Of a stretch of 64,000 bases of DNA, positions 1 to 64,000 are shown piece by piece. The notes below the pieces were generated by a model. That model was given only the letters and a program-made list of their open reading frames with translations. It searched no databases and was not told the origin of the DNA. The stretch spans positions 1-64,000 of the forward strand of contig DATFYX010000020.1 of the NCBI GenBank assembly GCA_035314825.1. Direction: 5' to 3'. Position numbers and translations under genes: made by a program. Each line of letters starts with the position of its first letter. Position 1 is the first letter of the stretch. The stretch is from Candidatus Eremiobacteraceae bacterium. GTDB lineage: Bacteria > Vulcanimicrobiota > Vulcanimicrobiia > Eremiobacterales > Eremiobacteraceae.

Positions 1-80
1 CTCGCGACGACACCGCAAGCATCGTGATCAGGTGAAGTACCTTTTTCAAAGCCGTCCTTCGAGTTCGCGAGCGTCGCAGA

Positions 81-110
81 ATCCAATGTGTGGAAATCCA
101 ATACGTGGAA
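81..110. repeat. Tandem 15-bp repeat in the leader of the epoxide hydrolase gene
   Basis: Two adjacent 15-bp units, atccaatgtgtggaa and atccaatacgtggaa, differ at two positions. They lie about 150 bp upstream of the epoxide hydrolase start, in a stretch (about 90-180) visibly richer in A/T than the coding DNA. The rest of 1-261 holds no gene that I can support. The repeat could be a regulator site, but nothing else in the sequence proves that. Confidence 0.4.
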
Positions 111-261
111 ATGTTAAGAATACTTAATTCTATCTAACTGATATTGTTAGGCACCTAGCAGTAATCAAGTTAAAAATGTGCAAGGCGGTGCCTCCTCAAC
201 GTCTCCAGCTGAGATGCGCTGGCCGCCCTGCTCTTAGGCACACTTGATATGAGACGTTCGC

Positions 262-1617
262 ATGCTAGAAAAGCCCAACGTCAATCGACGCCACTTTGTC
301 AGCGCTGCCGCCATGACCATCGCCGGCGCTCAGCTTGCCATGTATGGCTGCACGCGATCGAACACGACTGAGAGCTCTCCAGAAAGGAATCAACCCGTGG
401 CACAAGTTCAGCAAGTGACGGGCAGCGGCGCGACCGCGATCCGCCCGTTTCAGATCAACGTTCCCGAAGCGGAACTCGTCGAGCTTCGCCGGCGCATCAA
501 CGCGACGAGGTGGCCCACACGCGAATTGGTCAACGACCAATCGCAGGGCGTTCAGTTGGCGATGATACAGGCACTCGCGCGCTATTGGGGGACCGATTAT
601 GACTGGCGCAAATGCGAAGCGAAGCTCAACGCAATACCGCAGTTCACGACCGAGATCGACGGTCAGGAGATCCAGTTCATTCACGTACGCTCGAAGAACG
701 ACAACGCATTGCCGCTGATCGTGACGCACGGCTGGCCGGGATCGATCATCGAGCAGCTCAAGATCATCGAACCGCTGACCAACCCTACGGCGCATGGGGC
801 GAGCGCGAGTGACGCGTTTCACATCGTGATCCCGTCGATGCCCGGACACGGATTCTCGCCGGAACCCACAACGTTGGGCTGGGATCCCGTGCGCATCGCA
901 AAGGCCTGGGTCGTGCTGATGGAACGGCTGGGGTACGATCGCTTCGTCGCGCAGGGTGGTGACTGGGGCGCTAACGTCACACAAGAGCTAGCATTGCTTG
1001 CGCCGACGAAGGTGATCGCGATCCACACGAATATGCCGGGCACCGTGCCGGCAGACATCTTGGCTGCAGCTAAGTCTGGCGCCAAGTCACCGGTGGCGCT
1101 TTCGGGCGATGAACTCCATGCGTTCGAGCAGTTGAGCGATTTCTATGCAAAGCATCTCGGCTACGCGGTCGAAATGACCAACCGCCCGCAAACGCTTTAC
1201 GGGCTCAGCGATTCGCCGATTGGCCTAGCGGCGTGGATGCTCGACCACGACAAAGACAGTTACGAGATGATTGCGCCCGCGTTTTTCGGGCACCCGGGCG
1301 GCCTGTCGCGCGACGATGTCCTGGACAACGTCACGCTCTACTGGCTCACGAACTCGGGCATCCCGTCGGCTCGCCTCTACTGGGAAAATAAACTCGATTT
1401 CTTCGACATCAAGGGCGTTGCCGTACCGGTCGGCGTAAGCGCATTCCGGTACGAACTCTACCAGGCGCCGCGCAGCTGGTCTGAAAAAGCGTATCCAAAG
1501 CTCGCATACTACAAGAAGCACGATGTCGGCGGCCACTTCGCCGCCTGGGAACAGCCCCAACTCTTTTGCGAGGACGTTCGCGCGAGCTTCACGTCGGTAC
1601 GAAATGGGAACGCATGA
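262..1617 (+). CDS. Epoxide hydrolase, alpha/beta-hydrolase fold, with a Tat-like lipoprotein signal
   Basis: Likely hydrolyses an epoxide to a vicinal diol. The N-terminal third (about residues 60-170) matches the epoxide hydrolase N-terminal lid domain and the rest is an alpha/beta-hydrolase. HGWPGS (about 155) supplies the HGxP oxyanion loop, the nucleophile is the Asp of QGGDWG (about 238), and the His of GGHFAAWEQP (about 430) completes the charge relay. The family is that of microsomal/juvenile-hormone epoxide hydrolases, usually about 380-400 aa. The extra N-terminus begins with NRRHF, a hydrophobic stretch and YGC, which looks like a Tat signal with a lipobox. It overlaps the next gene, so the two are probably co-transcribed and translationally coupled. 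No strong Shine-Dalgarno (SD) is visible before the ATG. Confidence 0.88.
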   Translation: MLEKPNVNRRHFVSAAAMTIAGAQLAMYGCTRSNTTESSPERNQPVAQVQQVTGSGATAIRPFQINVPEAELVELRRRINATRWPTRELVNDQSQGVQLAMIQALARYWGTDYDWRKCEAKLNAIPQFTTEIDGQEIQFIHVRSKNDNALPLIVTHGWPGSIIEQLKIIEPLTNPTAHGASASDAFHIVIPSMPGHGFSPEPTTLGWDPVRIAKAWVVLMERLGYDRFVAQGGDWGANVTQELALLAPTKVIAIHTNMPGTVPADILAAAKSGAKSPVALSGDELHAFEQLSDFYAKHLGYAVEMTNRPQTLYGLSDSPIGLAAWMLDHDKDSYEMIAPAFFGHPGGLSRDDVLDNVTLYWLTNSGIPSARLYWENKLDFFDIKGVAVPVGVSAFRYELYQAPRSWSEKAYPKLAYYKKHDVGGHFAAWEQPQLFCEDVRASFTSVRNGNA

Positions 1618-2066
1618 TGAACGAAGTACAGGTTGAAGAGAAGGGCTATCAGATGCCACCGCGCGAGGGGTTTACCGTCGCGCACTTTCTCACCGTAGCC
1701 GACGTTGAGCGATCCGCTCTATTCTACGAAACCGTCTTCGGAGGCCGGATCGTGCGCAGAAGCGAGCGCAAAGGCGAGCCGGCGTACATTCAAATCGCGA
1801 ACACGTGGCTCATTGTCAACATTGGAGGCGGTCCGACGCCCGACAAACCGACCGTGACGCTCAGCGCGCCCGCCGGCATCGATGAGGTCTCCAGCTTCAT
1901 GAATATTCGCGTGGCAGACATTCAGGCGTGCTATCGGCTATGGCAGAGTCGAGGAGCGAAATTCCTCACCGAGCCCAAGGAAAAGTATGGCGAGACGCGC
2001 TGCTACATCCGTGATCCCGACGGTTACATCATAGAAGTCGGGCAAAGCTATGCGCCGGTTCGGTGA
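1614..2066 (+). CDS. VOC (glyoxalase/bleomycin-resistance fold) family protein
   Basis: A single-domain vicinal-oxygen-chelate protein of about 150 aa. It opens with FTVAHFLTVADVERSALFY, the usual first beta-strand and helix of the fold, and ends with the characteristic DPDGYIIEVGQ strand carrying a metal-ligand Glu. Substrate is unknown. The start ATG at 1614 overlaps the stop of the epoxide hydrolase as ATGATGA, and a second ATG at 1617 is equally possible. The tight overlap suggests translational coupling, so the protein may act on the same or a related compound (inference). Confidence 0.82.
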   Translation: MMNEVQVEEKGYQMPPREGFTVAHFLTVADVERSALFYETVFGGRIVRRSERKGEPAYIQIANTWLIVNIGGGPTPDKPTVTLSAPAGIDEVSSFMNIRVADIQACYRLWQSRGAKFLTEPKEKYGETRCYIRDPDGYIIEVGQSYAPVR

Positions 2067-2074
2067 TCACGGCG

Positions 2075-3247
2075 TCATTGGTTGAAGACGTCATTGCCAA
2101 ATGCCGCGAGTCCGCGTGCGCCTGAGTAACCGAGGTGGGGAAGCCCGAAGATGTCTTCGATCGTCTTAAGCGTCGAGTAGTGATTGTATGGTTCCCGCGA
2201 CACCGTGCCTGCTTTGATGAACGGTGACAATGCGACTGCCCCGATGTGGCCTCCGCCCGGGCCGATCTGCCCAGCAAACTGGGTGTTCGGGCCGCTCTGC
2301 TCACCGCAGCACGCGGTCGCGTCGCCGGTGAGCACCAGCTGACCATTGACGAGCTTCCCCTCAACCTCGCTCTCATCGAATAGGACCAACAACAACCCAT
2401 CGCGCGAATATGCGGGCGAGGCCAGAATCATCGGGACCCACAGCGACAGCCACGCATTGGCCGACACCAAGCCGCCTGGTTGGCGTGTCACGCACGGGGA
2501 ATCATGCCCGTCGTCGCATAGATTCGGCGTGATGAACGTCAGATTCGCTGTGGTCTCGTATGCGGCGAGATCGCGCGGTAGCTCGCGGAAATTGACGACG
2601 TGCGCCGCGCAGTCCGATGAGTCGGTCACCGAATGGAAATACATGAATGGATTGTGGCGCGTCGCATATTGATCGCCTTGTGGCGCCGCAGCCGACGGTC
2701 CTTGGGCCTTTTGCGTGTTGTCCGGAGCACCGAGGCCCGGGTGTCCGCAGGTCGCGCTCTCGCGGGCCGGATCGTTCCCCATGTCTTCGCTGTAGGATCG
2801 CCACGTCAGTCCCCTGGACGCAAGCTCGTCGGCGATATTGTGGACCGACGCCGGGTATACGCAGCCCTGACCCACGGCTTGGCCGTCTGCAGCGACGCCT
2901 TTGCCCACGAACTCGACATACTGCTGGCAATCGCGCTGTGTCGTGGGATTCGGCGCCTGACCGCTGATCAGGGCGATGTAATTGTCGAGGCTGACATGCC
3001 CGACACCGAAGTAGTTCTGGAGGTAGGCGCCCTTCGCGACAAGCGTCTGCGAGAGGTACGGCGCTGGCGATGAAGGCCCGAAGGAGACGTCGTTGTCCTC
3101 GTTTTCGAGCATGATGATGAAGACGTGGTGGATGGCTGGGAGGTTGGCTGCGCTAGCCGCGTCGGCAGCGTTTGCAGTTACGAGGGCCAAAAGAAGCGAC
3201 AGGCACGACGAAGCGACTAGGCGTGAGACATATCCGCGTGTGCGCAC
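2075..3247 (-). CDS. Secreted phosphoesterase (PF04185, acid phosphatase/phospholipase C type)
   Basis: A 390-aa exported phosphoesterase. An N-terminal signal peptide (about 1-30, ending ANAADAASA) precedes IHHVFIIMLENED, the hallmark first metal-binding segment of this family. Further on come LLVLFDESEVEG and GGHIGAVALSPF, the later metal-binding segments. The family hydrolyses phosphate mono- or diesters outside the cytoplasm. It starts with GTG and lies 10 bp after the Rieske gene, so it may be the last gene of the redox operon, although its function looks unrelated. It meets the VOC gene tail to tail with only 8 bp between. A larger relative is at 42.9 kb. Confidence 0.85.
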   Translation of the reverse strand: MRTRGYVSRLVASSCLSLLLALVTANAADAASAANLPAIHHVFIIMLENEDNDVSFGPSSPAPYLSQTLVAKGAYLQNYFGVGHVSLDNYIALISGQAPNPTTQRDCQQYVEFVGKGVAADGQAVGQGCVYPASVHNIADELASRGLTWRSYSEDMGNDPARESATCGHPGLGAPDNTQKAQGPSAAAPQGDQYATRHNPFMYFHSVTDSSDCAAHVVNFRELPRDLAAYETTANLTFITPNLCDDGHDSPCVTRQPGGLVSANAWLSLWVPMILASPAYSRDGLLLVLFDESEVEGKLVNGQLVLTGDATACCGEQSGPNTQFAGQIGPGGGHIGAVALSPFIKAGTVSREPYNHYSTLKTIEDIFGLPHLGYSGARGLAAFGNDVFNQ

Positions 3248-3257
3248 CAGTTGCGAC

Positions 3258-3653
3258 TCAGGGCGCGACGTGGACCCAGCCGCCTTCGATTTTCGTCTCG
3301 TAGGTGCGGATAGATTCCGTGCGGACCAGTTTCATCAGCATGTCGATGCGCTGCAGGTATGCGGCGAGTATGGGCGGAGGGCTCTCAGTGCCGATGTCGG
3401 CCGGAACCGGCCCAGACAGTGCTTGGCCGGTGCTGACGTCGAACTGGGCGCAGTGCATGGCGCACGTGACGATTGTGCCGTCGAGCGTGCCGAAATCTAG
3501 TGGCGCGTTCATGTGTCCGCAGCGTCGCTCGATGGCATAGTAAGTTCCGCCGCAATTGCAGATGACAATATCATGCCCGGCGAGCTCAACGGCTTTCATC
3601 CCGCCCGGCGCGATCTCATCGGTGCTCATAGCCGGGATGAATTTGTCACTCAA
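3258..3653 (-). CDS. Rieske [2Fe-2S] ferredoxin-like protein
   Basis: A small soluble Rieske protein. The cluster motif is CGH, 16 residues, then CAMH, i.e. C-x-H...C-x2-H. I place the start at a TTG (3653), which gives MSDKFIPAMSTDEIAPGG, the usual N-terminus of Rieske ferredoxins (131 aa). This overlaps the end of the disulfide reductase gene by 8 bp. The alternative is an ATG at 3629 with no visible SD. It follows directly on a ferredoxin:disulfide reductase catalytic subunit and a glutaredoxin, so it may supply electrons to that enzyme (inference). Not a full dioxygenase: there is no catalytic domain. Confidence 0.82.
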   Translation of the reverse strand: MSDKFIPAMSTDEIAPGGMKAVELAGHDIVICNCGGTYYAIERRCGHMNAPLDFGTLDGTIVTCAMHCAQFDVSTGQALSGPVPADIGTESPPPILAAYLQRIDMLMKLVRTESIRTYETKIEGGWVHVAP

Positions 3654-3981
3654 GGCCCACGTCCGTCGGCGACAGTTGAGGCAAAGTGTTCGGATCGGTG
3701 ACATCCTTGTGGACGAAGAGGCCGCACCAACAACGTTTGATGGAATCGAAATACTCCCGATGGAAGGGGATGCATGGGCAGACGATCTGCATGTCGCGAG
3801 CTCGGTCGTTGCGCAGCGGCTGACAGGGGCAAAACGGAATTCCGTGCTTGCTCTCCAGCGTCACCTCCTGCTCGAGCAGAAAATCCTTCAACTCCAAGTC
3901 GGGCGTGAACTTAAAGCCCAACGGCCCGACGACCTTAGCAAAGAAATACTCAAGCGCTTTTTTTCTTGATTCGGTTCCCAT
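3646..3981 (-). CDS. Ferredoxin:thioredoxin/disulfide reductase catalytic subunit
   Basis: Predicted [4Fe-4S] disulfide reductase that moves electrons from a ferredoxin to a thioredoxin- or glutaredoxin-like partner. It carries the three paired-cysteine motifs CPC, CPC and CWC with spacings of 14 and 13 residues. Plant/cyanobacterial enzymes have 16 and 8 and end with CHC, so this is the variant type known from archaea and anaerobes. At 111 aa it is the expected size. A strong SD (AAGGAGG) precedes the ATG. The glutaredoxin gene lies 11 bp upstream and the Rieske gene overlaps downstream. No variable (beta) subunit is present. Confidence 0.85.
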   Translation of the reverse strand: MGTESRKKALEYFFAKVVGPLGFKFTPDLELKDFLLEQEVTLESKHGIPFCPCQPLRNDRARDMQIVCPCIPFHREYFDSIKRCWCGLFVHKDVTDPNTLPQLSPTDVGLE

Positions 3982-3992
3982 CCAGCGCCTCC

Positions 3993-4238
3993 TTAGGATT
4001 TCAGCGCGGCCGCGTAACGATCCGGCTGGTAGCCCACGATGACTTGGTCGCCGATCTTAGCGTACGGAAAGCCAGTGGCGCCGGCGGCATCGAGTTCCTT
4101 TAGAATCTTTGCTTGCGTCGCCTCGTCGGCCAGATCGTAATCGATGTCGGTATACGGGATGTGTCGATCCGTGAAGAATTGCTTCGCTTTGTGGCACCAG
4201 GGGCAGGTTGAGAGAGTGTACAGAGTGACGTTCTTCAT
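3993..4238 (-). CDS. Glutaredoxin (NrdH/Grx-like)
   Basis: An 81-aa thioredoxin-fold protein with the active-site CPWC at about residues 12-15 and the cis-Pro loop TGFPYAKIGDQVIVGY. It has no signal peptide, so it is cytoplasmic. A good SD (AAAGGAG) stands 6 bp before the ATG. It is encoded directly upstream of the ferredoxin:disulfide reductase, which suggests that it is the reductase's substrate instead of being reduced by glutathione (inference). The CPWC active site is typical of glutaredoxin-like proteins that work with such reductases in organisms without glutathione. Confidence 0.88.
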   Translation of the reverse strand: MKNVTLYTLSTCPWCHKAKQFFTDRHIPYTDIDYDLADEATQAKILKELDAAGATGFPYAKIGDQVIVGYQPDRYAAALKS

Positions 4239-4250
4239 GCCATCTCCTTT

Positions 4251-4577
4251 TCAATCGAGTCTAACGAACAGTTTGCCCGCCTCAAGCTTCGTGGCGTACG
4301 CTGTGAGACCGAGCTCCGGCGCGTTTAAGAACTTGCCCGTTCGAACATCGAAACGCCAGTCATGGCATGGGCAGACGATCGAGTATCCTTCCAACCTCCC
4401 CATGAACAGCGGACACGCCATGTGCGCGCACGCTCCTGAGACCGCGTAGACCGTGCCGCCGACGCGCGCCAAGACGACGTTCACTCCCTGCGGATAGGCC
4501 GCCGCCATGCGACCCTCTAGCAGTGCGCTGTCGTCTATTGCGTATTCCCAGTTGAGCGGTTCGTGAGTGGAGTTCAT
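4251..4577 (-). CDS. Rieske [2Fe-2S] ferredoxin
   Basis: A 108-aa Rieske ferredoxin with cluster motif CAH, 16 residues, then CPCH (residues about 50-72), followed by DWRFDVRTGKFL, the standard segment after the second His ligand. I chose the ATG at 4577 because AGAGGG lies about 8 bp upstream and the resulting length fits stand-alone Rieske ferredoxins. The reading frame stays open further upstream into the membrane-protein gene. It is the first of two Rieske genes in the cluster and lies 12 bp upstream of glutaredoxin. Probable electron carrier for the reductase or for an unlinked oxygenase. Confidence 0.84.
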   Translation of the reverse strand: MNSTHEPLNWEYAIDDSALLEGRMAAAYPQGVNVVLARVGGTVYAVSGACAHMACPLFMGRLEGYSIVCPCHDWRFDVRTGKFLNAPELGLTAYATKLEAGKLFVRLD

Positions 4578-4665
4578 TTCCTGGCCCTCTATGACTATCA
4601 AGCGGAAATCCTTTGGCTCTTGGAACCTCCGTTCCATTGCTCGAACGTGCGCTCGACCCAGGAGT

Positions 4666-5445
4666 TCATCGGGTGGCAAGATCTGGTCGGGTGTCAGCAC
4701 TGAGGAGATCGGCGAGAATCCAAGCGACTCCGGCAATCGCGAAGGTCTCGACGGTTTCGCTCCAATTCGAGAGACTGCGAGGATTCGAAAGAAGCAACGG
4801 GATCCACACGAGCAGCCCGAAAACCAAAAGCATGATCGTGAGTAGGCGGGCCGCGAGAAGCGCCATCCGATTCGTAAGAAGAGCCACGGCCGCGAGTGCG
4901 AACGCAACCGTCGTCGTTATCGCCCAAAACATCTGACTTGGCGGAAGCCACTTCGGAACAAGACTCGCGGTGTTGTCAAGATAAAATGACTGTTCCAGGG
5001 TGAAAGACGCGACGCAGACGCCAAAGAGAATGCGGCCCATCCGATCAAGCGTCTCCGGCGCCCATGCCGACGACGTGCGCGCGTACACGATCGCTGCGCC
5101 GGTCACGAGCGAGAACTGCTCGAAGAAGTTACCCCAGCTATTGTAGATCTGCGGTGCGCGGACGATGCCTGGCACGCACAGCAAGGCGAAGACAAGATAC
5201 ACCGCGCCGAGGACGAACGCGCCCGTTTTCGCGGTCCGACGGAACTGAATCGCGGCGCCGCCGAGGATCTGGGCGGCAGCAACGGCATAGACGAAGACCG
5301 GGCCATCGGTAGCGTTCAAAATGGAACGCAGTTGATCCCAGTCTTTGTAGTCGTGCCAGACCAGCGTGATGAGGCCAAAGGCCAAAGCCGCCGCTCCAAA
5401 CACATGACGACCTAAATTCGAACGTTCGACGCCGTCAGGCCACAT
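4666..5445 (-). CDS. DoxX-like membrane protein, 8 predicted TM segments
   Basis: A 259-aa integral membrane protein with about eight hydrophobic helices (roughly residues 12-32, 48-66, 72-93, 108-123, 136-155, 164-186, 194-214, 228-246). The first helix (GRHVFGAAALAFGLITLVW) resembles the start of DoxX-type proteins. I do not know its function. It is the first gene of the minus-strand redox cluster, 88 bp ahead of the Rieske gene, so it may be part of the same transcript. No strong SD is visible. Confidence 0.7.
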   Translation of the reverse strand: MWPDGVERSNLGRHVFGAAALAFGLITLVWHDYKDWDQLRSILNATDGPVFVYAVAAAQILGGAAIQFRRTAKTGAFVLGAVYLVFALLCVPGIVRAPQIYNSWGNFFEQFSLVTGAAIVYARTSSAWAPETLDRMGRILFGVCVASFTLEQSFYLDNTASLVPKWLPPSQMFWAITTTVAFALAAVALLTNRMALLAARLLTIMLLVFGLLVWIPLLLSNPRSLSNWSETVETFAIAGVAWILADLLSADTRPDLATR

Positions 5446-5571
5446 TGTCCGCGGCTTCTCTTAAGGCGACTGTAATACATAGCATCTGAACTCAAAGCGG
5501 CATTGAGGCCCGCCCGCGGAACGGTTGAGAGACACGCCGAGAGAGCGTGCGGACCGAAAGGAAACCCTATT

Positions 5572-6363
5572 GTGAGGTCTTATGACCGGCCCATTGTTCG
5601 CGTGCTTGCCATCGCGTGGGTGGCGCTCCTCAGTACTGTGATTTCGCAGTCCTCCGCTGCCATCGCTTCAACGAGCGCACTCACAACCGTGACAACCGAT
5701 GACAAGACAGCTTCGGTTGGGGTTCCAAGCGGCTGGACACTCAAAAAGGGATCGAACGGTTTTGTCTATGTGACGGGCCCAAACGACGAACGGGTCAACC
5801 TTGGCGTTCTCGTTGTTGCGAAGAATGCCAGCGCAGGGAGTGACGTCAGCGGCGACGTCGTCTTCGCGCTTCCGTTCAGCGCGAGTTTGAGCGACAAATT
5901 CACGACGATCATGCAGAAGGGCGCCGCGAAGCAAGGGCTCCCGGCACCCCAAATGACCATCGCGAGCGTGACGAAAATGAAGCTTCCGATGTGTTCTCAA
6001 CTCCTCGGAGGCTGGACTGCTGGTGCAAAGTCCTGGAAATTTGAGGGAGTCCTGTGTTCTCTTCAGCCCGATTATCTCGGCTTATATAAGAACCTCGTGT
6101 TCCTCGCGCAAGTGCCATCCAACCTCGCGGCGCAGGACCGGCCCATTGTCGAGCAGATCGCGCAAAGTTACCGCGTGACTCCGGCGATGTTCAAGAAAAT
6201 GCTTTCCCCGTACACTCCGCTGCCGCCACAACCACCGGTTGGCGCCATGCCGATGGCTCCGTATCAGGACCCCACGAATTCAGATTGCTTCGACTACAAC
6301 GTCATCCGTGAATCCCCGCCATGGGAAGTTCCGATGCACTGCGGCGGGTACCAACCCGGCTAG
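5572..6363 (+). CDS. Secreted protein of unknown function
   Basis: A 263-aa exported protein. I take the GTG at 5572 as the start because GAAAGGAAA lies about 9 bp upstream and the protein then opens with a good signal peptide (RVLAIAWVALLSTVISQSSA). The mature N-terminal half (ASVGVPSGWTLKKGSNGFVYV onward) has the alternating pattern of small PsbP/DcrB-like lipid-associated folds. The C-terminus is Pro-rich and contains three Cys residues near the end. No enzymatic motif is visible. It is divergent from the DoxX-like gene and convergent with the next gene. Confidence 0.65.
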   Translation: MRSYDRPIVRVLAIAWVALLSTVISQSSAAIASTSALTTVTTDDKTASVGVPSGWTLKKGSNGFVYVTGPNDERVNLGVLVVAKNASAGSDVSGDVVFALPFSASLSDKFTTIMQKGAAKQGLPAPQMTIASVTKMKLPMCSQLLGGWTAGAKSWKFEGVLCSLQPDYLGLYKNLVFLAQVPSNLAAQDRPIVEQIAQSYRVTPAMFKKMLSPYTPLPPQPPVGAMPMAPYQDPTNSDCFDYNVIRESPPWEVPMHCGGYQPG

Positions 6364-6391
6364 CCAGGGCACCTCGAACGAGGGAGCTATT

Positions 6392-7501
6392 TCACGAGTG
6401 CACGATCGTGAGCTTCGCGTTCTTGTCGAGCTGCCACACGCAATAGATCGCGGGTGAGCTGGCGTAGTTCGACGCTTCGAGCCTCCCACGCAGGACGAAT
6501 CCGTTGTTCGGCCTGGAGCCGTTGATCCACGAATGAACGGTCGAGGCGACATCGAGGCCATAGCTCAAATATGGAGCGTCGACCCGACTGAGCGAGCCTC
6601 CGACGAGGTCCGTTGAGCCCGCAGGCTCGCTCATCCAGTCTGTCGCTGCAGGTCCCATCTCGTAGAGGCAATAGTCCTCGGTGGACCCAGGGGCTGATTT
6701 CGTGGTCTTGACGGATAGGGTGGCCTTGATGATGTACAGATTTTTCAGGTCCGGGAGCTTGAAATGGAAGTACGCGCGGTAGTAGTTCGCAATTGTCTCG
6801 GTCACGGTTTTGGTAGTGGAGAGGGGACAACACGTTTCATAGAGGTAAAGCCCGCCGACACACGGGGTCGTATTCGTACAGGGGAATCCTGGCCCGATCG
6901 TGATCGGGTTGGGGCCACTCACGTATTCGTGCGACCGCGATCGCACGGCCGATTGATTGGCCACGATAACGTCCGTGAAGGGTCCGACCGATCCCGGCGC
7001 CAGGCAGACCCACCTGCTGGGTTTCGATTCTCGCTTGCCGACGACGGCGGTGACCGCGTAGCAGCGATTGCCGAACCCGTTCGAAGGGCGTTTGACGAAA
7101 GCAACGGTGGCCTGCGACGTGTTGCGATCGACGATCTTATGAAGTCCATTGTCGACTTCGTAGACGTTGAAGCCGTTCGGAGCCGGGTACGCCGCATCGC
7201 CGGTCCAATTGAAGACGAGCACCAGCAAGCCGTTCGTGTACGCGCTTTGACAAAAGAGCGCCGCGACCAGCCCGGCATGGGTGCCGCACACCTGGAGATC
7301 ACGCGTCTTGGTCAGCCCGGTCGGCGGCGGAATCGGTAGCGGGCGCGGCGTGGGTGTGGGTTTGGGCGTGGGTCGCGGCGTCGGCCGCACGGGCGAAGAG
7401 TGAACTCCGTTGCCAACCGGCGCGTCAGCAAACACCGGGCCACCGAGCAAGAAGAGCGATGAGAACATAAGGGCTAGTTGAAGGGCGCGCACAAATCGCA
7501 T
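6392..7501 (-). CDS. Secreted multidomain surface protein (FnIII-like plus DNRLRE-like)
   Basis: A 369-aa exported protein of unknown role. The ATG at 7501 is favoured by GGAG seven bases upstream, and it gives a clean signal peptide ending GGPVFADA. The next section is a Pro/Thr/Arg linker of PTPRPTPKPTP type. Residues about 70-165 (VLVFNWTGDAAYP... to ...GKRESKPS) read like a fibronectin-III-type sandwich. The C-terminal part (IIKATLSVKT..., VASTVHSWINGSRPNNGFVLRG) resembles the DNRLRE beta-sandwich family of cell-surface proteins. Several Cys pairs suggest disulfides. Domain names rest on pattern resemblance only. Confidence 0.6.
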   Translation of the reverse strand: MRFVRALQLALMFSSLFLLGGPVFADAPVGNGVHSSPVRPTPRPTPKPTPTPRPLPIPPPTGLTKTRDLQVCGTHAGLVAALFCQSAYTNGLLVLVFNWTGDAAYPAPNGFNVYEVDNGLHKIVDRNTSQATVAFVKRPSNGFGNRCYAVTAVVGKRESKPSRWVCLAPGSVGPFTDVIVANQSAVRSRSHEYVSGPNPITIGPGFPCTNTTPCVGGLYLYETCCPLSTTKTVTETIANYYRAYFHFKLPDLKNLYIIKATLSVKTTKSAPGSTEDYCLYEMGPAATDWMSEPAGSTDLVGGSLSRVDAPYLSYGLDVASTVHSWINGSRPNNGFVLRGRLEASNYASSPAIYCVWQLDKNAKLTIVHS

Positions 7502-7705
7502 GATCGCACTCCGTTCGAACGTGGGCATCTAGCCAGATAACGCAGCAACGGCTTGCTAGGGTTCCCCAGCGGTTAGACGCAGGCGACCGAAAAGGCTTCT
7601 CCGAGGGCTGCCGAGCGCTGGGCCCGCAAGTTTGCACCCGCAGGCGAGCGGCGAAAGGCTTCGAAGGTATGCGCCCCCCGATACTGCCACGGCTGCGAGG
7701 CGGTT

Positions 7706-8743
7706 ATGAAAGCAACGGTCTACCACGGCGCGCACGACGTACGCCTCCAGGAGGTTCCCGATCCGCATATCCTCGATCCGCGAGATGCGATCGTTCGCGT
7801 GACGCGCGCAGCGATCTGCGGATCGGACCTGTGGTTTTATCGCGGCATTTCCGATTTGGCACCTGGCGCTCGCACCGGTCACGAATTCATCGGCGTCGTG
7901 CAAGAGGTCGGCAGCGAAGTGCAAAGCGTGCGCCCAGGCGAACCCGTGATCTCACCCTTTGTCTCGAGTGACGGAACGTGTGAATTCTGCCGCGAGGGCC
8001 TCCAGACGTCGTGCGTACACGTCGGCTACTTCACGGGCGAACGCGGCGCCCAGGCCGAGTTCGTCCGAGTGCCGTATGCCGACGGCACGCTCGTCAAAAT
8101 GCCCGACGCAATCGCGCATGACGACGCGAAACGTAACGCGAGCGTTGCGCTCTGCGATGTCATGGCCACCGGGCATCACGGGGTAGTCGGTGCGCGAACG
8201 ACGCCGGGCTCAACGGTCGTCATCGTCGGCGACGGCGCAGTGGGGTTATGCGCCGTGCTCTCCGCCGCACGAGAAGTGCGTGCCGAGCGGATCATCGAGG
8301 TAGGTCATAATCCCAAACGGCTGGAGATCGCCAAGCGTTTCGGTGCGACGGACACATTTGATTCGCACGACGCCAACGTCCAGGCAGACATTCTTGAACT
8401 GACGTCCGGCGGAGCGCTCCATGTGGTCGAAGCGGTCGGCAATCAGGAGAGTTTGGATCTGGCAGTGGGCGTGGCGCGACCGGGCGGTACGGTGTGCTTT
8501 GTCGGCGTGCCGCACAACGTCAAGAACCCGCCGCTTGAGGCGATACTGTTCGGCAATCTCTCACTCCGCGGCGCGGTTTGCCCGGCGCGCGCGTACCTGC
8601 CGCAACTCATCGCAAGTCTCGAAGCCGGTCGCATCGATCCGTCACCGGTCCTCGATCTCACACTCCCGCTCGACAAGGTTGCGGATGGATACGCGGCGAT
8701 GGACGAGCGCCGCGCCATCAAAGTGTTGCTCACAGTCTCATAG
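7706..8743 (+). CDS. Zinc-dependent alcohol dehydrogenase (MDR superfamily)
   Basis: A 345-aa medium-chain dehydrogenase. Catalytic zinc ligands appear as the Cys in AAICGSDLW (about 38) and the His-Glu in TGHEFIG (about 60). The nucleotide-binding motif is [14 protein letters not shown] (about 173), followed by an acidic residue at the end of the second strand, IIEVGHN. The structural zinc lobe reads [17 protein letters not shown], so it has three of the usual four Cys with Asp in the first place. It is the first gene of a plus-strand operon with a cupin and an aldo/keto reductase, which together suggest turnover of a carbonyl or sugar-like compound (inference). Confidence 0.88.
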
Positions 8744-8753
8744 GAGCGAGCCG

Positions 8754-9155
8754 ATGGATATCAAGCGCGTTGGTTCACAGCCATCTGGTGCGGGGTCGGT
8801 CGAGTATTTCACTGGAGCCGTCCGGATCGATCCGCTTTTCGATAGAAGTGATCCAGCGCGCGTGAGCGGCGCGAGCGTGACGTTCGAACCGGGGGCTCGC
8901 ACGGCATGGCACACCCATCCGCTCGGTCAGACGTTGATCGTGACGGCCGGGTGCGGCCGCGTGCAGCGCTGGGGCGGGCCGATCGAGGAGATCCGGCCTG
9001 GCGATGTGGTCTTGATCGCGCCCGGTGAGAAGCATTGGCATGGTGCCGCTCCCGCCAACGCGTTGACACATATCGCCATTCAAGAGAAGCTTGACGGCAA
9101 ACCCGTTGACTGGATGGAAAAGGTCGGCGACGAACACTATGGGACTTCCCCATGA
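8754..9155 (+). CDS. Cupin-domain protein
   Basis: A 133-aa cupin. Motif 1 is [16 protein letters not shown] with two His ligands, and motif 2 is [11 protein letters not shown]. The ATG at 8754 has TAGGAG just upstream, 10 bp after the dehydrogenase stop. The last bases overlap the aldo/keto reductase start as ATGA. Cupins of this size are often annotated as carboxymuconolactone-decarboxylase-associated or quercetin-dioxygenase-like. The substrate cannot be read from the sequence. Confidence 0.85.
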
Positions 9156-10168
9156 CCGAAATGGAGCAACCTGTGTTACGCACACGCAACCTCGGCACGC
9201 AAGGTCTCGCCGTTTCTGCGATCGGTCTCGGCTTGATGGGCATGAGCCAGGCCTACGGCAGTGCTGAGGAGCGCGACGAGCGCGAATCGATCGCGACTAT
9301 TCACCGAGCGATCGAGCTTGGTGTGACGCTCTTCGACACTGCCGAAGCATACGGACCGTATGCGAACGAGGAGCTGCTCGCTCGCGCACTGCAGGGCCGC
9401 CGAGACAAGGTCATCATCGCGACGAAATTCGGCTTCAGGTTCGGCGAAGGAGGCATTAGCGGCATGGACAGCCGGCCCGAGCACGTGCGAGAGGCAGTGG
9501 CGGGCTCGTTGCGCCGGCTCGCGACCGATCGCATCGACCTCCTCTATCAGCATCGCGTGGACCCGGCGGTTCCAATCGAAGAAACGGTCGGTGCGATGGC
9601 CGAGCTCGTGCGCGAGGGTACGGTTCGTTTCCTCGGCCTATCGGAAGCCGGCGAGCGCACGATCCGGCGTGCCCAAGCCGTGCATCCCATCTCCGCACTG
9701 CAGAGCGAATACTCGCTTTGGGAACGCAATCTCGAGCCGCGCATCATTCCGCTGTTGCGCGAACTGCGCATCGGGCTCGTTCCCTTTGCACCGCTTGGGC
9801 GCGGTTTTCTCACGGGCTCCGTGAAGCGTGCCGAGGAATATCCGGAGAGCGACTTCCGCCGCAACGATCCCCGCTACCAGGGGGCGAATTTCGACGCGAA
9901 CATGCGGGCCGCATCGGCCGTGCGCGAGCTCGCATCGCGAAAAGGCGTCACGCCCGGGCAGATCGCGCTCGCGTGGCTGCTGCACAAGGGCCCGGATATC
10001 GTGCCGATCCCCGGAACGAAACGGCGCAGCTATTTGGAAGAGAACGTCGGAGCGGCGGCCGTTGCGCTGACCGCTGAAGACATGGCCGCACTCGACGCAG
10101 CGCTTCCACCCGACAAGGTGGCGGGGCCGCGCTACGGCGAGCGCCAGATGGCACAAGTGGATCGCTAG
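9152..10168 (+). CDS. Aldo/keto reductase
   Basis: A 338-aa TIM-barrel NADPH oxidoreductase. The catalytic tetrad is visible as Asp and Tyr in [15 protein letters not shown] (about 55-62), Lys in IIATKFGF (about 90) and His in LLYQHRVDP (about 132). The NADP-binding end has [19 protein letters not shown]. The closest familiar group is the AKR13/YakC-type reductases. It overlaps the cupin by 4 bp and is the last gene of the three-gene operon. Convergent with the GrpB-like gene. Confidence 0.92.
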
Positions 10169-10204
10169 GCAAAAACGACCGCGAGCGATGCTCCGCGCCG
10201 AAGG

Positions 10205-10786
10205 CTATTGTCTCGCGTCGTGGGCCCGAGCGATGATCTCCTCGACGACGGCGGTCTTGGCGTCGGCGTAGTTCTGAACGTACTTCCACTCTCGCTGAGC
10301 CAGCGCGCGCTTTGCGTTCGCGTAGCGTTCACGATCGGCGTCGTTCTCGCGCAGCCAATCCCGGAAGGTCAGCATACGCCCGATCTCCGGGCAGTTGACC
10401 GAAAAGACATGCAGGTTGATATTCGTCCGCGGACCCTTGAATAGCCGGTGCTCGTGCCAATCGGGTTCGCGGATGCGCAGCACGTAGCCGGCATGTTCGA
10501 GATCAGGGAGGTACGCGGGTTCGTCCGCTGAGTTTGTGACGACCAGCATCATGTCGACGATCGGCTTCGCCGGCAACCCCGGCACGGACGTCGAACCGAC
10601 GTGTTCGATCATGAGCGCGCGCTCGCCGAGAACGTTTTGCAAAGCTTGGGCTTCAGTCAGAAAGAATTGCGGCCAAAGCGGGTCGTAGTCCGCAAGGACG
10701 ACGCGACCTTGCAGCGGTTGAAGCTCACCGACCGTGTACGCGCGGATTTGCTCCTCGGTATGGCCTGATTCGCCGCGACCTGGCAT
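10205..10786 (-). CDS. GrpB family protein (UPF0157 nucleotidyltransferase-like)
   Basis: A 193-aa protein of the GrpB/UPF0157 family. Key segments are VVLADYDPLWPQFFLTEA, IEHVGSTSVPGLPAKPIVDMM, which has the HVGSTSVPGLxAKPIIDI signature, and NLHVFSVNCPEI. The fold belongs to the nucleotidyltransferase superfamily, but the reaction is unknown. I start at the ATG at 10786, since the frame upstream has no family-like sequence. It is divergent from the DUF5069 gene, with 65 bp between. Confidence 0.85.
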   Translation of the reverse strand: MPGRGESGHTEEQIRAYTVGELQPLQGRVVLADYDPLWPQFFLTEAQALQNVLGERALMIEHVGSTSVPGLPAKPIVDMMLVVTNSADEPAYLPDLEHAGYVLRIREPDWHEHRLFKGPRTNINLHVFSVNCPEIGRMLTFRDWLRENDADRERYANAKRALAQREWKYVQNYADAKTAVVEEIIARAHDARQ

Positions 10787-10851
10787 TGTGCAGGCTTTGC
10801 GCACCACAATGGCCCAACCTCGTCCAAGCAGCTGCTGCACGAGAGTTGAGA

Positions 10852-11298
10852 ATGCCGACCGATTTTCGAGATGGTACGACGTTTCCGCGGCGAGGCCGTG
10901 AGGCCTTAGGCGGTTTTTTGTGGCTGGCCCGCGTGTTTGACAAGGCGCGCGCGAAAGCGAGCAAGACGCAGGACGGCTACATCTACCCGTGTCCAATGGA
11001 TCGCGCGATGATGCAACGCTGGGGCATCAGCCCTGGCGGGTTCACCAGCGCCGTCAGCGAGCACCCAAGCGACGATCAAATCCTCGCGTGGCTCTCCGAG
11101 CGAGTCACGCCGGACCGCATGCAGGCGGCCAACGCGTGGCTCCTGGAGCAACGATCTTCGCTGGACCGCCAGGATGCGGAAGAAGGCGTGCCCGGGGCGG
11201 TCGCGCCGGCATGGCCGCCGCAAGGCATCCTTATCGGCTTCGTCGTTGCCGCACTCGCGCTAGCGGTCGCATGGGTCACCCGCCTGCTCCACCGTTAG
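10852..11298 (+). CDS. DUF5069 protein with C-terminal transmembrane helix
   Basis: A 148-aa protein. The main part (residues 1-115: FPRRGREALGGFLWLARVFDKARA, GYIYPCPMDRAMMQ) fits DUF5069, a small family of unknown function. After it comes a Pro-rich hinge and one hydrophobic helix (GILIGFVVAALALAVAWVTRLL) ending in positively charged residues, a tail-anchor pattern. The family is usually soluble, as far as I know. Start is the ATG at 10852. Confidence 0.75.
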   Translation: MPTDFRDGTTFPRRGREALGGFLWLARVFDKARAKASKTQDGYIYPCPMDRAMMQRWGISPGGFTSAVSEHPSDDQILAWLSERVTPDRMQAANAWLLEQRSSLDRQDAEEGVPGAVAPAWPPQGILIGFVVAALALAVAWVTRLLHR

Positions 11299-11307
11299 AG
11301 GGTAGAG

Positions 11308-12363
11308 CTACAGCGCAGCGGCGATCGCCTTGCCGACCTCGTCCGTGCTCGCCCGTCCGCCGACGTCACGGGTGCGAGGCCCGTCGCGCAGCACCGCTTC
11401 GATCGCTTTCATAACCGCATCGGCGGCATCGGCGTGGCCGAGATGCTCTAGCATCATCGCACCGGACCATATCTGGCCGATCGGGTTTGCGATGTGCTGG
11501 CCTGCGATGTCCGGGGCAGAGCCGTGCACCGGCTCGAACATCGAGGGGAACTCGCGCTCCGGATTGAGGTTCGCCGACGGCGCGATGCCGATCGTGCCTG
11601 TGACCGCCGGCCCAAGATCGGATAGGATATCGCCGAAAAGATTTGAGCCCACGACGACATCGAACCAATCTGGATGCTGAACGAAATGTGCGGTCAAGAT
11701 GTCGATGTGATACTGGTCGGTTCTCACGTCAGGATAGCGTTGTGCCATTTCCCGCACACGCTCGTCCCAGTAGGGCATTGTGACGGCGATGCCGTTCGAT
11801 TTCGTAGCCGACGTGAGGTGCTTTTTCGGCCGGCTTCGTGCGAGCTCGTACGCGTACCGTAGGATCCGATCGACGCCGCGCCGCGTGAACACCGACTCCT
11901 GCACGACAAGCTCGGCGTCCGTTCCCTCGTTGAGGCGACCACCTATGGAGGAATACTCGCCTTCGCTGTTCTCGCGCACGATCCAAAAGTCGATATCGCC
12001 CGGCTTACGCCCGACCAAAGGTGAAGCGATGCCGGGCATGAGCCGCACAGGGCGCAGATTGACGTATTGCTGGAAGCGGCGGCGGATCGGGATCAGCAAT
12101 CCCCACAGCGAGATGTGATCGGGCACTTCCGGTGAACCGACGGCGCCCAAGTAGATCGCATCGTGTTTGCGGATGCGGTCGAGCCCGTCGTCGGGCATCA
12201 TCTTCCCGGTCTTGGCGTATTCCCCGCAGCTCCACGGCAGATGTTCCCATTCAAGACGCAATCCGAATTTCGCAGCCGCCGCGTCGAGCACGCGAATGCC
12301 CTCGGGCACGACTTCTTTGCCGATGCCGTCTCCTGGGATCACCGCTATCCGGTATGTCTTCAT
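11308..12363 (-). CDS. Tartrate dehydrogenase-like isocitrate/isopropylmalate dehydrogenase family enzyme
   Basis: A 351-aa NAD-dependent beta-decarboxylating dehydrogenase. The N-terminus IAVIPGDGIGKEVVPEG and the active-site/metal region GSNLFGDILSDLGPAVTGTIG place it in the IMDH/ICDH family. WFDVVVGSNLFGDI and NLNPEREFPSMFEPVHGSAPDIAG match the tartrate/D-malate dehydrogenase branch. Expected reactions are oxidation of tartrate or D-malate with Mg/Mn and NAD. The ATG at 12363 matches the family N-terminus. A GTG at 12402 would overlap the preceding gene's stop, so the gene may be the last of the methyltransferase transcript. Confidence 0.87.
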   Translation of the reverse strand: MKTYRIAVIPGDGIGKEVVPEGIRVLDAAAAKFGLRLEWEHLPWSCGEYAKTGKMMPDDGLDRIRKHDAIYLGAVGSPEVPDHISLWGLLIPIRRRFQQYVNLRPVRLMPGIASPLVGRKPGDIDFWIVRENSEGEYSSIGGRLNEGTDAELVVQESVFTRRGVDRILRYAYELARSRPKKHLTSATKSNGIAVTMPYWDERVREMAQRYPDVRTDQYHIDILTAHFVQHPDWFDVVVGSNLFGDILSDLGPAVTGTIGIAPSANLNPEREFPSMFEPVHGSAPDIAGQHIANPIGQIWSGAMMLEHLGHADAADAVMKAIEAVLRDGPRTRDVGGRASTDEVGKAIAAAL

Positions 12364-12401
12364 GCTTTGTTGGGGCTGCGCCTCACGGGTCCTCTTTCGC
12401 A

Positions 12402-12923
12402 CTAAAGCATTCGTCGCTCGTTGCTCGGATAATCGCCGTCCGGATGTTCATCGGCCCACGCTTTGGCTCGAGCCGCCAAGTACTCGAAGTTCTCAAAGAC
12501 GTGAGGTCGATTGGTTCTGGTGATGGCGATCCCGTCCGCGAGCAGATTCCAATACAGATTGACGTTGAACCAATCGGTCTGTAAGTACGTGCGTTCGTCG
12601 ATAAGGCCGCTGCGCACGAATGAACCGATGTGGTTATACATGTCGCATAAGTAGAATTCCGGGTGCTTGCGCCTATCTATGGGGATCTCGAGCAAGCTCG
12701 CGCGAAAGTCGTCGTCTTTCATGCGCTCCGCCAACTCGTGGCGCACGAAATTCACCAGCTCGCGCACGCTGGGATCCTGCAGCATGCCGAACACCGTGAT
12801 GAGACCGCTGAGCTGGTTGCTCGTGCGTAGATGACGAAGCTGCACCAGCGCCGCGATCGCCGACGCGGTGATCACGAGAAAGGTGCCGATCGCGGCGGCC
12901 GTGTTCAAAGCTTCCAGCGTCAT
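12402..12923 (-). CDS. DUF4760-like protein with one N-terminal TM helix
   Basis: A 173-aa protein. One membrane helix at residues about 5-27 (ALNTAAAIGTFLVITASAIAALV) is followed by QLRHLRTSNQLSGLITVF and a helical cytoplasmic part. A second gene of the same architecture is at 31852-32400: there too a TM helix leads into QLDELRRATQLEGAM, then RIFAELDSPEVDEARRFV. Function unknown. The start overlaps the methyltransferase stop by 4 bp (ATGA), so the two are translationally coupled. The family name rests on remembered resemblance and is uncertain. Confidence 0.7.
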   Translation of the reverse strand: MTLEALNTAAAIGTFLVITASAIAALVQLRHLRTSNQLSGLITVFGMLQDPSVRELVNFVRHELAERMKDDDFRASLLEIPIDRRKHPEFYLCDMYNHIGSFVRSGLIDERTYLQTDWFNVNLYWNLLADGIAITRTNRPHVFENFEYLAARAKAWADEHPDGDYPSNERRML

Positions 12924-14140
12924 GCTCGACCCGTGCGAGGGTTTGAAGAAGTATCGAATACGACCTGGTCCCAGCGCCACAGCTGCTCGAAGAACTCGCG
13001 CGCGATGCCGCGATCGTCGGGCTCGATGCAGATGTCGGCGATGGAACGTTTCCCGTCTACCGCGCTCAACAGCCGCTCCTGCTGCGCGTCGATCGGCAAA
13101 TACAGGTCCGTATATGTGTGATTGCGATTGATCAGCACCGCCGCCGCTCCCGAGGGCAGGCGGTCGCGCACCGCAATCGTATCGGGCAGTCGGATGGGGA
13201 GGTAGTCGAGCCAGTCATCGCCGGTGAAATCCACGGCGGCGCCGCGTACCGCCATGTTCTTCCGATATGCGATGGCGCTATGGCGCACCATCGTTCCGCG
13301 GAACAGTTCCATCTCGGCGTATTGGTCCGCGATCGGCAGCGCGACTAGCTTCGGCCGATGAGGCGTCGATGCGATAGCGCCACACCATGGCAAGTAGGGC
13401 GCTTGACGCACCCAACGTCCGAACGCGAGATCGGCGTCTCGCAGAAAGTCCATCAGCTGCGGCACCGCGTACGATCGGTCTAAAGGATGGAGCAGCGCAT
13501 CGGCAAGCCCGGCACTGCTGGCAAAGTCGGGCGAGTTGCGCAGCAGCGGCACAAGGGGATGGTCCGGCGGAAGCGCCTTGAGGGAGGCGGCGAGGTCGCG
13601 GATCTCATGGTCGGTTCGGCCGACGCCGAGTCGCCGGCAATAATCCTGAAGCATGTAAACACCGGCGCGGCCGTAGGGCGCGTACACCATCAAGTGTAGG
13701 GCACCCGCCGGTGCGAGCAGGTCGTGCAGCGCTCGCAGACCTGCGTCGGGGTCGGGCAGGTGATGCAGCACGCCCGTGCAGACGATGTAGTCAAAGGTTT
13801 GGCTGAGTTCACCCGCGCGCTCCACCGCGAGCTGGTGCACCTTGAGATTAGCGAGCCCGTGCTTGCGCTTCAACTCTTGCGTGAACGCGATGCTGTTCGC
13901 ACTGACGTCGATTCCGGTCACCTTGGCGTGAGGCCAGCGCAACGCGTAGTGGGCGGCCTGCATGGTGCCGCAGCCAGCCACCAAGATACTGCGGTCATCT
14001 CGGTACGGTTCGGCCGGCCAGAAGAGATGTGAATCGGCGCGCCGGCGCTTGTCGTCCCAGGACCGGCGGTACCAGTCTAGATCGTCGATGGGCGGCGGGT
14101 ATGGATGGCTTTCATAAAAGGCGCCGACGTCATCTATCAT
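12920..14140 (-). CDS. Class I SAM-dependent methyltransferase with C-terminal extension
   Basis: A 406-aa methyltransferase. Residues about 48-150 form the Rossmann domain: motif I is ILVAGCGTMQAAHYAL, the acidic residue after strand 2 is in VTGIDVSANS, and YIVCTGVLHHLPDP is motif IV/post-motif. The large C-terminal part (about 220-406) resembles the regulatory domain found in PKMT-type methyltransferases. The family acts on proteins or small molecules; the substrate here is unknown. The start codon is only 5 bp from a strong inverted repeat, leaving no room for an SD. It overlaps the DUF4760-like gene downstream. Confidence 0.83.
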   Translation of the reverse strand: MIDDVGAFYESHPYPPPIDDLDWYRRSWDDKRRRADSHLFWPAEPYRDDRSILVAGCGTMQAAHYALRWPHAKVTGIDVSANSIAFTQELKRKHGLANLKVHQLAVERAGELSQTFDYIVCTGVLHHLPDPDAGLRALHDLLAPAGALHLMVYAPYGRAGVYMLQDYCRRLGVGRTDHEIRDLAASLKALPPDHPLVPLLRNSPDFASSAGLADALLHPLDRSYAVPQLMDFLRDADLAFGRWVRQAPYLPWCGAIASTPHRPKLVALPIADQYAEMELFRGTMVRHSAIAYRKNMAVRGAAVDFTGDDWLDYLPIRLPDTIAVRDRLPSGAAAVLINRNHTYTDLYLPIDAQQERLLSAVDGKRSIADICIEPDDRGIAREFFEQLWRWDQVVFDTSSNPRTGRA

Positions 14141-14145
14141 AAACG

Positions 14146-14196
14146 CGAAGAGCCTTCCATACCGGGTTGGCTTAACCCGGTAAGGAAGGCTCTTCG
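14146..14196. terminator. Long hairpin between the sulfatase and methyltransferase genes
   Basis: The arms cgaagagccttcc (14146-14158) and ggaaggctcttcg (14184-14196) pair perfectly. The inner arms accgggtt (14161-14168) and aacccggt (14174-14181) pair around a 5-base loop. The total is about 22 pairs with one mismatch. Read on the minus strand it follows the sulfatase stop by 16 bp and is followed by only three T residues. It could terminate the sulfatase transcript or act as a leader structure for the methyltransferase, whose ATG is 5 bp away. Confidence 0.7.
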
Positions 14197-14212
14197 GAGC
14201 TGACGCTACGAC

Positions 14213-15727
14213 CTAGTCGGGCGACTTTTGCACCTGCGCCAACACTGAGTCCAGGTTGAACGAAGCGGGTTTCTGTCGCGGCGGGAACTTCTTGAAGTCC
14301 TCGATCTGCGACGCCACGACCGCTTGCATCAGGTACAGCTGAGGCGCGTGATCCACCAGCCAGTCCCAATACGTGTTCGAGTTGAAGTCCGCCCGCTCGA
14401 ACGGGTCGCGCCTCAGGCTCATGATGTGCGGCAACCGAAGCTTCACGAACGGCTCAGCCCACTGCGACATCGTGTTGGCGCGCTGGAGGGCCAGGTTGAA
14501 CTTCCAGTCGCCAACCCGAACGGCTATGACGTCGCCGTCATCGCTGAAGTACATGATCCAGTTTCTCGGGCTTTCTTTCACCTTGCCCGAGAAGTATGGG
14601 ATCATATTGTAGCCGTCGAGATGGACGTTGTACTTCTGGCCGCCCACCGTGGTGCCGTCGAGCAGCTGCTTGGTCACGTCGGGATTGCCGGCGGCGGCGA
14701 GCAGCGTCGGGAACATGTCGATGTGTGAAACGATGCCGTTGTAGATTGATCCAGGTTTGATGACGCCGGGCCAGCGGATGAAGCAGGGCACGCGCCATCC
14801 GCCCTCCCAGTTCGAGTCTTTCTGCCCGCGGAACGGGGTATTTGCGCCGTCCGGCCAGGTGTCGTTCTCCGGGCCGTTGTCGGTCGAGTACATGACGATG
14901 GTGTTGTCGGCGATCCCAAGCTCATCGACTTTGGCCAGCATCATGCCGATCTGCTCATCGTGGGTGACCATGCGATCCCCATAAGGATCTTGGCCGCTCT
15001 TGCCGAGATTTTTCGCAGCGACGTGGGTCCGGAAGTGCATGGCCGTGGAGTTGTACCACAGGAAGAACGGTTGGTTCGCCTTGGCCTGCTTTTCCATCCA
15101 TCCGAGAGCGGCGCTGGTGATCTCTTCGTCGATAGTCTCCATGCGCTTCTTGGTGAGAGGACCTGTATCTTTGATCGTTTGCTTGCCGACCCGTCCCCAA
15201 CGAGGATCGTTGGTCGGGTCATCCTTGTCGGTTGCGAGGCAATGGAGAACGCCCCGCGGCCCGAACGCGGCAAGGAACTTGGGATCCTTCGGATAGTCAG
15301 GCAGTTCGGGCTCTTCCTCGGCATTGAGGTGATACAGGTTGCCGAAGAACTCGTCAAACCCGTGCACGGTCGGCAGATACTCATTGCGGTCGCCCAGATG
15401 GTTCTTGCCGAACTGTCCGGTGGCATAGCCAAGCGGCTTGAGCAGCTCGGCTATGGTCGGGTCTTCTTTTTGCAGGCCGACGGTTGCGCCGGGCATTCCG
15501 ACCTTGGTGAGGCCGGTGCGGATCGGGTTCTGCCCGGTGATGAAGCAAGCGCGGCCCGCGGTGCAGCTCTGCTGCGAGTAGTAATCGGTGAAGAGACCGC
15601 CCTCGTTCGCCACGCGGTCTATGTTAGGCGTGCGATACCCCATCATTCCGTGGCTGAAGCGGCTGATGTTCCAGATGCCGATATCGTCGCCCCAGAGAAT
15701 GAGGATATTCGGTTTTGACTGTGCCAT
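14213..15727 (-). CDS. Arylsulfatase (type I, formylglycine-dependent), no signal peptide
   Basis: A 504-aa sulfatase. The N-terminus PNILILWGDDIGIWNIS supplies metal ligands. CTAGR in QQSCTAGRACFITGQNPIRT (about residues 52-56) is the site whose Cys becomes formylglycine. The later motif MYSTDNGPENDTWPDG carries the other Asp/Asn ligands. I start at the ATG at 15727, which has AGGAAAGG just upstream and gives the family N-terminus. There is no export signal, unlike the second sulfatase at 34 kb. A formylglycine-generating enzyme is encoded at 32.8 kb, but that one appears exported. Confidence 0.92.
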   Translation of the reverse strand: MAQSKPNILILWGDDIGIWNISRFSHGMMGYRTPNIDRVANEGGLFTDYYSQQSCTAGRACFITGQNPIRTGLTKVGMPGATVGLQKEDPTIAELLKPLGYATGQFGKNHLGDRNEYLPTVHGFDEFFGNLYHLNAEEEPELPDYPKDPKFLAAFGPRGVLHCLATDKDDPTNDPRWGRVGKQTIKDTGPLTKKRMETIDEEITSAALGWMEKQAKANQPFFLWYNSTAMHFRTHVAAKNLGKSGQDPYGDRMVTHDEQIGMMLAKVDELGIADNTIVMYSTDNGPENDTWPDGANTPFRGQKDSNWEGGWRVPCFIRWPGVIKPGSIYNGIVSHIDMFPTLLAAAGNPDVTKQLLDGTTVGGQKYNVHLDGYNMIPYFSGKVKESPRNWIMYFSDDGDVIAVRVGDWKFNLALQRANTMSQWAEPFVKLRLPHIMSLRRDPFERADFNSNTYWDWLVDHAPQLYLMQAVVASQIEDFKKFPPRQKPASFNLDSVLAQVQKSPD

Positions 15728-15861
15728 CGCGACCTTTCCTTTAGCCTTGCGATTTAGGTCAGGCGCGGTTCGTTGGGGCGGTTTCATTCACCCACAGCGG
15801 TCCTTGATATTACGTGCGAGGAGTGAACTACGCTCGCCGAACTGCCCCTAGTGCCGAAGTA

Positions 15862-16164
15862 CTAGTTCCAGCGCCCGCGCGAAGCGTCGGCCTTCGCATA
15901 CATGAGAAAGCTGCTGACGGCCGCGGTGAAGACCACGCTGCACATGAAGATCATGATCCCTTTCAAGCTGGTGCGCAGGATGCTGGGCGGCAACCGCACC
16001 TGCAGAACCATCACGACGAGCACGACGACTGTCGTCACGGCAAGCGCGACGACGAACCATCGCTCGATCTGCGCACCGCGCCGTAGCGGATCTCGGCGCA
16101 CGAACCAGCGGGCCAGAACGTAGCCGATCGCGATCCCCAACCCCAAGCCGATATAGACGTCCAC
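15862..16164 (-). CDS. Small membrane protein, 3 TM segments
   Basis: A 100-aa protein made almost entirely of three hydrophobic helices (residues about 3-20, 35-58, 68-90) with basic residues after the first (RWFVRRDPLRRG), consistent with a positive-inside loop. I do not recognise the family. It lies 17 bp upstream of the next minus-strand gene, so co-transcription is likely. Confidence 0.6.
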   Translation of the reverse strand: MDVYIGLGLGIAIGYVLARWFVRRDPLRRGAQIERWFVVALAVTTVVVLVVMVLQVRLPPSILRTSLKGIMIFMCSVVFTAAVSSFLMYAKADASRGRWN

Positions 16165-16181
16165 TTACGCGCCCTGGCACA

Positions 16182-16799
16182 TCACAGGTTCAACCGCTCA
16201 GCGCTCGGATGGATTGCTGCTCGATACCCTGCGGCCATTACCGCGACTGCAGAACGAGGCGTCAGCACCTCGACGCCGCCATGCGCCGGTCTCGCGCGCC
16301 GTTCCGAGTACCCGAGCGCTGACCATGCGAGAAGGTTCTTGCCCCAGACCAGCCACGCCCGGTCGTCGAAAACGATATAGGCGCCGTCGGGAAGACTGGC
16401 GGCGTCTGCTCGATAGACGCGCTTGGCGTGCCCGTCCCGTCGCTCGCGGTGCAATTGCGCATCCATCAGATCCGCGCTCGCCGGCTCGCCGTGACAGCTC
16501 GCCCACAGATCTCGGAAGCGCTGATAGTCGGTGCGCCGGCATTCGGCGCACGGCCGGTGGCCGGCGGCAAACGCCGTCGCCTCGTCGAGGAAGAAGAGCT
16601 CCGTATACGAGTGCGGCCGCATGACGACGCGATGCCGACCCTTGAACTCGAGCCTGCACGCGATCCAGCGGCGCATGTGCGAGGTGCGGACGATGCGGCG
16701 CGCGTCATCGTGCAAGATGCCGCGGTTGCCCATCATCAAGCCGCGTCCGGCGAGCGCGACGATCTCGCCGAAGGGGGTAACTCTGTTTTGCAGCGGCAT
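16182..16799 (-). CDS. Protein of unknown function with an Ada-like Cys/His segment
   Basis: A 205-aa protein starting at the ATG at 16799 (MPLQNRVTPFGEIVAL). It contains AFAAGHRPCAECRRTDYQRF at about residues 80-99, which recalls the 'A-x-G-(H/Y)-R-P-C-x2-C' zinc-site segment of Ada-type and zinc-ribbon proteins, although a complete four-Cys site is not visible. Hydrophobic and aromatic content is that of a soluble protein. Function unknown. It lies 20 bp downstream of the VOC gene. Confidence 0.6.
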   Translation of the reverse strand: MPLQNRVTPFGEIVALAGRGLMMGNRGILHDDARRIVRTSHMRRWIACRLEFKGRHRVVMRPHSYTELFFLDEATAFAAGHRPCAECRRTDYQRFRDLWASCHGEPASADLMDAQLHRERRDGHAKRVYRADAASLPDGAYIVFDDRAWLVWGKNLLAWSALGYSERRARPAHGGVEVLTPRSAVAVMAAGYRAAIHPSAERLNL

Positions 16800-16819
16800 C
16801 TCCGTGCAGGAGCGCGCTG

Positions 16820-17200
16820 CTATCGCGGCTTCAATTGATGGAGGATGAACTCGTTGCCTTCGCTGTCCAGCGCGAACGCCAGAAAACAGCCGGGCGTTTC
16901 GTAGACCTTGGCGTCGTCCTCGAACGCGATGCCGCTCGCTTTGCATGCCGCGACCGCTGCGTTGATGTCCTCGACGCCGAAGTGGACCCCGCCGAGCTTC
17001 TCCCACGGCGCATTCGGCGGCTTGACGATACCGAACGTCTCGCCGGTTGGAAACGTCCACTCCGCGCCGACAGGCGGGTACTCCAACGTCGGAGCAAAGC
17101 CCAACAGGTCGGTGTAGAACTTCGTCGCCCGGTCGACGTCTTTCACGAGGTACGAGGTCGTATCGACGCCCCGGATTCCGATCTTGCTCGCCGTTGCCAT
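16820..17200 (-). CDS. VOC (glyoxalase-fold) family protein
   Basis: A 126-aa single-domain VOC protein. DTTSYLVKDVDRATKFYTDL is the standard N-terminal beta-alpha unit, and LAFALDSEGNEFILHQ the C-terminal strand with the metal-ligand Glu. HFGVEDINAAVAACKASG is the second repeat. Substrate unknown. Only distantly similar to the VOC gene at 1.6 kb. Upstream DNA carries GAAAGAACGT before the ATG, a weak SD. Confidence 0.85.
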   Translation of the reverse strand: MATASKIGIRGVDTTSYLVKDVDRATKFYTDLLGFAPTLEYPPVGAEWTFPTGETFGIVKPPNAPWEKLGGVHFGVEDINAAVAACKASGIAFEDDAKVYETPGCFLAFALDSEGNEFILHQLKPR

Positions 17201-17287
17201 CGCGTCACGTTCTTTCTCATGTGGGTTGCGTGTATGGGGCAGCGTGATTCGCTGGGCGGAGGGGCCGCTCCGCCTAGCGCAGAGGAT

Positions 17288-17938
17288 CTACCTCGGTCCA
17301 GCCGTCGCCGGCTCTCGTGTAGCGCTCCAATCAGCGATGATGTCGTCCACGGTCCGAAATTGCCGCTCCGGATCGCTCGCGTACCACGCCTTGAAATATT
17401 CGAGGCCCGCGGCATGCGCTTCGCCGGTGAACGCCGTCAGCACGTCGGTGACCCACACGAGATCGTAGCCGCGCTGGAATGCATCGCCCGAGGTATGGCG
17501 CGCGCAGCAATCGGTGTGGAGGCCCGTGATGTAGAGCCGCGTGATTCCGCGCTCGCGCAACACCTCGTCGATCGAGCTGCTGCAAAACGGGCTGTACGTC
17601 CGCTTGCCGAGCACGACGTCGCCCGGCTTCGGCGCGAGTTCCGTGACGATCTCGGCCTGCCTCGTGCCGGCCATCGCGTGCGGCGGCCATTTGCGCAGCT
17701 CGAAGTCGTCAAGGGTGTGGGCGTCCGTCGTGTAGATCACGGTCGCTCCCGCGCTGCGCGCCGCATCGAGCAGGCGCGACAGTCTGGGGATGATGCCTTG
17801 GGCGAGCTTTTGGTAGTCCGCGCCGCCGGCATCGGCGATCATGCCGCCCGGATACACGAAGTCGTTGGCGAGGTCGATGACGACGACCGCGCTTTTCGCA
17901 AGGTCGGCGGTCGAGATGTCGGGGGTTGTCCTGGACAT
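17288..17938 (-). CDS. Isochorismatase-family cysteine hydrolase
   Basis: A 216-aa hydrolase. VVVIDLANDFVYPGG gives the catalytic Asp (about 21), the Lys is in GDVVLGKRTYSPF (about 107), and the nucleophile Cys is in ITGLHTDCCARHTSGDAF (about 140). The family hydrolyses amides, nicotinamide-type bonds or isochorismate ethers; the individual substrate is not predictable. The ATG at 17938 has GGGAGA upstream. The gene is monocistronic as far as I can see. Confidence 0.88.
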   Translation of the reverse strand: MSRTTPDISTADLAKSAVVVIDLANDFVYPGGMIADAGGADYQKLAQGIIPRLSRLLDAARSAGATVIYTTDAHTLDDFELRKWPPHAMAGTRQAEIVTELAPKPGDVVLGKRTYSPFCSSSIDEVLRERGITRLYITGLHTDCCARHTSGDAFQRGYDLVWVTDVLTAFTGEAHAAGLEYFKAWYASDPERQFRTVDDIIADWSATREPATAGPR

Positions 17939-18090
17939 GACGGTATCTCCCATTGTTGAGTGGACCACCGCCGAGGGGCCGTTTGGGAAACGCCTGAGCC
18001 GTCGGGGTTGACGGCTGCTCTCATGCGGGGAACGCGGTGTCGCGTTACAGACCTATTCAGTCCGGCCTGGCGGCGGATTCCTGCTTAGAC

Positions 18091-18627
18091 CTAGTGGTGC
18101 TTCACGTACATGCCGTTTTCGGCTGTCGGCATCGGCTTAAGCGTCCACAAAGTTCCGTCCTGGTATTCGATCTTCAGGGCGACGCACTGCGGCTTCACTC
18201 GCGGAGTCGCGGGCGGATGGATGCCGTAAAGTCGCTTGATCTCAGCCCCGGGGGCAAAGGTGCCCTGGTCGCGCACCTCAGCGATGAGGATGTCGACGAC
18301 GACGAGCCCGAAGACGACCGTCTTCATCGGTTTGGGCGAAACGTTCGTGAAATCGATGAACAACCGCGACGGCGAACTTGCCGGCGGTTGGTAGTACGCA
18401 AGCCCGAATGGATCGTCCCAGTAGTACGGCGTGTCCGGATAGTAGCCGTCGCTATAACCGACATAGCTCGATGCCGGTCCGCCGCCTTGTCCGTAATTGA
18501 ATTGGGCGTCGCAGCGTGAGACCTTCACTTGGGCCGCGACCGGCGCGGCGTTCGGTGAGGGGTTGGCCAGGCACATCGCCGGCATAGAAAGCGCGACCGC
18601 GGTCGCAATCAGCAGTGTTGGTCTCAT
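18091..18627 (-). CDS. Secreted protein of unknown function
   Basis: A 178-aa exported protein. A strong SD (GGAGGAGA) sits before the ATG at 18627, and the signal peptide runs to CLANPSPNAAP. The mature protein has a Tyr/Pro/Gly-rich segment (SYVGYSDGYYPDTPYYW) and then a beta-rich domain (LFIDFTNVSPKPMKTVVFGLVV) reminiscent of small surface Ig-like domains that concern hydrogen-bonded strands. Two Cys residues. No known catalytic motif. It is divergent from the cyclase/NB-ARC gene. Confidence 0.65.
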   Translation of the reverse strand: MRPTLLIATAVALSMPAMCLANPSPNAAPVAAQVKVSRCDAQFNYGQGGGPASSYVGYSDGYYPDTPYYWDDPFGLAYYQPPASSPSRLFIDFTNVSPKPMKTVVFGLVVVDILIAEVRDQGTFAPGAEIKRLYGIHPPATPRVKPQCVALKIEYQDGTLWTLKPMPTAENGMYVKHH

Positions 18628-18765
18628 CGTCTCCTCCGTTGCGCGCATTTCCCTAACGCACGCGGCTATACCCGCAGGATCACCAGCGGAGGGCGGCCGC
18701 AGCATCGGCCGTCTGTGTTTTCAACGCGGATTTGTCGGCCTGCAAAGCGAACGAACCGTATCACA

Positions 18766-21528
18766 GTGGATACCGCCACCGTCATCTTGCTGTTCACCGA
18801 CATCCAGGGCAGCACCACGCGCTGGGAACGAGATCGTGCCGCGATGGCCGTCGCCGTGCGCCGGCACGACGAGCTGATAAACGCCGCGATCACGCAGTCG
18901 CGCGGGCGCGTCTTCAAGACGGTCGGCGATCAGTTCTGCGCGACGTTCTCCACGGCGTCCGACGCGATCGCGGCGGCGCTCCACGCGCAGCGGGTCCTCG
19001 CGGCAGAAGATTGGAGCGCCATCGACGGACTCGACGTGCGCATGGCGATCCACGCCGGTCAGGTCGAGGAGCGCGATGGCGATTATTTCGGCCGGCCCCT
19101 CAATAAAGTTGCCCGGCTGCTCGGCGTCGCGCACGGCGGACAGATCGTGCTCTCCGGCGCCGCCGCAAGTCTGATGTCGGGCGACCTTCCCGCAGGTGCG
19201 AAGCTGTCATATCTGGGGCAGCACAGGCTCAAGGACCTCGAAGGCGTAGAGAACGTCTATCAGCTGCTCGCACCGGATCTGCGCGAGCAGTTTCCGCCGC
19301 TGCGCTCGCTCGAAGAATTTCCCAATAATCTCCCGCTGCAACTTACGCCGTTCATCGACCGTCAAGACGACCTCAAGCGCCTTCACGGCCAACTCGAGAA
19401 GACGCGGCTGCTGACACTCGTCGGCACCGGCGGCGTCGGAAAGACGAGGTTGGCGCTGCAATTAGCGGCCGATTCGCTGACCCGCTTCCCCGACGGCGCG
19501 CGGTTCATCGATCTGTCCCTGACGACGAGCGCCGAGTCAGTGGCAGACGAAGCAGCTTCGATCTTGTCCACACGCGCAAGCGCGGACCAGAGCGTCACCG
19601 AGTCCATCATCACCGCCATTCGCGCTCAACAGATGCTGCTCGTCTTTGATGGCTGCGAACACGTTCTAGCGGCTACCAAGACCCTGATCGACAAAGTCGT
19701 GCACGCATGTCCGAATGTCAGCGTCCTGGTCACGTCGCGACAAGCGCTCGGCGTCGTGGGCGAGAGCGTTCACAACGTGAGCACGCTTGCCGCTCCGCCG
19801 GAAGGCACCGAGACCGCGACAGCCGCCCTGGGCTTTAGCGCGGTCAAGCTCTTCGTGGATCGCGCGACTGCGGCATCGAATCGCTTCACCTTGACCGACG
19901 CGAACGCCGCGACCGTCACGCACATCTGCCGGCGTTTGGACGGCATTCCGCTCGCGCTCGAGCTGGCGGCAGCGAAAACGTCGGTCCTGAACATCAAGCA
20001 GCTTGGGGAGAAACTGGACGAGCGTTTTCGTCTCCTGTCGGCGACCGGCAGCAATCGCCTGCCACGCCAGCAGACGCTGCGCGCGCTGATCGATTGGAGC
20101 TTCGATCTGCTCGAGGAGCCCGAGCGCGTGCTCTTCAGGCGCGTGTCCGTCTTCGCCGGAGGCTGGACGCTGCAGGCCGCAGCGGCGGTCTGCCCGGACG
20201 AAGGTATGGACGAATGGCAGGTGCTCGACTTGCTCTCCGCCCTCGTCTCAAAATCTCTCATCGCCGTGGAATCGTACGGCGACGATCAGCGCTACAGCAT
20301 GCTCAACTCGATCCGCGACTACGGTCGCGAGCGGCTGAGCGCGGCGAACGAGGCCGGCGCAATCGCTGCGAAGCACGCGCGCTACTACGCCGGCTTCGCC
20401 CGCGATCTGGCGCCTCTGGTGGAGGCGTTGGAGGACGTGCAGTGGCGGCATGCGCTCGCACCCGAGATCGACAACATCAGAGCAGCATTGGATCGGACGA
20501 TCGCGGGCGGCAACGATATCGAGCTCGGACTGGGTCTGCTCGCGCAGCTCGAGTGGCCGGAGCTGCTGACCACGCCCCAGGAAGCGATCCGCTGGTTCGA
20601 CGCGGCCGCAAAGGCGGTCGAGATGACGGACGACGCGCTGGCAAAGGCGCGAGTGCTGCGCCACTACGTTCGTCTGGACTGGATGGTGGGCCGTCCGATC
20701 GGTGCGCGGGAAAAGATGGCAAAGCGAGCGGTCGAGACCGCGCGGGCGAGCGGGGATCCGAGCGAAATCGCGCGAGCGCTTTCCAATCTCGGCAGCTGCT
20801 ATCGCGACGCCGGGCGTTTCGATGAAGCCGACGCGCTGTTCGTACAGGCCTACGCGGCGCCGGACGCCCTGTCCGCGATCGCAGCGAACGAGGTCCTGCG
20901 CAATTGGGCGGTGACGGATCTTCAGCGCGGCGAGCACGAGATCGCCCGCCGGCGCTTCACCGATGTCGCGCGCTGCGAGAGACCCGGCAGCGAGGCGCAT
21001 GCCAGCGCGCTGCTCAATCTCGGTGAACTCGAGTTCGCCGTGGGGAACTTCGAAGCCGCGCGAGGCGCCGCACGGCAAGCCAAGGAAGCGTTCGAGCGCC
21101 TCACGGCCGCGCCGCTCGGCCTTGTCATGTGCAATCTCGCAGCGTACGCGATGGCGGTCGACGACCTTGCGGAGGCTCGGGAGATGCTTCGAGAAGCGCT
21201 GAGACTCTCGAGGCAGTCGGGAGCTCGCTGGATGCTTATAGCGTTGGAACATCACGCCGTGCTCGCCGGACTCGCCGGCGATCACGAGCGCGCAGTGACC
21301 CTGCTCGGCTTCACCGAGCACCGCCGCCACGATGATCAACGGCAGCGGACCGAGCAGCACGGTTACGAACGTCTGATGGGTCTTTTGACGCAGATCTACG
21401 ATAAAGACGAGCTCGGGGAGCGGATGAACGCTGGGGCTCGGCTAAAGGACGAGCAGGCGTTGGAACACGCGGCGGCGATTAGCCGCCACACACATCACCA
21501 CACGCTGGCGGGGACCACCGCCGAATAG
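18766..21528 (+). CDS. Class III nucleotide cyclase fused to NB-ARC/STAND ATPase and TPR-like repeats
   Basis: A signalling protein of about 920 aa. Residues 1-165 are a class III cyclase domain: FTDIQGST gives the first metal Asp, KTVGDQF the Lys and second Asp, and LNKVARL the Asn/Arg transition-state pair, so it is probably active. Next comes a STAND/NB-ARC ATPase with Walker A VGTGGVGKTRLAL (about 222), LLVFDGCEH as Walker B and SVLVTSRQAL as sensor. The C-terminal half is helical with TPR-like repeats (ALSNLGSCYRDAGRFDEADALF). Similar to actinobacterial cyclase-ATPase regulators. A GTG at 18766 gives the usual short lead-in to the cyclase; GTG 18715 is the alternative. No SD is clear for either. 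Confidence 0.87.
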   Translation: MDTATVILLFTDIQGSTTRWERDRAAMAVAVRRHDELINAAITQSRGRVFKTVGDQFCATFSTASDAIAAALHAQRVLAAEDWSAIDGLDVRMAIHAGQVEERDGDYFGRPLNKVARLLGVAHGGQIVLSGAAASLMSGDLPAGAKLSYLGQHRLKDLEGVENVYQLLAPDLREQFPPLRSLEEFPNNLPLQLTPFIDRQDDLKRLHGQLEKTRLLTLVGTGGVGKTRLALQLAADSLTRFPDGARFIDLSLTTSAESVADEAASILSTRASADQSVTESIITAIRAQQMLLVFDGCEHVLAATKTLIDKVVHACPNVSVLVTSRQALGVVGESVHNVSTLAAPPEGTETATAALGFSAVKLFVDRATAASNRFTLTDANAATVTHICRRLDGIPLALELAAAKTSVLNIKQLGEKLDERFRLLSATGSNRLPRQQTLRALIDWSFDLLEEPERVLFRRVSVFAGGWTLQAAAAVCPDEGMDEWQVLDLLSALVSKSLIAVESYGDDQRYSMLNSIRDYGRERLSAANEAGAIAAKHARYYAGFARDLAPLVEALEDVQWRHALAPEIDNIRAALDRTIAGGNDIELGLGLLAQLEWPELLTTPQEAIRWFDAAAKAVEMTDDALAKARVLRHYVRLDWMVGRPIGAREKMAKRAVETARASGDPSEIARALSNLGSCYRDAGRFDEADALFVQAYAAPDALSAIAANEVLRNWAVTDLQRGEHEIARRRFTDVARCERPGSEAHASALLNLGELEFAVGNFEAARGAARQAKEAFERLTAAPLGLVMCNLAAYAMAVDDLAEAREMLREALRLSRQSGARWMLIALEHHAVLAGLAGDHERAVTLLGFTEHRRHDDQRQRTEQHGYERLMGLLTQIYDKDELGERMNAGARLKDEQALEHAAAISRHTHHHTLAGTTAE

Positions 21529-21542
21529 GGAGCGATATCACG

Positions 21543-21728
21543 ATGGCGAGCACGATGAAGGAACAGATACAGCAGCACCTCGATGCGCACGCGAAACAGA
21601 TCGACGAGCTTCACAAGAAATTGGACGCGGCGGTCGGCGTCGACAAGGAAAAGCTTCAAAAGGCCGTCGACAAGTTCAAAGCGGCGCACAAGCAGTTCCG
21701 CGACGACGCGCTCGCCTGCATGAACTAG
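21543..21728 (+). CDS. Small coiled-coil protein, 61 aa
   Basis: A very short, highly charged helical protein (KEQIQQHLDAHAKQIDELHK, DKEKLQKAVDKFKAAHKQF) that fits a coiled coil or helical hairpin. It starts 15 bp after the cyclase/NB-ARC stop, with GGGAG about 12 bp before its ATG, so it is probably translated from the same message. No family recognised. It may be a partner of the large protein (inference). Confidence 0.6.
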   Translation: MASTMKEQIQQHLDAHAKQIDELHKKLDAAVGVDKEKLQKAVDKFKAAHKQFRDDALACMN

Positions 21729-21740
21729 ACTACGCACGGA

Positions 21741-21796
21741 TGTAGTCCCGCGCTCTTAAGCGCGGGCAAGCCCGGCCTCAAGAGGCCGGGCCTACA
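21741..21796. repeat. Double-hairpin palindromic element
   Basis: Two perfect stem-loops stand in tandem: cccgcgct/agcgcggg (21747-21766) and gcccggcct/aggccgggc (21770-21791). They are framed by tgtag (21741-21745) and ctaca (21792-21796), which pair with each other, so the whole element can fold as a three-way junction. It separates the convergent coiled-coil and S53 genes and contains the S53 stop codon in its right arm. It may be a bidirectional terminator or a REP-type dispersed element. I noticed no second copy in the window. Confidence 0.65.
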
Positions 21797-23312
21797 TTGC
21801 GCGCAACGTCTTTTCTATCGCAACTCCGATCGGAATACCCAGCCCCGTGCATGGATCCCAACCAGCGCCGGCTTGAAAGCGGCCGTTGCTGCCCGCGGTG
21901 ATGTCGTGCAAGAGCGGCTCGGCGGATTGACGGTAGAGGATCGGCGAGAAAAAGCCGATCGGCACGCCGAGCCGTTGGTTGATCCGCGCGGTCAACGCTG
22001 CCCATAGCGGCGCGACCGAGCTCGTGCCGCCCATCGCCAACTCGGTTCCGTCCATGATCACGTAGTAGCCGGGCTGCTCCTGTGCAGCGACGTCCGGCAC
22101 ACCGCGCCCTGCGTGCATGCGGTGATGCGAAGCGACCGCTCGCACGGCGTCTTGCCACGTGGGGATGTCGAATCGCTCGCTGAATCCGCCGCCGGTCTTT
22201 TCCCACGCCTGCTCTTGTGCGTTCGCGCCTGCAGGGATCACCGTTGCGCCGCATGCGATCGCGAAAGGGCTTGATGCCGGCGCCAACACGTGTGGCGAAC
22301 CGTCATAGTCGAGCTCGGCGCCATTATCTCCGGACGAGCAGAAGACGGTCATGCCTGCCAGCGCCGCAGCGGCGAGCAGATCGTCAAGGATGTGCAGCGC
22401 GACGGGCGTCCACAGGTGTTCGGACCATCCGTAGCTGATCGACAGCACCGACGGCGCGTGCTCGGTGTCGAAGACCGCCTCGCGGATAGCGTCGAGAAAA
22501 CCCCGTTCGTCGTCGGGCGCCTCGTACACGACGATGCGCGCGCCGGGCGCAAGCGAGCCGATGATCTGGACGTCGAGCGCCGCTTCGAGGTCTTTAGTCG
22601 TCGCGAGCTCGTGCGCGACGGCGGCGTTGTCGACGCGCTTGACGATCGGCGCGGCGACGATGAGGCCCTGCGCCTTCATGCATTGATCGAAATCGCTCTG
22701 TTTGAACAAGCCGCGCAGCTGCACGACACCGATGGTCTGGCCGCGGCCGTCACCCTCAGGGAACTGATACCGCGTCGCGACATCGCGAGCTTGGAGCGGC
22801 GTCGAGTGGCGCGCCAACGACCCGAGCTTGCGCGAGCGCGGCCACTGGTGCAGCCCGAAGATGCCGTGGACGATGGCGGCGATGTCCGCTGGGACGTGCA
22901 GCGCGTTCGAGCGATGGCGGAAGCGGCGTTGGCTGTCGTCTTCGAAGATCGCTACGGTCGCACCGAAGGCTTCGATCAGACGCTCGAGCGAACCGCTGAC
23001 CGATACGGATCTCCACTGCGTTTCGGCGATGGTAAGCGCGAAACGTTCGCAGTAGCGCCGCAGCGCCTCGACATCTGCGGGGTCTGCGCCGGTCTGCTCC
23101 GCGAGCATTTTTCGATCGATATATGCGCGCCGCGACGGCGGTGTGGCCCCGAGCGCCCGTGCCCTGTCGGCGTCAAGTTCGCCGCCGCGCCTCGGACGCA
23201 GCCATGCCGTCAACAAGACGTCGTGATCGGCGACGAGCGGCTCGGCCTGGTGGCTCCCGGGCCAGACCTTGCGCTCCGTTCCCGGTATAGGAACGCGTTC
23301 TTCTGCTGCCAT
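21792..23312 (-). CDS. S53 (sedolisin/kumamolisin) serine peptidase
   Basis: A 506-aa peptidase. The N-terminal about 180 residues form the pro-domain (VLLTAWLRPRR..., RRYCERFALTIAETQ). The catalytic Glu and Asp are in KDLEAALDVQII (about 273-277), the oxyanion Asp in FCSSGDNGAELDY (about 363) and the nucleophile Ser in MGGTSSVAPLWAAL (about 455). The C-terminal calcium-binding loop is ITAGSNGRF and PCTGLGIPIG. I start at the ATG at 23312, because upstream sequence lacks family resemblance. No signal peptide is visible. Enzymes of this family work at acidic pH. Confidence 0.9.
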   Translation of the reverse strand: MAAEERVPIPGTERKVWPGSHQAEPLVADHDVLLTAWLRPRRGGELDADRARALGATPPSRRAYIDRKMLAEQTGADPADVEALRRYCERFALTIAETQWRSVSVSGSLERLIEAFGATVAIFEDDSQRRFRHRSNALHVPADIAAIVHGIFGLHQWPRSRKLGSLARHSTPLQARDVATRYQFPEGDGRGQTIGVVQLRGLFKQSDFDQCMKAQGLIVAAPIVKRVDNAAVAHELATTKDLEAALDVQIIGSLAPGARIVVYEAPDDERGFLDAIREAVFDTEHAPSVLSISYGWSEHLWTPVALHILDDLLAAAALAGMTVFCSSGDNGAELDYDGSPHVLAPASSPFAIACGATVIPAGANAQEQAWEKTGGGFSERFDIPTWQDAVRAVASHHRMHAGRGVPDVAAQEQPGYYVIMDGTELAMGGTSSVAPLWAALTARINQRLGVPIGFFSPILYRQSAEPLLHDITAGSNGRFQAGAGWDPCTGLGIPIGVAIEKTLRAM

Positions 23313-23456
23313 GCGCACCACGGGTTCGAAATCGTCCTTGCGACCCCTGTGGCTCGGCAAGGCTGGAAGGGCTCCCCTGGCGTCGAACGCGGACGAGTGG
23401 CTGAGCCTGTGCCGGTAAAGGGCATCGACGAAAGATCGCTGCGGCATCCATTAGAG

Positions 23457-24266
23457 ATGCCGTATTTCGTAGCATCGGTCGTGGTCAATTTCGCCTTGCT
23501 GGGGGGCGCTATCGTCCTGCTGTATCTGCAGCCCGACTGGCTCAAGAGCTATCCTTACATCGCCAAGCAGCTCGCATTGGTGCGCGACCTGACCCTCGCC
23601 GCACTGGTCGGCCTGCCGGCAATATCGTTCCTGCGCAGCGCTCGCAGAGCGCGCATGGTCGCCAACGCCGTGCTTGCGTCGGACGAACAGTTCAAGCCGC
23701 TGCGCGCGATCCTTGAAGAGCAATGCCGCGCTCTTGGCATGGCGGCCGTTCCGGAATTGTTTATCACCGACCGCGTGACTCCGCCGTTTTCGCAGGCCGG
23801 TTCGGATTGGAACCACGACTACATCGTTCTCGGAGAAGCCGCGCTCGAGACCGACCTTGCTCAATCGCACGACATCGCCGAATACTTCATCGGATACGAG
23901 CTTGGACGGATCAGGCTTGGACACACCCAGCTGTGGAACGAGCTGCTGCTCAAGTATATCGAAGTGATTCCTTATCTTGGGAACCCCTTGCGCCACGCGA
24001 GGACGTATTCGCGCGACCGCTACGGCGCGGTTCTCAGCGGGGGCCGCGTGAACGCGCTGCTCTTGTACGCGGCAAATCGCCGCCTTCTCGCCGACCTCGA
24101 CGCCGATGACTACATCCGGCACGCGCTGGGCGTCCGCGGCTTCTGGGTGACACTGGCCGCCCTTCAGGACTCGATGCCGCCGCTCGCGTTCCGCTTGCAG
24201 GAGCTGCACAAGAGGTCCATGACGTTGCAAGGCGGCATTGAGCCTCGACCAAAGGAGACCGATTGA
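23457..24266 (+). CDS. M48-like membrane protein lacking the catalytic HExxH motif
   Basis: A 269-aa protein with two N-terminal hydrophobic helices (about 3-22 and 40-58), then a domain ordered like an M48 peptidase. Where the family has HELGHxxLGH, this protein has YELGRIRLGH, so both zinc-ligand His of HExxH are lost. The later SRDRYGAVLSG corresponds to the ExxxD-type segment (usually ...EADRYGA), with the Glu missing. It therefore looks like a pseudoenzyme. Start is the ATG at 23457, divergent from the S53 gene and overlapping the next gene by one base. Confidence 0.65.
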   Translation: MPYFVASVVVNFALLGGAIVLLYLQPDWLKSYPYIAKQLALVRDLTLAALVGLPAISFLRSARRARMVANAVLASDEQFKPLRAILEEQCRALGMAAVPELFITDRVTPPFSQAGSDWNHDYIVLGEAALETDLAQSHDIAEYFIGYELGRIRLGHTQLWNELLLKYIEVIPYLGNPLRHARTYSRDRYGAVLSGGRVNALLLYAANRRLLADLDADDYIRHALGVRGFWVTLAALQDSMPPLAFRLQELHKRSMTLQGGIEPRPKETD

Positions 24267-25102
24267 TGATCCTACGCGGTGTTCTCACGCTGGCTCTTAT
24301 CGCAGCGTGCGTATTCTTCGCCCCGAGTCCTTCGCCCGCCGCGTCGGCGCCCGCGGCAACTCCGATGCCCATGAACATGGATATGGGTGGCATGCAGCCC
24401 AGCGCGACCCCGATGCCGAGTCAGATGATGCAGGACCCCGAGATGGGCATCGCATCGCCTGTGAACGACACCGACTGGTCGGTGTTCAACCATCGCGGCG
24501 CCGGATTTTTCCTGTTCTTCTGGGGCTTCACCGCGCTGATCGCCGGATTGATGTGGCCGCGCCGCACGTGGGTGAACTACGTGCCTGGACTGGTGCTGTT
24601 GGGTCTCGTGGAGTTTCTGTTCTTGCGCAACGACCCTAAGGCGTGGCCGAGCGGCCCGTACGGATTTTGGATGAGCTTCCAAGACCCCTCAGTACTGCAG
24701 CACCGGGTCTTCGTCGTTCTCCTGCTCGTGCTGGCGATCGTCGAACTGCTGCGCGCTGCTGATCTCTTGCCGCCGTTGTTGAAGGTGTGGGCCGTGCCGG
24801 CGATCGCTGTCTTCGGCGCCGTCTATCTGTTCTTCCACACGCATGGCGGCATCGAGACGCAGCAGATGATGAAGCACATGTCTGACCCGGGCATGGCGTC
24901 CAACCCGGCGATGCAGAAGATGATCGCTTCGATGCAAGCGGTCAAGCGCGAACACGCCATCTTCTCGTTCTTAGGTTTCGGACTTGCTGCCGCGAAACTG
25001 CTCGCCGACGGCGGACTGATCAAGGGGCGCTTGGGCGCGACGCTGTGGACGTTCTTCGCGATGGCGCTTGGGATCTACATGTTCGGCTTCTACGCGGAGT
25101 AG
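24266..25102 (+). CDS. Met-rich polytopic membrane protein of unknown function
   Basis: A 278-aa protein. The signal peptide is followed by a Met/Pro-rich segment (PMPMNMDMGGMQPSATPMPSQMMQ), the type often seen in copper-binding exported domains. About five TM helices follow (about 75-95, 100-115, 145-165, 175-190, 230-270), with a second Met-rich loop (QQMMKHMSDPGMASNPAMQK) between the last ones. It resembles copper-handling membrane proteins in style, but I cannot name a family. An SD (AAAGGAGA) precedes the ATG, and the gene shares one base with the pseudo-M48 stop, so they are coupled. Confidence 0.65.
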   Translation: MILRGVLTLALIAACVFFAPSPSPAASAPAATPMPMNMDMGGMQPSATPMPSQMMQDPEMGIASPVNDTDWSVFNHRGAGFFLFFWGFTALIAGLMWPRRTWVNYVPGLVLLGLVEFLFLRNDPKAWPSGPYGFWMSFQDPSVLQHRVFVVLLLVLAIVELLRAADLLPPLLKVWAVPAIAVFGAVYLFFHTHGGIETQQMMKHMSDPGMASNPAMQKMIASMQAVKREHAIFSFLGFGLAAAKLLADGGLIKGRLGATLWTFFAMALGIYMFGFYAE

Positions 25103-26010
25103 CTCCGCAGCGGCCGCAAGCGATCGTAGAACTCCCGCAGCGTCGGAACCCTTTGCAGGTGCCCGCTCTGGCGTCCGACGACGCCGGTCGCGGCCTTTCC
25201 CCCGAGCCAGAGCTCGGTCGTATCGGGCAATGCCGCCGACAACGTGGCGACCGCTCGCCGCAGGCCAGCTTTGCTTCGGCTACGTGCCGCCCCGATCACG
25301 ACGATGCGTGCGCCGACCTCCGCAGCGCTGCGTGCGATCTCCGACGAGGGCATGTTCGGGCCGAGATAATGGACGCGGATGCCCTCGGACGCTGCGAGCA
25401 TGGCCGCGAGCAGGATGCCGAACTCATGCGGCTCGCCGGCGGGCGTGGCGAAAAGCACGCGGGGCGCATCCTGCGCCACCGCATATCGGCGGATGAGATT
25501 GCCCAGCACCGACCGGGCGATGGCCGAGAACAGATGCTCCTGCCCGATCTCCATCGCGCCTTTGCGCCACGCCTCGCCGATCTCGCCGAAGAGCGGCGAC
25601 ATCACGTCAAAGACGAACTCCGCCGGGGTCAATAGATGAGACGCGGCCGCCAGCATGCGGTCGACCTGCTCGCCATCGTAGCGCTGCAGTCCGCCGAGCA
25701 CCGCGCGCGTGAACGAATCCGCGTGCCCGCGTCGCGTTCTGGGGCGCGAGACCGTAGCCTGCGGCGCCTTGACCCGCACGAGCTCCGCCAGCTCTTTGGG
25801 CTTGAGCCGCGCGGCTTCGCCGATCGGGAAGCCCAGATCCGTCGCGGACCGTAACTCGCGCAGACGCGCGATATCGGCTTCCGAGTAACGCCGGATCCCG
25901 CGCGTGTCGCGGCGCGGATCGACGACGCCGTAACGCCGCTCCCACTTCCGTATGGTATCGGGCGTGAGCCCGGTGAGTTTGGACGCGCCGAGAATCCGAT
26001 GGTCTGCCAT
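25090..26010 (-). CDS. MerR-type regulator with cobalamin-binding domain (CarH/LitR-like photoreceptor)
   Basis: A 306-aa repressor. Residues 5-70 form a MerR helix-turn-helix (LTGLTPDTIRKWERRYGVVD, RRYSEADIARL). Residues about 95-185 form the four-helix cap with the W-x9-EH motif of CarH (W of AWRKGAMEIGQEH). The B12 domain has E-P-H-E-F-G (ExHxxG, the lower-ligand His) and ends with LWLGGKAA. In the family the dark, adenosylcobalamin-bound tetramer represses promoters and light releases it. The residue after the Trp is Arg, where Thermus CarH has His. FAS1 lies upstream on the same strand. Convergent overlap of 13 bp with the Met-rich gene. Confidence 0.85.
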   Translation of the reverse strand: MADHRILGASKLTGLTPDTIRKWERRYGVVDPRRDTRGIRRYSEADIARLRELRSATDLGFPIGEAARLKPKELAELVRVKAPQATVSRPRTRRGHADSFTRAVLGGLQRYDGEQVDRMLAAASHLLTPAEFVFDVMSPLFGEIGEAWRKGAMEIGQEHLFSAIARSVLGNLIRRYAVAQDAPRVLFATPAGEPHEFGILLAAMLAASEGIRVHYLGPNMPSSEIARSAAEVGARIVVIGAARSRSKAGLRRAVATLSAALPDTTELWLGGKAATGVVGRQSGHLQRVPTLREFYDRLRPLRSYSA

Positions 26011-26029
26011 CTCGCGCGATGATTCAAGA

Positions 26030-26047
26030 GGGCGCTTGAGAGCGCCC
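26030..26047 (-). terminator. Short hairpin after the FAS1 gene
   Basis: gggcgct (26030-26036) and agcgccc (26041-26047) pair around a 4-base loop, in the 61-bp gap between the FAS1 stop and the regulator start. There is only a short TCTT after it on the minus strand, so it would be a weak terminator or attenuator that separates FAS1 expression from the regulator. Confidence 0.4.
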
Positions 26048-26071
26048 CCTCGCATCGGCGTGGTCGAGTGC

Positions 26072-26491
26072 TTACGCGGGCAGGATGACGGCGTCGATGA
26101 CATGGATGACGCCGTTGGAGCATTCGATGTCGGCTTGTGTGACGTGAGCATCGTTGACCTTGATACCGCCGCTGACGGGCTCGAGGACGATGCTTTGGCC
26201 TTGCAGCGTCTTCAGCGTCGTCTTCGCCCTCACGTCGGACGACATGTACTTGTTGGCGACGACGTGGTAGGTCAGGATCGACTTCAGCTTGGGGATGTCC
26301 TTGAGCAATGCGTCGACCGTGCCGGCGGGCAGCTTGGCGAACGCGGCATCGGTCGGGGCGAACACGGTGTACGGCCCCGGGCCTTTGAGCGCGTCGACCA
26401 GGCCGGCCGCGCCGACTGCGGCCGCGAGCGTGTTGAACGAACCGGCGTCGACCGCGGTGTCGACGATGTCCTTTAAACCGGTTGTTTGCAT
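26072..26491 (-). CDS. Fasciclin (FAS1) domain protein, cytoplasmic type
   Basis: A 139-aa single FAS1 domain. The H1 box reads [17 protein letters not shown] (about 41-57), then [16 protein letters not shown] (the YH motif), and H2 is [14 protein letters not shown] at the C-terminus. There is no signal peptide, in contrast to most FAS1 adhesins. GGAG lies about 10 bp before the ATG at 26491. FAS1 genes of this short type are known companions of CarH/LitR regulators. Its promoter region is shared with the SDR operon and includes the 11-bp repeats. Confidence 0.9.
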
Positions 26492-26627
26492 GTGAGTGAC
26501 TCCTTCGTGCGAGAACGTTGAGTTCGGCGATTGCTCGCCTGGCGACACCATACACGTAAGTGCCAGGCGTCCTCAAACGTTTCCAGCGTGCGGCTGAGGC
26601 CAAAGTCGCTACATTCACGAAATTCTC

Positions 26628-26660
26628 TTGGTCAAACGTTGGACGAAGGTTGGACAACGG
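26628..26660 (+). promoter_or_regulatory. Three tandem 11-bp direct repeats, putative CarH-like operator
   Basis: The units are TTGGTCAAACG, TTGGACGAAGG and TTGGACAACGG, each beginning exactly 11 bp after the last (26628, 26639, 26650). They lie in the 216-bp gap between FAS1 (minus) and the SDR gene (plus). In the Thermus CarH structure the DNA-binding domains contact tandem 11-bp repeats that include the -35 element. On the minus strand, repeat 1 contains TTGACC, a plausible -35 for FAS1, with only a weak TAGCGA as -10. The base identity of the repeats differs from the TACA-containing Thermus sites. Function is inferred. Confidence 0.5.
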
Positions 26661-26707
26661 CGCGCGAAGCACAGGCCTCGACCGCGACCGAGCGGGAAAC
26701 ACTTGGC

Positions 26708-28186
26708 ATGAGAGTTCTTGTCACCGGCGCGACCGGATACATCGGAGGCCGGCTCGTACCGCGGCTCATCGCCGCGGGCCATTTCGTGCGCTGTCTGGCG
26801 CGCTCGCCGAAGCGGCTCGCCGGCCGGTTCGCCGGGGCGGAGATCTTTCCGGGCGACGTGCGGGACTCTCTCGATCTGCCGGCGGCATTCGCAGGCATCG
26901 ACGTCGCATACTACTTGATCCATTCGATGGGCGCCGGCGGAGCTGACTTTCAAACGCGCGATCGTGAGACGGCTCGCAATTTCGCCACCGCCGCCAAAGC
27001 TGCGGGTGTGAAGAGAATCATCTACCTAGGCGGCCTCGGCGATGCGAAGCGCGACTTGTCCGAGCACTTGCGCAGCCGCCATGAGGTCGGCGACATCTTG
27101 CGCGACCACGGCCCACCGGTGACGGAATTCCGAGCCGCGATCGTCATCGGCTCGGGCAGCGTGTCGTTCGAGATGATCAGGTATCTCACCGAGCGGCTGC
27201 CCGTCATGATCGCGCCGAAATGGGTCGCGACGCGCTCCCAGCCGATCGCGGTCGGCGACGTGCTCGAGTACTTGGTCAGCGCGCTCGCCATCGAGCGTAC
27301 GATCGGCCGCACCTACGACATCGGTGGCCGGGATATCGTGAGCTATCGCGACTTGATGCTCGGCTACGCGCGTGCGCGCGGGCTGCGCCGGACGATCGTG
27401 GGGGTCCCGTTCTTCACGCCGCGCCTGTCATCGTACTGGATACACATCGTGACGCCGGTGCCTGCGAGCATCGCGCGGCCGCTCATCGACGGCTTGCGCA
27501 GCGAGATGATCGTGCAGAATACGGCCGCGCTTTCGGACTTCGACATCCGGCCGATCGGGTGCGAAGAAGCGATCCGCCGCGCTTTGGACCGCTATAGCGG
27601 TGTCGATCGGCCGACGACATGGTTTGACGCGTACGAGGGCCGCCAGTCGCTCGGCGAGTTCCGCGGAATCGTCCAGGGCATGTTGATGGACCGTCGCGAG
27701 CGTCGCACCGGTGCATCCCCGAGCGCCGTCTTCGCCGTCGTGACGTCGCTCGGCGGCTCGCGCGGTTGGCTCTATGCCGACTGGTTGTGGGCGTTGCGTG
27801 GCATGATGGACTGGGCGCTGGGCGGCAACGGGATGCGCCGCGGGCGGCGCTCACCGGCGTCGATGCGCATCGGCGACGCGGTCGACTTGTGGCGAGTGGA
27901 GGCGCTCGAGCCCGACCGCCTGCTGCGGCTGCGTGCCGAGATGAAGCTGCCGGGCAACGCCTGGTTGGAGTTCGCCGTGGTGCCGGACCAGGCGGGATCG
28001 ACGCTGAGGCTCACGGCCTTCTTCGAGCCGCGCGGGTTGGCCGGCCAACTGTATTGGTACGCAGTCGCGCCTATCCATGACGCGATCTTCGCCGGCCTGG
28101 CGGATCAAATCGTCAAGCGCGGCGCCGCTCTCGGTGATGCGGTCAGCAGCTCCTCGGGAAGCGCGCTCGAGGCCGCACCGTCGTGA
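26708..28186 (+). CDS. NAD(P)-dependent SDR with C-terminal DUF2867 domain
   Basis: A 492-aa protein. The extended-SDR Rossmann domain has VTGATGYIGGRLVPRL (residues 5-20), GDVRD and an altered active-site region, YYLIHSMG then RIIYLGGLGD, instead of a clean YxxxK. The C-terminal about 150 residues (RGWLYADWLWALRGMMDWAL, LRLRAEMKLPGNAWLEF) match DUF2867. Function unknown. Starts at the ATG at 26708, 47 bp after the 11-bp repeats. It overlaps the TspO gene by 1-4 bp. The same fusion often accompanies B12-photoreceptor regulators. Confidence 0.87.
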   Translation: MRVLVTGATGYIGGRLVPRLIAAGHFVRCLARSPKRLAGRFAGAEIFPGDVRDSLDLPAAFAGIDVAYYLIHSMGAGGADFQTRDRETARNFATAAKAAGVKRIIYLGGLGDAKRDLSEHLRSRHEVGDILRDHGPPVTEFRAAIVIGSGSVSFEMIRYLTERLPVMIAPKWVATRSQPIAVGDVLEYLVSALAIERTIGRTYDIGGRDIVSYRDLMLGYARARGLRRTIVGVPFFTPRLSSYWIHIVTPVPASIARPLIDGLRSEMIVQNTAALSDFDIRPIGCEEAIRRALDRYSGVDRPTTWFDAYEGRQSLGEFRGIVQGMLMDRRERRTGASPSAVFAVVTSLGGSRGWLYADWLWALRGMMDWALGGNGMRRGRRSPASMRIGDAVDLWRVEALEPDRLLRLRAEMKLPGNAWLEFAVVPDQAGSTLRLTAFFEPRGLAGQLYWYAVAPIHDAIFAGLADQIVKRGAALGDAVSSSSGSALEAAPS

Positions 28187-28653
28187 TGGCGATCGGGCTT
28201 ATCGTCGCCCTCGCCGCATGTTTCGGTGCCGCCGCGCTCGGATCGATATTCACGACGCCGCGCCTCGGCGATTGGTACGCGAACATCCGCAAGCCTGCGT
28301 GGACGCCGCCCTCGTGGCTCTTCGCACCGGTGTGGACGTTGCTCTTCATCATGATGGCGGTGTCGGTGTGGCTCGTCTGGCTGCGCGCGGGCTTCGCCGG
28401 CGCCTCGTGGGCCTTCGCATTGTTCGCCGTGCAGCTCGCGCTCAACGTGCTGTGGTCCGCGTTGTTCTTCGGCATGCGCAATCCAGCAGCGGCGTTCGCG
28501 GAAGTGATCGTCTTCTGGCTCGCGATCGCCGCGACAGCGCTCGCATTCTCGCGCATAGACGCACTGTCAGCGCTCTTGCTCGTGCCCTACCTGCTCTGGG
28601 TGGCCTTTGCGGCTATCCTCAACTTCGCGATCTGGCGGTTGAACGCGAGCTAG
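28186..28653 (+). CDS. tspO: TspO/MBR (translocator) family membrane protein
   Basis: A 155-aa five-helix membrane protein. The signature residues are PAWTPPSWLFAPVWTLLF (about 37-54), LALNVLWSALFFGMRNP (about 85-101) and YLLWVAFAAILNFAIWRLN at the C-terminus. The family binds porphyrins/heme and is linked to oxidative stress and photo-oxidation. The start is the ATG at 28186, at the stop of the SDR gene (a GTG at 28183 is the alternative). Its place behind a CarH-like operator agrees with a role in light or porphyrin stress. It overlaps the ferritin-like gene tail to tail by 4 bp. Confidence 0.93.
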   Translation: MAIGLIVALAACFGAAALGSIFTTPRLGDWYANIRKPAWTPPSWLFAPVWTLLFIMMAVSVWLVWLRAGFAGASWAFALFAVQLALNVLWSALFFGMRNPAAAFAEVIVFWLAIAATALAFSRIDALSALLLVPYLLWVAFAAILNFAIWRLNAS

Positions 28654-29120
28654 CCTGATACGTCCGGCGGGTCCACCCCCAGCGCGGTGGCCAAATCGAT
28701 CTGATGGTCCTGCTCGTTGACCAGGATGCCGCGGATCTGCTCCGCCATCGCGAATTCTCCGAGCTGCTCGCACTGCCGGACGCGCTCGCGATAGTTGCGG
28801 ATCGTCTCGACCTCGTTGGCCAGATCGAAGCGCAGCATGTCCTTGGGTTTGCCGGACGTGCGCACGGGCCTTGCCATGACGGTCGGCATCGCGCCGAGGT
28901 AGTCGATCTGGCGCGAGATGATCAGCGCGTGCTCGAGCTCTTGCTTGGCGTGCAGCTCGAGCTGGTCGGCGATGTTCATGTACTCGGCGCCCTTGAGCAC
29001 TTGCGAGTAGACGACATACGCGATGATCGCCTGGTACTCGCGGGAGAGATCCTCGTTCAACAGCTCGGCGAGGCGCTTTCGCGTCAAGCTCTTTTCCTCT
29101 TTGGCTGCTCGTGCTTTCAT
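28650..29120 (-). CDS. Ferritin-like (bacterioferritin/Dps-type) protein
   Basis: A 156-aa four-helix bundle with di-iron ligands: Glu in DLSREYQAII (about 29), Glu and His in AKQELEHALII (about 60-64), Glu in ANEVETIRNY, and Glu/His in ILVNEQDHQIDL near the C-terminus. It resembles bacterioferritin. Iron oxidation and sequestration are expected, which limits Fenton chemistry. It is convergent with tspO and could be part of the same stress module, but it has its own promoter region. Confidence 0.85.
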   Translation of the reverse strand: MKARAAKEEKSLTRKRLAELLNEDLSREYQAIIAYVVYSQVLKGAEYMNIADQLELHAKQELEHALIISRQIDYLGAMPTVMARPVRTSGKPKDMLRFDLANEVETIRNYRERVRQCEQLGEFAMAEQIRGILVNEQDHQIDLATALGVDPPDVSG

Positions 29121-29266
29121 GTGTGCGCTCCTATGCCGTCAGAAGTGGACCGACGTGTTCGAATCCGCCCCACGTGAATCTTGCCCATCTAGCCCACAAA
29201 GAACTCGCGCCCATCCCGAAGAACCCGCGCTAGCCCGAGATCGTTCGCGCCCGGAGGATTTGACCT

Positions 29267-31246
29267 TTGGCCACAGCGACCGTCCCCATGGCCCGAGATA
29301 CGCGCCTCGAGCTCACCTGGCGGGGCTTCGTGCTCGGCGCGGCCATCACGCTGGTGTTCACCGCTGCAAACATCTACTTGGGCCTCAAGGTCGGACTGAC
29401 GTTCGCCACGTCCATCCCCGCGGCGGTCATCTCCATGGCCGTACTGCGCGCCTTCCGCAATGCGACGATCTGGGAGAACAACATCGTCCAGACGATCGCG
29501 TCGGCCGCCGGAACGCTGTCCGCCATCATCTTCGTGCTGCCGGGTCTCGTGATGGTCGGCTGGTGGACCGGGTTCCCGTATTGGGAATCGTTCGCGGTGT
29601 GCGCCATCGGCGGTATCCTCGGCGTGACGTATAGCGTGCCGCTGCGCCGCGCGCTCGTCGTCCAATCCGACTTGCCATTCCCCGAGGGCGTGGCGGCAGC
29701 GGAAGTGCTGAAGGTCGGCGTGGGCTCGCGCGATGCGAATGCCGCGTCGGTCGAAGAGAACAAGAAAGGCCTGCTGGCGCTGTCCATGGGCGCGCTCGCC
29801 TCTGCCGGCTACGCCGCGCTCGCCGCGGCCCGCATCTTCACCGACGAGATCAGCGGGTATTTCCGGGCCGGCGCGGGCGCGACCGGGTTCGGCATGTCGA
29901 TGTCGTTGGCGCTCGTCGGCGCAGGCCATCTCATCGGAATACAAGTCGGCCTCGCGATCTTCGGCGGCTTGGTCATCGCGTGGGGCATCTTGACCCCGCT
30001 GCTCACGGCACTGCATCCGGCAGCCGGCCCTGCCGCCGATGTCGCGGTGTCGGTGTGGCGCCACCAAGTGCGCTTCATCGGCGCGGGAACGATCGGCATC
30101 GCGGCGCTGTGGACGCTCGGCCGGCTCATGCGGCCGGTCTATACCGGGATCACATCGGCGATCGCCGCGGCGCGCACGCGCGCGGCTGCGGGCGGCGATG
30201 AATACGCGGTGCCTCGCACCGAGCGCGATCTGCCGATCGGCGTCGTGGCGCTCATCAGCGTCGCGTGCTTCATCCCGCTCGCATTCTTGCTCGCCGTCTT
30301 CATCCAGGGCAGCGCCATCGCGACGCTGACGGTGCCGCTCGTTCTCGCAGGCGTCATCTACGTCGTCATCGCGGGATTTTTCGTCGCCGCCGCCTGCGGC
30401 TACATGGCGGGTTTGATCGGGGCCTCCAATAGCCCCGTGTCGGGGCTTGGGATCCTGACCGTGATCGGCGCTTCGCTGCTCTTGTTGCTCGTCGCCAAGA
30501 CCACCGGAGCCACAGGAGCCCCGGCGCTCGTCGCCTACGCGCTCTTCGTCACCGCCGTGTTGCTCAACGTCGCCACGATCTCCAACGACAACCTGCAAGA
30601 CCTCAAGACCGGCCAGCTCGTCGACGCGACGCCGTGGCGCCAGCAAGTGGCGCTCATCGGCGGCGTGATATTCGGCTCGATCGTCATTCCGCCGATCCTC
30701 GACGTGCTGAACAAAGCGTATGGCTTCACAGGACCGCACGCGCTGCCGGCACCGCAGGCGACTTTGATCTCCGCGCTGGCGAAAGGCGTGATTCAGGGGG
30801 AGATCGATTGGGGACTGTTGGGGATCGGCGCGCTGATCGGGGTGGTCCTCATCGCGATCGACGAGCTCTTGCGCGCCAAGACGCGCTACCAATTCCCGCC
30901 GCTCGCGGTCGGACTCGGCATCTATCTGCCGGCGGCGACGACCTCGGCGGCAGTGGTGGGCGCGGTCGCCGGCTGGATCTATAACCGCTGGGTCGCGAGA
31001 GGGCCCAACGCGGATATCGCCCGGCGCATGGGCGTACTCGTCGCGTCGGGTCTCATCGTCGGCGAGAGCCTGTTCGGCGTGCTGCTCGCGGGCGTCATCG
31101 TCAGCACCGGGAATGCGACGCCCTTCGCGCTGGTCGGCGATTCGTTCCAGGTGTTCGCCGTGCCGCTCGCCGCGATCGCGTTCGTCGTGACGATCGTCGC
31201 CTTGTATCGTTGGAGCGCACGGCTCGCGCAAAGCATCGTGACCTGA
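29267..31246 (+). CDS. OPT-family oligopeptide/metal-chelate transporter
   Basis: A 659-aa protein with about 14-16 hydrophobic helices. The family marks are ANIYLGLKVGLTFATSIPAA near the N-terminus, and LPFPEGVAAAEVLKVG (about 140-155). The C-terminal RYQFPPLAVGLGIYLPA belongs to the family as well. It imports small peptides or metal-peptide chelates, probably proton-coupled. I use the TTG at 29267, because GGAGG lies about 9 bp before it; an ATG at 29288 is the alternative. It appears monocistronic and ends at a hairpin terminator. Confidence 0.92.
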   Translation: MATATVPMARDTRLELTWRGFVLGAAITLVFTAANIYLGLKVGLTFATSIPAAVISMAVLRAFRNATIWENNIVQTIASAAGTLSAIIFVLPGLVMVGWWTGFPYWESFAVCAIGGILGVTYSVPLRRALVVQSDLPFPEGVAAAEVLKVGVGSRDANAASVEENKKGLLALSMGALASAGYAALAAARIFTDEISGYFRAGAGATGFGMSMSLALVGAGHLIGIQVGLAIFGGLVIAWGILTPLLTALHPAAGPAADVAVSVWRHQVRFIGAGTIGIAALWTLGRLMRPVYTGITSAIAAARTRAAAGGDEYAVPRTERDLPIGVVALISVACFIPLAFLLAVFIQGSAIATLTVPLVLAGVIYVVIAGFFVAAACGYMAGLIGASNSPVSGLGILTVIGASLLLLLVAKTTGATGAPALVAYALFVTAVLLNVATISNDNLQDLKTGQLVDATPWRQQVALIGGVIFGSIVIPPILDVLNKAYGFTGPHALPAPQATLISALAKGVIQGEIDWGLLGIGALIGVVLIAIDELLRAKTRYQFPPLAVGLGIYLPAATTSAAVVGAVAGWIYNRWVARGPNADIARRMGVLVASGLIVGESLFGVLLAGVIVSTGNATPFALVGDSFQVFAVPLAAIAFVVTIVALYRWSARLAQSIVT

Positions 31247-31272
31247 TTTCGTCACGAGCCCGCCGAAAAGAG

Positions 31273-31303
31273 AAAGGCTGCGATCGAGATGATCGCAGCC
31301 TTT
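31273..31303. terminator. Bidirectional Rho-independent terminator
   Basis: AAAGGCTGCGATC (31273-31285) pairs with GATCGCAGCCTTT (31291-31303) around a 5-base loop and is followed by TTTTC on the plus strand and by A/T-rich DNA on the other. It lies between the convergent OPT and Spy-like genes. Confidence 0.88.
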
Positions 31304-31320
31304 TCGTCTGCCGGGTCGCC

Positions 31321-31728
31321 TTAAGGAGACGGCGACGCCGACGGGGTCACGGTACCATGCTGCTTTTTCCAAGCCGCCTTTTCGGCTTCGAGCTTGGCGC
31401 GCTGGTCCGGCGTCAGCACGGCGAGGATCTGTTCTTTGAGCTGCTTGCGAGCAGCCTGATCGGGCTGGCTGCCTTGCGGGTGTGCTTGCTTGTAGCTGGT
31501 GATAAGCGTCTTGATCTGGTCTTGCTGTTGTTGGCTGAGGTTGAGGTTGCGCAGCATGGCGGCCATGCCGTGATGGTGGTGCGCGCCTGGTTGGCCGCTC
31601 GGTTGAGCGCTCGGGGCGACGGGTTGCGTCGCATCCGAGATCGCGCTGCCTTGTGCGAGCGCGAGTGCCGGCGCTGCGAGTGAAAGTGCGCACAGCGTCG
31701 CGACGAGCAATGGTCTTAGGTTCTTCAC
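31321..31728 (-). CDS. Spy/CpxP-like periplasmic protein (LTXXQ family)
   Basis: A 135-aa exported protein. The signal peptide ends at ALALAQG. A His cluster (GAHHHHGMAAM, about 49-59) may bind metal. The LTXXQ-type helices are LNLSQQQQDQIKTLITSY and LAVLTPDQRAKLEAEK. Relatives are ATP-independent chaperones of the cell envelope that answer metal or envelope stress. It ends with a Ser/Pro tail. Convergent with the OPT gene across the terminator. Confidence 0.85.
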   Translation of the reverse strand: MKNLRPLLVATLCALSLAAPALALAQGSAISDATQPVAPSAQPSGQPGAHHHHGMAAMLRNLNLSQQQQDQIKTLITSYKQAHPQGSQPDQAARKQLKEQILAVLTPDQRAKLEAEKAAWKKQHGTVTPSASPSP

Positions 31729-31851
31729 GTGTGGTATTTAGTCTCCTAAAGAAGCGTGGGAGTGGGCGTGCTCATGATATGGCCGCTCGATGGGAATGGG
31801 CTGAGATGGAAATGAGAGTTCGATGTGGGCAGGCAAGCGTCAGGCCCGGCG

Positions 31852-32400
31852 TCAGCCTTCTCGGCGCGCCGCCTCGATGAACTGTCGCGCCTTATGCGGA
31901 TCGACGCCCTGAACGGTCACCCAACGCGCCGCGCTGTCCTTGAGCATCTCGAAACGCTTCCACAGAAAATCGCCGCCGACCACGCGCCGATGGATCTCGA
32001 TCACGTCGCGCAGCATCTCCCACGAGCTCAAGATCCGCCCGAAGGCCGCCTTGTTGATGATGTCGCCTTCGATGAGACCTTCCTCGACGTAGGTGCCGAC
32101 GCGGTCGAAGAAGCGCAGCAGCACGAGCTCCTTATGCACGCGCGGGTCGCCCAGCGCCGTGAGTTCGACCTCTTTGACGAACTGCGCGTCTTTGAGCTTG
32201 TCGGGCAACTCGTAGGTGACGAAGCGCCGCGCCTCGTCGACCTCGGGCGAGTCGAGCTCGGCGAAGATGCGCATCGCGCCTTCGAGCTGGGTGGCGCGTC
32301 GCAATTCGTCCAGCTGCCGCCAGCCGACGATCACAGTGACCAAGATGACGACCGCCGTGGCGGCGCTGCCGACCGCGCTGATGGCCTCCCAGGACATCAT
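31852..32400 (-). CDS. DUF4760-like protein with one N-terminal TM helix (second copy)
   Basis: A 182-aa protein. One N-terminal TM helix (AISAVGSAATAVVILVTVIV, 6-25) is followed by QLDELRRATQLEGAMRIFAE and a helical cytoplasmic domain. It is a paralogue of the gene at 12.4 kb: same size, same order of helix, QLxxLRxxxQL and acidic/charged middle, with clear but moderate identity. Function unknown. It overlaps the LprI-like gene by 4 bp and lies in the same transcript as the formylglycine-generating enzyme. Confidence 0.7.
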   Translation of the reverse strand: MMSWEAISAVGSAATAVVILVTVIVGWRQLDELRRATQLEGAMRIFAELDSPEVDEARRFVTYELPDKLKDAQFVKEVELTALGDPRVHKELVLLRFFDRVGTYVEEGLIEGDIINKAAFGRILSSWEMLRDVIEIHRRVVGGDFLWKRFEMLKDSAARWVTVQGVDPHKARQFIEAARREG

Positions 32401-32804
32401 TTGGTGCGACTACCCGCGCAGACGTCGCCCTCACTCGGCTTCAGCCAGGCTTGGAGTTGTAGGATGCGCTGCTGCGTCAGTTGCGTGAGCAGGCTGCATT
32501 GACACATAGGCTGCGACGAGCCGTATTCGCTCGCGTCTTGAGAGGGATAGACCGCCTTGATCTCGGCGTCTCTGAAATTGGCCCATGCTTGCTCGGCAGC
32601 CTCGAGCCTCGCGATGAAGTCGGTGTCAGCGGCGTGCATCTTGCGCACTTGCGAGTACACCTGCGCCAGCTGTTGTTGCGCTTTCTGATACTGCGCGCAC
32701 GAGGCCGCCGTCATCGAGTTCTGCGTGTCGGCTTTCGTGTGAGCTGGCAACGCGATGGTCCCGACGGCCAATGCGCAGCAAAGAAGCGATCGAATGCGCT
32801 GCAT
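32397..32804 (-). CDS. LprI-like (lysozyme inhibitor/DUF1311-type) secreted protein
   Basis: A 135-aa exported protein. A signal peptide ends near HTKADTQ. The conserved core EAAEQAWANFRDAEIKA (about 68-84) is the DUF1311/LprI segment. Five to six Cys residues (CAQY, CQCSLL, CAG) suggest disulfides. In Mycobacterium, LprI inhibits lysozyme; here that is only a family-based guess. GGAGG precedes the ATG. It lies 12 bp downstream of the formylglycine-generating enzyme. Confidence 0.8.
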   Translation of the reverse strand: MQRIRSLLCCALAVGTIALPAHTKADTQNSMTAASCAQYQKAQQQLAQVYSQVRKMHAADTDFIARLEAAEQAWANFRDAEIKAVYPSQDASEYGSSQPMCQCSLLTQLTQQRILQLQAWLKPSEGDVCAGSRTK

Positions 32805-32815
32805 GGGTGGTCCTC

Positions 32816-33919
32816 CTAGTCCGCGACGCGGAAGCCGATGTGATTGGCTGAACTGCTAGGTTCGGTCTGGCCGCGCCCGCCGACTTCGTAGCGCGAGCAG
32901 AATTGATCGGTGCACAAGAACGAGCCGCCGCGGACCGAGCGCTTGTTCACGCCCGGTTCCTGAGGGTCGTAACTCGTCGACGGCCCGTGCGGATCGACCG
33001 CGACGCCGCCGTTTGTCGCGAGCTGTTGATAGTAGTCCGCGCGATACCAGTCCGAGGTCCACTCCCACACGTTGCCGGACATATCGTATAAGCCGTAGCC
33101 ATTGGGATGGTACGATGCGACCGGCATGGTCGTCGGATGATTGTGCGGCGCCGTGCTCGAGTCGGGGAAGTGGCCGTGATATGTATTGGCCATCGTCTTG
33201 CCGTTGGGCGTGAACTCATCGCCCCACGCGTACGGTCTGCAGCTCAAGCCGCCGCGCTCGGCGAATTCGTACTCGGCCTCGGTCGGAAGACGCATGTGCG
33301 CCCAGCGCGCATACGCTTGTGCGTCTTCGAACGCCATCTGCACGACGGGATAGTCATCTTTGCCCCCGATCGAGCTTTTGGGTCCGTCCGGATGGCGCCA
33401 GTCGGCCCCATGCACGTAGCGCCACCACTGCGAATCGTCGTTGAGCTCCACCGGATGCGCGGGGGGCGTGAAGACGAGCGAGCCGGCGACGAGAGCCTCG
33501 GGCGGCGCGTCCGGAAAATCTTTTTGCAGCGGCTTGCGCTCGGCCACCGTCACATAATGCGTCGCGTTCACGAACGCAGCGAACTGCGCGTTAGTGATGG
33601 TCGTCTTCGCAAGCCAGAAGCCGCTCACGCGCACGCGATGCCAGGGATGCGCGTCGGCGAACTTCGGATTGTTCGAGCCCATCGAGAACTCGCCGCCCGG
33701 GATCCACATCATACCCGGATGCCTCGTAGCAGGTAGGACATCGGGTGTGAGAACGCTTGGCTCGCACTGCGACCCGTCGGGTGCCGCTGACGCGAACATC
33801 CCCGCGGACGGCGCGTTAGCGGCGGTCGGTTTCGCGCAAGAAACCGAGGTGAAGGCGATGAGCAGCGCGCTCGTCCCGCACAAGAAACCTCTGAATCCGC
33901 CCGACATCGCCAAGTTCAT
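32816..33919 (-). CDS. Formylglycine-generating enzyme (sulfatase-modifying factor), exported
   Basis: A 367-aa enzyme that oxidises the sulfatase active-site Cys to formylglycine. The FGE-sulfatase domain is complete: MMWIPGGEFSMGS (about 70), RLPTEAEYEFAERGG (about 213-227), SGNVWEWTSDWY, and RGGSFLCTDQFCSRYEVGGR, in which the two Cys match the catalytic/copper pair of human and mycobacterial FGE. The N-terminus (FRGFLCGTSALLIAFTSVSCAKP) looks like a lipoprotein or other export signal, which is unusual for a bacterial FGE. It is divergent from the exported sulfatase, 164 bp away. No SD is obvious; Met5 is an alternative start. Confidence 0.9.
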   Translation of the reverse strand: MNLAMSGGFRGFLCGTSALLIAFTSVSCAKPTAANAPSAGMFASAAPDGSQCEPSVLTPDVLPATRHPGMMWIPGGEFSMGSNNPKFADAHPWHRVRVSGFWLAKTTITNAQFAAFVNATHYVTVAERKPLQKDFPDAPPEALVAGSLVFTPPAHPVELNDDSQWWRYVHGADWRHPDGPKSSIGGKDDYPVVQMAFEDAQAYARWAHMRLPTEAEYEFAERGGLSCRPYAWGDEFTPNGKTMANTYHGHFPDSSTAPHNHPTTMPVASYHPNGYGLYDMSGNVWEWTSDWYRADYYQQLATNGGVAVDPHGPSTSYDPQEPGVNKRSVRGGSFLCTDQFCSRYEVGGRGQTEPSSSANHIGFRVAD

Positions 33920-34083
33920 CTGCGCATTTTTCGACGCGACCGACGTGGGCTCCCATGAGCCCGCGCATCATCATCGGAGGGGGCTGAAAATGAAAACCCG
34001 AAATACGGCTCACGTCGCCGGGTTCAACGCCGGGCAACGTGTCTTTCCCAACAGAAAGATCCTGAAAGGCAGTTTCTGCATCG

Positions 34084-36600
34084 ATGAAACGCACTGGTCT
34101 TATCCTAATCGTCCTGCTCTCGCTCGGCGCCGCGACCTTTGCGGCGGAACAGTGGAACGGCATCGTCAAGACCGACATGGCGTCGCTCACCGCGACACGC
34201 GACGTCAGCCAAAGCACCGTCATCCCGGCTCCCGAGCCGACATTCGGCGGCGTGATCAGCAAGAACGTCTATGACTCGACCGCATGGTATCCGCCGCAGA
34301 TCGCGCCCAAGAAGGGCTCTCCGAACGTCTTGCTCATCATCATGGACGACGAGGGCTTCGCGGCGAACAGCACATTCGGCGGCCTGATCCCAACGCCGGT
34401 TTCGGATTCGCTCGCCAAACAAGGCCTGCGCTACATCAATTTCCACACGACATCGCTGTGCTCGCCGACGCGGGCCGCGCTCATCACCGGGCGCAACCAC
34501 GGCGACGTCGGATTCGAGCAAGTCGCCGAAGTGGCGACCGGCTTCCCCGGATACAACGGCACCATCGGAAAAGATAGCGCGACGGTCGCCCGTCTGCTGC
34601 AATACAACGGATACGCGACAGCGTGGTTCGGAAAAGACCACAACGTGCCGCTGTGGCAAGCCACGGACGCGGGGCCAAAAGACCAGTGGCCCGTCGGCAT
34701 GGGCTTTGACTACTTCTACGGCTTCATCGGCGGCGACATGGACCAGTGGCATCCGACGCTCTTCGAGAACACGAACCAGATCTTCCCGGACGTCGGCCAT
34801 CCGAACTATAACCTCAACGTCGACATCGCGGACAAGGCGATCGCGTGGCTGAAACGCATCAACGATCTCAAACCCAGCCAGCCGGTCTTCCTCTATTACG
34901 CTCCAGGCGCCACACATGCGCCGCATCAGCCGACGCCCGACTGGATCGCGAAGATGAAGGGCAAGTTCAACATGGGTTGGGACGCATATCGCGAGATGGC
35001 GTTCAAGCGCATGCAAGCGATGGGCACCATCCCGAAAAACGCCAAGCTAACGCCGTGGCCCAATCCCGAGGATAAAGATTATGCGGGCGCCGGATACGGC
35101 GACATCAGTCTCCCGCACTGGAATACGCTCACGCCCTATCAAAAAGCCGCATACGAGCACCAGATGGAGGTCTACGCAGCATATCTTGCGCAGACCGATT
35201 ATGAGATCGGCCGCGTCATCCAGGCCTTCAAGGACACCGGCCGCTACAACAACACGATGGTCATCCTGATCCACGGCGACAACGGCGCAAGCGCTGAAGG
35301 CACGCTGCAAGGAACGTTCAGCGAAGTCACAGACTTCAACGGCATCGTGCCACCGATCGAGAAATTCTGGCCGAAGTTCGGCCCGTTGTGGGGTAGCGAG
35401 TACACCGATCCCCACTACGCCGTGCAGTGGGCCTGGGCGCTGGACACGCCGTTCAAGTGGACCAAACAAGTCGCGTCGTACCTCGGCGGCACGCGCAACG
35501 GCATGATCGTCGCGTGGCCCGGCCACATCAGCGATCCGGGCGGCATCCGCGCGCAGTTCCACCACGTCATCGACGTGGACCCCACGATTCTGGACGTCGC
35601 CGGAATCGCGCAACCCACATCGGTAGACGGCGTGACGCAGAAGCCGATCGAGGGCGTGAGTTTCGCCTATACGTTCGACAAAGCAAACGCGAGCGCGCCG
35701 TCAACGCATCACACGCAGTACTTCGAGATGTTCGGTGCGCCGGCGATCTACAACGATGGCTGGATCGCCGCGGCCGAGCCGCACGCGATCCCATGGACGC
35801 CGACGACCAATACGCCCATCCAAGATGTCTGGGGTACCGAGAAGTGGCATCTCTACCACGTCACGGCAGACGACGACTGGACGGAATATAACGACGTCCA
35901 AAGCACGCATCAGGACAAGCTCAAAGAACTGCAAGATCTTTTCGTGTCAGAGGCGCAGAAGAACAACGCGTTCCCGCTCAACAACGCGCCGAACTTCTTC
36001 GATCCGCGGCCGAGTTTGACGGGTGGCCGGGCAGTGATCACGTACCACCCGGGCATCGTGGCGTTGAATCAAGCCGACACGCCCAACATTCTTAACACGA
36101 ACTACAGCATCGAGGGCGATATCACGGTTCCGTCGAGCGGCGCCACTGGTGTGATCATCGCCGACGGTGGCCGCTTCGGAGGCTATTCGCTCTGGCTCGA
36201 TCACGGAAAGCCGACGTTCTCGTACAACTTCGTCGAACTGGAGATGTTCCGTTGGAAGGGCGCATCCGCGCTTTCGCCAGGCCAGCACAGCGTCGTCTTC
36301 AGCTTTAAGTACGACGGCGGCGGCTTCGGTAAAGGTGGGGTCGGCACGTTGAGCGTCGACGGCACGACCGTTGATAGCCACCGAGTCCCCCACACAACGC
36401 CACTGACGTTGCCTTGGTTCGAAGGCCTCGATGTCGGAATGGATAACTCGACGCCGGTCGATGCCAACTACACGGTGCCGAATGCATTTACCGGCTCGAT
36501 ATCGCAGGTCGTGTACCACACGGGTCCCATGATGCTATCGAAGGCGCAATGGCCGGAGTACTACAATCGGATGCTCGCGGCATGGATGGGCATTCAATAG
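34084..36600 (+). CDS. Exported arylsulfatase with C-terminal beta-sandwich
   Basis: An 838-aa sulfatase. A signal peptide (RTGLILIVLLSLGAATFA) is followed by NVLLIIMDDEGFAANSTFGG (metal Asp pair). The formylglycine site is CSPTR in TTSLCSPTRAALITGRNHGD (about 133), with VILIHGDNGASAEG as the late metal-ligand motif. The last about 170 residues (ILNTNYSIEGDITVPSSGA onward) form a beta-sandwich like the one found in large arylsulfatases. It hydrolyses sulfate esters in the envelope or outside. The FGE gene is divergent and likely co-regulated. It ends at a terminator. Confidence 0.93.
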   Translation: MKRTGLILIVLLSLGAATFAAEQWNGIVKTDMASLTATRDVSQSTVIPAPEPTFGGVISKNVYDSTAWYPPQIAPKKGSPNVLLIIMDDEGFAANSTFGGLIPTPVSDSLAKQGLRYINFHTTSLCSPTRAALITGRNHGDVGFEQVAEVATGFPGYNGTIGKDSATVARLLQYNGYATAWFGKDHNVPLWQATDAGPKDQWPVGMGFDYFYGFIGGDMDQWHPTLFENTNQIFPDVGHPNYNLNVDIADKAIAWLKRINDLKPSQPVFLYYAPGATHAPHQPTPDWIAKMKGKFNMGWDAYREMAFKRMQAMGTIPKNAKLTPWPNPEDKDYAGAGYGDISLPHWNTLTPYQKAAYEHQMEVYAAYLAQTDYEIGRVIQAFKDTGRYNNTMVILIHGDNGASAEGTLQGTFSEVTDFNGIVPPIEKFWPKFGPLWGSEYTDPHYAVQWAWALDTPFKWTKQVASYLGGTRNGMIVAWPGHISDPGGIRAQFHHVIDVDPTILDVAGIAQPTSVDGVTQKPIEGVSFAYTFDKANASAPSTHHTQYFEMFGAPAIYNDGWIAAAEPHAIPWTPTTNTPIQDVWGTEKWHLYHVTADDDWTEYNDVQSTHQDKLKELQDLFVSEAQKNNAFPLNNAPNFFDPRPSLTGGRAVITYHPGIVALNQADTPNILNTNYSIEGDITVPSSGATGVIIADGGRFGGYSLWLDHGKPTFSYNFVELEMFRWKGASALSPGQHSVVFSFKYDGGGFGKGGVGTLSVDGTTVDSHRVPHTTPLTLPWFEGLDVGMDNSTPVDANYTVPNAFTGSISQVVYHTGPMMLSKAQWPEYYNRMLAAWMGIQ

Positions 36601-36628
36601 ACGACGCTCCGCACGGGCCCAAAACGAG

Positions 36629-36658
36629 CGAGGGACCGCATGCGCGGTCCCTCGTCTT
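36629..36658. terminator. Rho-independent terminator between convergent genes
   Basis: cgagggaccgc (36629-36639) and gcggtccctcg (36644-36654) pair perfectly around a 4-base loop, and TCTT follows. The reverse strand reads through AAAACG-type complement, TTTT. It lies 28 bp after the sulfatase stop and 20 bp from the end of the convergent gene. Confidence 0.85.
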
Positions 36659-36678
36659 GTCAGGCGGACAATGAGACG

Positions 36679-37137
36679 CTACGCGGTTGCCTGCGGCGTT
36701 TGCGTGCGCGGACGACTGACGTATGCGGCGACGGCGTTGTAGACGACGGCGAAAAGCGCGCCGCCGATCGCAGCGAAGACTATGGCAGCAAGCCACAACA
36801 GCGGAAGCCAAACGCCGAGGTGACTCATGGCGCTCATGTGGCTCATCGCGCCCACGTGGCTCCACTGGTGCGGGCCCATGCCGCCGCCGGGCATACTGCC
36901 GCCGGGCATTTGGCCGCCGGGCATACTGCCGCCGGGCATGCCGCCGCCGGGGTATCCTCCGCCGGGCATGCCGCCGCGCATGCGTCCGGCCATGCCGGCC
37001 ATGTGGAGATGCAGCGCGAACAAGATCGGGATGGCCAAAATGCCTTTTAAGAAGGCGAGCGTGGCCAGACCCGCCGCCATGCCGGCGGGGCTCAGCGCGA
37101 GAAAGCGCGTCGATTGGGGCGTTTGGATGTTTTGCAC
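36679..37137 (-). CDS. Two-helix membrane protein with MPGG repeats
   Basis: A 152-aa protein. I start at the GTG at 37137 because GGATAGGAGAG lies about 8 bp upstream. A first TM helix lies at about 25-43 (LATLAFLKGILAIPILFAL), then comes HLHMAGMAGRMRGG and a run of MPGG-G/S/Q units (about 55-85). The run is followed by HQWSHVGAMSHMSAMSHLG and a second TM stretch (VWLPLLWLAAIVFAAIGGAL). Met and His crowd the loop, which could bind a metal. No family recognised with certainty. Confidence 0.6.
   Translation of the reverse strand: MQNIQTPQSTRFLALSPAGMAAGLATLAFLKGILAIPILFALHLHMAGMAGRMRGGMPGGGYPGGGMPGGSMPGGQMPGGSMPGGGMGPHQWSHVGAMSHMSAMSHLGVWLPLLWLAAIVFAAIGGALFAVVYNAVAAYVSRPRTQTPQATA
36881..36985. 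repeat. Short tandem repeats coding MPGG units
   Basis: The DNA repeats a 15-bp unit (on the plus strand, gccgccgggcatactgcc-like; unit ccgccgggcat plus 4 bases) about seven times with small changes. It encodes the Met-Pro-Gly-Gly-x run of the membrane protein. Such runs expand and contract by slippage. Confidence 0.6.
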
Positions 37138-37282
37138 GATGAAGACTCTCCTATCCTTAGAAAGTGTACAAGGCGATGCATAAATTCCCATGAGGCGATG
37201 CGGGCAAGCAAGCGAGCCCACGGGACTTTCCCATCACTTTTTCACTTGATTATGATAGGATGACAATAGATTGGGGGTCGTC

Positions 37283-39190
37283 ATGGGTCGATCGACGGTT
37301 CCAGGGCTGGCAGCGTTCGCTCTTGCTCTGGTCTTGTGCGTCCCGAGCCTCCCAGCGCGGGCCGACCAGGATCAATATGTGAGCGTCGCGCGGATCAGCG
37401 CGCTCAACGGCACGGTGACCGTGAAGCAGGGCGATTCGGGCGATACCGTGGCGGCTGCCATCAACGCGCCGATGATCGTCGGCGATTACCTCGCGACCGG
37501 CAACGGATCGCGTGCCGAGATCCAGATCGACGACGCCAACTTCGTGCGCGCGAGCGAAGACGTGCAACTGCGCTTCACGCGCATGGATCCGGCCGACCAC
37601 ACGCTGCAGCTAGCGGCGGGTACCATCGAGTTGAGCCTGCTCAAGGTCAGCGACGGCCGACCGCAGGTCGAAACCCCATCGATCCGCATCCGGCCGCAAG
37701 AGGCCGGTGCGTACCGCGTCACCGTCACCGCCGACGGCGATACGCTGCTCACCGTGCGCGCGGGCCAGGCCGAGCTGATCGCGCCGCAAGGCACGCAGAC
37801 CATCAGCCAAGGCGTGACCGTCGCGATCCACGGATCGTCGGCCAATCCGAGCTTCCGCACGATCCAAACCATATCGTACGATGATTTCGACACTTGGAAT
37901 TCCGACCGCGACAAGTTCGCGTGGCGCGCCTACGCGGCGACGACGTACGCGAGTCCCGACATCGTCGGGCTGGCCGACCTTTCGAACTACGGCCAATGGA
38001 TCTCGACATCGAACTACGGCTACGTATGGTCACCGTACAGCCAGTACAACTGGGCGCCATACCGGTACGGCCGCTGGTCGTGGGTCAACTACTGCGGCTG
38101 GACGTGGGTCGGGTACGAGCCGTGGGGCTGGGCGCCCTATCACTACGGCCGCTGGTTCTACGCTCCGGCCTTCGGCTGGGCGTGGTATCCTGGGCCGCGC
38201 TACTATCAATCCTACTGGCAGCCGGCGTTGGTGGCGTTCTTCAATTTCGGCGGCGGCGGATTCGGTTTCGGGTTCGGCAACATCGGCTGGGTTCCGCTGG
38301 CTCCGTACGAACCGTACTATCCCTACTACAACCGCGTCGCGCGCGTGCACAATATCGGCAACACCTACGGCAACTCGCGCTGGCCGGGCGGCGTGACGGC
38401 GGTGCGCGCCGGGTCGTTCACGGGCGGATCGAAGTACGATTACGTCCCGGTCGAGCAGCGCGATCTGCAAGACGTGACGCTCGCCAAGGGATGGCTGCCT
38501 GTCGCGCCGACCAAGGCCGACGTGCGCTTCACGCAAACATCCGAAGGCGGGGTCGCGGCCGCACCGCTATCGCCGCACTTCGCCGCCATGCTCGCCCCGA
38601 AAGCGGAGCTGACATTCGATCAGCAGCGCGCGAACGCGCTGGCGATCTCACATCAGATGACCTCGCAAGCGGAGCATGCGACCGCGAGCACGGTCAAGGC
38701 GCAGAACGCGCCGGGCGCAACGGGCCAGACAAGCGCATGGAGCCGGTTCGGGCCGGCGGGCGGCCAGAACCAGGCGCCCGCACACATCGCGCCGGTCCAA
38801 GCCAGCGCTCCGAACCAGATCAACTCGCCCGCGCAAAACGGCGCGCAGCACGCTTCGGGCAACACGATCACCCGCGACGAAACGGCAAACGTGTGGAGCC
38901 GGTTCGGGCCAGCCAACGCGCCGAGCGTGGCAGCCGTGCACACGATGGCGAATGCCCCCGCTGGAGTGGGTGCGTGGAGCCAGTTCAGTCCCGGCAGCGT
39001 CAGCGCCGTGCACAGTCCGTCGTACATTCCGGGCATGCCGGATATGATGCGCCCGTACACCGGGCAAGCTCCCTACGCGCCGAACAGATACTCGACGCCA
39101 TCGGGCGGCTGGAGTCCGCACGCGATGAATATGCCGCAGCCTTCAGCCAGAGTTCCGGCGCCGGGCGCTCCGCACGGGAACCACCAATAG
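37283..39190 (+). CDS. FecR-domain protein with aromatic-rich DUF6600-like region, exported
   Basis: A 635-aa exported protein. The start ATG at 37283 has GGGGG a few bases before it and a signal peptide ending LPARADQ. Residues about 30-190 have a FecR-like beta domain (ALNGTVTVKQG, VGDYLATGNGSRAEIQI). It is followed by a Trp/Tyr/Gly-rich region (YGRWSWVNYCGWTWVGYEPW), as in DUF6600 proteins, and then a disordered C-terminal part with three degenerate WSRFGPA units. Family members are surface proteins of unknown function. A hairpin follows. Confidence 0.75.
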   Translation: MGRSTVPGLAAFALALVLCVPSLPARADQDQYVSVARISALNGTVTVKQGDSGDTVAAAINAPMIVGDYLATGNGSRAEIQIDDANFVRASEDVQLRFTRMDPADHTLQLAAGTIELSLLKVSDGRPQVETPSIRIRPQEAGAYRVTVTADGDTLLTVRAGQAELIAPQGTQTISQGVTVAIHGSSANPSFRTIQTISYDDFDTWNSDRDKFAWRAYAATTYASPDIVGLADLSNYGQWISTSNYGYVWSPYSQYNWAPYRYGRWSWVNYCGWTWVGYEPWGWAPYHYGRWFYAPAFGWAWYPGPRYYQSYWQPALVAFFNFGGGGFGFGFGNIGWVPLAPYEPYYPYYNRVARVHNIGNTYGNSRWPGGVTAVRAGSFTGGSKYDYVPVEQRDLQDVTLAKGWLPVAPTKADVRFTQTSEGGVAAAPLSPHFAAMLAPKAELTFDQQRANALAISHQMTSQAEHATASTVKAQNAPGATGQTSAWSRFGPAGGQNQAPAHIAPVQASAPNQINSPAQNGAQHASGNTITRDETANVWSRFGPANAPSVAAVHTMANAPAGVGAWSQFSPGSVSAVHSPSYIPGMPDMMRPYTGQAPYAPNRYSTPSGGWSPHAMNMPQPSARVPAPGAPHGNHQ

Positions 39191-39222
39191 CGCCAAGGTC
39201 CCTCATCCAGTCGCGCGTAACC

Positions 39223-39253
39223 GAGCCGGCGGTGATATCGCCGGCTCGTCTTT
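39223..39253 (+). terminator. Terminator-like hairpin over the start of the next gene
   Basis: gagccggcg (39223-39231) pairs with cgccggctc (39239-39247) around the 7-base loop gtgatat, followed by gtctttt. This has the form of a Rho-independent terminator for the FecR gene. The loop contains the GTG that seems to be the start codon of the lipoprotein gene, so the hairpin could also control that gene. Confidence 0.6.
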
Positions 39254-40743
39254 TGGCGTTCGCGTCCGCTGCCGCCGTGTTAGCCGGCTGCGGCGGCGGT
39301 TCGCAACCAGGCGTTCCCGGCAGACCGACTCCTCCGCCTGCGACTGCGCCCCCCGGGCCGTCCGTCGTCATGCGCGTCAGCACCGACCCGTTCAGCAATG
39401 CCAGCAGCCAGCACGCCACCGAGGTCGAGCCGGACGTCGTCGCATCCGGCATGACGCTCGTCGCCGCGCTGCAGCAAGGCCGCTTCTTCAACGCCGGCTC
39501 ATCCGATGTCGGGTTTGCGACCTCGAAAGACGGCGGCGCGACCTGGACCTCCGGCTCACTGCCCGGCACGACGACCTGGGCGCCGAGTCCGGGTCTGTTC
39601 GACAGCGTCAGCGATCCCAGCGTCGCCTTCGACGCGAAGCACAACGTCTGGCTGATGTCGACGCTGCCGATCCTCTTCAGCAACAATCCGGCGCCTGCGG
39701 TGCTCGTGAGCAGCTCGACGGACGCGATGAACTGGAACCTGCCGGTCGCCGTCGCACCGGGCCAGATCTCGAGCGACAAAGATTGGATCACATGCGACGA
39801 CACGCCGAGCAGCCCGTACTACGGCCACTGCTATGTCGAGTGGGATGATCCAAACGCCAACGGTCTGATCCACATGAGCACCTCGGCCGACGGCGGCGCG
39901 ACGTGGGGGGCGGTCAAGAGCACCGCAGACAATGCGGTGGGCATCGGCGGCCAGCCGCTGGTGCAGCCCGGCGGCACGGTGATCGTGCCGATGGACGACA
40001 ATTTCCAGGCCAACATGATCGCGTTCACCTCGCATGACGGCGGCGCGACGTGGTCATCCCATGTCGTCATCACGCCCATCACCGACCACCTCGTGGCGGG
40101 CAACATGCGCACCAGCCCGCTGCCGTCGGCGGCGATGGACGCGAGCGGCAAGCTCTATCTCGCGTGGCAGGATTGCCGCTTCCGCGCCGGCTGCAGCTCG
40201 AACGACATCGTCGTCAGCACGACGGTCGACGGCGTGAGCTGGACGGCGCCGGTGCGCGTGCCGATCGACGCGGCGACCAGCGCCGTGGACCACTTCATCC
40301 CAGGCATCGGCATCGATCCGGCGACCATGGGCGCGGGCGCGCATATCGGCCTGACATACTATTATTTCCCGAACGCGAGCTGCACGCTGGCGACGTGTCA
40401 GCTGTTCGCCGGTTTCGTCGGCTCGCAAGACGGCGGCGCGACGTGGACGACACCGCTCACCCTCACCGGACCGCTGAACTTGGCTTGGCTGGCGCAGACG
40501 TCGCAAGGGCCGATGGTCGGCGACTACATCGCGACGGCGTTCGCGGCCGGCCATCCGGTCGGCATCTTCGCGGTCGCCAATGCGCCCTCGCCGTCATTCG
40601 ATGAAGCGATGTACGTGCCCAAGCCCGGCGTGCTGACGCTGAGCTCGCTGCGCATGCGCAGCGCAGCCGGCGAACGGCCCGTGCCGGGCGTCAGATCCGA
40701 TCACGGGCTGCGGCCGGGGCCGCCGATCCGTTATATCCGTTAA
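39232..40743 (+). CDS. Lipoprotein with Asp-box (BNR) repeats, sialidase-like propeller
   Basis: A 503-aa lipoprotein. The GTG at 39232 gives MISPARLLAFASAAAVLAGC, a signal with lipobox LAGC. A Pro-rich linker follows. The propeller has at least four clear Asp-boxes: SKDGGATW, SADGGATW, SHDGGATW and SQDGGATW, with TVDGVSW as a degenerate one. These repeats occur in sialidases and other exo-acting or binding propellers. The Arg triad of sialidases is not obvious, so it may be a binding protein. No SD is visible. Overlaps the NlpE-META gene tail to tail by 4 bp. Confidence 0.8.
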   Translation: MISPARLLAFASAAAVLAGCGGGSQPGVPGRPTPPPATAPPGPSVVMRVSTDPFSNASSQHATEVEPDVVASGMTLVAALQQGRFFNAGSSDVGFATSKDGGATWTSGSLPGTTTWAPSPGLFDSVSDPSVAFDAKHNVWLMSTLPILFSNNPAPAVLVSSSTDAMNWNLPVAVAPGQISSDKDWITCDDTPSSPYYGHCYVEWDDPNANGLIHMSTSADGGATWGAVKSTADNAVGIGGQPLVQPGGTVIVPMDDNFQANMIAFTSHDGGATWSSHVVITPITDHLVAGNMRTSPLPSAAMDASGKLYLAWQDCRFRAGCSSNDIVVSTTVDGVSWTAPVRVPIDAATSAVDHFIPGIGIDPATMGAGAHIGLTYYYFPNASCTLATCQLFAGFVGSQDGGATWTTPLTLTGPLNLAWLAQTSQGPMVGDYIATAFAAGHPVGIFAVANAPSPSFDEAMYVPKPGVLTLSSLRMRSAAGERPVPGVRSDHGLRPGPPIRYIR

Positions 40744-41504
40744 TGCTCGATCGCGTTGACCGGAGTGAGAGGCGCGGCTTTGAAGCGCAAGAGCGGGAAC
40801 CCGCCGCCGTATAGATTGAGCCTGCCGTTGTCGAGATTGTAGATCTGCACCTCACCGAGCGCTTTGAGAAACGCCGCTTCGACGTCTGCGCCGCTGGCAC
40901 ACATCATGCGTGTCGTCGCGAGCGGTGAGAGGTGCAGCTCGTTCCCCTTTAGGGTGTACGAGCCGGTCAGCTGGTTGCAGCCCGTCGAGCCGCTGATGCG
41001 ACCGCCGGGCTCGAAATCGAGGCTCACCGGCTGCTGCGTCGCGCTCGAGGAGACGCGCTGTCCGCGCAGCTCGACCAACGTCCACGGATTGGAGCCCAGC
41101 GAGACCAGCGTGAGCGTCTGCGGCGCACGCGTCGAGAGCTCGTTGCCTGAGCGGTCAAGCACGCGCAGCGTGCGCGGATCGACGACGAGGAAATACTGCG
41201 GCGCGCCATAGGGCGAGCTCAGCTTGACCTTCGACGTGCCCACGTCATACGACCAGGGACCTGTGTAGACCACATCTGGAACGTCGCGCTCTAGGTAATG
41301 CAATGTCAGGACGTACGAATGGTCCGCGGCGAGCGCGAGCGTCGCGCGGATGCCGGGGCAGTCCGCGCACGGTTCGAGACCCGAGAAGGTCGCGGGCAGC
41401 GCGAACGGCGGCGCAGCAGACGCCGTCGCGCCGGCGCTTGTCGTGCCGATGATGCACGCCGCAGCAGCGACGCACGCAGCAAATCCGAGCAGCGGTCCAC
41501 GCAT
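40740..41504 (-). CDS. NlpE-type plus META-domain envelope protein
   Basis: A 254-aa exported protein. The ATG at 41504 has GGAGGT seven bases before it, and a signal follows (GFAACVAAAACIIG, lipobox-like AAAC). Residues about 40-140 match the NlpE N-terminal domain, including GLEPCADCPGIRATLAL with its CxxC, and the last about 120 match the META/HslJ domain (GRISGSTGCNQLTGSYTLKG, MMCASGADVEAAFLKAL). NlpE senses envelope/copper stress in enterics, and META proteins are linked to heat/antibiotic stress. Role here inferred only from the family. Confidence 0.84.
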   Translation of the reverse strand: MRGPLLGFAACVAAAACIIGTTSAGATASAAPPFALPATFSGLEPCADCPGIRATLALAADHSYVLTLHYLERDVPDVVYTGPWSYDVGTSKVKLSSPYGAPQYFLVVDPRTLRVLDRSGNELSTRAPQTLTLVSLGSNPWTLVELRGQRVSSSATQQPVSLDFEPGGRISGSTGCNQLTGSYTLKGNELHLSPLATTRMMCASGADVEAAFLKALGEVQIYNLDNGRLNLYGGGFPLLRFKAAPLTPVNAIEH

Positions 41505-41580
41505 CACATCGACCTCCGTTTCAAGCGAACGCGAGCGCTTCATTCGGAGGCCGGATGCGAGAACCCGCTCGCGCGAGAGG

Positions 41581-42486
41581 CTACGGCCCTACCTTAAAGC
41601 CTTGGACGAAGTCGCCGTTCGGCGCGGCCCAGACCGTCCAGAAGTTGCCCGTCTGCGAATCCATCCCGACGGTGTGCACGCCCTTCGCGATCGGCTGGAA
41701 GCCGAGCACCGAGACATCGCTGCCGGAGTCGTGGAAGATCGTGACGCCGCCGTTGCCGCCGCACGCCAAATCATGTCTGACCGGATCGAGGTCGCACTGG
41801 TCGAAATAGCCGTCGTACTTGGTCGACCACAGCAGCTTGCCGTTCAGGTCGTAGGTCAGCATCAAGCCGCCGCGGCCGGAGACGTAGAGATGGCCAAGGC
41901 CGGCATCGAGCTGAAGCGGATGGTTGTGCTCGATGCCCGGCGTGGAAACCGTCTGCACTACTTTGAGCGAGGTGGGATCGATGACGACGAACTGGTTGAG
42001 ATCGTCGATGTTCAGATAGATCTTGTGCGTCTTCGGGTCGATCGCCAGATACTCGGGTTTATGACCGGGTATCGGCAGGACGGCGGTTTGTTTCATCGTC
42101 GTCGTGTCGACGACGAACATCCGCGTGCCGTCATCTTCAGGCGCGTACACGCGGTGCAGCACCGGGTCGTACGCGATCGCGTCCGGAGCGCCATCCACGT
42201 CGGCCGTGTCGAGCACCTTCATCGCCACCGGATCGACCTCCGAAACCGAGCGGTCGGTACCGTTACCGGTGAAGACGTGGCCGGTCGCAGGATCGACTGC
42301 CACGCCGTGCAGCGGCCCGACCCTGACCTGGCCGAGCACCTGCCCGTTGTCCGCATTGACGATGAGCAGTGCTTGGCTGCCTTCGTGGGCGGCGTACACG
42401 CGCCGGCGCTGCGCGTCTACCGTGACGTAGTCGAAACCGCTGTAGATGGGCACCGGCGCCGGGGGAGCTACGGGGGCGATAAACAT
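41581..42486 (-). CDS. YVTN/NHL-type beta-propeller protein
   Basis: A 301-aa protein built from repeats such as VNADNGQVLGQVRVG, VDPATGHVFTGNG, YDPVLHRVYAPED, IDPKTHKIYLNID and LDAGLGHLYVSG, i.e. six to seven blades of a YVTN/NHL propeller. Such proteins bind proteins, sugars or metals, usually outside the cytoplasm. The chosen start (MFIAPVAPPAPVPIYSG) does not give a signal peptide, and this is odd. No partner is obvious. Confidence 0.8.
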   Translation of the reverse strand: MFIAPVAPPAPVPIYSGFDYVTVDAQRRRVYAAHEGSQALLIVNADNGQVLGQVRVGPLHGVAVDPATGHVFTGNGTDRSVSEVDPVAMKVLDTADVDGAPDAIAYDPVLHRVYAPEDDGTRMFVVDTTTMKQTAVLPIPGHKPEYLAIDPKTHKIYLNIDDLNQFVVIDPTSLKVVQTVSTPGIEHNHPLQLDAGLGHLYVSGRGGLMLTYDLNGKLLWSTKYDGYFDQCDLDPVRHDLACGGNGGVTIFHDSGSDVSVLGFQPIAKGVHTVGMDSQTGNFWTVWAAPNGDFVQGFKVGP

Positions 42487-42619
42487 GATCCGGGTTTCCT
42501 CTCACGAAAAGCGAAATGTGACCGCTGTCAACCTGTGGAAGCTATCACCCCTCACTTGACTAGTCCCAACCGCATGAGGGCATTAGAGGCATAGAATCGC
42601 CCTGACAGGAGCATAACGC

Positions 42620-42871
42620 GTGTTGCAGTGGATAGTCGTTCTCGTCGTCGCGTATCTCGCATACCGCTATCTCGGATGGCCGGCGGCTGCGGGAACCGTC
42701 GTCATCTATCTCCTCGGTTCGTATCTCTATCGCAGCTCGCGCGAGGCCTCTGAACGCGTGAAGGGCGCGCTGATCATCAGCACGCCCCTCTCCGACGCGG
42801 AAAAAGCACACATGGGCGTCATGGCAGAGCGCAACCAGCGCATGGCGCAGCGCCAGAGCGGTAAGCGCTAA
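42620..42871 (+). CDS. Small membrane protein with two TM helices and charged tail
   Basis: An 83-aa protein. Two hydrophobic helices (about 3-18, WIVVLVVAYLAYRYLG; about 21-37, AAAGTVVIYLLGSYLY) precede a charged amphipathic tail (ASERVKGALI, DAEKAHMGVMAERNQRMAQR). It starts with GTG, with GGAG about 9 bp before. No family recognised. 33 bp on, the opposite-strand phosphoesterase ends. Confidence 0.6.
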   Translation: MLQWIVVLVVAYLAYRYLGWPAAAGTVVIYLLGSYLYRSSREASERVKGALIISTPLSDAEKAHMGVMAERNQRMAQRQSGKR

Positions 42872-42903
42872 GCTCCTTAGCCCGTCTCGGGCGCCGCACG
42901 ACT

Positions 42904-44811
42904 TCAAGGATTCTTGGTCGGATTGGTCTTCGGGCGAGGGTTGAAGTCGGCCGGAATCGGGTTGTGCAGACCCATCTGGTCGTCGGTGGGGACGATGCCG
43001 AGCGCCTTGCAGCCGAAGCCGGTGTTCTGCGGCAGCGCATTGACCGTATCGTCCGGGATCACCGCATCCGACGCGGGCAGCGCCGGCGTCCTTCCTGACA
43101 GCCGGCCGTCGTCGAATCCGGTGAGCAGGTCGGTGATCGCGTTGCCGGGATCATCCTCAGGGCCAAGCGTGTCCAGGCCATAGCGGGCCAGCCCGAGCGC
43201 ACGCGCTCGAGCCTCATCAGGCAGTGAGGAAAGCGGCGTGAGTCCAAAGACGTCGTCCACCAGCTTGACGACCGAGGACTGATCGCCGAACTCGTGCACG
43301 ATGCCGCCCCGGCGCGCGTAGGGCGAGATCAAGATGAGCGGCACGCGCGGACCTTCGCTCACCCACGCTTCGCCGGGCAACGCGTATTGGATCGGCGGCC
43401 GCACGTGGTCGTAGTCGCCTTCCGAGTCGTCCCAAGTGATGATGATCGCGCTTTGTTTCCAGTACGGGCTGCGCGCGATGAGATTGACGATTTTGGCGAC
43501 CATCGCCTCGCTGATCTGCGCGTCCGAATACGCCGGGTGGTCGTCGTCGCCGAGGAAACTCTTCTGCACCGCCGGATCCGGATTCGCGGGGTGCATCCCC
43601 ATGATATTGCGATAGCCGCCCTTGACGTAGAACACGCCGCCCTCGCGCGGCAGCGACTTTTTTTGCAGCGCGACGAAGAAGTCGTCAAGTCCATGAAGGC
43701 GCGCGCGCATGTGGCTGTTGTTGGCGACGTAGCCGAAGTATTGCGGACCGTTGTGGTGGGTGATGTAGGATGCGTGCCTGCCCATCGCGTCAGTCGGACC
43801 GGCGGCGTCATCCGACGGCTCGGTCGTGTAGCCTTCCTCGTACCAGCCCCACGGCACCGAGCTCGCAACGCCGCTCCGGCCGAGCATGGTGATGTCGTCA
43901 CCGATATCGCGCAGGTCACCGGCCGCGTTCGTGTCGGCGCCGGCGACGCTCGTGATGGACCGGCCGGCGAGCGTGATCGGCAAGCCGGCAAACGTGAGGT
44001 TGTACTGGGTCTCATAACCCGGGAAGTCCTTGGGGTTGACCGGCATCGGATTCGCGCTATGGTCGGACGGCGATCCCCAGAACGGGTCGGCGTCGTTGAC
44101 AACCGGCACGCCCGGACCGGTGTTGCCGTCGGCGGTGAAGCCCTCTTCCGGATGCTGCAGCCACTGCGTGATGCCGGCCTGGCCCGCGATGATCACGAGG
44201 TTGCCCGGCGTCGACGGCCCGCTGATCGATTCGAAGATGTGATCGTAGAGCGCGAAGCGCTTGGCGTACTGCCACAAGAACGGAACCGTGTCGCAATCCT
44301 CGTACGCCATGGCGAGCTCGCCGAACTGCTTGGCTTGCAGCGTCGGGTTTCCCGAGGGCGTGTATTTGAGCTCTTCGGTCAACGCGAAGCGGTCCATGCG
44401 CGGCACGCCGTCGACGATATCCATCTTCGCGATCGTGCGCGCGTGCGAATGGTCGACGTCATCGGTATCCGCGGCGTATTCGGCCGGTCCGATGCGGAAG
44501 GGCGAGATCTGTGACGTCGTTCCATCGGTATTGACCAGCGGCTGCGAGAAGCCGGGGATCTCGCGCGGCAGTCCCGAGTAGAAGCCGTCGGCGCCTGGGA
44601 ACGTGCCAAAATACGAATCGAACGAACGGTTCTCTTGATAGATGACGAAGACGTAACGGATCTTCTGGCGCAGGAGCGCCAAGCGCGCCGCATTCGTGGC
44701 TGGCAGCGGCGCAGGTCCGCCCTGCGCGGGCAATGCGATGGCCGGCGCGAGGCTCAGCCCGAGAGCGCCGAGTATGGCGAGCGCACGCGCGAACAAATGA
44801 TGATGCGTCAC
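42904..44811 (-). CDS. Large secreted phosphoesterase (PF04185, phospholipase C-like)
   Basis: A 635-aa exported phosphoesterase. The GTG at 44811 is preceded by AGGAGG and leads a signal peptide (FARALAILGALGLSLAPAIA). Family marks: KIRYVFVIYQENRSFDSYFG (first metal/nucleophile region), SAIIITWDDSEGDYDHVRPP, and the late RVPLILISPYARRGGIVHEF. Substrates of the family include phospholipids and phosphate monoesters. The N-terminal sequence around ENRSFDSYFGTFPGADG is very typical of bacterial phospholipase C/acid phosphatase. Not linked to the smaller family member at 2 kb. Confidence 0.9.
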   Translation of the reverse strand: MTHHHLFARALAILGALGLSLAPAIALPAQGGPAPLPATNAARLALLRQKIRYVFVIYQENRSFDSYFGTFPGADGFYSGLPREIPGFSQPLVNTDGTTSQISPFRIGPAEYAADTDDVDHSHARTIAKMDIVDGVPRMDRFALTEELKYTPSGNPTLQAKQFGELAMAYEDCDTVPFLWQYAKRFALYDHIFESISGPSTPGNLVIIAGQAGITQWLQHPEEGFTADGNTGPGVPVVNDADPFWGSPSDHSANPMPVNPKDFPGYETQYNLTFAGLPITLAGRSITSVAGADTNAAGDLRDIGDDITMLGRSGVASSVPWGWYEEGYTTEPSDDAAGPTDAMGRHASYITHHNGPQYFGYVANNSHMRARLHGLDDFFVALQKKSLPREGGVFYVKGGYRNIMGMHPANPDPAVQKSFLGDDDHPAYSDAQISEAMVAKIVNLIARSPYWKQSAIIITWDDSEGDYDHVRPPIQYALPGEAWVSEGPRVPLILISPYARRGGIVHEFGDQSSVVKLVDDVFGLTPLSSLPDEARARALGLARYGLDTLGPEDDPGNAITDLLTGFDDGRLSGRTPALPASDAVIPDDTVNALPQNTGFGCKALGIVPTDDQMGLHNPIPADFNPRPKTNPTKNP

Positions 44812-44962
44812 AGCGCCTCCTGATGAGCACAGCATACGCAAAGCGCCTTATCGTCCGGTTAAGAACGCGGAGGATGCTGCGGGACGCCGGGGGAAGCGAC
44901 CTCGCATCGGGACGGGCGCGGTTTACAGACGCGTCCCCGGCTTCGCGCTCGCTCGGAAATGC

Positions 44963-45469
44963 ATGATACAGGTCATCGAGACGGACTTTCCGGAGGCCCG
45001 CATCTTCGTCCCCGACGTCTTCAAAGACGATCGGGGCTTCTTCAAAGAGACCTATGCCCGCGACAAATACGCTGCGCTCGGCATGCGCGACGAGTGGCTC
45101 CAGGACAGCGTGTCGCAATCGCGCCGCCACGTGCTGCGCGGGATGCACTACGACATGCGCATGGCCAAGCTCGTCCAATGCCTGGCCGGCCGCATCTTCG
45201 ACGTCATCGTGGACGTGCGCGAGGAGTCGCCGACCTTTCGGCGCTGGCAAGGCTTCGAACTGAGCGCGACCAACCATCACCAGCTCTACGTGCCGCGCGG
45301 CTTCGCGCACGGTTTCTTGGCGCTCGACGACAGCGTGGTGCATTACAAGATGACCGCGCACTTCGACCCGGCGCACGAACGCGTGCTCAGCTGGAAGGAC
45401 CCGCTGGTCGGCATCCGTTGGCCGCTGACCGGCGAGCCGATCCTGTCGGCTAAGGACGCGAATGCCTGA
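44963..45469 (+). CDS. dTDP-4-dehydrorhamnose 3,5-epimerase-like protein (RmlC family)
   Basis: A 168-aa cupin-fold epimerase. Family marks are DDRGFFKETYARDKY, SRRHVLRGMHYD (catalytic His about 66), IFDVIVDVREESPTF, LYVPRGFAHGFLAL and VGIRWPL at the end. RmlC inverts C3 and C5 of dTDP-4-keto sugars for rhamnose synthesis. No other rml gene is in the window, so it may make a different deoxysugar. It shares 8 bp with the next small gene. Confidence 0.88.
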   Translation: MIQVIETDFPEARIFVPDVFKDDRGFFKETYARDKYAALGMRDEWLQDSVSQSRRHVLRGMHYDMRMAKLVQCLAGRIFDVIVDVREESPTFRRWQGFELSATNHHQLYVPRGFAHGFLALDDSVVHYKMTAHFDPAHERVLSWKDPLVGIRWPLTGEPILSAKDANA

Positions 45470-45674
45470 CGCGCGCGACCGGCTGGCAGACCTCGTCGCT
45501 GCGCTGGGCGAGCATCTCGTGGATCTCGAGCGGCGCGTCAGCGCGCTCGAAGCGGGCTCGCCGCCCCCGAAGCGCATCGCCGCATCCGACCTGCGCCGCA
45601 TCGCCAAGGCGCTGATGCGGCTCTCGCTCGGCGCGCCGGAAGATCCGGACGCGCCGCGCAAAGGGAGCACGTGA
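45462..45674 (+). CDS. Small helical protein of unknown function
   Basis: A 70-aa protein with a heptad-like N-terminal helix (RLADLVAALGEHLVDLERRVSAL) and a basic second helix (SDLRRIAKALMRLSLG). It overlaps the epimerase by 8 bp and the permease start by 1 bp, so it sits tightly inside an operon. This favours a real gene. No family recognised. Confidence 0.5.
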   Translation: MPDARDRLADLVAALGEHLVDLERRVSALEAGSPPPKRIAASDLRRIAKALMRLSLGAPEDPDAPRKGST

Positions 45675-47101
45675 TGGGCCTGTTCGTCACCCGTTCGATC
45701 GACGCGCTCAACAAAGAGACCGAGGAGATCGAGGGGCCGCGGCTGCGGCGCGCGCTCGGCCCGTGGGCGCTCATCGCATTCGGGCTGGGGAGCATGGTGG
45801 GTGGCGGCATCTTCGCGTCGATCGGTCCCGGCGTGCACTCCTTTGCGGGGCCATCGGTCGTCATCGCGTTCCTCTTGGCCGGCCTGGCGTGCATGTTCGC
45901 CGCCTTCGCGTACGCCGAAATCGCGTCGATGGTGCCCGTCGCGGGCAGCGCGTACACGTATACCTATGCGACGCTGGGCGAGATCGTCGCATGGATCATC
46001 GGTTGGAACCTGATCCTTGAATATGCGCTGTCGGCTGCGCCGGACGCGAACATCCTGTCCGGCAACCTGCAGCAGTTCTTGGCCGGCTACAACGTCCATC
46101 TGCCGCTCTGGGCGACCGCGTTCTATTCGCCGTCCCAGCACACGTTCTTCGACGTCTTCGCGTTCTTGTCGTGCGTGGCGGTCGGCGCGCTGGTGGCGGT
46201 CGGCATCCGCGAGTCGGCGGGCACCAACTCGGTGCTCGTCGTGCTGAAGATGGGCGTGCTGGTGCTGTTCGTGCTCGCCGCGATCCCGTTCTTCCATCCG
46301 GCCAACATGCACCCGTTCGCTCCGCACGGGGTGCACGGCATCCTCGGCGCCGCGTTCATCGTGTTCTTCGCGTTCATCGGCTTCGACGCGATCACCACGA
46401 CCGCGGAAGAAGCCAAGGATCCGCAGCGCGACATGCCGCTGGCGATCCTCGGATCGCTCGGCCTGGGAGCGCTATTCTATGTCGCGGTCGCGATGGCGCT
46501 GACCGGCATGGTGCCGGCCTCGGCGGTGAGCGAGAACACGCCGCTTTCGAGCGCGTGGGTGTCGGTGGGTCTGGGACGCTATGCCTGGGTGTTGGAGTAC
46601 GGCGCCATCATCGGCGCGGTGTCGATCATCCTCACGGCGTTCATCGGCCAGGCGCGCATCTTCTATGTGATGGCGCGCGACGGGCTGCTGCCCAAGGGGG
46701 TCGCAAAGATCCACCCGGTGTTCCGCACGCCCGCGCTGATGACCATGATCATGAGCGTCGTCGTCGGCGTGCTGGCGGCGATGTTCGACCTGAACACCTT
46801 GCTCGATTTCGTGAACATCGGAACGCTGACGGCATTCATCTGCGTGTGCATCGGCGTGATCATCTTGCGCTACACGCAGCCCGACCGCCCGAGGCGCTTC
46901 GTCGCGCCGTTCGTGCCGGTGTTTCCGGCGATCGGCGTGATCCTATCGCTCGTCCTGATCTTCTACGGCACCGACTGGATCGTCTGGGCGCGCTTCGGCG
47001 TCTGGCTGCTGGTCGGCTTGGTGTTCTACGCGGTCTACGGCTACAGCCATTCAGAGGCGCGCAAGCAAGCGCTCGCGGCCAAGCAGGCGCCGAAACCGTA
47101 G
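45674..47101 (+). CDS. APC-family amino acid permease (CAT type)
   Basis: A 475-aa transporter with 12 or so TM helices. It starts with RLRRALGPWALIAFGLGSMVG, and GGGIFASIGPG is the unwound TM1 substrate/ion site. Further hallmarks are AFAYAEIASMVPVAGSAYTY and FFAFIGFDAITTTAEEAKDP. The closest branch is the cationic amino acid transporter group (YhdG-like). AAGGGAG stands before the start; ATG 45674 is used. Downstream it faces the next gene with only 3 bp between stops. Confidence 0.92.
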   Translation: MGLFVTRSIDALNKETEEIEGPRLRRALGPWALIAFGLGSMVGGGIFASIGPGVHSFAGPSVVIAFLLAGLACMFAAFAYAEIASMVPVAGSAYTYTYATLGEIVAWIIGWNLILEYALSAAPDANILSGNLQQFLAGYNVHLPLWATAFYSPSQHTFFDVFAFLSCVAVGALVAVGIRESAGTNSVLVVLKMGVLVLFVLAAIPFFHPANMHPFAPHGVHGILGAAFIVFFAFIGFDAITTTAEEAKDPQRDMPLAILGSLGLGALFYVAVAMALTGMVPASAVSENTPLSSAWVSVGLGRYAWVLEYGAIIGAVSIILTAFIGQARIFYVMARDGLLPKGVAKIHPVFRTPALMTMIMSVVVGVLAAMFDLNTLLDFVNIGTLTAFICVCIGVIILRYTQPDRPRRFVAPFVPVFPAIGVILSLVLIFYGTDWIVWARFGVWLLVGLVFYAVYGYSHSEARKQALAAKQAPKP

Positions 47102-47104
47102 AGC

Positions 47105-48007
47105 CTAGTGGGTGAGGGGCGCCTCGACGGTCGGAGTCGTCGCGTCCGCCTGCCCGGAACCGACGGCGAGCGATGACGGATCGAGCTCGACGACGTAGTG
47201 CTGGTGATCGTCGACCGTCCCCTTATGCTTGCCGGGGCCGGAGATGCGCAACGTGTCGGTGAGGTCGACCTCCATCGAGATCATGCGATGGTTGATCGGG
47301 TCGTATTCGCCTTGGACCGTGATGTGCGCCGTACCGGTCGCGTACCCGAGCGCCTCACCCGTGTTGGAGACGACCGGTTCTTTCATCGGTGCGGTGCCGG
47401 TCGCTTCAAGCTCGTAGACGCTGATCCCGAGGAGCAGCCGCTGCCCCGTGATCTCGAAGTCCATCGCCGGCCGCGCCGTCATACCGTACATCTTGGTGCC
47501 CAGCTTGTCCGACCACGTGGCGCCGACCGCAAGATCCGAGCCGGCGTTGACCGACCGCTCGCCCAAGAACGGCAGCGGCAGCAAGAAGACGCCGCCGAGG
47601 TTGCCGGTGTCTTTGGCGATCGAGCCGTCGTCGCGCACCAGCGTCCAGCCTTTGCCCGAGCTCTTCTCCGAACGATTGGACACGACGGCGACGATGAGGC
47701 CCGAGCGATGCAGCGTGATCCCTTGCTCGGAGATCTGTTTGATCGAGATGTGCTCGCGCCCGTCGAGGGCGGTGGGCATGCCCGGCTGGTCGATGAGTTT
47801 GCCGACAGCATCGTTTGCGAGGATGGCCTGCGTCATGCTGCCGCGCACGGTGTAGTCGAATGCATCGCCGACGCGGTGGATGGCGGCCTGCTCGTTGACC
47901 GGTGCCGCGGCGGTGTTGCCGCCCGTCAGCGACGTCTCATCCGCCAACGCGCCGCTGCCGGCAGCGAAGAAAACACACGCGGCGAAGACGCCGATGGATC
48001 GTTTCAA
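47105..48007 (-). CDS. Secreted protein of unknown function
   Basis: A 300-aa exported protein with signal peptide FAACVFFAAGSGALADE. The mature part is beta-rich with GDAFDYTVRGSMTQAIL, GSDLAVGATWSDKLG, LLGISVYELEATGTA and GEYDPINHRMISMEVDL. The last two resemble the pattern of exported lipid/lipoprotein-binding or DUF-type beta-barrel proteins. The apparent start is TTG with no SD, so it is uncertain. Function unknown. Confidence 0.65.
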   Translation of the reverse strand: MKRSIGVFAACVFFAAGSGALADETSLTGGNTAAAPVNEQAAIHRVGDAFDYTVRGSMTQAILANDAVGKLIDQPGMPTALDGREHISIKQISEQGITLHRSGLIVAVVSNRSEKSSGKGWTLVRDDGSIAKDTGNLGGVFLLPLPFLGERSVNAGSDLAVGATWSDKLGTKMYGMTARPAMDFEITGQRLLLGISVYELEATGTAPMKEPVVSNTGEALGYATGTAHITVQGEYDPINHRMISMEVDLTDTLRISGPGKHKGTVDDHQHYVVELDPSSLAVGSGQADATTPTVEAPLTH

Positions 48008-48134
48008 TATAGGGGTCCCGACCTCCGAGGGTAACGCTACTCGCAGGGGAAAGTGTCGGTTACACTAGTATCTTCGGCGTAAGCAAGCGTGCGCCCTCGC
48101 ACGGTTGCGCTTCGGGACATGAGGAGAACCGGAT

Positions 48135-48581
48135 ATGCAGCACTGGAAGCCCGTGACCTTGGTCGCATCGATCGCAGCGGCGGCGGTATTGGCCGGCTGC
48201 GGCGGGGGCGGCTCGTCGAACAGCAATACGTCGAGCACTGCGGCTCCGACGCCGACCAGCGTCATCCAAGGCGAGCAAAATGCATTGCCGCTCGCGGTGG
48301 CCGCCAAGATCCCTGCAGGGCTGAAGTGCGCGAGTTCGGACATCGTGTGGGTGAATATGCACACCAAGGCATTCCATGATCCCGGCGATCCGTGGTACGG
48401 CAAGAGCAAGAACGGGATGTACATGTGCCGTGCCGACGCCGTGGCGCAGGGCGATCACCCGGCCGGCGCGCGACACACGCACATGGGGTCGCAGCCCAAC
48501 GCGATGCCTGCTGCGACGCCGACGCCTGTCGAGACCGCGACGCCGAGCGGCAGACACCACCGCCACCACACCTCGACCTGA
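48135..48581 (+). CDS. Lipoprotein of unknown function
   Basis: A 148-aa lipoprotein. The signal KPVTLVASIAAAAVLAGCGG has lipobox LAGC. A Ser/Thr/Asn linker precedes a small conserved-looking domain (CASSDIVWVNMHTKAFHDPG, YGKSKNGMYMCRADAVAQG) with two Cys and several His. The tail is rich in His, Thr and Pro. GGAGAA stands before the ATG. The WVNxHTKxxHxPGDPWYG motif appears in short lipoproteins of this style, possibly metal or heme related; that is a guess. Confidence 0.7.
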   Translation: MQHWKPVTLVASIAAAAVLAGCGGGGSSNSNTSSTAAPTPTSVIQGEQNALPLAVAAKIPAGLKCASSDIVWVNMHTKAFHDPGDPWYGKSKNGMYMCRADAVAQGDHPAGARHTHMGSQPNAMPAATPTPVETATPSGRHHRHHTST

Positions 48582-48603
48582 CCGGCAATGCGGCCGCGCG
48601 CCG

Positions 48604-48963
48604 CTAGTGCTCGCCGATTCCCGTGACATCCAGCGCCGCGCCGGCACATTCGCCGCGCGGCGCGCCGCTTAGGCTGCCGCGCGCCACCACCATATCGCCG
48701 CTCGGAAACCGCGCGAGCAATTCCGGCGGAGCGATCAACGCGATGCGGCCATCCCATGGCGGCGCATGGTGCGGATCGAATTCGAGATAGACGCAGCCGT
48801 CGGGCCGCGGCGCGAGCTTGCCGGCGACCCACGAGAAGTCCGGCGCATGGCCGTATTGCGGATACGCACCGGTCACGAGCGGCAGCGGCGACGTTATGCT
48901 TCGCGGTGCGCCATGCGCGCAAGCGACGCCAAGCACGCTTGCGGCGGCGAGCACCGCAACCAA
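48604..48963 (-). CDS. Small secreted/lipoprotein-like protein of unknown function
   Basis: About 119 aa. It opens with a hydrophobic stretch VAVLAAASVLGVACAHGAP, which could be a lipoprotein signal (LGVAC). The mature part (VYLEFDPHHAPPWDGRIALI, SGDMVVARGSLSGAPRGECA) contains two Cys. The start is not clear: a TTG at 48963 is used, and the frame is open further upstream into the barrel gene. It is 22 bp downstream of the PKD/barrel gene, so both may be co-transcribed. Confidence 0.45.
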   Translation of the reverse strand: MVAVLAAASVLGVACAHGAPRSITSPLPLVTGAYPQYGHAPDFSWVAGKLAPRPDGCVYLEFDPHHAPPWDGRIALIAPPELLARFPSGDMVVARGSLSGAPRGECAGAALDVTGIGEH

Positions 48964-48985
48964 CCGCGCCGCCGCGGCGGTGCGC

Positions 48986-51859
48986 CTAGATATTGACGTC
49001 GAGCCGGAAACGCGCGAACGACGTTTCGGAGTCGAGTATCGGATCGTTGTCGTAATGACGTTGATAGTTGAATTCGACACCGGGCGCGAGCTGCGGGGTG
49101 ACATGCCATGAAAGCAGGCCGGTGAGCGTCGCCGTGTGCCCGCCGCTGGTGAGCGCGCGCAGGTTGACGTTGCTGAGCACGAACTTGGTCTCGAAACTGC
49201 GCGATGGCGGTAGCGGCAGGCCGTTCGGATTCGGCGGCGCGTGCCCTCCGAACGAAAATCCATAGTTGAGCGACTCGGTCACCGTGCCGGTCGAAGCTGC
49301 GCTCGTCGTGTCGGTCGCGTTGAGACCCGCGCCGAACGTGTGCGCTCCGTTGGCGTACTGGTACGTGACCACGCCGGTGCGCGTCGTCGAGTAGGCCTCG
49401 GGCGCGAGCGAATCGCTGACGGCCGCCAAGATGCCCGAGATCGTGACGCTGGAGACGCCGGTCTTCGATATGCCGAAGTTCAGCGTCTTGGTGAGCGCGT
49501 CGGAACCCGGGGCAAGGGCGGTGTCGCGCTCCAGTCCGACCGTGACACCCGGCCACTTGGGCGGAACGATATTGAACGTCGCGTTCGTGTTGGTCGTGCG
49601 CGAGAAGACCGATCGGACCAGGTCGTTGTTGTACACGAGCGCGAGCGTGGAGATCGGCGAAGTCGTGAGATTGAGCGTGGCGCCGCCGCCCGCGCGATCG
49701 GACAGCGCCGACGCGCCGCTCAACGTGCCGAACTGCGGGCCCGCATTGTGATACTGCATGTCGAACGTCGTCGCGCCGACGTTATACACGACGTCGGCCT
49801 GATCGACGGTGTCGTCGTAGGCGGGCATGCCATCGGTCTCGGGTTGCGTGTTCGAGCGTCCGCCTGTGAGCAGCGCCCTGATATGCGGCGTCAGCTGCTG
49901 CGCGTATTCGAAGACGCCCGCGGTGACGTCCAGCGGCCCGGTCGTGCCGGTCTGCACGAACTTGTTGACGTCGTCCTGATTGCGCGAGAACGCCACCCTG
50001 AACGAGTCGGCGCCCGAGTCCCATGCCCTGATCACGTCGAGCAGCTCGCCCGTGCGCTCGGTCGTGGTGTTGCTGGGGAGCTGGAAGTAACCGCCGCCGC
50101 CGTGGAACGTCCAGCCGGACTGCAGCGCGTACGAGGCGTCGATGCCGCGCAACGTCTCCTTGCTGCCGATCACCGCCGGCATGGCCGCATCGGTGCGGCC
50201 GACGACGTCCTTGTAGGTCAACGTCGGCGACGCGGGCGCAACCGCACCCGGTGCCGACGCTGGAGCGGGCGCCGGGGCAGGCGCTGGCGTGACCGCGGGA
50301 CCGGCTTGCTCTGCGGCTGAACCGGTCGAGTTGCTCGGCCCGGTCGGCGGCGCACTGCTCGGCGCCGGAACGGGGCTCGCCGGAGCAGCGGAATTCGTAA
50401 AACCGCCGGCGGCGCTGTCTGCTTCTTGGGCCTTGGGCGGTTGCGTCGCCGACGGCGTCGGAGTCGGAAGGCTGGGCGGTACCGACGCGGCCGGCTCCGG
50501 CGTTTTCTGATTGCCCGGCTCCGGCGAGGGCGCGGACGGCGTGCTCTGCGCGGATGGCGACCCATTCGTCGGCGGCGCGGGCACGTGCCCGCTGTCGACC
50601 TGCGACGTCGTGGCGTCCGGCGCCGAGGTCGCAGCCGGCGCCGTGACGGGCGCGGGCGTCGCCGACTCGAAGGTGACCACAGGATCGATCTTCTTGGAGA
50701 CCGGGTCGAACGTTCCGGTGAGCAGCAGCTCTTCGGTCGACCATTGCAGCGCGGTGGTCAAGCCCATATTTACCCCATACCCGCCGCGGTTGGTGCCAGA
50801 ACTGCTCAACACGGCGCCGCTGGCATGAAAACCATTGGTGATCTTCGGGGCCGGATCCGGCCCACCGATGATCTGCAGCGGTTGCGCGCGCGCGACCGCG
50901 ACCGTGCCGCCGGTATTCACGCGCACGTAGACGCGGATGAGGTAGTCTCCGCCGGCGTCCGCAGGAACGGTGTACGGGATCATCACCGTCTGCGGCGCGT
51001 TGACGTTTTGCTGCGTGAAAGGCAGGGCGTACGGGTCGCTGCGCTGGATGACGTCGCCCTTGCTGTCGGTGAGCTCGACGATCGCCTGCAGCGGGCTCAC
51101 CCCGCTCGATCCGATGACAAAGGGAGTGAAGATCCGATAGGTCAGTGCGATGGCCGTGTCAGCGCCTGCGAGCACCGGCGAACCGACCAAGAAGGACGAG
51201 TAGATTTGGCCGACCGGCACGTTGACCGAGTTTGCGCTGACCGACACCTGCGTCTGCGCGAAGCTCACGCCCTGGCCGACGATGCCCAGCCGCGCGGTGT
51301 AGAACGCGGGCGTTTGATAGCGGTGGACGAGCTGGTTGTACGGAGCGGGCGCCGGCGCCGATGTGCCGTCGCCGAAATCGACGAACGCGCCGGGGATGGA
51401 TGCGCCGGTGACTGCCGTGAAGTTGACCGCTTGGCCCGCGATGACGCTCGTCGGCGTGGCCGTCAGCGAGAAGCTGGCCGGATTGAGGATCGTCACGGTG
51501 GCGGTGCCGATCGGGTTCACAAAACCGATGATCGTCAGCTTGAGCTGATACGTGCCCGGGTTCGCGTAGGCGTGGCTGGCCACTTTGGGATATGGCGGGT
51601 TCAGGGCCAGCGGCGGAGAGCCGTCGCCGAAATCCAGGATGGTCGGCTGGTTGATGGGGCCGGGGCCTTGGACGTTGACGGTGATGGAGATCGGCTGGCC
51701 GGCGAGCGCGACGCTCGCGTTGGGCGTCACGATGCCGACCGGCGGCGGAGCGGCCAGGGCAGGCGCGAGCGCCGACGCGAGCAGCATCGCGGCGATCGGG
51801 CCGCTGCGGCGCAGCAACGTCAAAATGCCGCTCGTGAAATGACTCTTCAATGCAACCAC
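48986..51859 (-). CDS. Exported protein with PKD domains, Pro-rich linker and beta-barrel-like C-terminus
   Basis: A protein of about 957 aa. After the signal (RRSGPIAAMLLASALAPALA) come two PKD-like domains, with DFGDGSPP and DFGDGTSAP as their hallmark loops. A large Ig-like region follows, then a Pro/Ala/Ser-rich linker (about residues 400-540). The last about 390 residues alternate polar and hydrophobic positions in short strands (LQSGWTFHGGGGYFQL, ATTFDMQYHNAG, VTYQYANGAHTFGAGLNAT) and end ARFRLDVNI, like an outer-membrane barrel. The GTG at 51859 is the most likely start. Divergent from the M16 peptidase. Confidence 0.72.
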   Translation of the reverse strand: MVALKSHFTSGILTLLRRSGPIAAMLLASALAPALAAPPPVGIVTPNASVALAGQPISITVNVQGPGPINQPTILDFGDGSPPLALNPPYPKVASHAYANPGTYQLKLTIIGFVNPIGTATVTILNPASFSLTATPTSVIAGQAVNFTAVTGASIPGAFVDFGDGTSAPAPAPYNQLVHRYQTPAFYTARLGIVGQGVSFAQTQVSVSANSVNVPVGQIYSSFLVGSPVLAGADTAIALTYRIFTPFVIGSSGVSPLQAIVELTDSKGDVIQRSDPYALPFTQQNVNAPQTVMIPYTVPADAGGDYLIRVYVRVNTGGTVAVARAQPLQIIGGPDPAPKITNGFHASGAVLSSSGTNRGGYGVNMGLTTALQWSTEELLLTGTFDPVSKKIDPVVTFESATPAPVTAPAATSAPDATTSQVDSGHVPAPPTNGSPSAQSTPSAPSPEPGNQKTPEPAASVPPSLPTPTPSATQPPKAQEADSAAGGFTNSAAPASPVPAPSSAPPTGPSNSTGSAAEQAGPAVTPAPAPAPAPASAPGAVAPASPTLTYKDVVGRTDAAMPAVIGSKETLRGIDASYALQSGWTFHGGGGYFQLPSNTTTERTGELLDVIRAWDSGADSFRVAFSRNQDDVNKFVQTGTTGPLDVTAGVFEYAQQLTPHIRALLTGGRSNTQPETDGMPAYDDTVDQADVVYNVGATTFDMQYHNAGPQFGTLSGASALSDRAGGGATLNLTTSPISTLALVYNNDLVRSVFSRTTNTNATFNIVPPKWPGVTVGLERDTALAPGSDALTKTLNFGISKTGVSSVTISGILAAVSDSLAPEAYSTTRTGVVTYQYANGAHTFGAGLNATDTTSAASTGTVTESLNYGFSFGGHAPPNPNGLPLPPSRSFETKFVLSNVNLRALTSGGHTATLTGLLSWHVTPQLAPGVEFNYQRHYDNDPILDSETSFARFRLDVNI

Positions 51860-51951
51860 CCGGCCAGACCCATAGGACCGTGCGACTCGTCTACGGCGGA
51901 CGGTCCGGCTGTTCCAATGATTCGCCGGGCTTTCCTTTGAAAAAGAGCTCC

Positions 51952-54624
51952 ATGCCCGTCCGCTTGCTCGCCGTCTGCGCTGCGCTACTCGTCGCGACAT
52001 CGCCGTCGTGGGCGCGCGCCGATATCAATGCGGTGACGACGACACTGGCGGACGGATTGACCGTCGTCGTGGCGCCGATCCACGCCGCGCCGGTCGTCAC
52101 CGTGGGCGTGCTGTACAAAGCCGGATCGCGCGACGAGACGCCGTGGACCACCGGCGTCGCGCATCAAGTCGAGCACATGATGTTCAAAGGCACGACCGAT
52201 CTGCTCAAGCCGGGCGACATCGACCGGCGCTTCTACGACAACAACGCGAACACGGATCAAGACTCGACCTACTACTACGAGTCGTTCCACAAGGACGAGC
52301 TGGCGAGCGCGCTCGAGGTCGAGGCCGACCGCATGGTCAACGCCGCGTTCGATCCCAAGCAGCTGGCGGCGGAGAACGTCGTCGTGCTGGCCGAGCTCGA
52401 GAACGCCGACAACAACCCGTCGGAGCTGCTCGACGAACAAGTGGAAGCGGCGGCGATGCAAGCGCATCAGTATCATTGGCCGACGATCGGTTGGAAAGAC
52501 GTCGTCGCTTCGTTCGCCGCGCACCGCGACCTCGTGTACGATTTCTACGTGCGCCATTACGCGCCGCAGAACGCGGTGCTCGTCATCGCCGGCGACGTCG
52601 ATCCGGATGCCGCGCTCGCGCTCGTGCACTCGTACTTTGACGGCGTCGCGCAGCGGCCGGTCGCGCAGTTGGAGCGGATCGTCGAGCCGGCGCAGCACGG
52701 CGTGCGGCGCGTCAATGTCGTCGGGGTCGGTTCCTCGGACCGGCTCGAGATGGCCTATCACGTGCCGGGGACCTACAGCGACGAGAGCTACGTCCTGCAG
52801 GTGCTCGACGCCGTGCTCGCCGGGGGACAATCGTCGCGATTGTATCAGTCGCTGGTCGATGACGGATACGCCACCGACCTCGTGACCGAACCGAACCAGG
52901 CGTACGATCCATACCTTTACACCATTACGGCGACGCTGGTGCAGGGCGTAGGGCCCGACGACGCGCGCGCCGTCATCGAGCGCGAACTGCGCAAGCTCGC
53001 GCAGCACCCGGTCGGCGACGCCGAGCTGCGCCGGGCGAAAAAGCAAGTGGTCGCATCGTACGTCTTCGAGCACGACGGCGTCGAAGCGCTCGCGCAATGG
53101 CTGGCGCGCTGGCAGGCGTGGACCGGCGATTGGCGCAACGACGGGCGCTTCGTCGCACGGACGGAGGCCGTGACCGCAGCGCAGGTCGAGCAGGCCGCGC
53201 GCGCCTACCTCACGCCGGACAACGTCACGATCGGCACGTACACTGCGCGTTCGCCGCACGCGTCGTGGGCGCCGCCGCACGGGCGTGAAACATTTGCAAG
53301 GCGCTGGCCGCACCGTTCGCAGACCGCTGCAGGCGCGTTCGATGGCTACGTCGCCGAGGACCAGACCGCACCGCAGACGCGATCGCCCGCGCGCTTCGTG
53401 CTGCCCAACGGGCTCACGCTCATCGTCGCGGAGAACCACGTCAACCCGAGCGCCGTCATCGAGACCTTCACGCAGGCCGGCAGCGCGTTCGATCCGCCAT
53501 CGCACAGCGGCCTCGCAGCGCTGACGCAAGAGATGCTGCTGCGCGGCACGACGCGCAAGAGCTACGACCAGCTGCAAGACGCGTTCGATGCGCTCGGTGA
53601 AACGGTCAGCACCTCGATGACGCTCGCGGGCGCCGGGCTGTCGGCTCAGACCCTGGCGTCGGACGAACCTGCGACCATGGAGCTGATGGCCGACGTCCTG
53701 CAGCATCCCAGATTCGATCCGCAAGATTTCTCCGACGCCAAGGCGCAGCTGATCGACGATCGGCGCAGTGCGCGCGACGACCCGGCGATCGTCGCGCGCG
53801 ACCGCTTGTATCGCGAGCTGTATCCGCCGTCCAATCCCTGGTCACGCCCAAGCACGGGGACGCCGCAGGGGCTCGCAGCCGTGCGGCGGTCCGACGTGCA
53901 AAACGCGTACCGCGCGCACTACGGGCCGAACGTCACCGTCATCGTCGTGGCGGGCGACGTCGACACCGCCTCCGTGCGCGCGCAGGTCGAGCGGCTCTTC
54001 GGGTCGTGGCAGCGCGTCGTGGCGACCGACCTGCAGCTGCCTGGAGCGACGGCGCCGGCGGCACTGCGGCGCGTGAACACGATCGTCAACGGCACGTCAC
54101 AGGTGGAGGTCAACGCGGGAGCGCCGGGCATCGCGCGGAACGCGCCCGATCTGGCGGCCGCCCAGCTCATGAATTTCGTCCTTGGCGGCGGGTCGTTCGT
54201 CTCCAAGCTCTTGCATCAAGTGCGCGACGTCGACGGCTACGTGTACGACATCGGCTCGCGCTTCTCGGACAGTCCGGCCGGCGGTGGTCCGTGGAGCATG
54301 AGCTTCGGCGCCGACCCGCGCGACGTGGACAAAGCGATCGCGGAGGCGATCGTACAGATGCGCGCGCTGCAGAACGAACCGCTGAGCGAGGATGAACTCG
54401 CGCAATTCCGCCGCCTCGCGGCGGACGCCGTCATCACCGGTGAGGTCAGCGATCAAGGACTTGCGGACGAGCTGTTGCGCGAGGAGCTGCTCGGACTGGG
54501 CCTGGACTACTCGGCGCGCCTGCCGCAGATCTATGGCGCGATCACGCCGGCGCAGATCCAGGACGCGGCGCGCAAGTATCTGCGGCCCGACGGGCTGACG
54601 GTCTCGACGGCGGGCCCGCCCTAG
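51952..54624 (+). CDS. M16 zinc peptidase, two fused halves, exported
   Basis: A 890-aa exported peptidase. The signal peptide ends WARADIN. The N-terminal M16 half has the inverted zinc motif HQVEH (HxxEH, about 68-72) and the distal Glu in ALEVEADRM (about 125). The C-terminal half repeats the fold (FVLPNGLTLIVAENHVNPSA) but has AALTQEMLLRG in place of HxxEH, so it is non-catalytic, as usual for fused forms. The family cleaves peptides or exported protein fragments. Only a weak SD. It overlaps nuoN tail to tail by 4 bp. Confidence 0.92.
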   Translation: MPVRLLAVCAALLVATSPSWARADINAVTTTLADGLTVVVAPIHAAPVVTVGVLYKAGSRDETPWTTGVAHQVEHMMFKGTTDLLKPGDIDRRFYDNNANTDQDSTYYYESFHKDELASALEVEADRMVNAAFDPKQLAAENVVVLAELENADNNPSELLDEQVEAAAMQAHQYHWPTIGWKDVVASFAAHRDLVYDFYVRHYAPQNAVLVIAGDVDPDAALALVHSYFDGVAQRPVAQLERIVEPAQHGVRRVNVVGVGSSDRLEMAYHVPGTYSDESYVLQVLDAVLAGGQSSRLYQSLVDDGYATDLVTEPNQAYDPYLYTITATLVQGVGPDDARAVIERELRKLAQHPVGDAELRRAKKQVVASYVFEHDGVEALAQWLARWQAWTGDWRNDGRFVARTEAVTAAQVEQAARAYLTPDNVTIGTYTARSPHASWAPPHGRETFARRWPHRSQTAAGAFDGYVAEDQTAPQTRSPARFVLPNGLTLIVAENHVNPSAVIETFTQAGSAFDPPSHSGLAALTQEMLLRGTTRKSYDQLQDAFDALGETVSTSMTLAGAGLSAQTLASDEPATMELMADVLQHPRFDPQDFSDAKAQLIDDRRSARDDPAIVARDRLYRELYPPSNPWSRPSTGTPQGLAAVRRSDVQNAYRAHYGPNVTVIVVAGDVDTASVRAQVERLFGSWQRVVATDLQLPGATAPAALRRVNTIVNGTSQVEVNAGAPGIARNAPDLAAAQLMNFVLGGGSFVSKLLHQVRDVDGYVYDIGSRFSDSPAGGGPWSMSFGADPRDVDKAIAEAIVQMRALQNEPLSEDELAQFRRLAADAVITGEVSDQGLADELLREELLGLGLDYSARLPQIYGAITPAQIQDAARKYLRPDGLTVSTAGPP

Positions 54625-56054
54625 GGCGCGGCGGAGACGAGCGAGACGAAGAGCTGCGGAATGACGCCGAGCGCGATGACGCCCGCGACGCCCAGTCCGA
54701 TGGGGATCCACGAAAGCGGCGAGTTGCCGGCGGTGACGGGCTGTTCGCCCTCTTGCGGCACGAACATCAGCCAGATCACCTTGAAATAGGCGTAGATCGA
54801 CACGATCGAGCCGGCGATGAGCGCGCAGCCCAGCGCCACGCCCCATGGACCGGCGCCGAAGCCTTGTTCGAGCAGCAGCACCTTTCCGAAGAAGCCGGCG
54901 GTGCCCGGAATGCCGGCAAGCGAGAACAAGAACAACGTGAACGCGACGGCGACCCATGGGCGGCGATAGAACAGCGCGCGATAGGCGTCGATGTCGGCGT
55001 AGGCCTCATCGCCGTCGCCCAACATCGCGATGACCGCGAACGCGCCGAGGTTCATGAGCGCGTAGGCGACGAGATAGAACAACAGCGACGAGAGGCCGTA
55101 CTCGCCCACGCCCGCGAGCGCCACGACCATGAAGCCGGCTTGCGAGATGCTCGAGTAGGCCAGCAGCCGCTTGAGGTTGCGCTGGCGCAGCGCACCGAAG
55201 CTGCCGACGAGCATCGACGCGATCGCCAATATCCACAACGGCACGAGCGCGACGCTGTCGTGTCCGAACGCGGTATAGACGAAGCGCGCGAGCACGGCGA
55301 ACGTGGCGGCCTTGACGGCCACCGTCATGAATGCGGTGATCGCGATGGGCGAGCCCTCGTAGACGTCGGGCGTCCACAGATGGAACGGCGACAGCGCAAG
55401 CTTGAAGGCCAGCCCGACGAGCAGCAGCGCGAAACCGGTGAGGAACAACGGCGTCAGGCTCGCTGCGGAGGCCGCGAGCGCGGCGATCGAGACGCTGCCC
55501 GCGGATCCGTACAGCAGCGCCGAACCGTAGATGAGGAAGCCCGACGCGAGCGACCCGAGCAAGACGTACTTGAGCGCGGCCTCCTCTGAGGCCGGGCGCG
55601 GGTAGCCGCTGCCGGCCAGCACGTAGAGCGCGAGCGACAGCTCTTCGAGTCCCAAGAAGATGCCGATCAGCGTGGTGGCGCCCGCCATGATCAAGCCGCC
55701 GATCGTGCAGAAGATGAGCAGCGCCGCGTACGATCCGGGGCTGCCGCCATCGTCGGCGTTGCGCAGCGACGACAGCAACAGCGTGACCGCCAGCGTGCCG
55801 ATGAGGATCGCCGAAAAACCCCACGAAAAGCGATCGGTCGCGAACGCGCCGTTCACCGTCGTCACGCTGCGGCCGTACAGCGGGATCATGCAGGCGAACG
55901 CCGCCGCACAGCCGGCAAAACCGATGCCGTAGAGCACGCCGCGCGCGACGCTGCGCGTGACCAGATCGACCAGCAGCACGAGCAGGCCCGCGACCACCAG
56001 CGCCAGGATCGGGCCGAGGATGGCGAAGTCGAAGTTGACGCCTTGGAACGTCAT
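54621..56054 (-). CDS. nuoN: NADH-quinone oxidoreductase subunit N
   Basis: A 477-aa complex I antiporter-like subunit of the membrane arm with about 14 helices. Family marks are LSPFHLWTPDVYEGSPIAIT and KRLLAYSSISQAGFMVVALA. It is the last gene of the operon and overlaps nuoM by 4 bp. The true start is the ATG at 56054 (TFQGVNFDFAILGPILALVV). It works in proton translocation coupled to quinone reduction. Confidence 0.95.
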   Translation of the reverse strand: MTFQGVNFDFAILGPILALVVAGLLVLLVDLVTRSVARGVLYGIGFAGCAAAFACMIPLYGRSVTTVNGAFATDRFSWGFSAILIGTLAVTLLLSSLRNADDGGSPGSYAALLIFCTIGGLIMAGATTLIGIFLGLEELSLALYVLAGSGYPRPASEEAALKYVLLGSLASGFLIYGSALLYGSAGSVSIAALAASAASLTPLFLTGFALLLVGLAFKLALSPFHLWTPDVYEGSPIAITAFMTVAVKAATFAVLARFVYTAFGHDSVALVPLWILAIASMLVGSFGALRQRNLKRLLAYSSISQAGFMVVALAGVGEYGLSSLLFYLVAYALMNLGAFAVIAMLGDGDEAYADIDAYRALFYRRPWVAVAFTLFLFSLAGIPGTAGFFGKVLLLEQGFGAGPWGVALGCALIAGSIVSIYAYFKVIWLMFVPQEGEQPVTAGNSPLSWIPIGLGVAGVIALGVIPQLFVSLVSAAP

Positions 56055-57511
56055 GAGCGCTCGACCGTTGCGGCGTGTGAACTTGCCGCTTGCGACGGCA
56101 GCGGGATGCGATCGTTGAGCCACGCGGGCCAGATGCCGAGGAAGAAGATCGCGGCCAGCAGCGGCACGACAAGCCAGAACTCGCGCGGCCGAAGATCGGC
56201 GATCGGCCCGACGCCGGCGGGCTCGCGCAACGGGCCGTGCATCGCGCCTTGGAATAGGCGCAGGGCGTAGACTGCGGCTAGCACGACGGCGATGAGCGCC
56301 AGCGACGTATACACCGGCTGCGTCTGCCACGCGCCGATCAGGATCAAGAACTCACCCGCAAAGCCCGACAGCCCTGGAAGGCCTAGCGCCGCCATCGCCG
56401 CGATCAGCATGAACACCGCCAGCCGCGGAGCGCCGGCGGCCAAGCCGCCGTACGCACCGAGATCGTTCGTGCCGACGCGGTCCTCGATGAATCCGAGCAG
56501 CGTGAATAGCGCCGCGGCGATGATGCCGTGGCTGACGATCATCAGGATACTGGCCGGCAGCGACGTGAAGTTGAACGCGAACAGCGCCAGCAGCACAAAT
56601 CCGAGGTGCGACAGCGATGAGTATGCGACCAGCGTCTTCGCGTTGGTCTCCGCGATCGCGAGCAGCGCGCCGTAGAGGATGCTGCATACCGCGATGACCA
56701 GCATCGCGGGGGCGAAGTAGTGCGCCGCCTCCGGGAACAGCGGCATCGCGAAAACGATGAACGCATACAGGCCCGCTTTGCTCTGCACGCCCGACACCAT
56801 CGCGACGAGCGACGGGGGCGATTGGGTATAGGTCGGCGGCATCCAGGCGTGCAGCGGGAAGACGGGCGTCTTGATCAAGAAGGCCAGCGCGAAGGCGGCG
56901 AACAGCCAGCGCGCCAACTCGGGCGAGAGATGATAGCCGTGGCCGAGCACCTCGAAGGTGTGCGTCTGCAGCACCAAGCCGATGACGCCGGCCAGCAGCA
57001 CGAGGCCGCCGGCAAGATTGTAGATGAGATAGGTCCAGGCCGCGCGCCGGGCCTGGGGCGTGCCCGCGAACCCGACCAGCGCGAGGAACACCGGGATGAG
57101 CATCAGGTCCCAGTAGATGTAGAACAGCAGCAGGTCGTCGGCGGTGAACAAGCCCAGCAGCGTCCATTCGAACAGCAGCAGCAGCGAGAGATAGCCGCGC
57201 AGCCGCGCGGCATCGCGATATGCGAACGCCGCCCACACGGCCGGCACAGTGACGAAGGTCGTCAGCAGCACGAACCACAGGCTGATGCCGTCCACGCGCA
57301 CGTGATATGCGGCGCCGACGGCGCCGTTGATCCAATTCAGCGAGTCCTGCACCACGCCGCCGGGTGCGAGCGGCAGCAGCACGAGCGAGATGGCGAAGGT
57401 GCCGAGTGCGCCGGCCAATGCCACGCCCTTGAGCAGCGGGCCGTTGTCGCGCGGCACGCACAACAGCACCAGCGCGAACAGCAACGGGAAGAAGACCATG
57501 GCGCTGATCAT
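56051..57511 (-). CDS. nuoM: NADH-quinone oxidoreductase subunit M
   Basis: A 486-aa complex I antiporter-like subunit. Marks: DGISLWFVLLTTFVTVPAVW, FYIYWDLMLIPVFLALVGF and LHAWMPPTYTQSPPSLVAMV, with KTLVAYSSLSHLGFVLLAL. Fourteen helices. The ATG at 57511 overlaps the nuoL stop by 4 bp, and its stop overlaps the nuoN start. Confidence 0.95.
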   Translation of the reverse strand: MISAMVFFPLLFALVLLCVPRDNGPLLKGVALAGALGTFAISLVLLPLAPGGVVQDSLNWINGAVGAAYHVRVDGISLWFVLLTTFVTVPAVWAAFAYRDAARLRGYLSLLLLFEWTLLGLFTADDLLLFYIYWDLMLIPVFLALVGFAGTPQARRAAWTYLIYNLAGGLVLLAGVIGLVLQTHTFEVLGHGYHLSPELARWLFAAFALAFLIKTPVFPLHAWMPPTYTQSPPSLVAMVSGVQSKAGLYAFIVFAMPLFPEAAHYFAPAMLVIAVCSILYGALLAIAETNAKTLVAYSSLSHLGFVLLALFAFNFTSLPASILMIVSHGIIAAALFTLLGFIEDRVGTNDLGAYGGLAAGAPRLAVFMLIAAMAALGLPGLSGFAGEFLILIGAWQTQPVYTSLALIAVVLAAVYALRLFQGAMHGPLREPAGVGPIADLRPREFWLVVPLLAAIFFLGIWPAWLNDRIPLPSQAASSHAATVERS

Positions 57512-59439
57512 GGCAGGGCCCCCGCGCTTGACCCGTGCGCCAAGAGCATGTAGATGAAGAGCAGCAGCGCGGCGCCGATGACGAACGTCAAGCCATAGCG
57601 GCGCAAATAGCCGGTCTCCCAGCGGGTGGACAGACCTCCCAACGACGATCCCAGCCGCACCGCGAACGCCGGCAGCGCGTCGACCGCGTCGGTCTCGAAT
57701 ATGCGCAAGAGCGCGTTCGCGAGCGCGTAGGTCGGCCGCTCGAACAGCCAGTGGTAGATGACGTCGAAGTAGTACGCGTTGGTGAGCAACGCGTGAACGC
57801 CTGAGAACGTCCGCTTCGCCGCCGCGGCGATGGCCGGCCGCCATTCATAGGCGAGCCAGGCGAGCGCGATGCCCGCAAGCGCGATCAAGAGCACGCCGAA
57901 CGAGAGCCCGAGATCGAACTCGTTGCCGTTCTGCGGCAGCCGCGCGTCGACGAACGTGCTGCGCAGCATGATCGCCAGCTCGTCATGGCGCGGCAGTATG
58001 AGCGCCCCGCCGACGAGCGAGAGCACGGCGAGCAAGGCCACCGGTATGGTCATCGTGCGCGCCGCCTCCGCGTGCACTTCGTGCTCGCCGCGGTACGCGC
58101 CGGTGAAGAACGTCAAGAAGACCAGCCGCGCCATGTAGAAAGCGGTCAAGCCCGCCGCGGCCACGCCGCACGCGAACAGATACGGATGGTGCGAGGTCAG
58201 CGTCGCATCGAGCACGGCGTCCTTGGAGAAGAAACCCGAGAACGGGAAGATGCCGGCGATGGCGACCGCGCCGACGGCGAACGTCCAGAACGCGAACGGC
58301 AGCTTCGCGGCCAGCCCGCCCATCTTACGGATGTCCTGCTCGCCGCCGAGCGCGTGGATCACCAGGCCGGCCGACAGGAAGAGCAGCGCCTTGAAAAACG
58401 CGTGCGTCATGAAGTGCGACGCGCCGGCCGCGTACGCGCCTACGCCGACCGCCAAGATCATGTAGCCGATCTGGCTCATGGTCGAGTACGCCAGCACGCG
58501 CTTGATGTCGTATTGCACGCAGCCGATCGTCGCCGCGAACAGCGCCGTGACGCCGCCAACCACCGCGACGATCTCCGCTGCGACCGGCGCGCTGTCGTAG
58601 ATCGGATGCGCGCGCGCGACGAGGTACACGCCGGCGGTGACCATGGTCGCGGCGTGGATGAGCGCGCTGACCGGCGTGGGACCCTCCATCGCGTCGGGCA
58701 GCCAGGTCTGCAGCGGCAGCTGCGCCGACTTGGCGACCGCGCCGACGAACAGCCAAATGCCGATCCAGGTCAGCGCCGGTGCGCCGACGGTGCCCACGTG
58801 GCTGAAGACGCCTTCATACGTGATGTTGCCGAAGTGCGCGTACATGAGGAAGATCGCGATCATGATGCCGACGTCGCCGATGACGTTCATGATCAGCGCT
58901 TTGCGCGCGGCGAGCACCGCGACCGGCCGGTCGTAGTAGAAGCCGATGAGCAGGTACGACGCCAAGCCGACGCCGCCCCAGCCGATGAGCAGCCACAAGA
59001 AGTTGTCGGCCATCACCAGCAGCAGCATCGTGAAGACGAACAGGTTCATGTAGGAGAAGAACGTGCGATAGTTCTTGTCCTCGGTCATATAGCCGACCGA
59101 GTAGATGTGGATCAACAGGCCGACGCCCGTGATGATGAGCATCCACAGCAGTGCGAGCGGGTCGACCAGCAGCCGGAACGAGATGATCAGGTCCGGCGGC
59201 AGGTGCGCCCAATAGCCGATGAAGTGGCTGTGGCTGTAGAGGATCTGCTGCCCGACCGGCAGCGGCAAGATGACGGCGGCCAGGCCGACCGTCAAGAGGA
59301 ACGATAGGCCGAGCGAGACGCAGCCGATGATGCCCGACGCCGAGCGATGGACGTACTGCCCGAAGATCGCGATCGTCGCCGCGCCGATAAGCGGGAAGAA
59401 CAGTATGAGCGGCGCGGCCGACAAGAAGAAGTCCGCCAT
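57508..59439 (-). CDS. nuoL: NADH-quinone oxidoreductase subunit L
   Basis: A 643-aa complex I subunit, the distal antiporter with the lateral helix. Marks: NYRTFFSYMNLFVFTMLLLV, LIGWGGVGLASYLLIGFYY and WLPDAMEGPTPVSALIHAATM, then KRVLAYSTMSQIGYMILAVG. Start ATG 59439 shares one base with the nuoK stop. A C-terminal helix extends the protein, as in the E. coli subunit. Confidence 0.95.
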   Translation of the reverse strand: MADFFLSAAPLILFFPLIGAATIAIFGQYVHRSASGIIGCVSLGLSFLLTVGLAAVILPLPVGQQILYSHSHFIGYWAHLPPDLIISFRLLVDPLALLWMLIITGVGLLIHIYSVGYMTEDKNYRTFFSYMNLFVFTMLLLVMADNFLWLLIGWGGVGLASYLLIGFYYDRPVAVLAARKALIMNVIGDVGIMIAIFLMYAHFGNITYEGVFSHVGTVGAPALTWIGIWLFVGAVAKSAQLPLQTWLPDAMEGPTPVSALIHAATMVTAGVYLVARAHPIYDSAPVAAEIVAVVGGVTALFAATIGCVQYDIKRVLAYSTMSQIGYMILAVGVGAYAAGASHFMTHAFFKALLFLSAGLVIHALGGEQDIRKMGGLAAKLPFAFWTFAVGAVAIAGIFPFSGFFSKDAVLDATLTSHHPYLFACGVAAAGLTAFYMARLVFLTFFTGAYRGEHEVHAEAARTMTIPVALLAVLSLVGGALILPRHDELAIMLRSTFVDARLPQNGNEFDLGLSFGVLLIALAGIALAWLAYEWRPAIAAAAKRTFSGVHALLTNAYYFDVIYHWLFERPTYALANALLRIFETDAVDALPAFAVRLGSSLGGLSTRWETGYLRRYGLTFVIGAALLLFIYMLLAHGSSAGALP

Positions 59440-59747
59440 CAGCCTCTCATCACCGAGATGTCGTCGACGTCGGCGTTCTCGCGGCGCCGGAAGACCATCA
59501 CGACGATGGCCAGCGCGATGGCTGCTTCTGCCGCCGCGACCGTGATCACCAAGAACGCGAACACCTGCCCGCTCATGTCGCCGAAGTTGCGCGCGAACGC
59601 TATGAACGCCAGGTTGCCGGCGTTCCACATCAGCTCGATCGACATGAGCATGGTGATCGGATTGCGGCGCAGCAAAAAGCCGAGGGCGCCGATGACGAAC
59701 AGCACCGCGGACAGCTCGAGATAGAGGTTGAGCGGCACTTGCGGCAT
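59439..59747 (-). CDS. nuoK: NADH-quinone oxidoreductase subunit K
   Basis: A 102-aa, three-helix complex I subunit. NPITMLMSIELMWNAGNLAF carries the conserved Glu of helix 2, and AAAEAAIALAIVVMVF the Glu of helix 3. It starts 2 bp after the nuoJ stop. Confidence 0.95.
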   Translation of the reverse strand: MPQVPLNLYLELSAVLFVIGALGFLLRRNPITMLMSIELMWNAGNLAFIAFARNFGDMSGQVFAFLVITVAAAEAAIALAIVVMVFRRRENADVDDISVMRG

Positions 59748-59749
59748 GG

Positions 59750-60256
59750 TCAGAAGCGCAGCTCCTGGCGGCCGGCCATCATGACGACGCCGACGATCGC
59801 GATCAGCAGGATGAACGCCGTGACTTCGAAGGCGAAGACGTGCGTGGTCAGCAACTGCTGTCCGAAGCTCGCGACGGTGCCCAGATCAGCCGGCGGCGTC
59901 GCCGCCGACTGCGACCAGGCGACGCGCAACCCGGCGCCCATCAGCAGGAGCGCGGCCAGGCCCGCCGCCACCGAGGGCGCGGCTTGGAACGGCAAGCGGC
60001 CCGGTCCGACCTCGATCGGCTGTGCGCCGATCGTGAGCAGCGCGATGACGAACAAGAACAGCACGAGTATCGCGCCTGCGTAGATCAGGATCTGCATCAT
60101 CGCCAAGAACTCGGCCGAGAGCGTCAAGAACAGGACCGCGAGCGCCGCGAAGTTGACGATGAGGCCGACGACCGAATGCACGGGTTGGCGGCTCGAGATG
60201 GTCCACACGCCCGACGCGATCGCGACGAACGCGGTGATCCAGAAGAGAGTGATCAC
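59750..60256 (-). CDS. nuoJ: NADH-quinone oxidoreductase subunit J
   Basis: A 168-aa, five-helix membrane subunit of complex I. Marks: RQPVHSVVGLIVNFAALAVL, FLAMMQILIYAGAILVLFLF (with the pi-bulge helix) and the late LLIAIVGVVMMAGR. The start is the GTG at 60256, overlapping nuoI by 4 bp (GTGA). Confidence 0.93.
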   Translation of the reverse strand: MITLFWITAFVAIASGVWTISSRQPVHSVVGLIVNFAALAVLFLTLSAEFLAMMQILIYAGAILVLFLFVIALLTIGAQPIEVGPGRLPFQAAPSVAAGLAALLLMGAGLRVAWSQSAATPPADLGTVASFGQQLLTTHVFAFEVTAFILLIAIVGVVMMAGRQELRF

Positions 60257-60786
60257 GGCGCGTTCTCCGATGTAGCGGTCGAATTTATTCGACCGACGCC
60301 AGGGTCGGTCTCGACCGCCGACTCCGTGTTGGCCAGATGCTGCGTGTACGGGTCTCGCACGACCAGTTTGTCCTTGCCGAAGACCAGCCGCTGGCGCGTG
60401 TAGTCGGCGATGTCGAAGCGCGGCGTCAGCACGATCGCATCGGTCGGGCACGCCTCTTCGCACCAGCCGCAGAAGATGCAGCGCAGCATGTCGATCTCGT
60501 AGCGGTAGCCGTAGCGCTCGCCCGGCGAGACCGGTTTGGCGGGATCGTTCTCGGCGCCGATGACGGTGATGGCGTTGGCCGGACAGGCGACAGCGCACAG
60601 CTCGCAGCCGATGCAGCGCTCCATGCCGTCGTCGTACTTGCGCAGTTCGTGCACGCCGCGGAAGCGCTCCGGGTGCGGAAACGGCTCGCGCGGATAGTCG
60701 ATCGTCGACTTCTTGCGGAAGAGATACTTGAGCGTGGTCGACAAGCCGATCGCGATGCCCCACGCCGCGGTGAACGGATTGGTCAT
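60253..60786 (-). CDS. nuoI: NADH-quinone oxidoreductase subunit I
   Basis: A 177-aa peripheral subunit with two [4Fe-4S] clusters (N6a and N6b): CIGCELCAVACP (about 58-69) and CIFCGWCEEACP (about 102-113). It conveys electrons to the cluster next to the quinone. The ATG at 60786 overlaps the nuoH stop by 4 bp. The sequence after the second cluster (TPRFDIADYTRQRLVFGKDK) fits the family. Confidence 0.95.
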   Translation of the reverse strand: MTNPFTAAWGIAIGLSTTLKYLFRKKSTIDYPREPFPHPERFRGVHELRKYDDGMERCIGCELCAVACPANAITVIGAENDPAKPVSPGERYGYRYEIDMLRCIFCGWCEEACPTDAIVLTPRFDIADYTRQRLVFGKDKLVVRDPYTQHLANTESAVETDPGVGRINSTATSENAP

Positions 60787-61793
60787 GAACCCTGTCCTCG
60801 CAGCGCGACGAACGCCGCTGTGATCAGCAGATTGACGACCGCGACCGGCAACAGAACCTTCCAGCCGAACGCCATCAGCCGGTCGTAGCGCAGGCGCGGC
60901 AGCGTCGCGCGCAGCCAGATGAAGCCGAACAGCAAGGCCGCCACCTTGACCAAGAACCATAGGATCGACAGCCACGGCACGGCCGAGACGAACGGGCCGT
61001 CGCCGCCGCCCAGGAACAGCAGCGTCGCGATCGCCGACACCGTGATCATGTTGACGTACTCGGCCACGAAGAACGTGCCGAAGCGCAGGCTCGAATACTC
61101 GGTATGGAAGCCCGCCACCAGCTCGGTCTCCGCTTCAGGCAGGTCAAACGGCGCGCGGTTGGTCTCTGCGGTCGCGGTGATGATGTAGATCAAAAAGCCG
61201 ACGATCTGCGGGATGAAGAACCACACGTGGTGCGCAGTTTGCGCCGAGACGATGCCGTGCAGGTCGGTGGTGCCGGCCAAGATGAGCACGCCGACGATCG
61301 ACAGGCCCATGGCCAATTCGTAGGAGATGAGCTGCGCAGTCGAGCGGATCGCGCCGAGCAGCGGCCACTTTGATTGCGAGGCCCAGCCGCCCAGGGCGAT
61401 GCCGTACACGCCGATGGCGCCCATGGCGAGCAGATACAAGATGCCGACGTTCGGATTGGCGATCGATATCGGCGTGCCGTCGGGGAACGTGCCGAAAGGG
61501 ATGACCGCGTAGGCCATGAGCGCGGTCAGCACCGCCAGCGCCGGCGCGATCTTATAGATGAAAGGATCGGCGGTCGCCGGGGTCAGGTCTTCTTTGAGCA
61601 CCAGCTTCACGGCGTCGGCGGCCGGCTGCAGCAGTCCCCAAGGCCCGCACCAGATCGGCCCGACGCGCAGCTGGAACCAGGCCAGCACCTTGCGCTCGGC
61701 GAGCATGAGATACGCGAACGCGGTGACGACGATGAAGATCAATATGCCGGCCTTGATGGCGATGACGATCGCGAGCGCAAGCGTGGGATTCAT
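60783..61793 (-). CDS. nuoH: NADH-quinone oxidoreductase subunit H
   Basis: A 336-aa, eight-helix membrane subunit that helps form the quinone site. Marks: YLMLAERKVLAWFQLRVGP (about 28-46), AETNRAPFDLPEAETELVAG (about 205-224) with conserved acidic residues, and EYSSLRFGTFFVAEYVNM. The ATG at 61793 overlaps the nuoG stop by 4 bp. The C-terminal RATLPRLRYDRLMAFGWKVL is typical. Confidence 0.96.
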   Translation of the reverse strand: MNPTLALAIVIAIKAGILIFIVVTAFAYLMLAERKVLAWFQLRVGPIWCGPWGLLQPAADAVKLVLKEDLTPATADPFIYKIAPALAVLTALMAYAVIPFGTFPDGTPISIANPNVGILYLLAMGAIGVYGIALGGWASQSKWPLLGAIRSTAQLISYELAMGLSIVGVLILAGTTDLHGIVSAQTAHHVWFFIPQIVGFLIYIITATAETNRAPFDLPEAETELVAGFHTEYSSLRFGTFFVAEYVNMITVSAIATLLFLGGGDGPFVSAVPWLSILWFLVKVAALLFGFIWLRATLPRLRYDRLMAFGWKVLLPVAVVNLLITAAFVALRGQGS

Positions 61794-64000
61794 GCGGTCG
61801 CCTCCTCGCGAGCTGCCGCCGGCGTCACGGTCACCCGGCCGGCGCCCGACGCGTCGAGCAGCACGTTGACCGGCGCTTCGGGCATGTCGGCGATGACGAG
61901 CACTCCTCCGACCGGCGCGCGCGAATCGATGCGCGCCGCGACGGTGATCGAGCCGCCGCGACCCGCGAGGGTGACCGCTCGGCCGTCGGCGATGCCGAGC
62001 AGCAGCGCGTCGTCCTCGTGGAAAATCGCGCACGGCTGCGGACGCATCGGCGCAAGGCCGGGATCGTGCGCGGCGGCGCTTCCGCCGCCATATAGCTTGG
62101 GAACCGGGATGACGGTGAACGTCTTGCGCTGCGCGTCCATCGTGTCGACCTGCGGCGAGGCCAGTTGATCGAGTTTGGGCCGCGCAAGCGGCTCCTCGGT
62201 TCCAGCCGCTTGCTCGGCCGCTTCCAGCCGCGCGAACAGCCAATCGGGGTCTGACGAGAGCGCGTCCGGCTTGCCGAGCGCGGCAGCGATCGCCGCAAGG
62301 ATCGCGGCGTCGGTGGCGACGTGCACCGGAGACTCGATGGCCTGTGCGAACGCTTGGCGGCGCCCTTCGAGATTGGTGACGTGACCGCGTTTCTCGGCGA
62401 ACGAGGCGGCTGCGAACACGACATCGGCATGCGCTGCGGTCTGCGTCAGGAGCTGATCGGCGACGACCAAGAACGGCACGTTCTCCAGCGCTTTGCGCAC
62501 CAGCGCGCCATCGGGGTAGGTCAGCGCCGGATTGGCGCCGGCGATGTAGAGCGCGTCGAGTTTGCCTGACGCCGCCGCCTCGAGCATCTCACCCGTGGTC
62601 ATGCCGGGCTTCGAGACCGGCGCATAACCGGGCCCGAGGTTGGGCACGCAGCCGGCCGCTTCGGCCCCGCGCGCGTTGCCCTGGCTGCCGACCACCAGGA
62701 TGCCGACCTGATGGTCCTTGCCGGCGAGCGTCTCCATCAGCCGTTCGAGCGCGCCCGCGGCGACGGTGTTGCGCCCGTTGTGGACCGCGACGATCTTGCT
62801 CGCCTGGGTGAACGTCTGCGCCAGCTGGTCGACGAACTGGTTGCCGGTCTGCGAGCCGCGCGTGACCGCATCGGCGAGCGATTCCATCAGATCGCCGATG
62901 GCGCCGGCCGCATACTCGACGTGTTCGAACGGCACGGCGAACTCCGGCTTGAACGGGCCGACGAAGACCAAGCGGGCTTTTCCTCGCGCCACCGCGCGCC
63001 GGATGCGCAGGTCGAGGATGGGCGCCTGTTCGGGCGTGATCGCGCCGAACACCAAGATCAGCGAGGCGTCGTCGATGTCGGCGATGCGCGCGCCGAAGCG
63101 CGCCGGAGAAGCGAACTTCTGCAGCCGGGCGCGATGGTCGATGTTGTCGGTGCGCAGCACCTCGCGCGCAAAGCGCTGCAAGGCGAACGCTTCTTCATCG
63201 CTTTGCCGGCCACCGCCGATGACGCCCACGCGGCCGGCCGCCGCAGCCGTCTGCAGTTTTTCCGCGGCCAACGCCACCGCCTCGGCGAACGTCGCCTCTT
63301 CGAGGTCGCCGTCGCGCCGCACGAGCGGCCTGCGCAAGCGCGCGGGCTCGTACAGGTAATTGAACGTGTAGCGTCCGCGGTCGCAGATCCAGCCGCCATC
63401 GACCTCGGGATTCTCGCGCGTGAAGGTGCGCATGATGCGCCCGAAGCGCGTGTCGATGCGATAGTTGCAGCCGACCGAGCACTGCGTGCAGACCGAGTCG
63501 GCGTGGCCGAGGTCCCACGGGCGCGCGCGGAAGCGGTAGGCCTTGCTGGTGAGCGCGCCGACCGGACAGATCTCCGTGGTGTTGCCCGAGAAGTACGACT
63601 CGTAATCGCCGCCGTCGACCGTGCCGATGAGCGAGCCGTGTCCGCGCTCGACGACCACGAGGTTGCGCTCCTGCGCGATCTCGTCATCGAAGCGCGTGCA
63701 GCGCCGGCATAAGATGCAGCGTTCTTCGTCCAAGACGATGGTGGGGCCGAGATCGACGCGCTTGGGCTTGTGCAGCTTGGGCTCGGTGAGCCGGCTTGAC
63801 GCTGGCCCGTACTCCATCGTGAAGTCTTGCAGATCGCACTCGCCGCCCTTGTCGCAGATCGGGCAGTCCAGCGGGTGGTTGAGCAGCAAGAACTCGAGCA
63901 CGCCGCGGCGCGCCTCCGCGACCTTGGGCGACATCGTGTGCACCACCATACCCTCGGTCACGCGCGTCGCGCATGCGATCTGCAGCTTGGGGGTCTTCTC
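61790..64000 (-). CDS. nuoG: NADH-quinone oxidoreductase subunit G (5' part cut by the window edge)
   Basis: The visible 736 residues lack the N-terminal [2Fe-2S] part, which lies beyond 64000. The frame is open to the edge (KLQIACATRV just before MTEGMVVH). Visible clusters are the His-Cys3 site LDCPICDKGGECDLQ, the N4 site CILCRRCTRF, and the molybdopterin-type cluster CTQCSVGCNYRID ... CDRGRY. The remaining C-terminal half is a degenerate molybdopterin oxidoreductase domain. It is the first complex I gene in this window; nuoA-F are not visible. Confidence 0.94.
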   Translation of the reverse strand, partial: EKTPKLQIACATRVTEGMVVHTMSPKVAEARRGVLEFLLLNHPLDCPICDKGGECDLQDFTMEYGPASSRLTEPKLHKPKRVDLGPTIVLDEERCILCRRCTRFDDEIAQERNLVVVERGHGSLIGTVDGGDYESYFSGNTTEICPVGALTSKAYRFRARPWDLGHADSVCTQCSVGCNYRIDTRFGRIMRTFTRENPEVDGGWICDRGRYTFNYLYEPARLRRPLVRRDGDLEEATFAEAVALAAEKLQTAAAAGRVGVIGGGRQSDEEAFALQRFAREVLRTDNIDHRARLQKFASPARFGARIADIDDASLILVFGAITPEQAPILDLRIRRAVARGKARLVFVGPFKPEFAVPFEHVEYAAGAIGDLMESLADAVTRGSQTGNQFVDQLAQTFTQASKIVAVHNGRNTVAAGALERLMETLAGKDHQVGILVVGSQGNARGAEAAGCVPNLGPGYAPVSKPGMTTGEMLEAAASGKLDALYIAGANPALTYPDGALVRKALENVPFLVVADQLLTQTAAHADVVFAAASFAEKRGHVTNLEGRRQAFAQAIESPVHVATDAAILAAIAAALGKPDALSSDPDWLFARLEAAEQAAGTEEPLARPKLDQLASPQVDTMDAQRKTFTVIPVPKLYGGGSAAAHDPGLAPMRPQPCAIFHEDDALLLGIADGRAVTLAGRGGSITVAARIDSRAPVGGVLVIADMPEAPVNVLLDASGAGRVTVTPAAAREEATA

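Follow-up and report, generated by a model that had tools for sequence, protein, structure and literature searches.

The window analysed here, a stretch of 64,000 nucleotides from a genome of 2.55 Mb that is 97% complete, contains two divergent presumed operons separated by a 216-bp gap (26492-26707). On the reverse strand, a gene encoding a fasciclin-domain protein (FAS1; 26072-26491; Pfam PF02469, E=1e-40) is the first gene of a presumed FAS1-carH operon, and is followed after a 61-nt gap by a co-directional gene for a CarH-type regulator of 306 amino acids (25093-26010), an arrangement that an earlier note on this DNA had missed. On the forward strand, a gene encoding an NmrA/epimerase-like SDR fused to DUF2867 (26708-28186; Pfam PF13460, PF05368, and PF11066) forms a presumed SDR-tspO operon with a gene for a TspO/MBR protein (28186-28653; Pfam PF03073, E=3e-46), whose start codon overlaps the stop codon region of the SDR gene. 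A gene encoding a ferritin-like domain protein (28650-29120, reverse strand) converges on tspO. The gene setting given in the earlier note is borne out: FAS1 lies on the reverse strand, SDR/DUF2867 and then TspO on the forward strand, and a CarH-like MerR protein on the reverse strand, 0.6 kb away.

Within the gap, three repeat units on the forward strand (26628-26660), TTGGTCAAACG, TTGGACGAAGG, and TTGGACAACGG, begin at 26628, 26639, and 26650, which bears out the exact 11-bp steps reported earlier. The formula then proposed for the unit, TTGGWCRAASG, fits the first two exactly, while the third is off by one base. When the roughly 64,000 positions of the window were scored by the number of columns identical across three consecutive 11-mers, this 33-mer emerged as the most self-similar tandem sequence with an 11-bp period (7 of 11 columns identical). 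No fourth unit was found upstream or downstream of 26625-26657, and a two-unit pattern had no matches in dinucleotide-preserving shuffles of the window. Across the 2.55 Mb of the genome, a looser two-unit pattern with one mismatch allowed hit this site and, apart from it, a single poor match; the repeats thus have no second good match in the genome.

The repeats can be read in a register three bases further to the left, at 26625-26657, which is probably the one used for protein binding. The consensus of CarH repeats is nnnnTnnACAn; degenerate repeats are tolerated, and binding has been seen at sites combining one or two full repeats with degenerate ones (PMC9304148). In this register, the three units of the putative operator (CTCTTGGTCAA ACGTTGGACGA AGGTTGGACAA, forward strand) contain TGGTCA, TGGACG, and TGGACA, matching the TnnACA core at 3/4, 3/4, and 4/4 positions, and thus represent one full repeat and two degenerate ones. 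They also conform to the published operator search rule, by which three tandem 11-bp units carry T-N3-C and at least one is a full, RCR-type repeat (PMC9304148). Scored against the prior CarH consensus, this is the sole place in the window that reaches at least 10/12 with a full repeat, and the consensus score of the intergenic region alone has a p of 0.01 by shuffling. As the three-base shift brings out the known TnnACA repeat, the new DNA specificity that had been suggested for these units falls away. A related pattern, TNGACRR-N4-TNGACRR, had ten matches in the genome, all of which, except for the window site, lacked good TnnACA pairs. Its excess over the reversed pattern consisted mostly of TCGACG matches and was discounted as evidence.

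The regulator matches the Pfam models MerR_1, B12-binding_2, and B12-binding, with the MerR-type DNA-binding domain preceding the B12-binding domain; B12-binding scored 29.2 bits, slightly below its cut-off of 32.1. Its similarity to the structures of Thermus thermophilus CarH/LitR (TtCarH) in the PDB extends across the DNA-binding and B12-binding domains (3whp, E=4e-24; 5c8d, E=5e-24). Wx9EH and ExHxxG are the motifs that define CarH proteins (PMC8156234). The first is present as W-RKGAMEIGQ-EH and is kept in all nine aligned members of the class, while the second is present as EPHEFG, followed downstream by the GG of LGG, both aligned with TtCarH. The best NCBIfam family was CarH (NF052513), at 123.6 bits against an equivalog cut-off of 400, which makes the regulator a distant CarH-type protein and not an equivalog of NF052513. 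The genome encodes no second CarH. A gene for a PduO-type cobalamin adenosyltransferase is present in this genome as well, so that a supply of AdoCbl for the regulator is plausible.

One residue sets the regulator apart from TtCarH, as His132, which adjoins the Trp and serves as the light-state ligand, is replaced by Arg. The aligned CarH proteins of the class have R, E, L, A, H, or G at this position; the His is not conserved among them, whereas Wx9EH is. His132 is not a defining CarH motif: CtMerR, a light-responsive cobalamin photoreceptor, likewise has Arg at this position (PMC11796333).

Only one other member of the family carries a close relative of this CarH, with 64% identity (G003; L010 and L106). 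This genome keeps the order of FAS1 and carH and the AAGGAGT-ATG start region of FAS1. Upstream of these genes is a three-unit site, AGATTGGCCCT CATATGGACAA AAGCTAGACAA, with two full repeats and one degenerate repeat, in register with that of the window (conserved in L010); a TAGCGAC common to both genomes lies at an equal distance from it. When the two upstream regions were compared without gaps over 60 bp, the best match was the repeat block itself, with 34/60 identical positions; of 300 random pairs, 1 scored as high. The earlier note had named a lack of conservation in relatives as grounds for refutation; the repeats are kept in G003, and in register. A PduO-type adenosyltransferase was not detected in G003 when this type was searched for. 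The two other members of the genus had no match to the CarH or the SDR of the window, and the comparison at genus level was therefore uninformative.

Conservation of the operator alongside the regulator extends from G003 to other genera of the class. Seven further class genomes with a CarH homologue were examined closely, and five of these (G045, G061, G043, G029, and G094) have two CarH-type units in an 11-bp register at carH or at a carotenoid operon. In G045 and G043, a divergent SDR-like reading frame faces carH-SDR and carH, respectively, across the operator; in G061, the operator lies between SDR-carH and a TIGR01777 oxidoreductase gene. In G029, it immediately precedes carH, and a photolyase gene comes next; this site is weaker evidence, as it was skipped by the automatic best-score pick and found with a pattern built from the other sites. 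In G094, two full tandem repeats head a carotenoid operon that ends in carH. G035 has a weaker, inverted version, in which single repeats are placed on opposite strands between a carH-containing carotenoid operon and a TIGR01777 gene. No CarH-type site was recognised upstream of carH in G027, where a site with a score of 9 (L037:6971) was discounted as being at chance level. Over the nine class carH promoter regions, the prior CarH consensus is enriched with a Fisher p of approximately 2e-5, or 1.6e-4 when the window is left out.

Mixed layouts with direct and inverted TnnACA units on both strands were seen in some operators of the class (L038:1815-1890 and L105:6440-6520). The photolyase gene of G029 directly follows carH on the same strand (L036:1-1800, G029:C283), and a carH fragment in G043 (G043:C47) is likewise followed by a photolyase gene. 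No operator was recognisable near the single photolyase gene of the window's genome.

The overlap of operator and promoter is clear in G043, G045, and G061. Both divergent promoters of G061 and of G043 have -35-like hexamers (TTGACA, TAGACA, and TGGACA) that fall on the repeats and lie 17-18 bp away from -10-like hexamers. In the window, the possible -10 region is TAGCGAC (26605-26611, on the FAS1 strand, i.e., the reverse strand), which is a weak sigma-70 -10 match, is kept in G003 at an equal distance, and is separated by 18 bp from the operator hexamer on the FAS1 side. By comparison with those relatives whose repeats themselves supply the -35 hexamer, TTGACC in unit 1 (26630-26635, reverse strand) may be the -35 of FAS1-carH, although the resulting candidate, TTGACC-18 bp-TAGCGA, is a weak one. 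A sigma-70 promoter scan returned nothing at the window site or in G003, and as a consensus sigma-70 promoter was not recognised in this region, we only infer that repression would occur by blocking transcription. With FAS1 and carH being co-directional, the repeats are probably the promoter/control region of carH itself.

Taken together, the consensus fit, the CarH motifs, and the conservation support, at the level of sequence, the earlier proposal that the repeats are the operator of the local CarH and serve both flanking operons. The operator reading is well supported by comparison, and we consider it highly probable that the repeats act as a dark-repression operator for CarH and AdoCbl, common to FAS1-carH, which would be autoregulated, and SDR-tspO, and relieved by light. 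In the dark, AdoCbl-bound CarH, encoded at 25093-26010, would form an oligomer, with one DNA-binding domain seated on every 11-bp repeat. The oligomer would block the FAS1-carH promoter, such that CarH represses its own gene, and very probably the divergent SDR-tspO promoter as well. Light would then cleave the cobalt-carbon bond, upon which CarH would leave the DNA and both operons would be switched on together. We infer CarH binding, its oligomeric state, the sign of repression, the promoters, and the light response at these repeats; the known CarH systems offer the simplest reading. The earlier note had FAS1 and SDR-tspO controlled in opposite directions; if opposite signs were meant, joint repression in the dark is what one would instead expect from the mechanism of known systems and from relatives with a shared operator.

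The placement of SDR-tspO among the targets draws on its position here and on the linkage of SDR and carH genes in two other genomes (G045 and G061). It is possible, though we think it unlikely, that the CarH operator serves FAS1-carH only, while SDR-tspO uses a promoter of its own downstream of the site. FAS1-carH and the operator stand without an SDR gene in G003, the SDR-tspO pair is kept in G007, which has no close CarH relative, and the downstream block with the best conservation (TAGCGAC) belongs to the FAS1 side; against this separation, an SDR homologue shares a presumed transcription unit with carH in both G045 and G061, the operators of the relatives regularly lie between two divergent genes, and the SDR gene starts just ~50 bp away from the operator.

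That the repeats bind another regulator, and that the proximity of CarH is incidental, seems improbable to us. The operator is indeed 0.6 kb from carH with FAS1 in between, and two of its three units are degenerate, but the prior CarH consensus is matched, the same arrangement is found in G003, and sites occur at carH in several other genera. Moreover, the SDR homologues of three family members without a close CarH relative (G005, G007, and G013) have no such site upstream, with best scores of 6 to 8 compared to 10 in the window. Functionless chance repetition in a GC-rich intergenic region is the most remote of these readings: the single-site consensus p is just 0.01, but this is the top self-similar 11-bp tandem triple in 64 kb, the shuffles give none, and the site is conserved in register in G003.

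A CarH/AdoCbl operator shared by the two operons would be a switch of a type that is already known, but new in where it sits and in what it probably controls. T. thermophilus CarH (LitR) has the same MerR and B12-binding domains, the same Wx9EH and ExHxxG motifs, and an operator of three tandem 11-bp nnnnTnnACAn repeats; the window differs in the Arg that takes the place of His132, in the degeneracy of two of its three repeats, and in its flanking genes, which are FAS1 and SDR-tspO and not carotenoid genes. The CarH operators of Myxococcales (Sorangium and Haliangium) are a further parallel: they consist of one or two full repeats with degenerate ones, some are placed between divergent genes, one full repeat with two degenerate ones suffices for binding, and a single CarH site can serve divergent promoters (PMC9304148). 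In the LitR regulons of Pseudomonas, the light-controlled genes beside the LitR gene include those for a photolyase and a short-chain dehydrogenase (PMC9758184). The relatives of the window resemble this setting, with carH beside a photolyase gene (G029) or SDR genes, while the Pseudomonas LitR sites (TGTACA-N12-TGTACA) are unlike the repeats of the window.

If confirmed, the operator would add an uncultured class to those with 11-bp direct-repeat operators for CarH, and would link CarH to FAS1, SDR-DUF2867, and TspO genes. As the genome apparently has one CarH and one operator, the locus would amount to a minimal and easily tested B12 photoswitch, and would provide a natural case lacking the His132 ligand. 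In Mycobacterium kansasii, the genes induced by light include tspO and fasciclin genes, and the text of that paper names no MerR or cobalamin regulator (PMC9861118). The combination of FAS1 and TspO therefore hints at a recurring light-stress module. A search of the literature found no CarH-TspO connection of substance.

Carotenoid control is the classical role of CarH, and carotenoid genes are its targets in the Myxococcales. A gene of the phytoene/squalene synthase family (SQS_PSY, PF00494) was not found in the window's genome, which makes carotenoid control by CarH unlikely there. Such a gene is present in 9 of the 11 genomes compared, and its absence here suggests either that synthases of the carotenoid/hopanoid type have been lost or that the assembly has a gap. 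TspO is a tetrapyrrole-binding protein. We see roughly an even chance that a CarH whose light-state ligand position is occupied by Arg, uncoupled from carotenoids, controls itself together with FAS1, SDR-DUF2867, and TspO, such that light would induce TspO and surface functions instead of pigment.

Within the genus, G001 has two PF00494 matches, and G002, which is 72% complete, has none. Elsewhere in the class, the carotenoid operons of G094 (L039:5723-12641) and G035 (L105/L040) end in carH and contain two phytoene-desaturase-like genes, along with genes for a phytoene synthase, an acyltransferase, and a glycosyltransferase. The operon is divergent from a TIGR01777-type gene in G035, and apparently also in G094.
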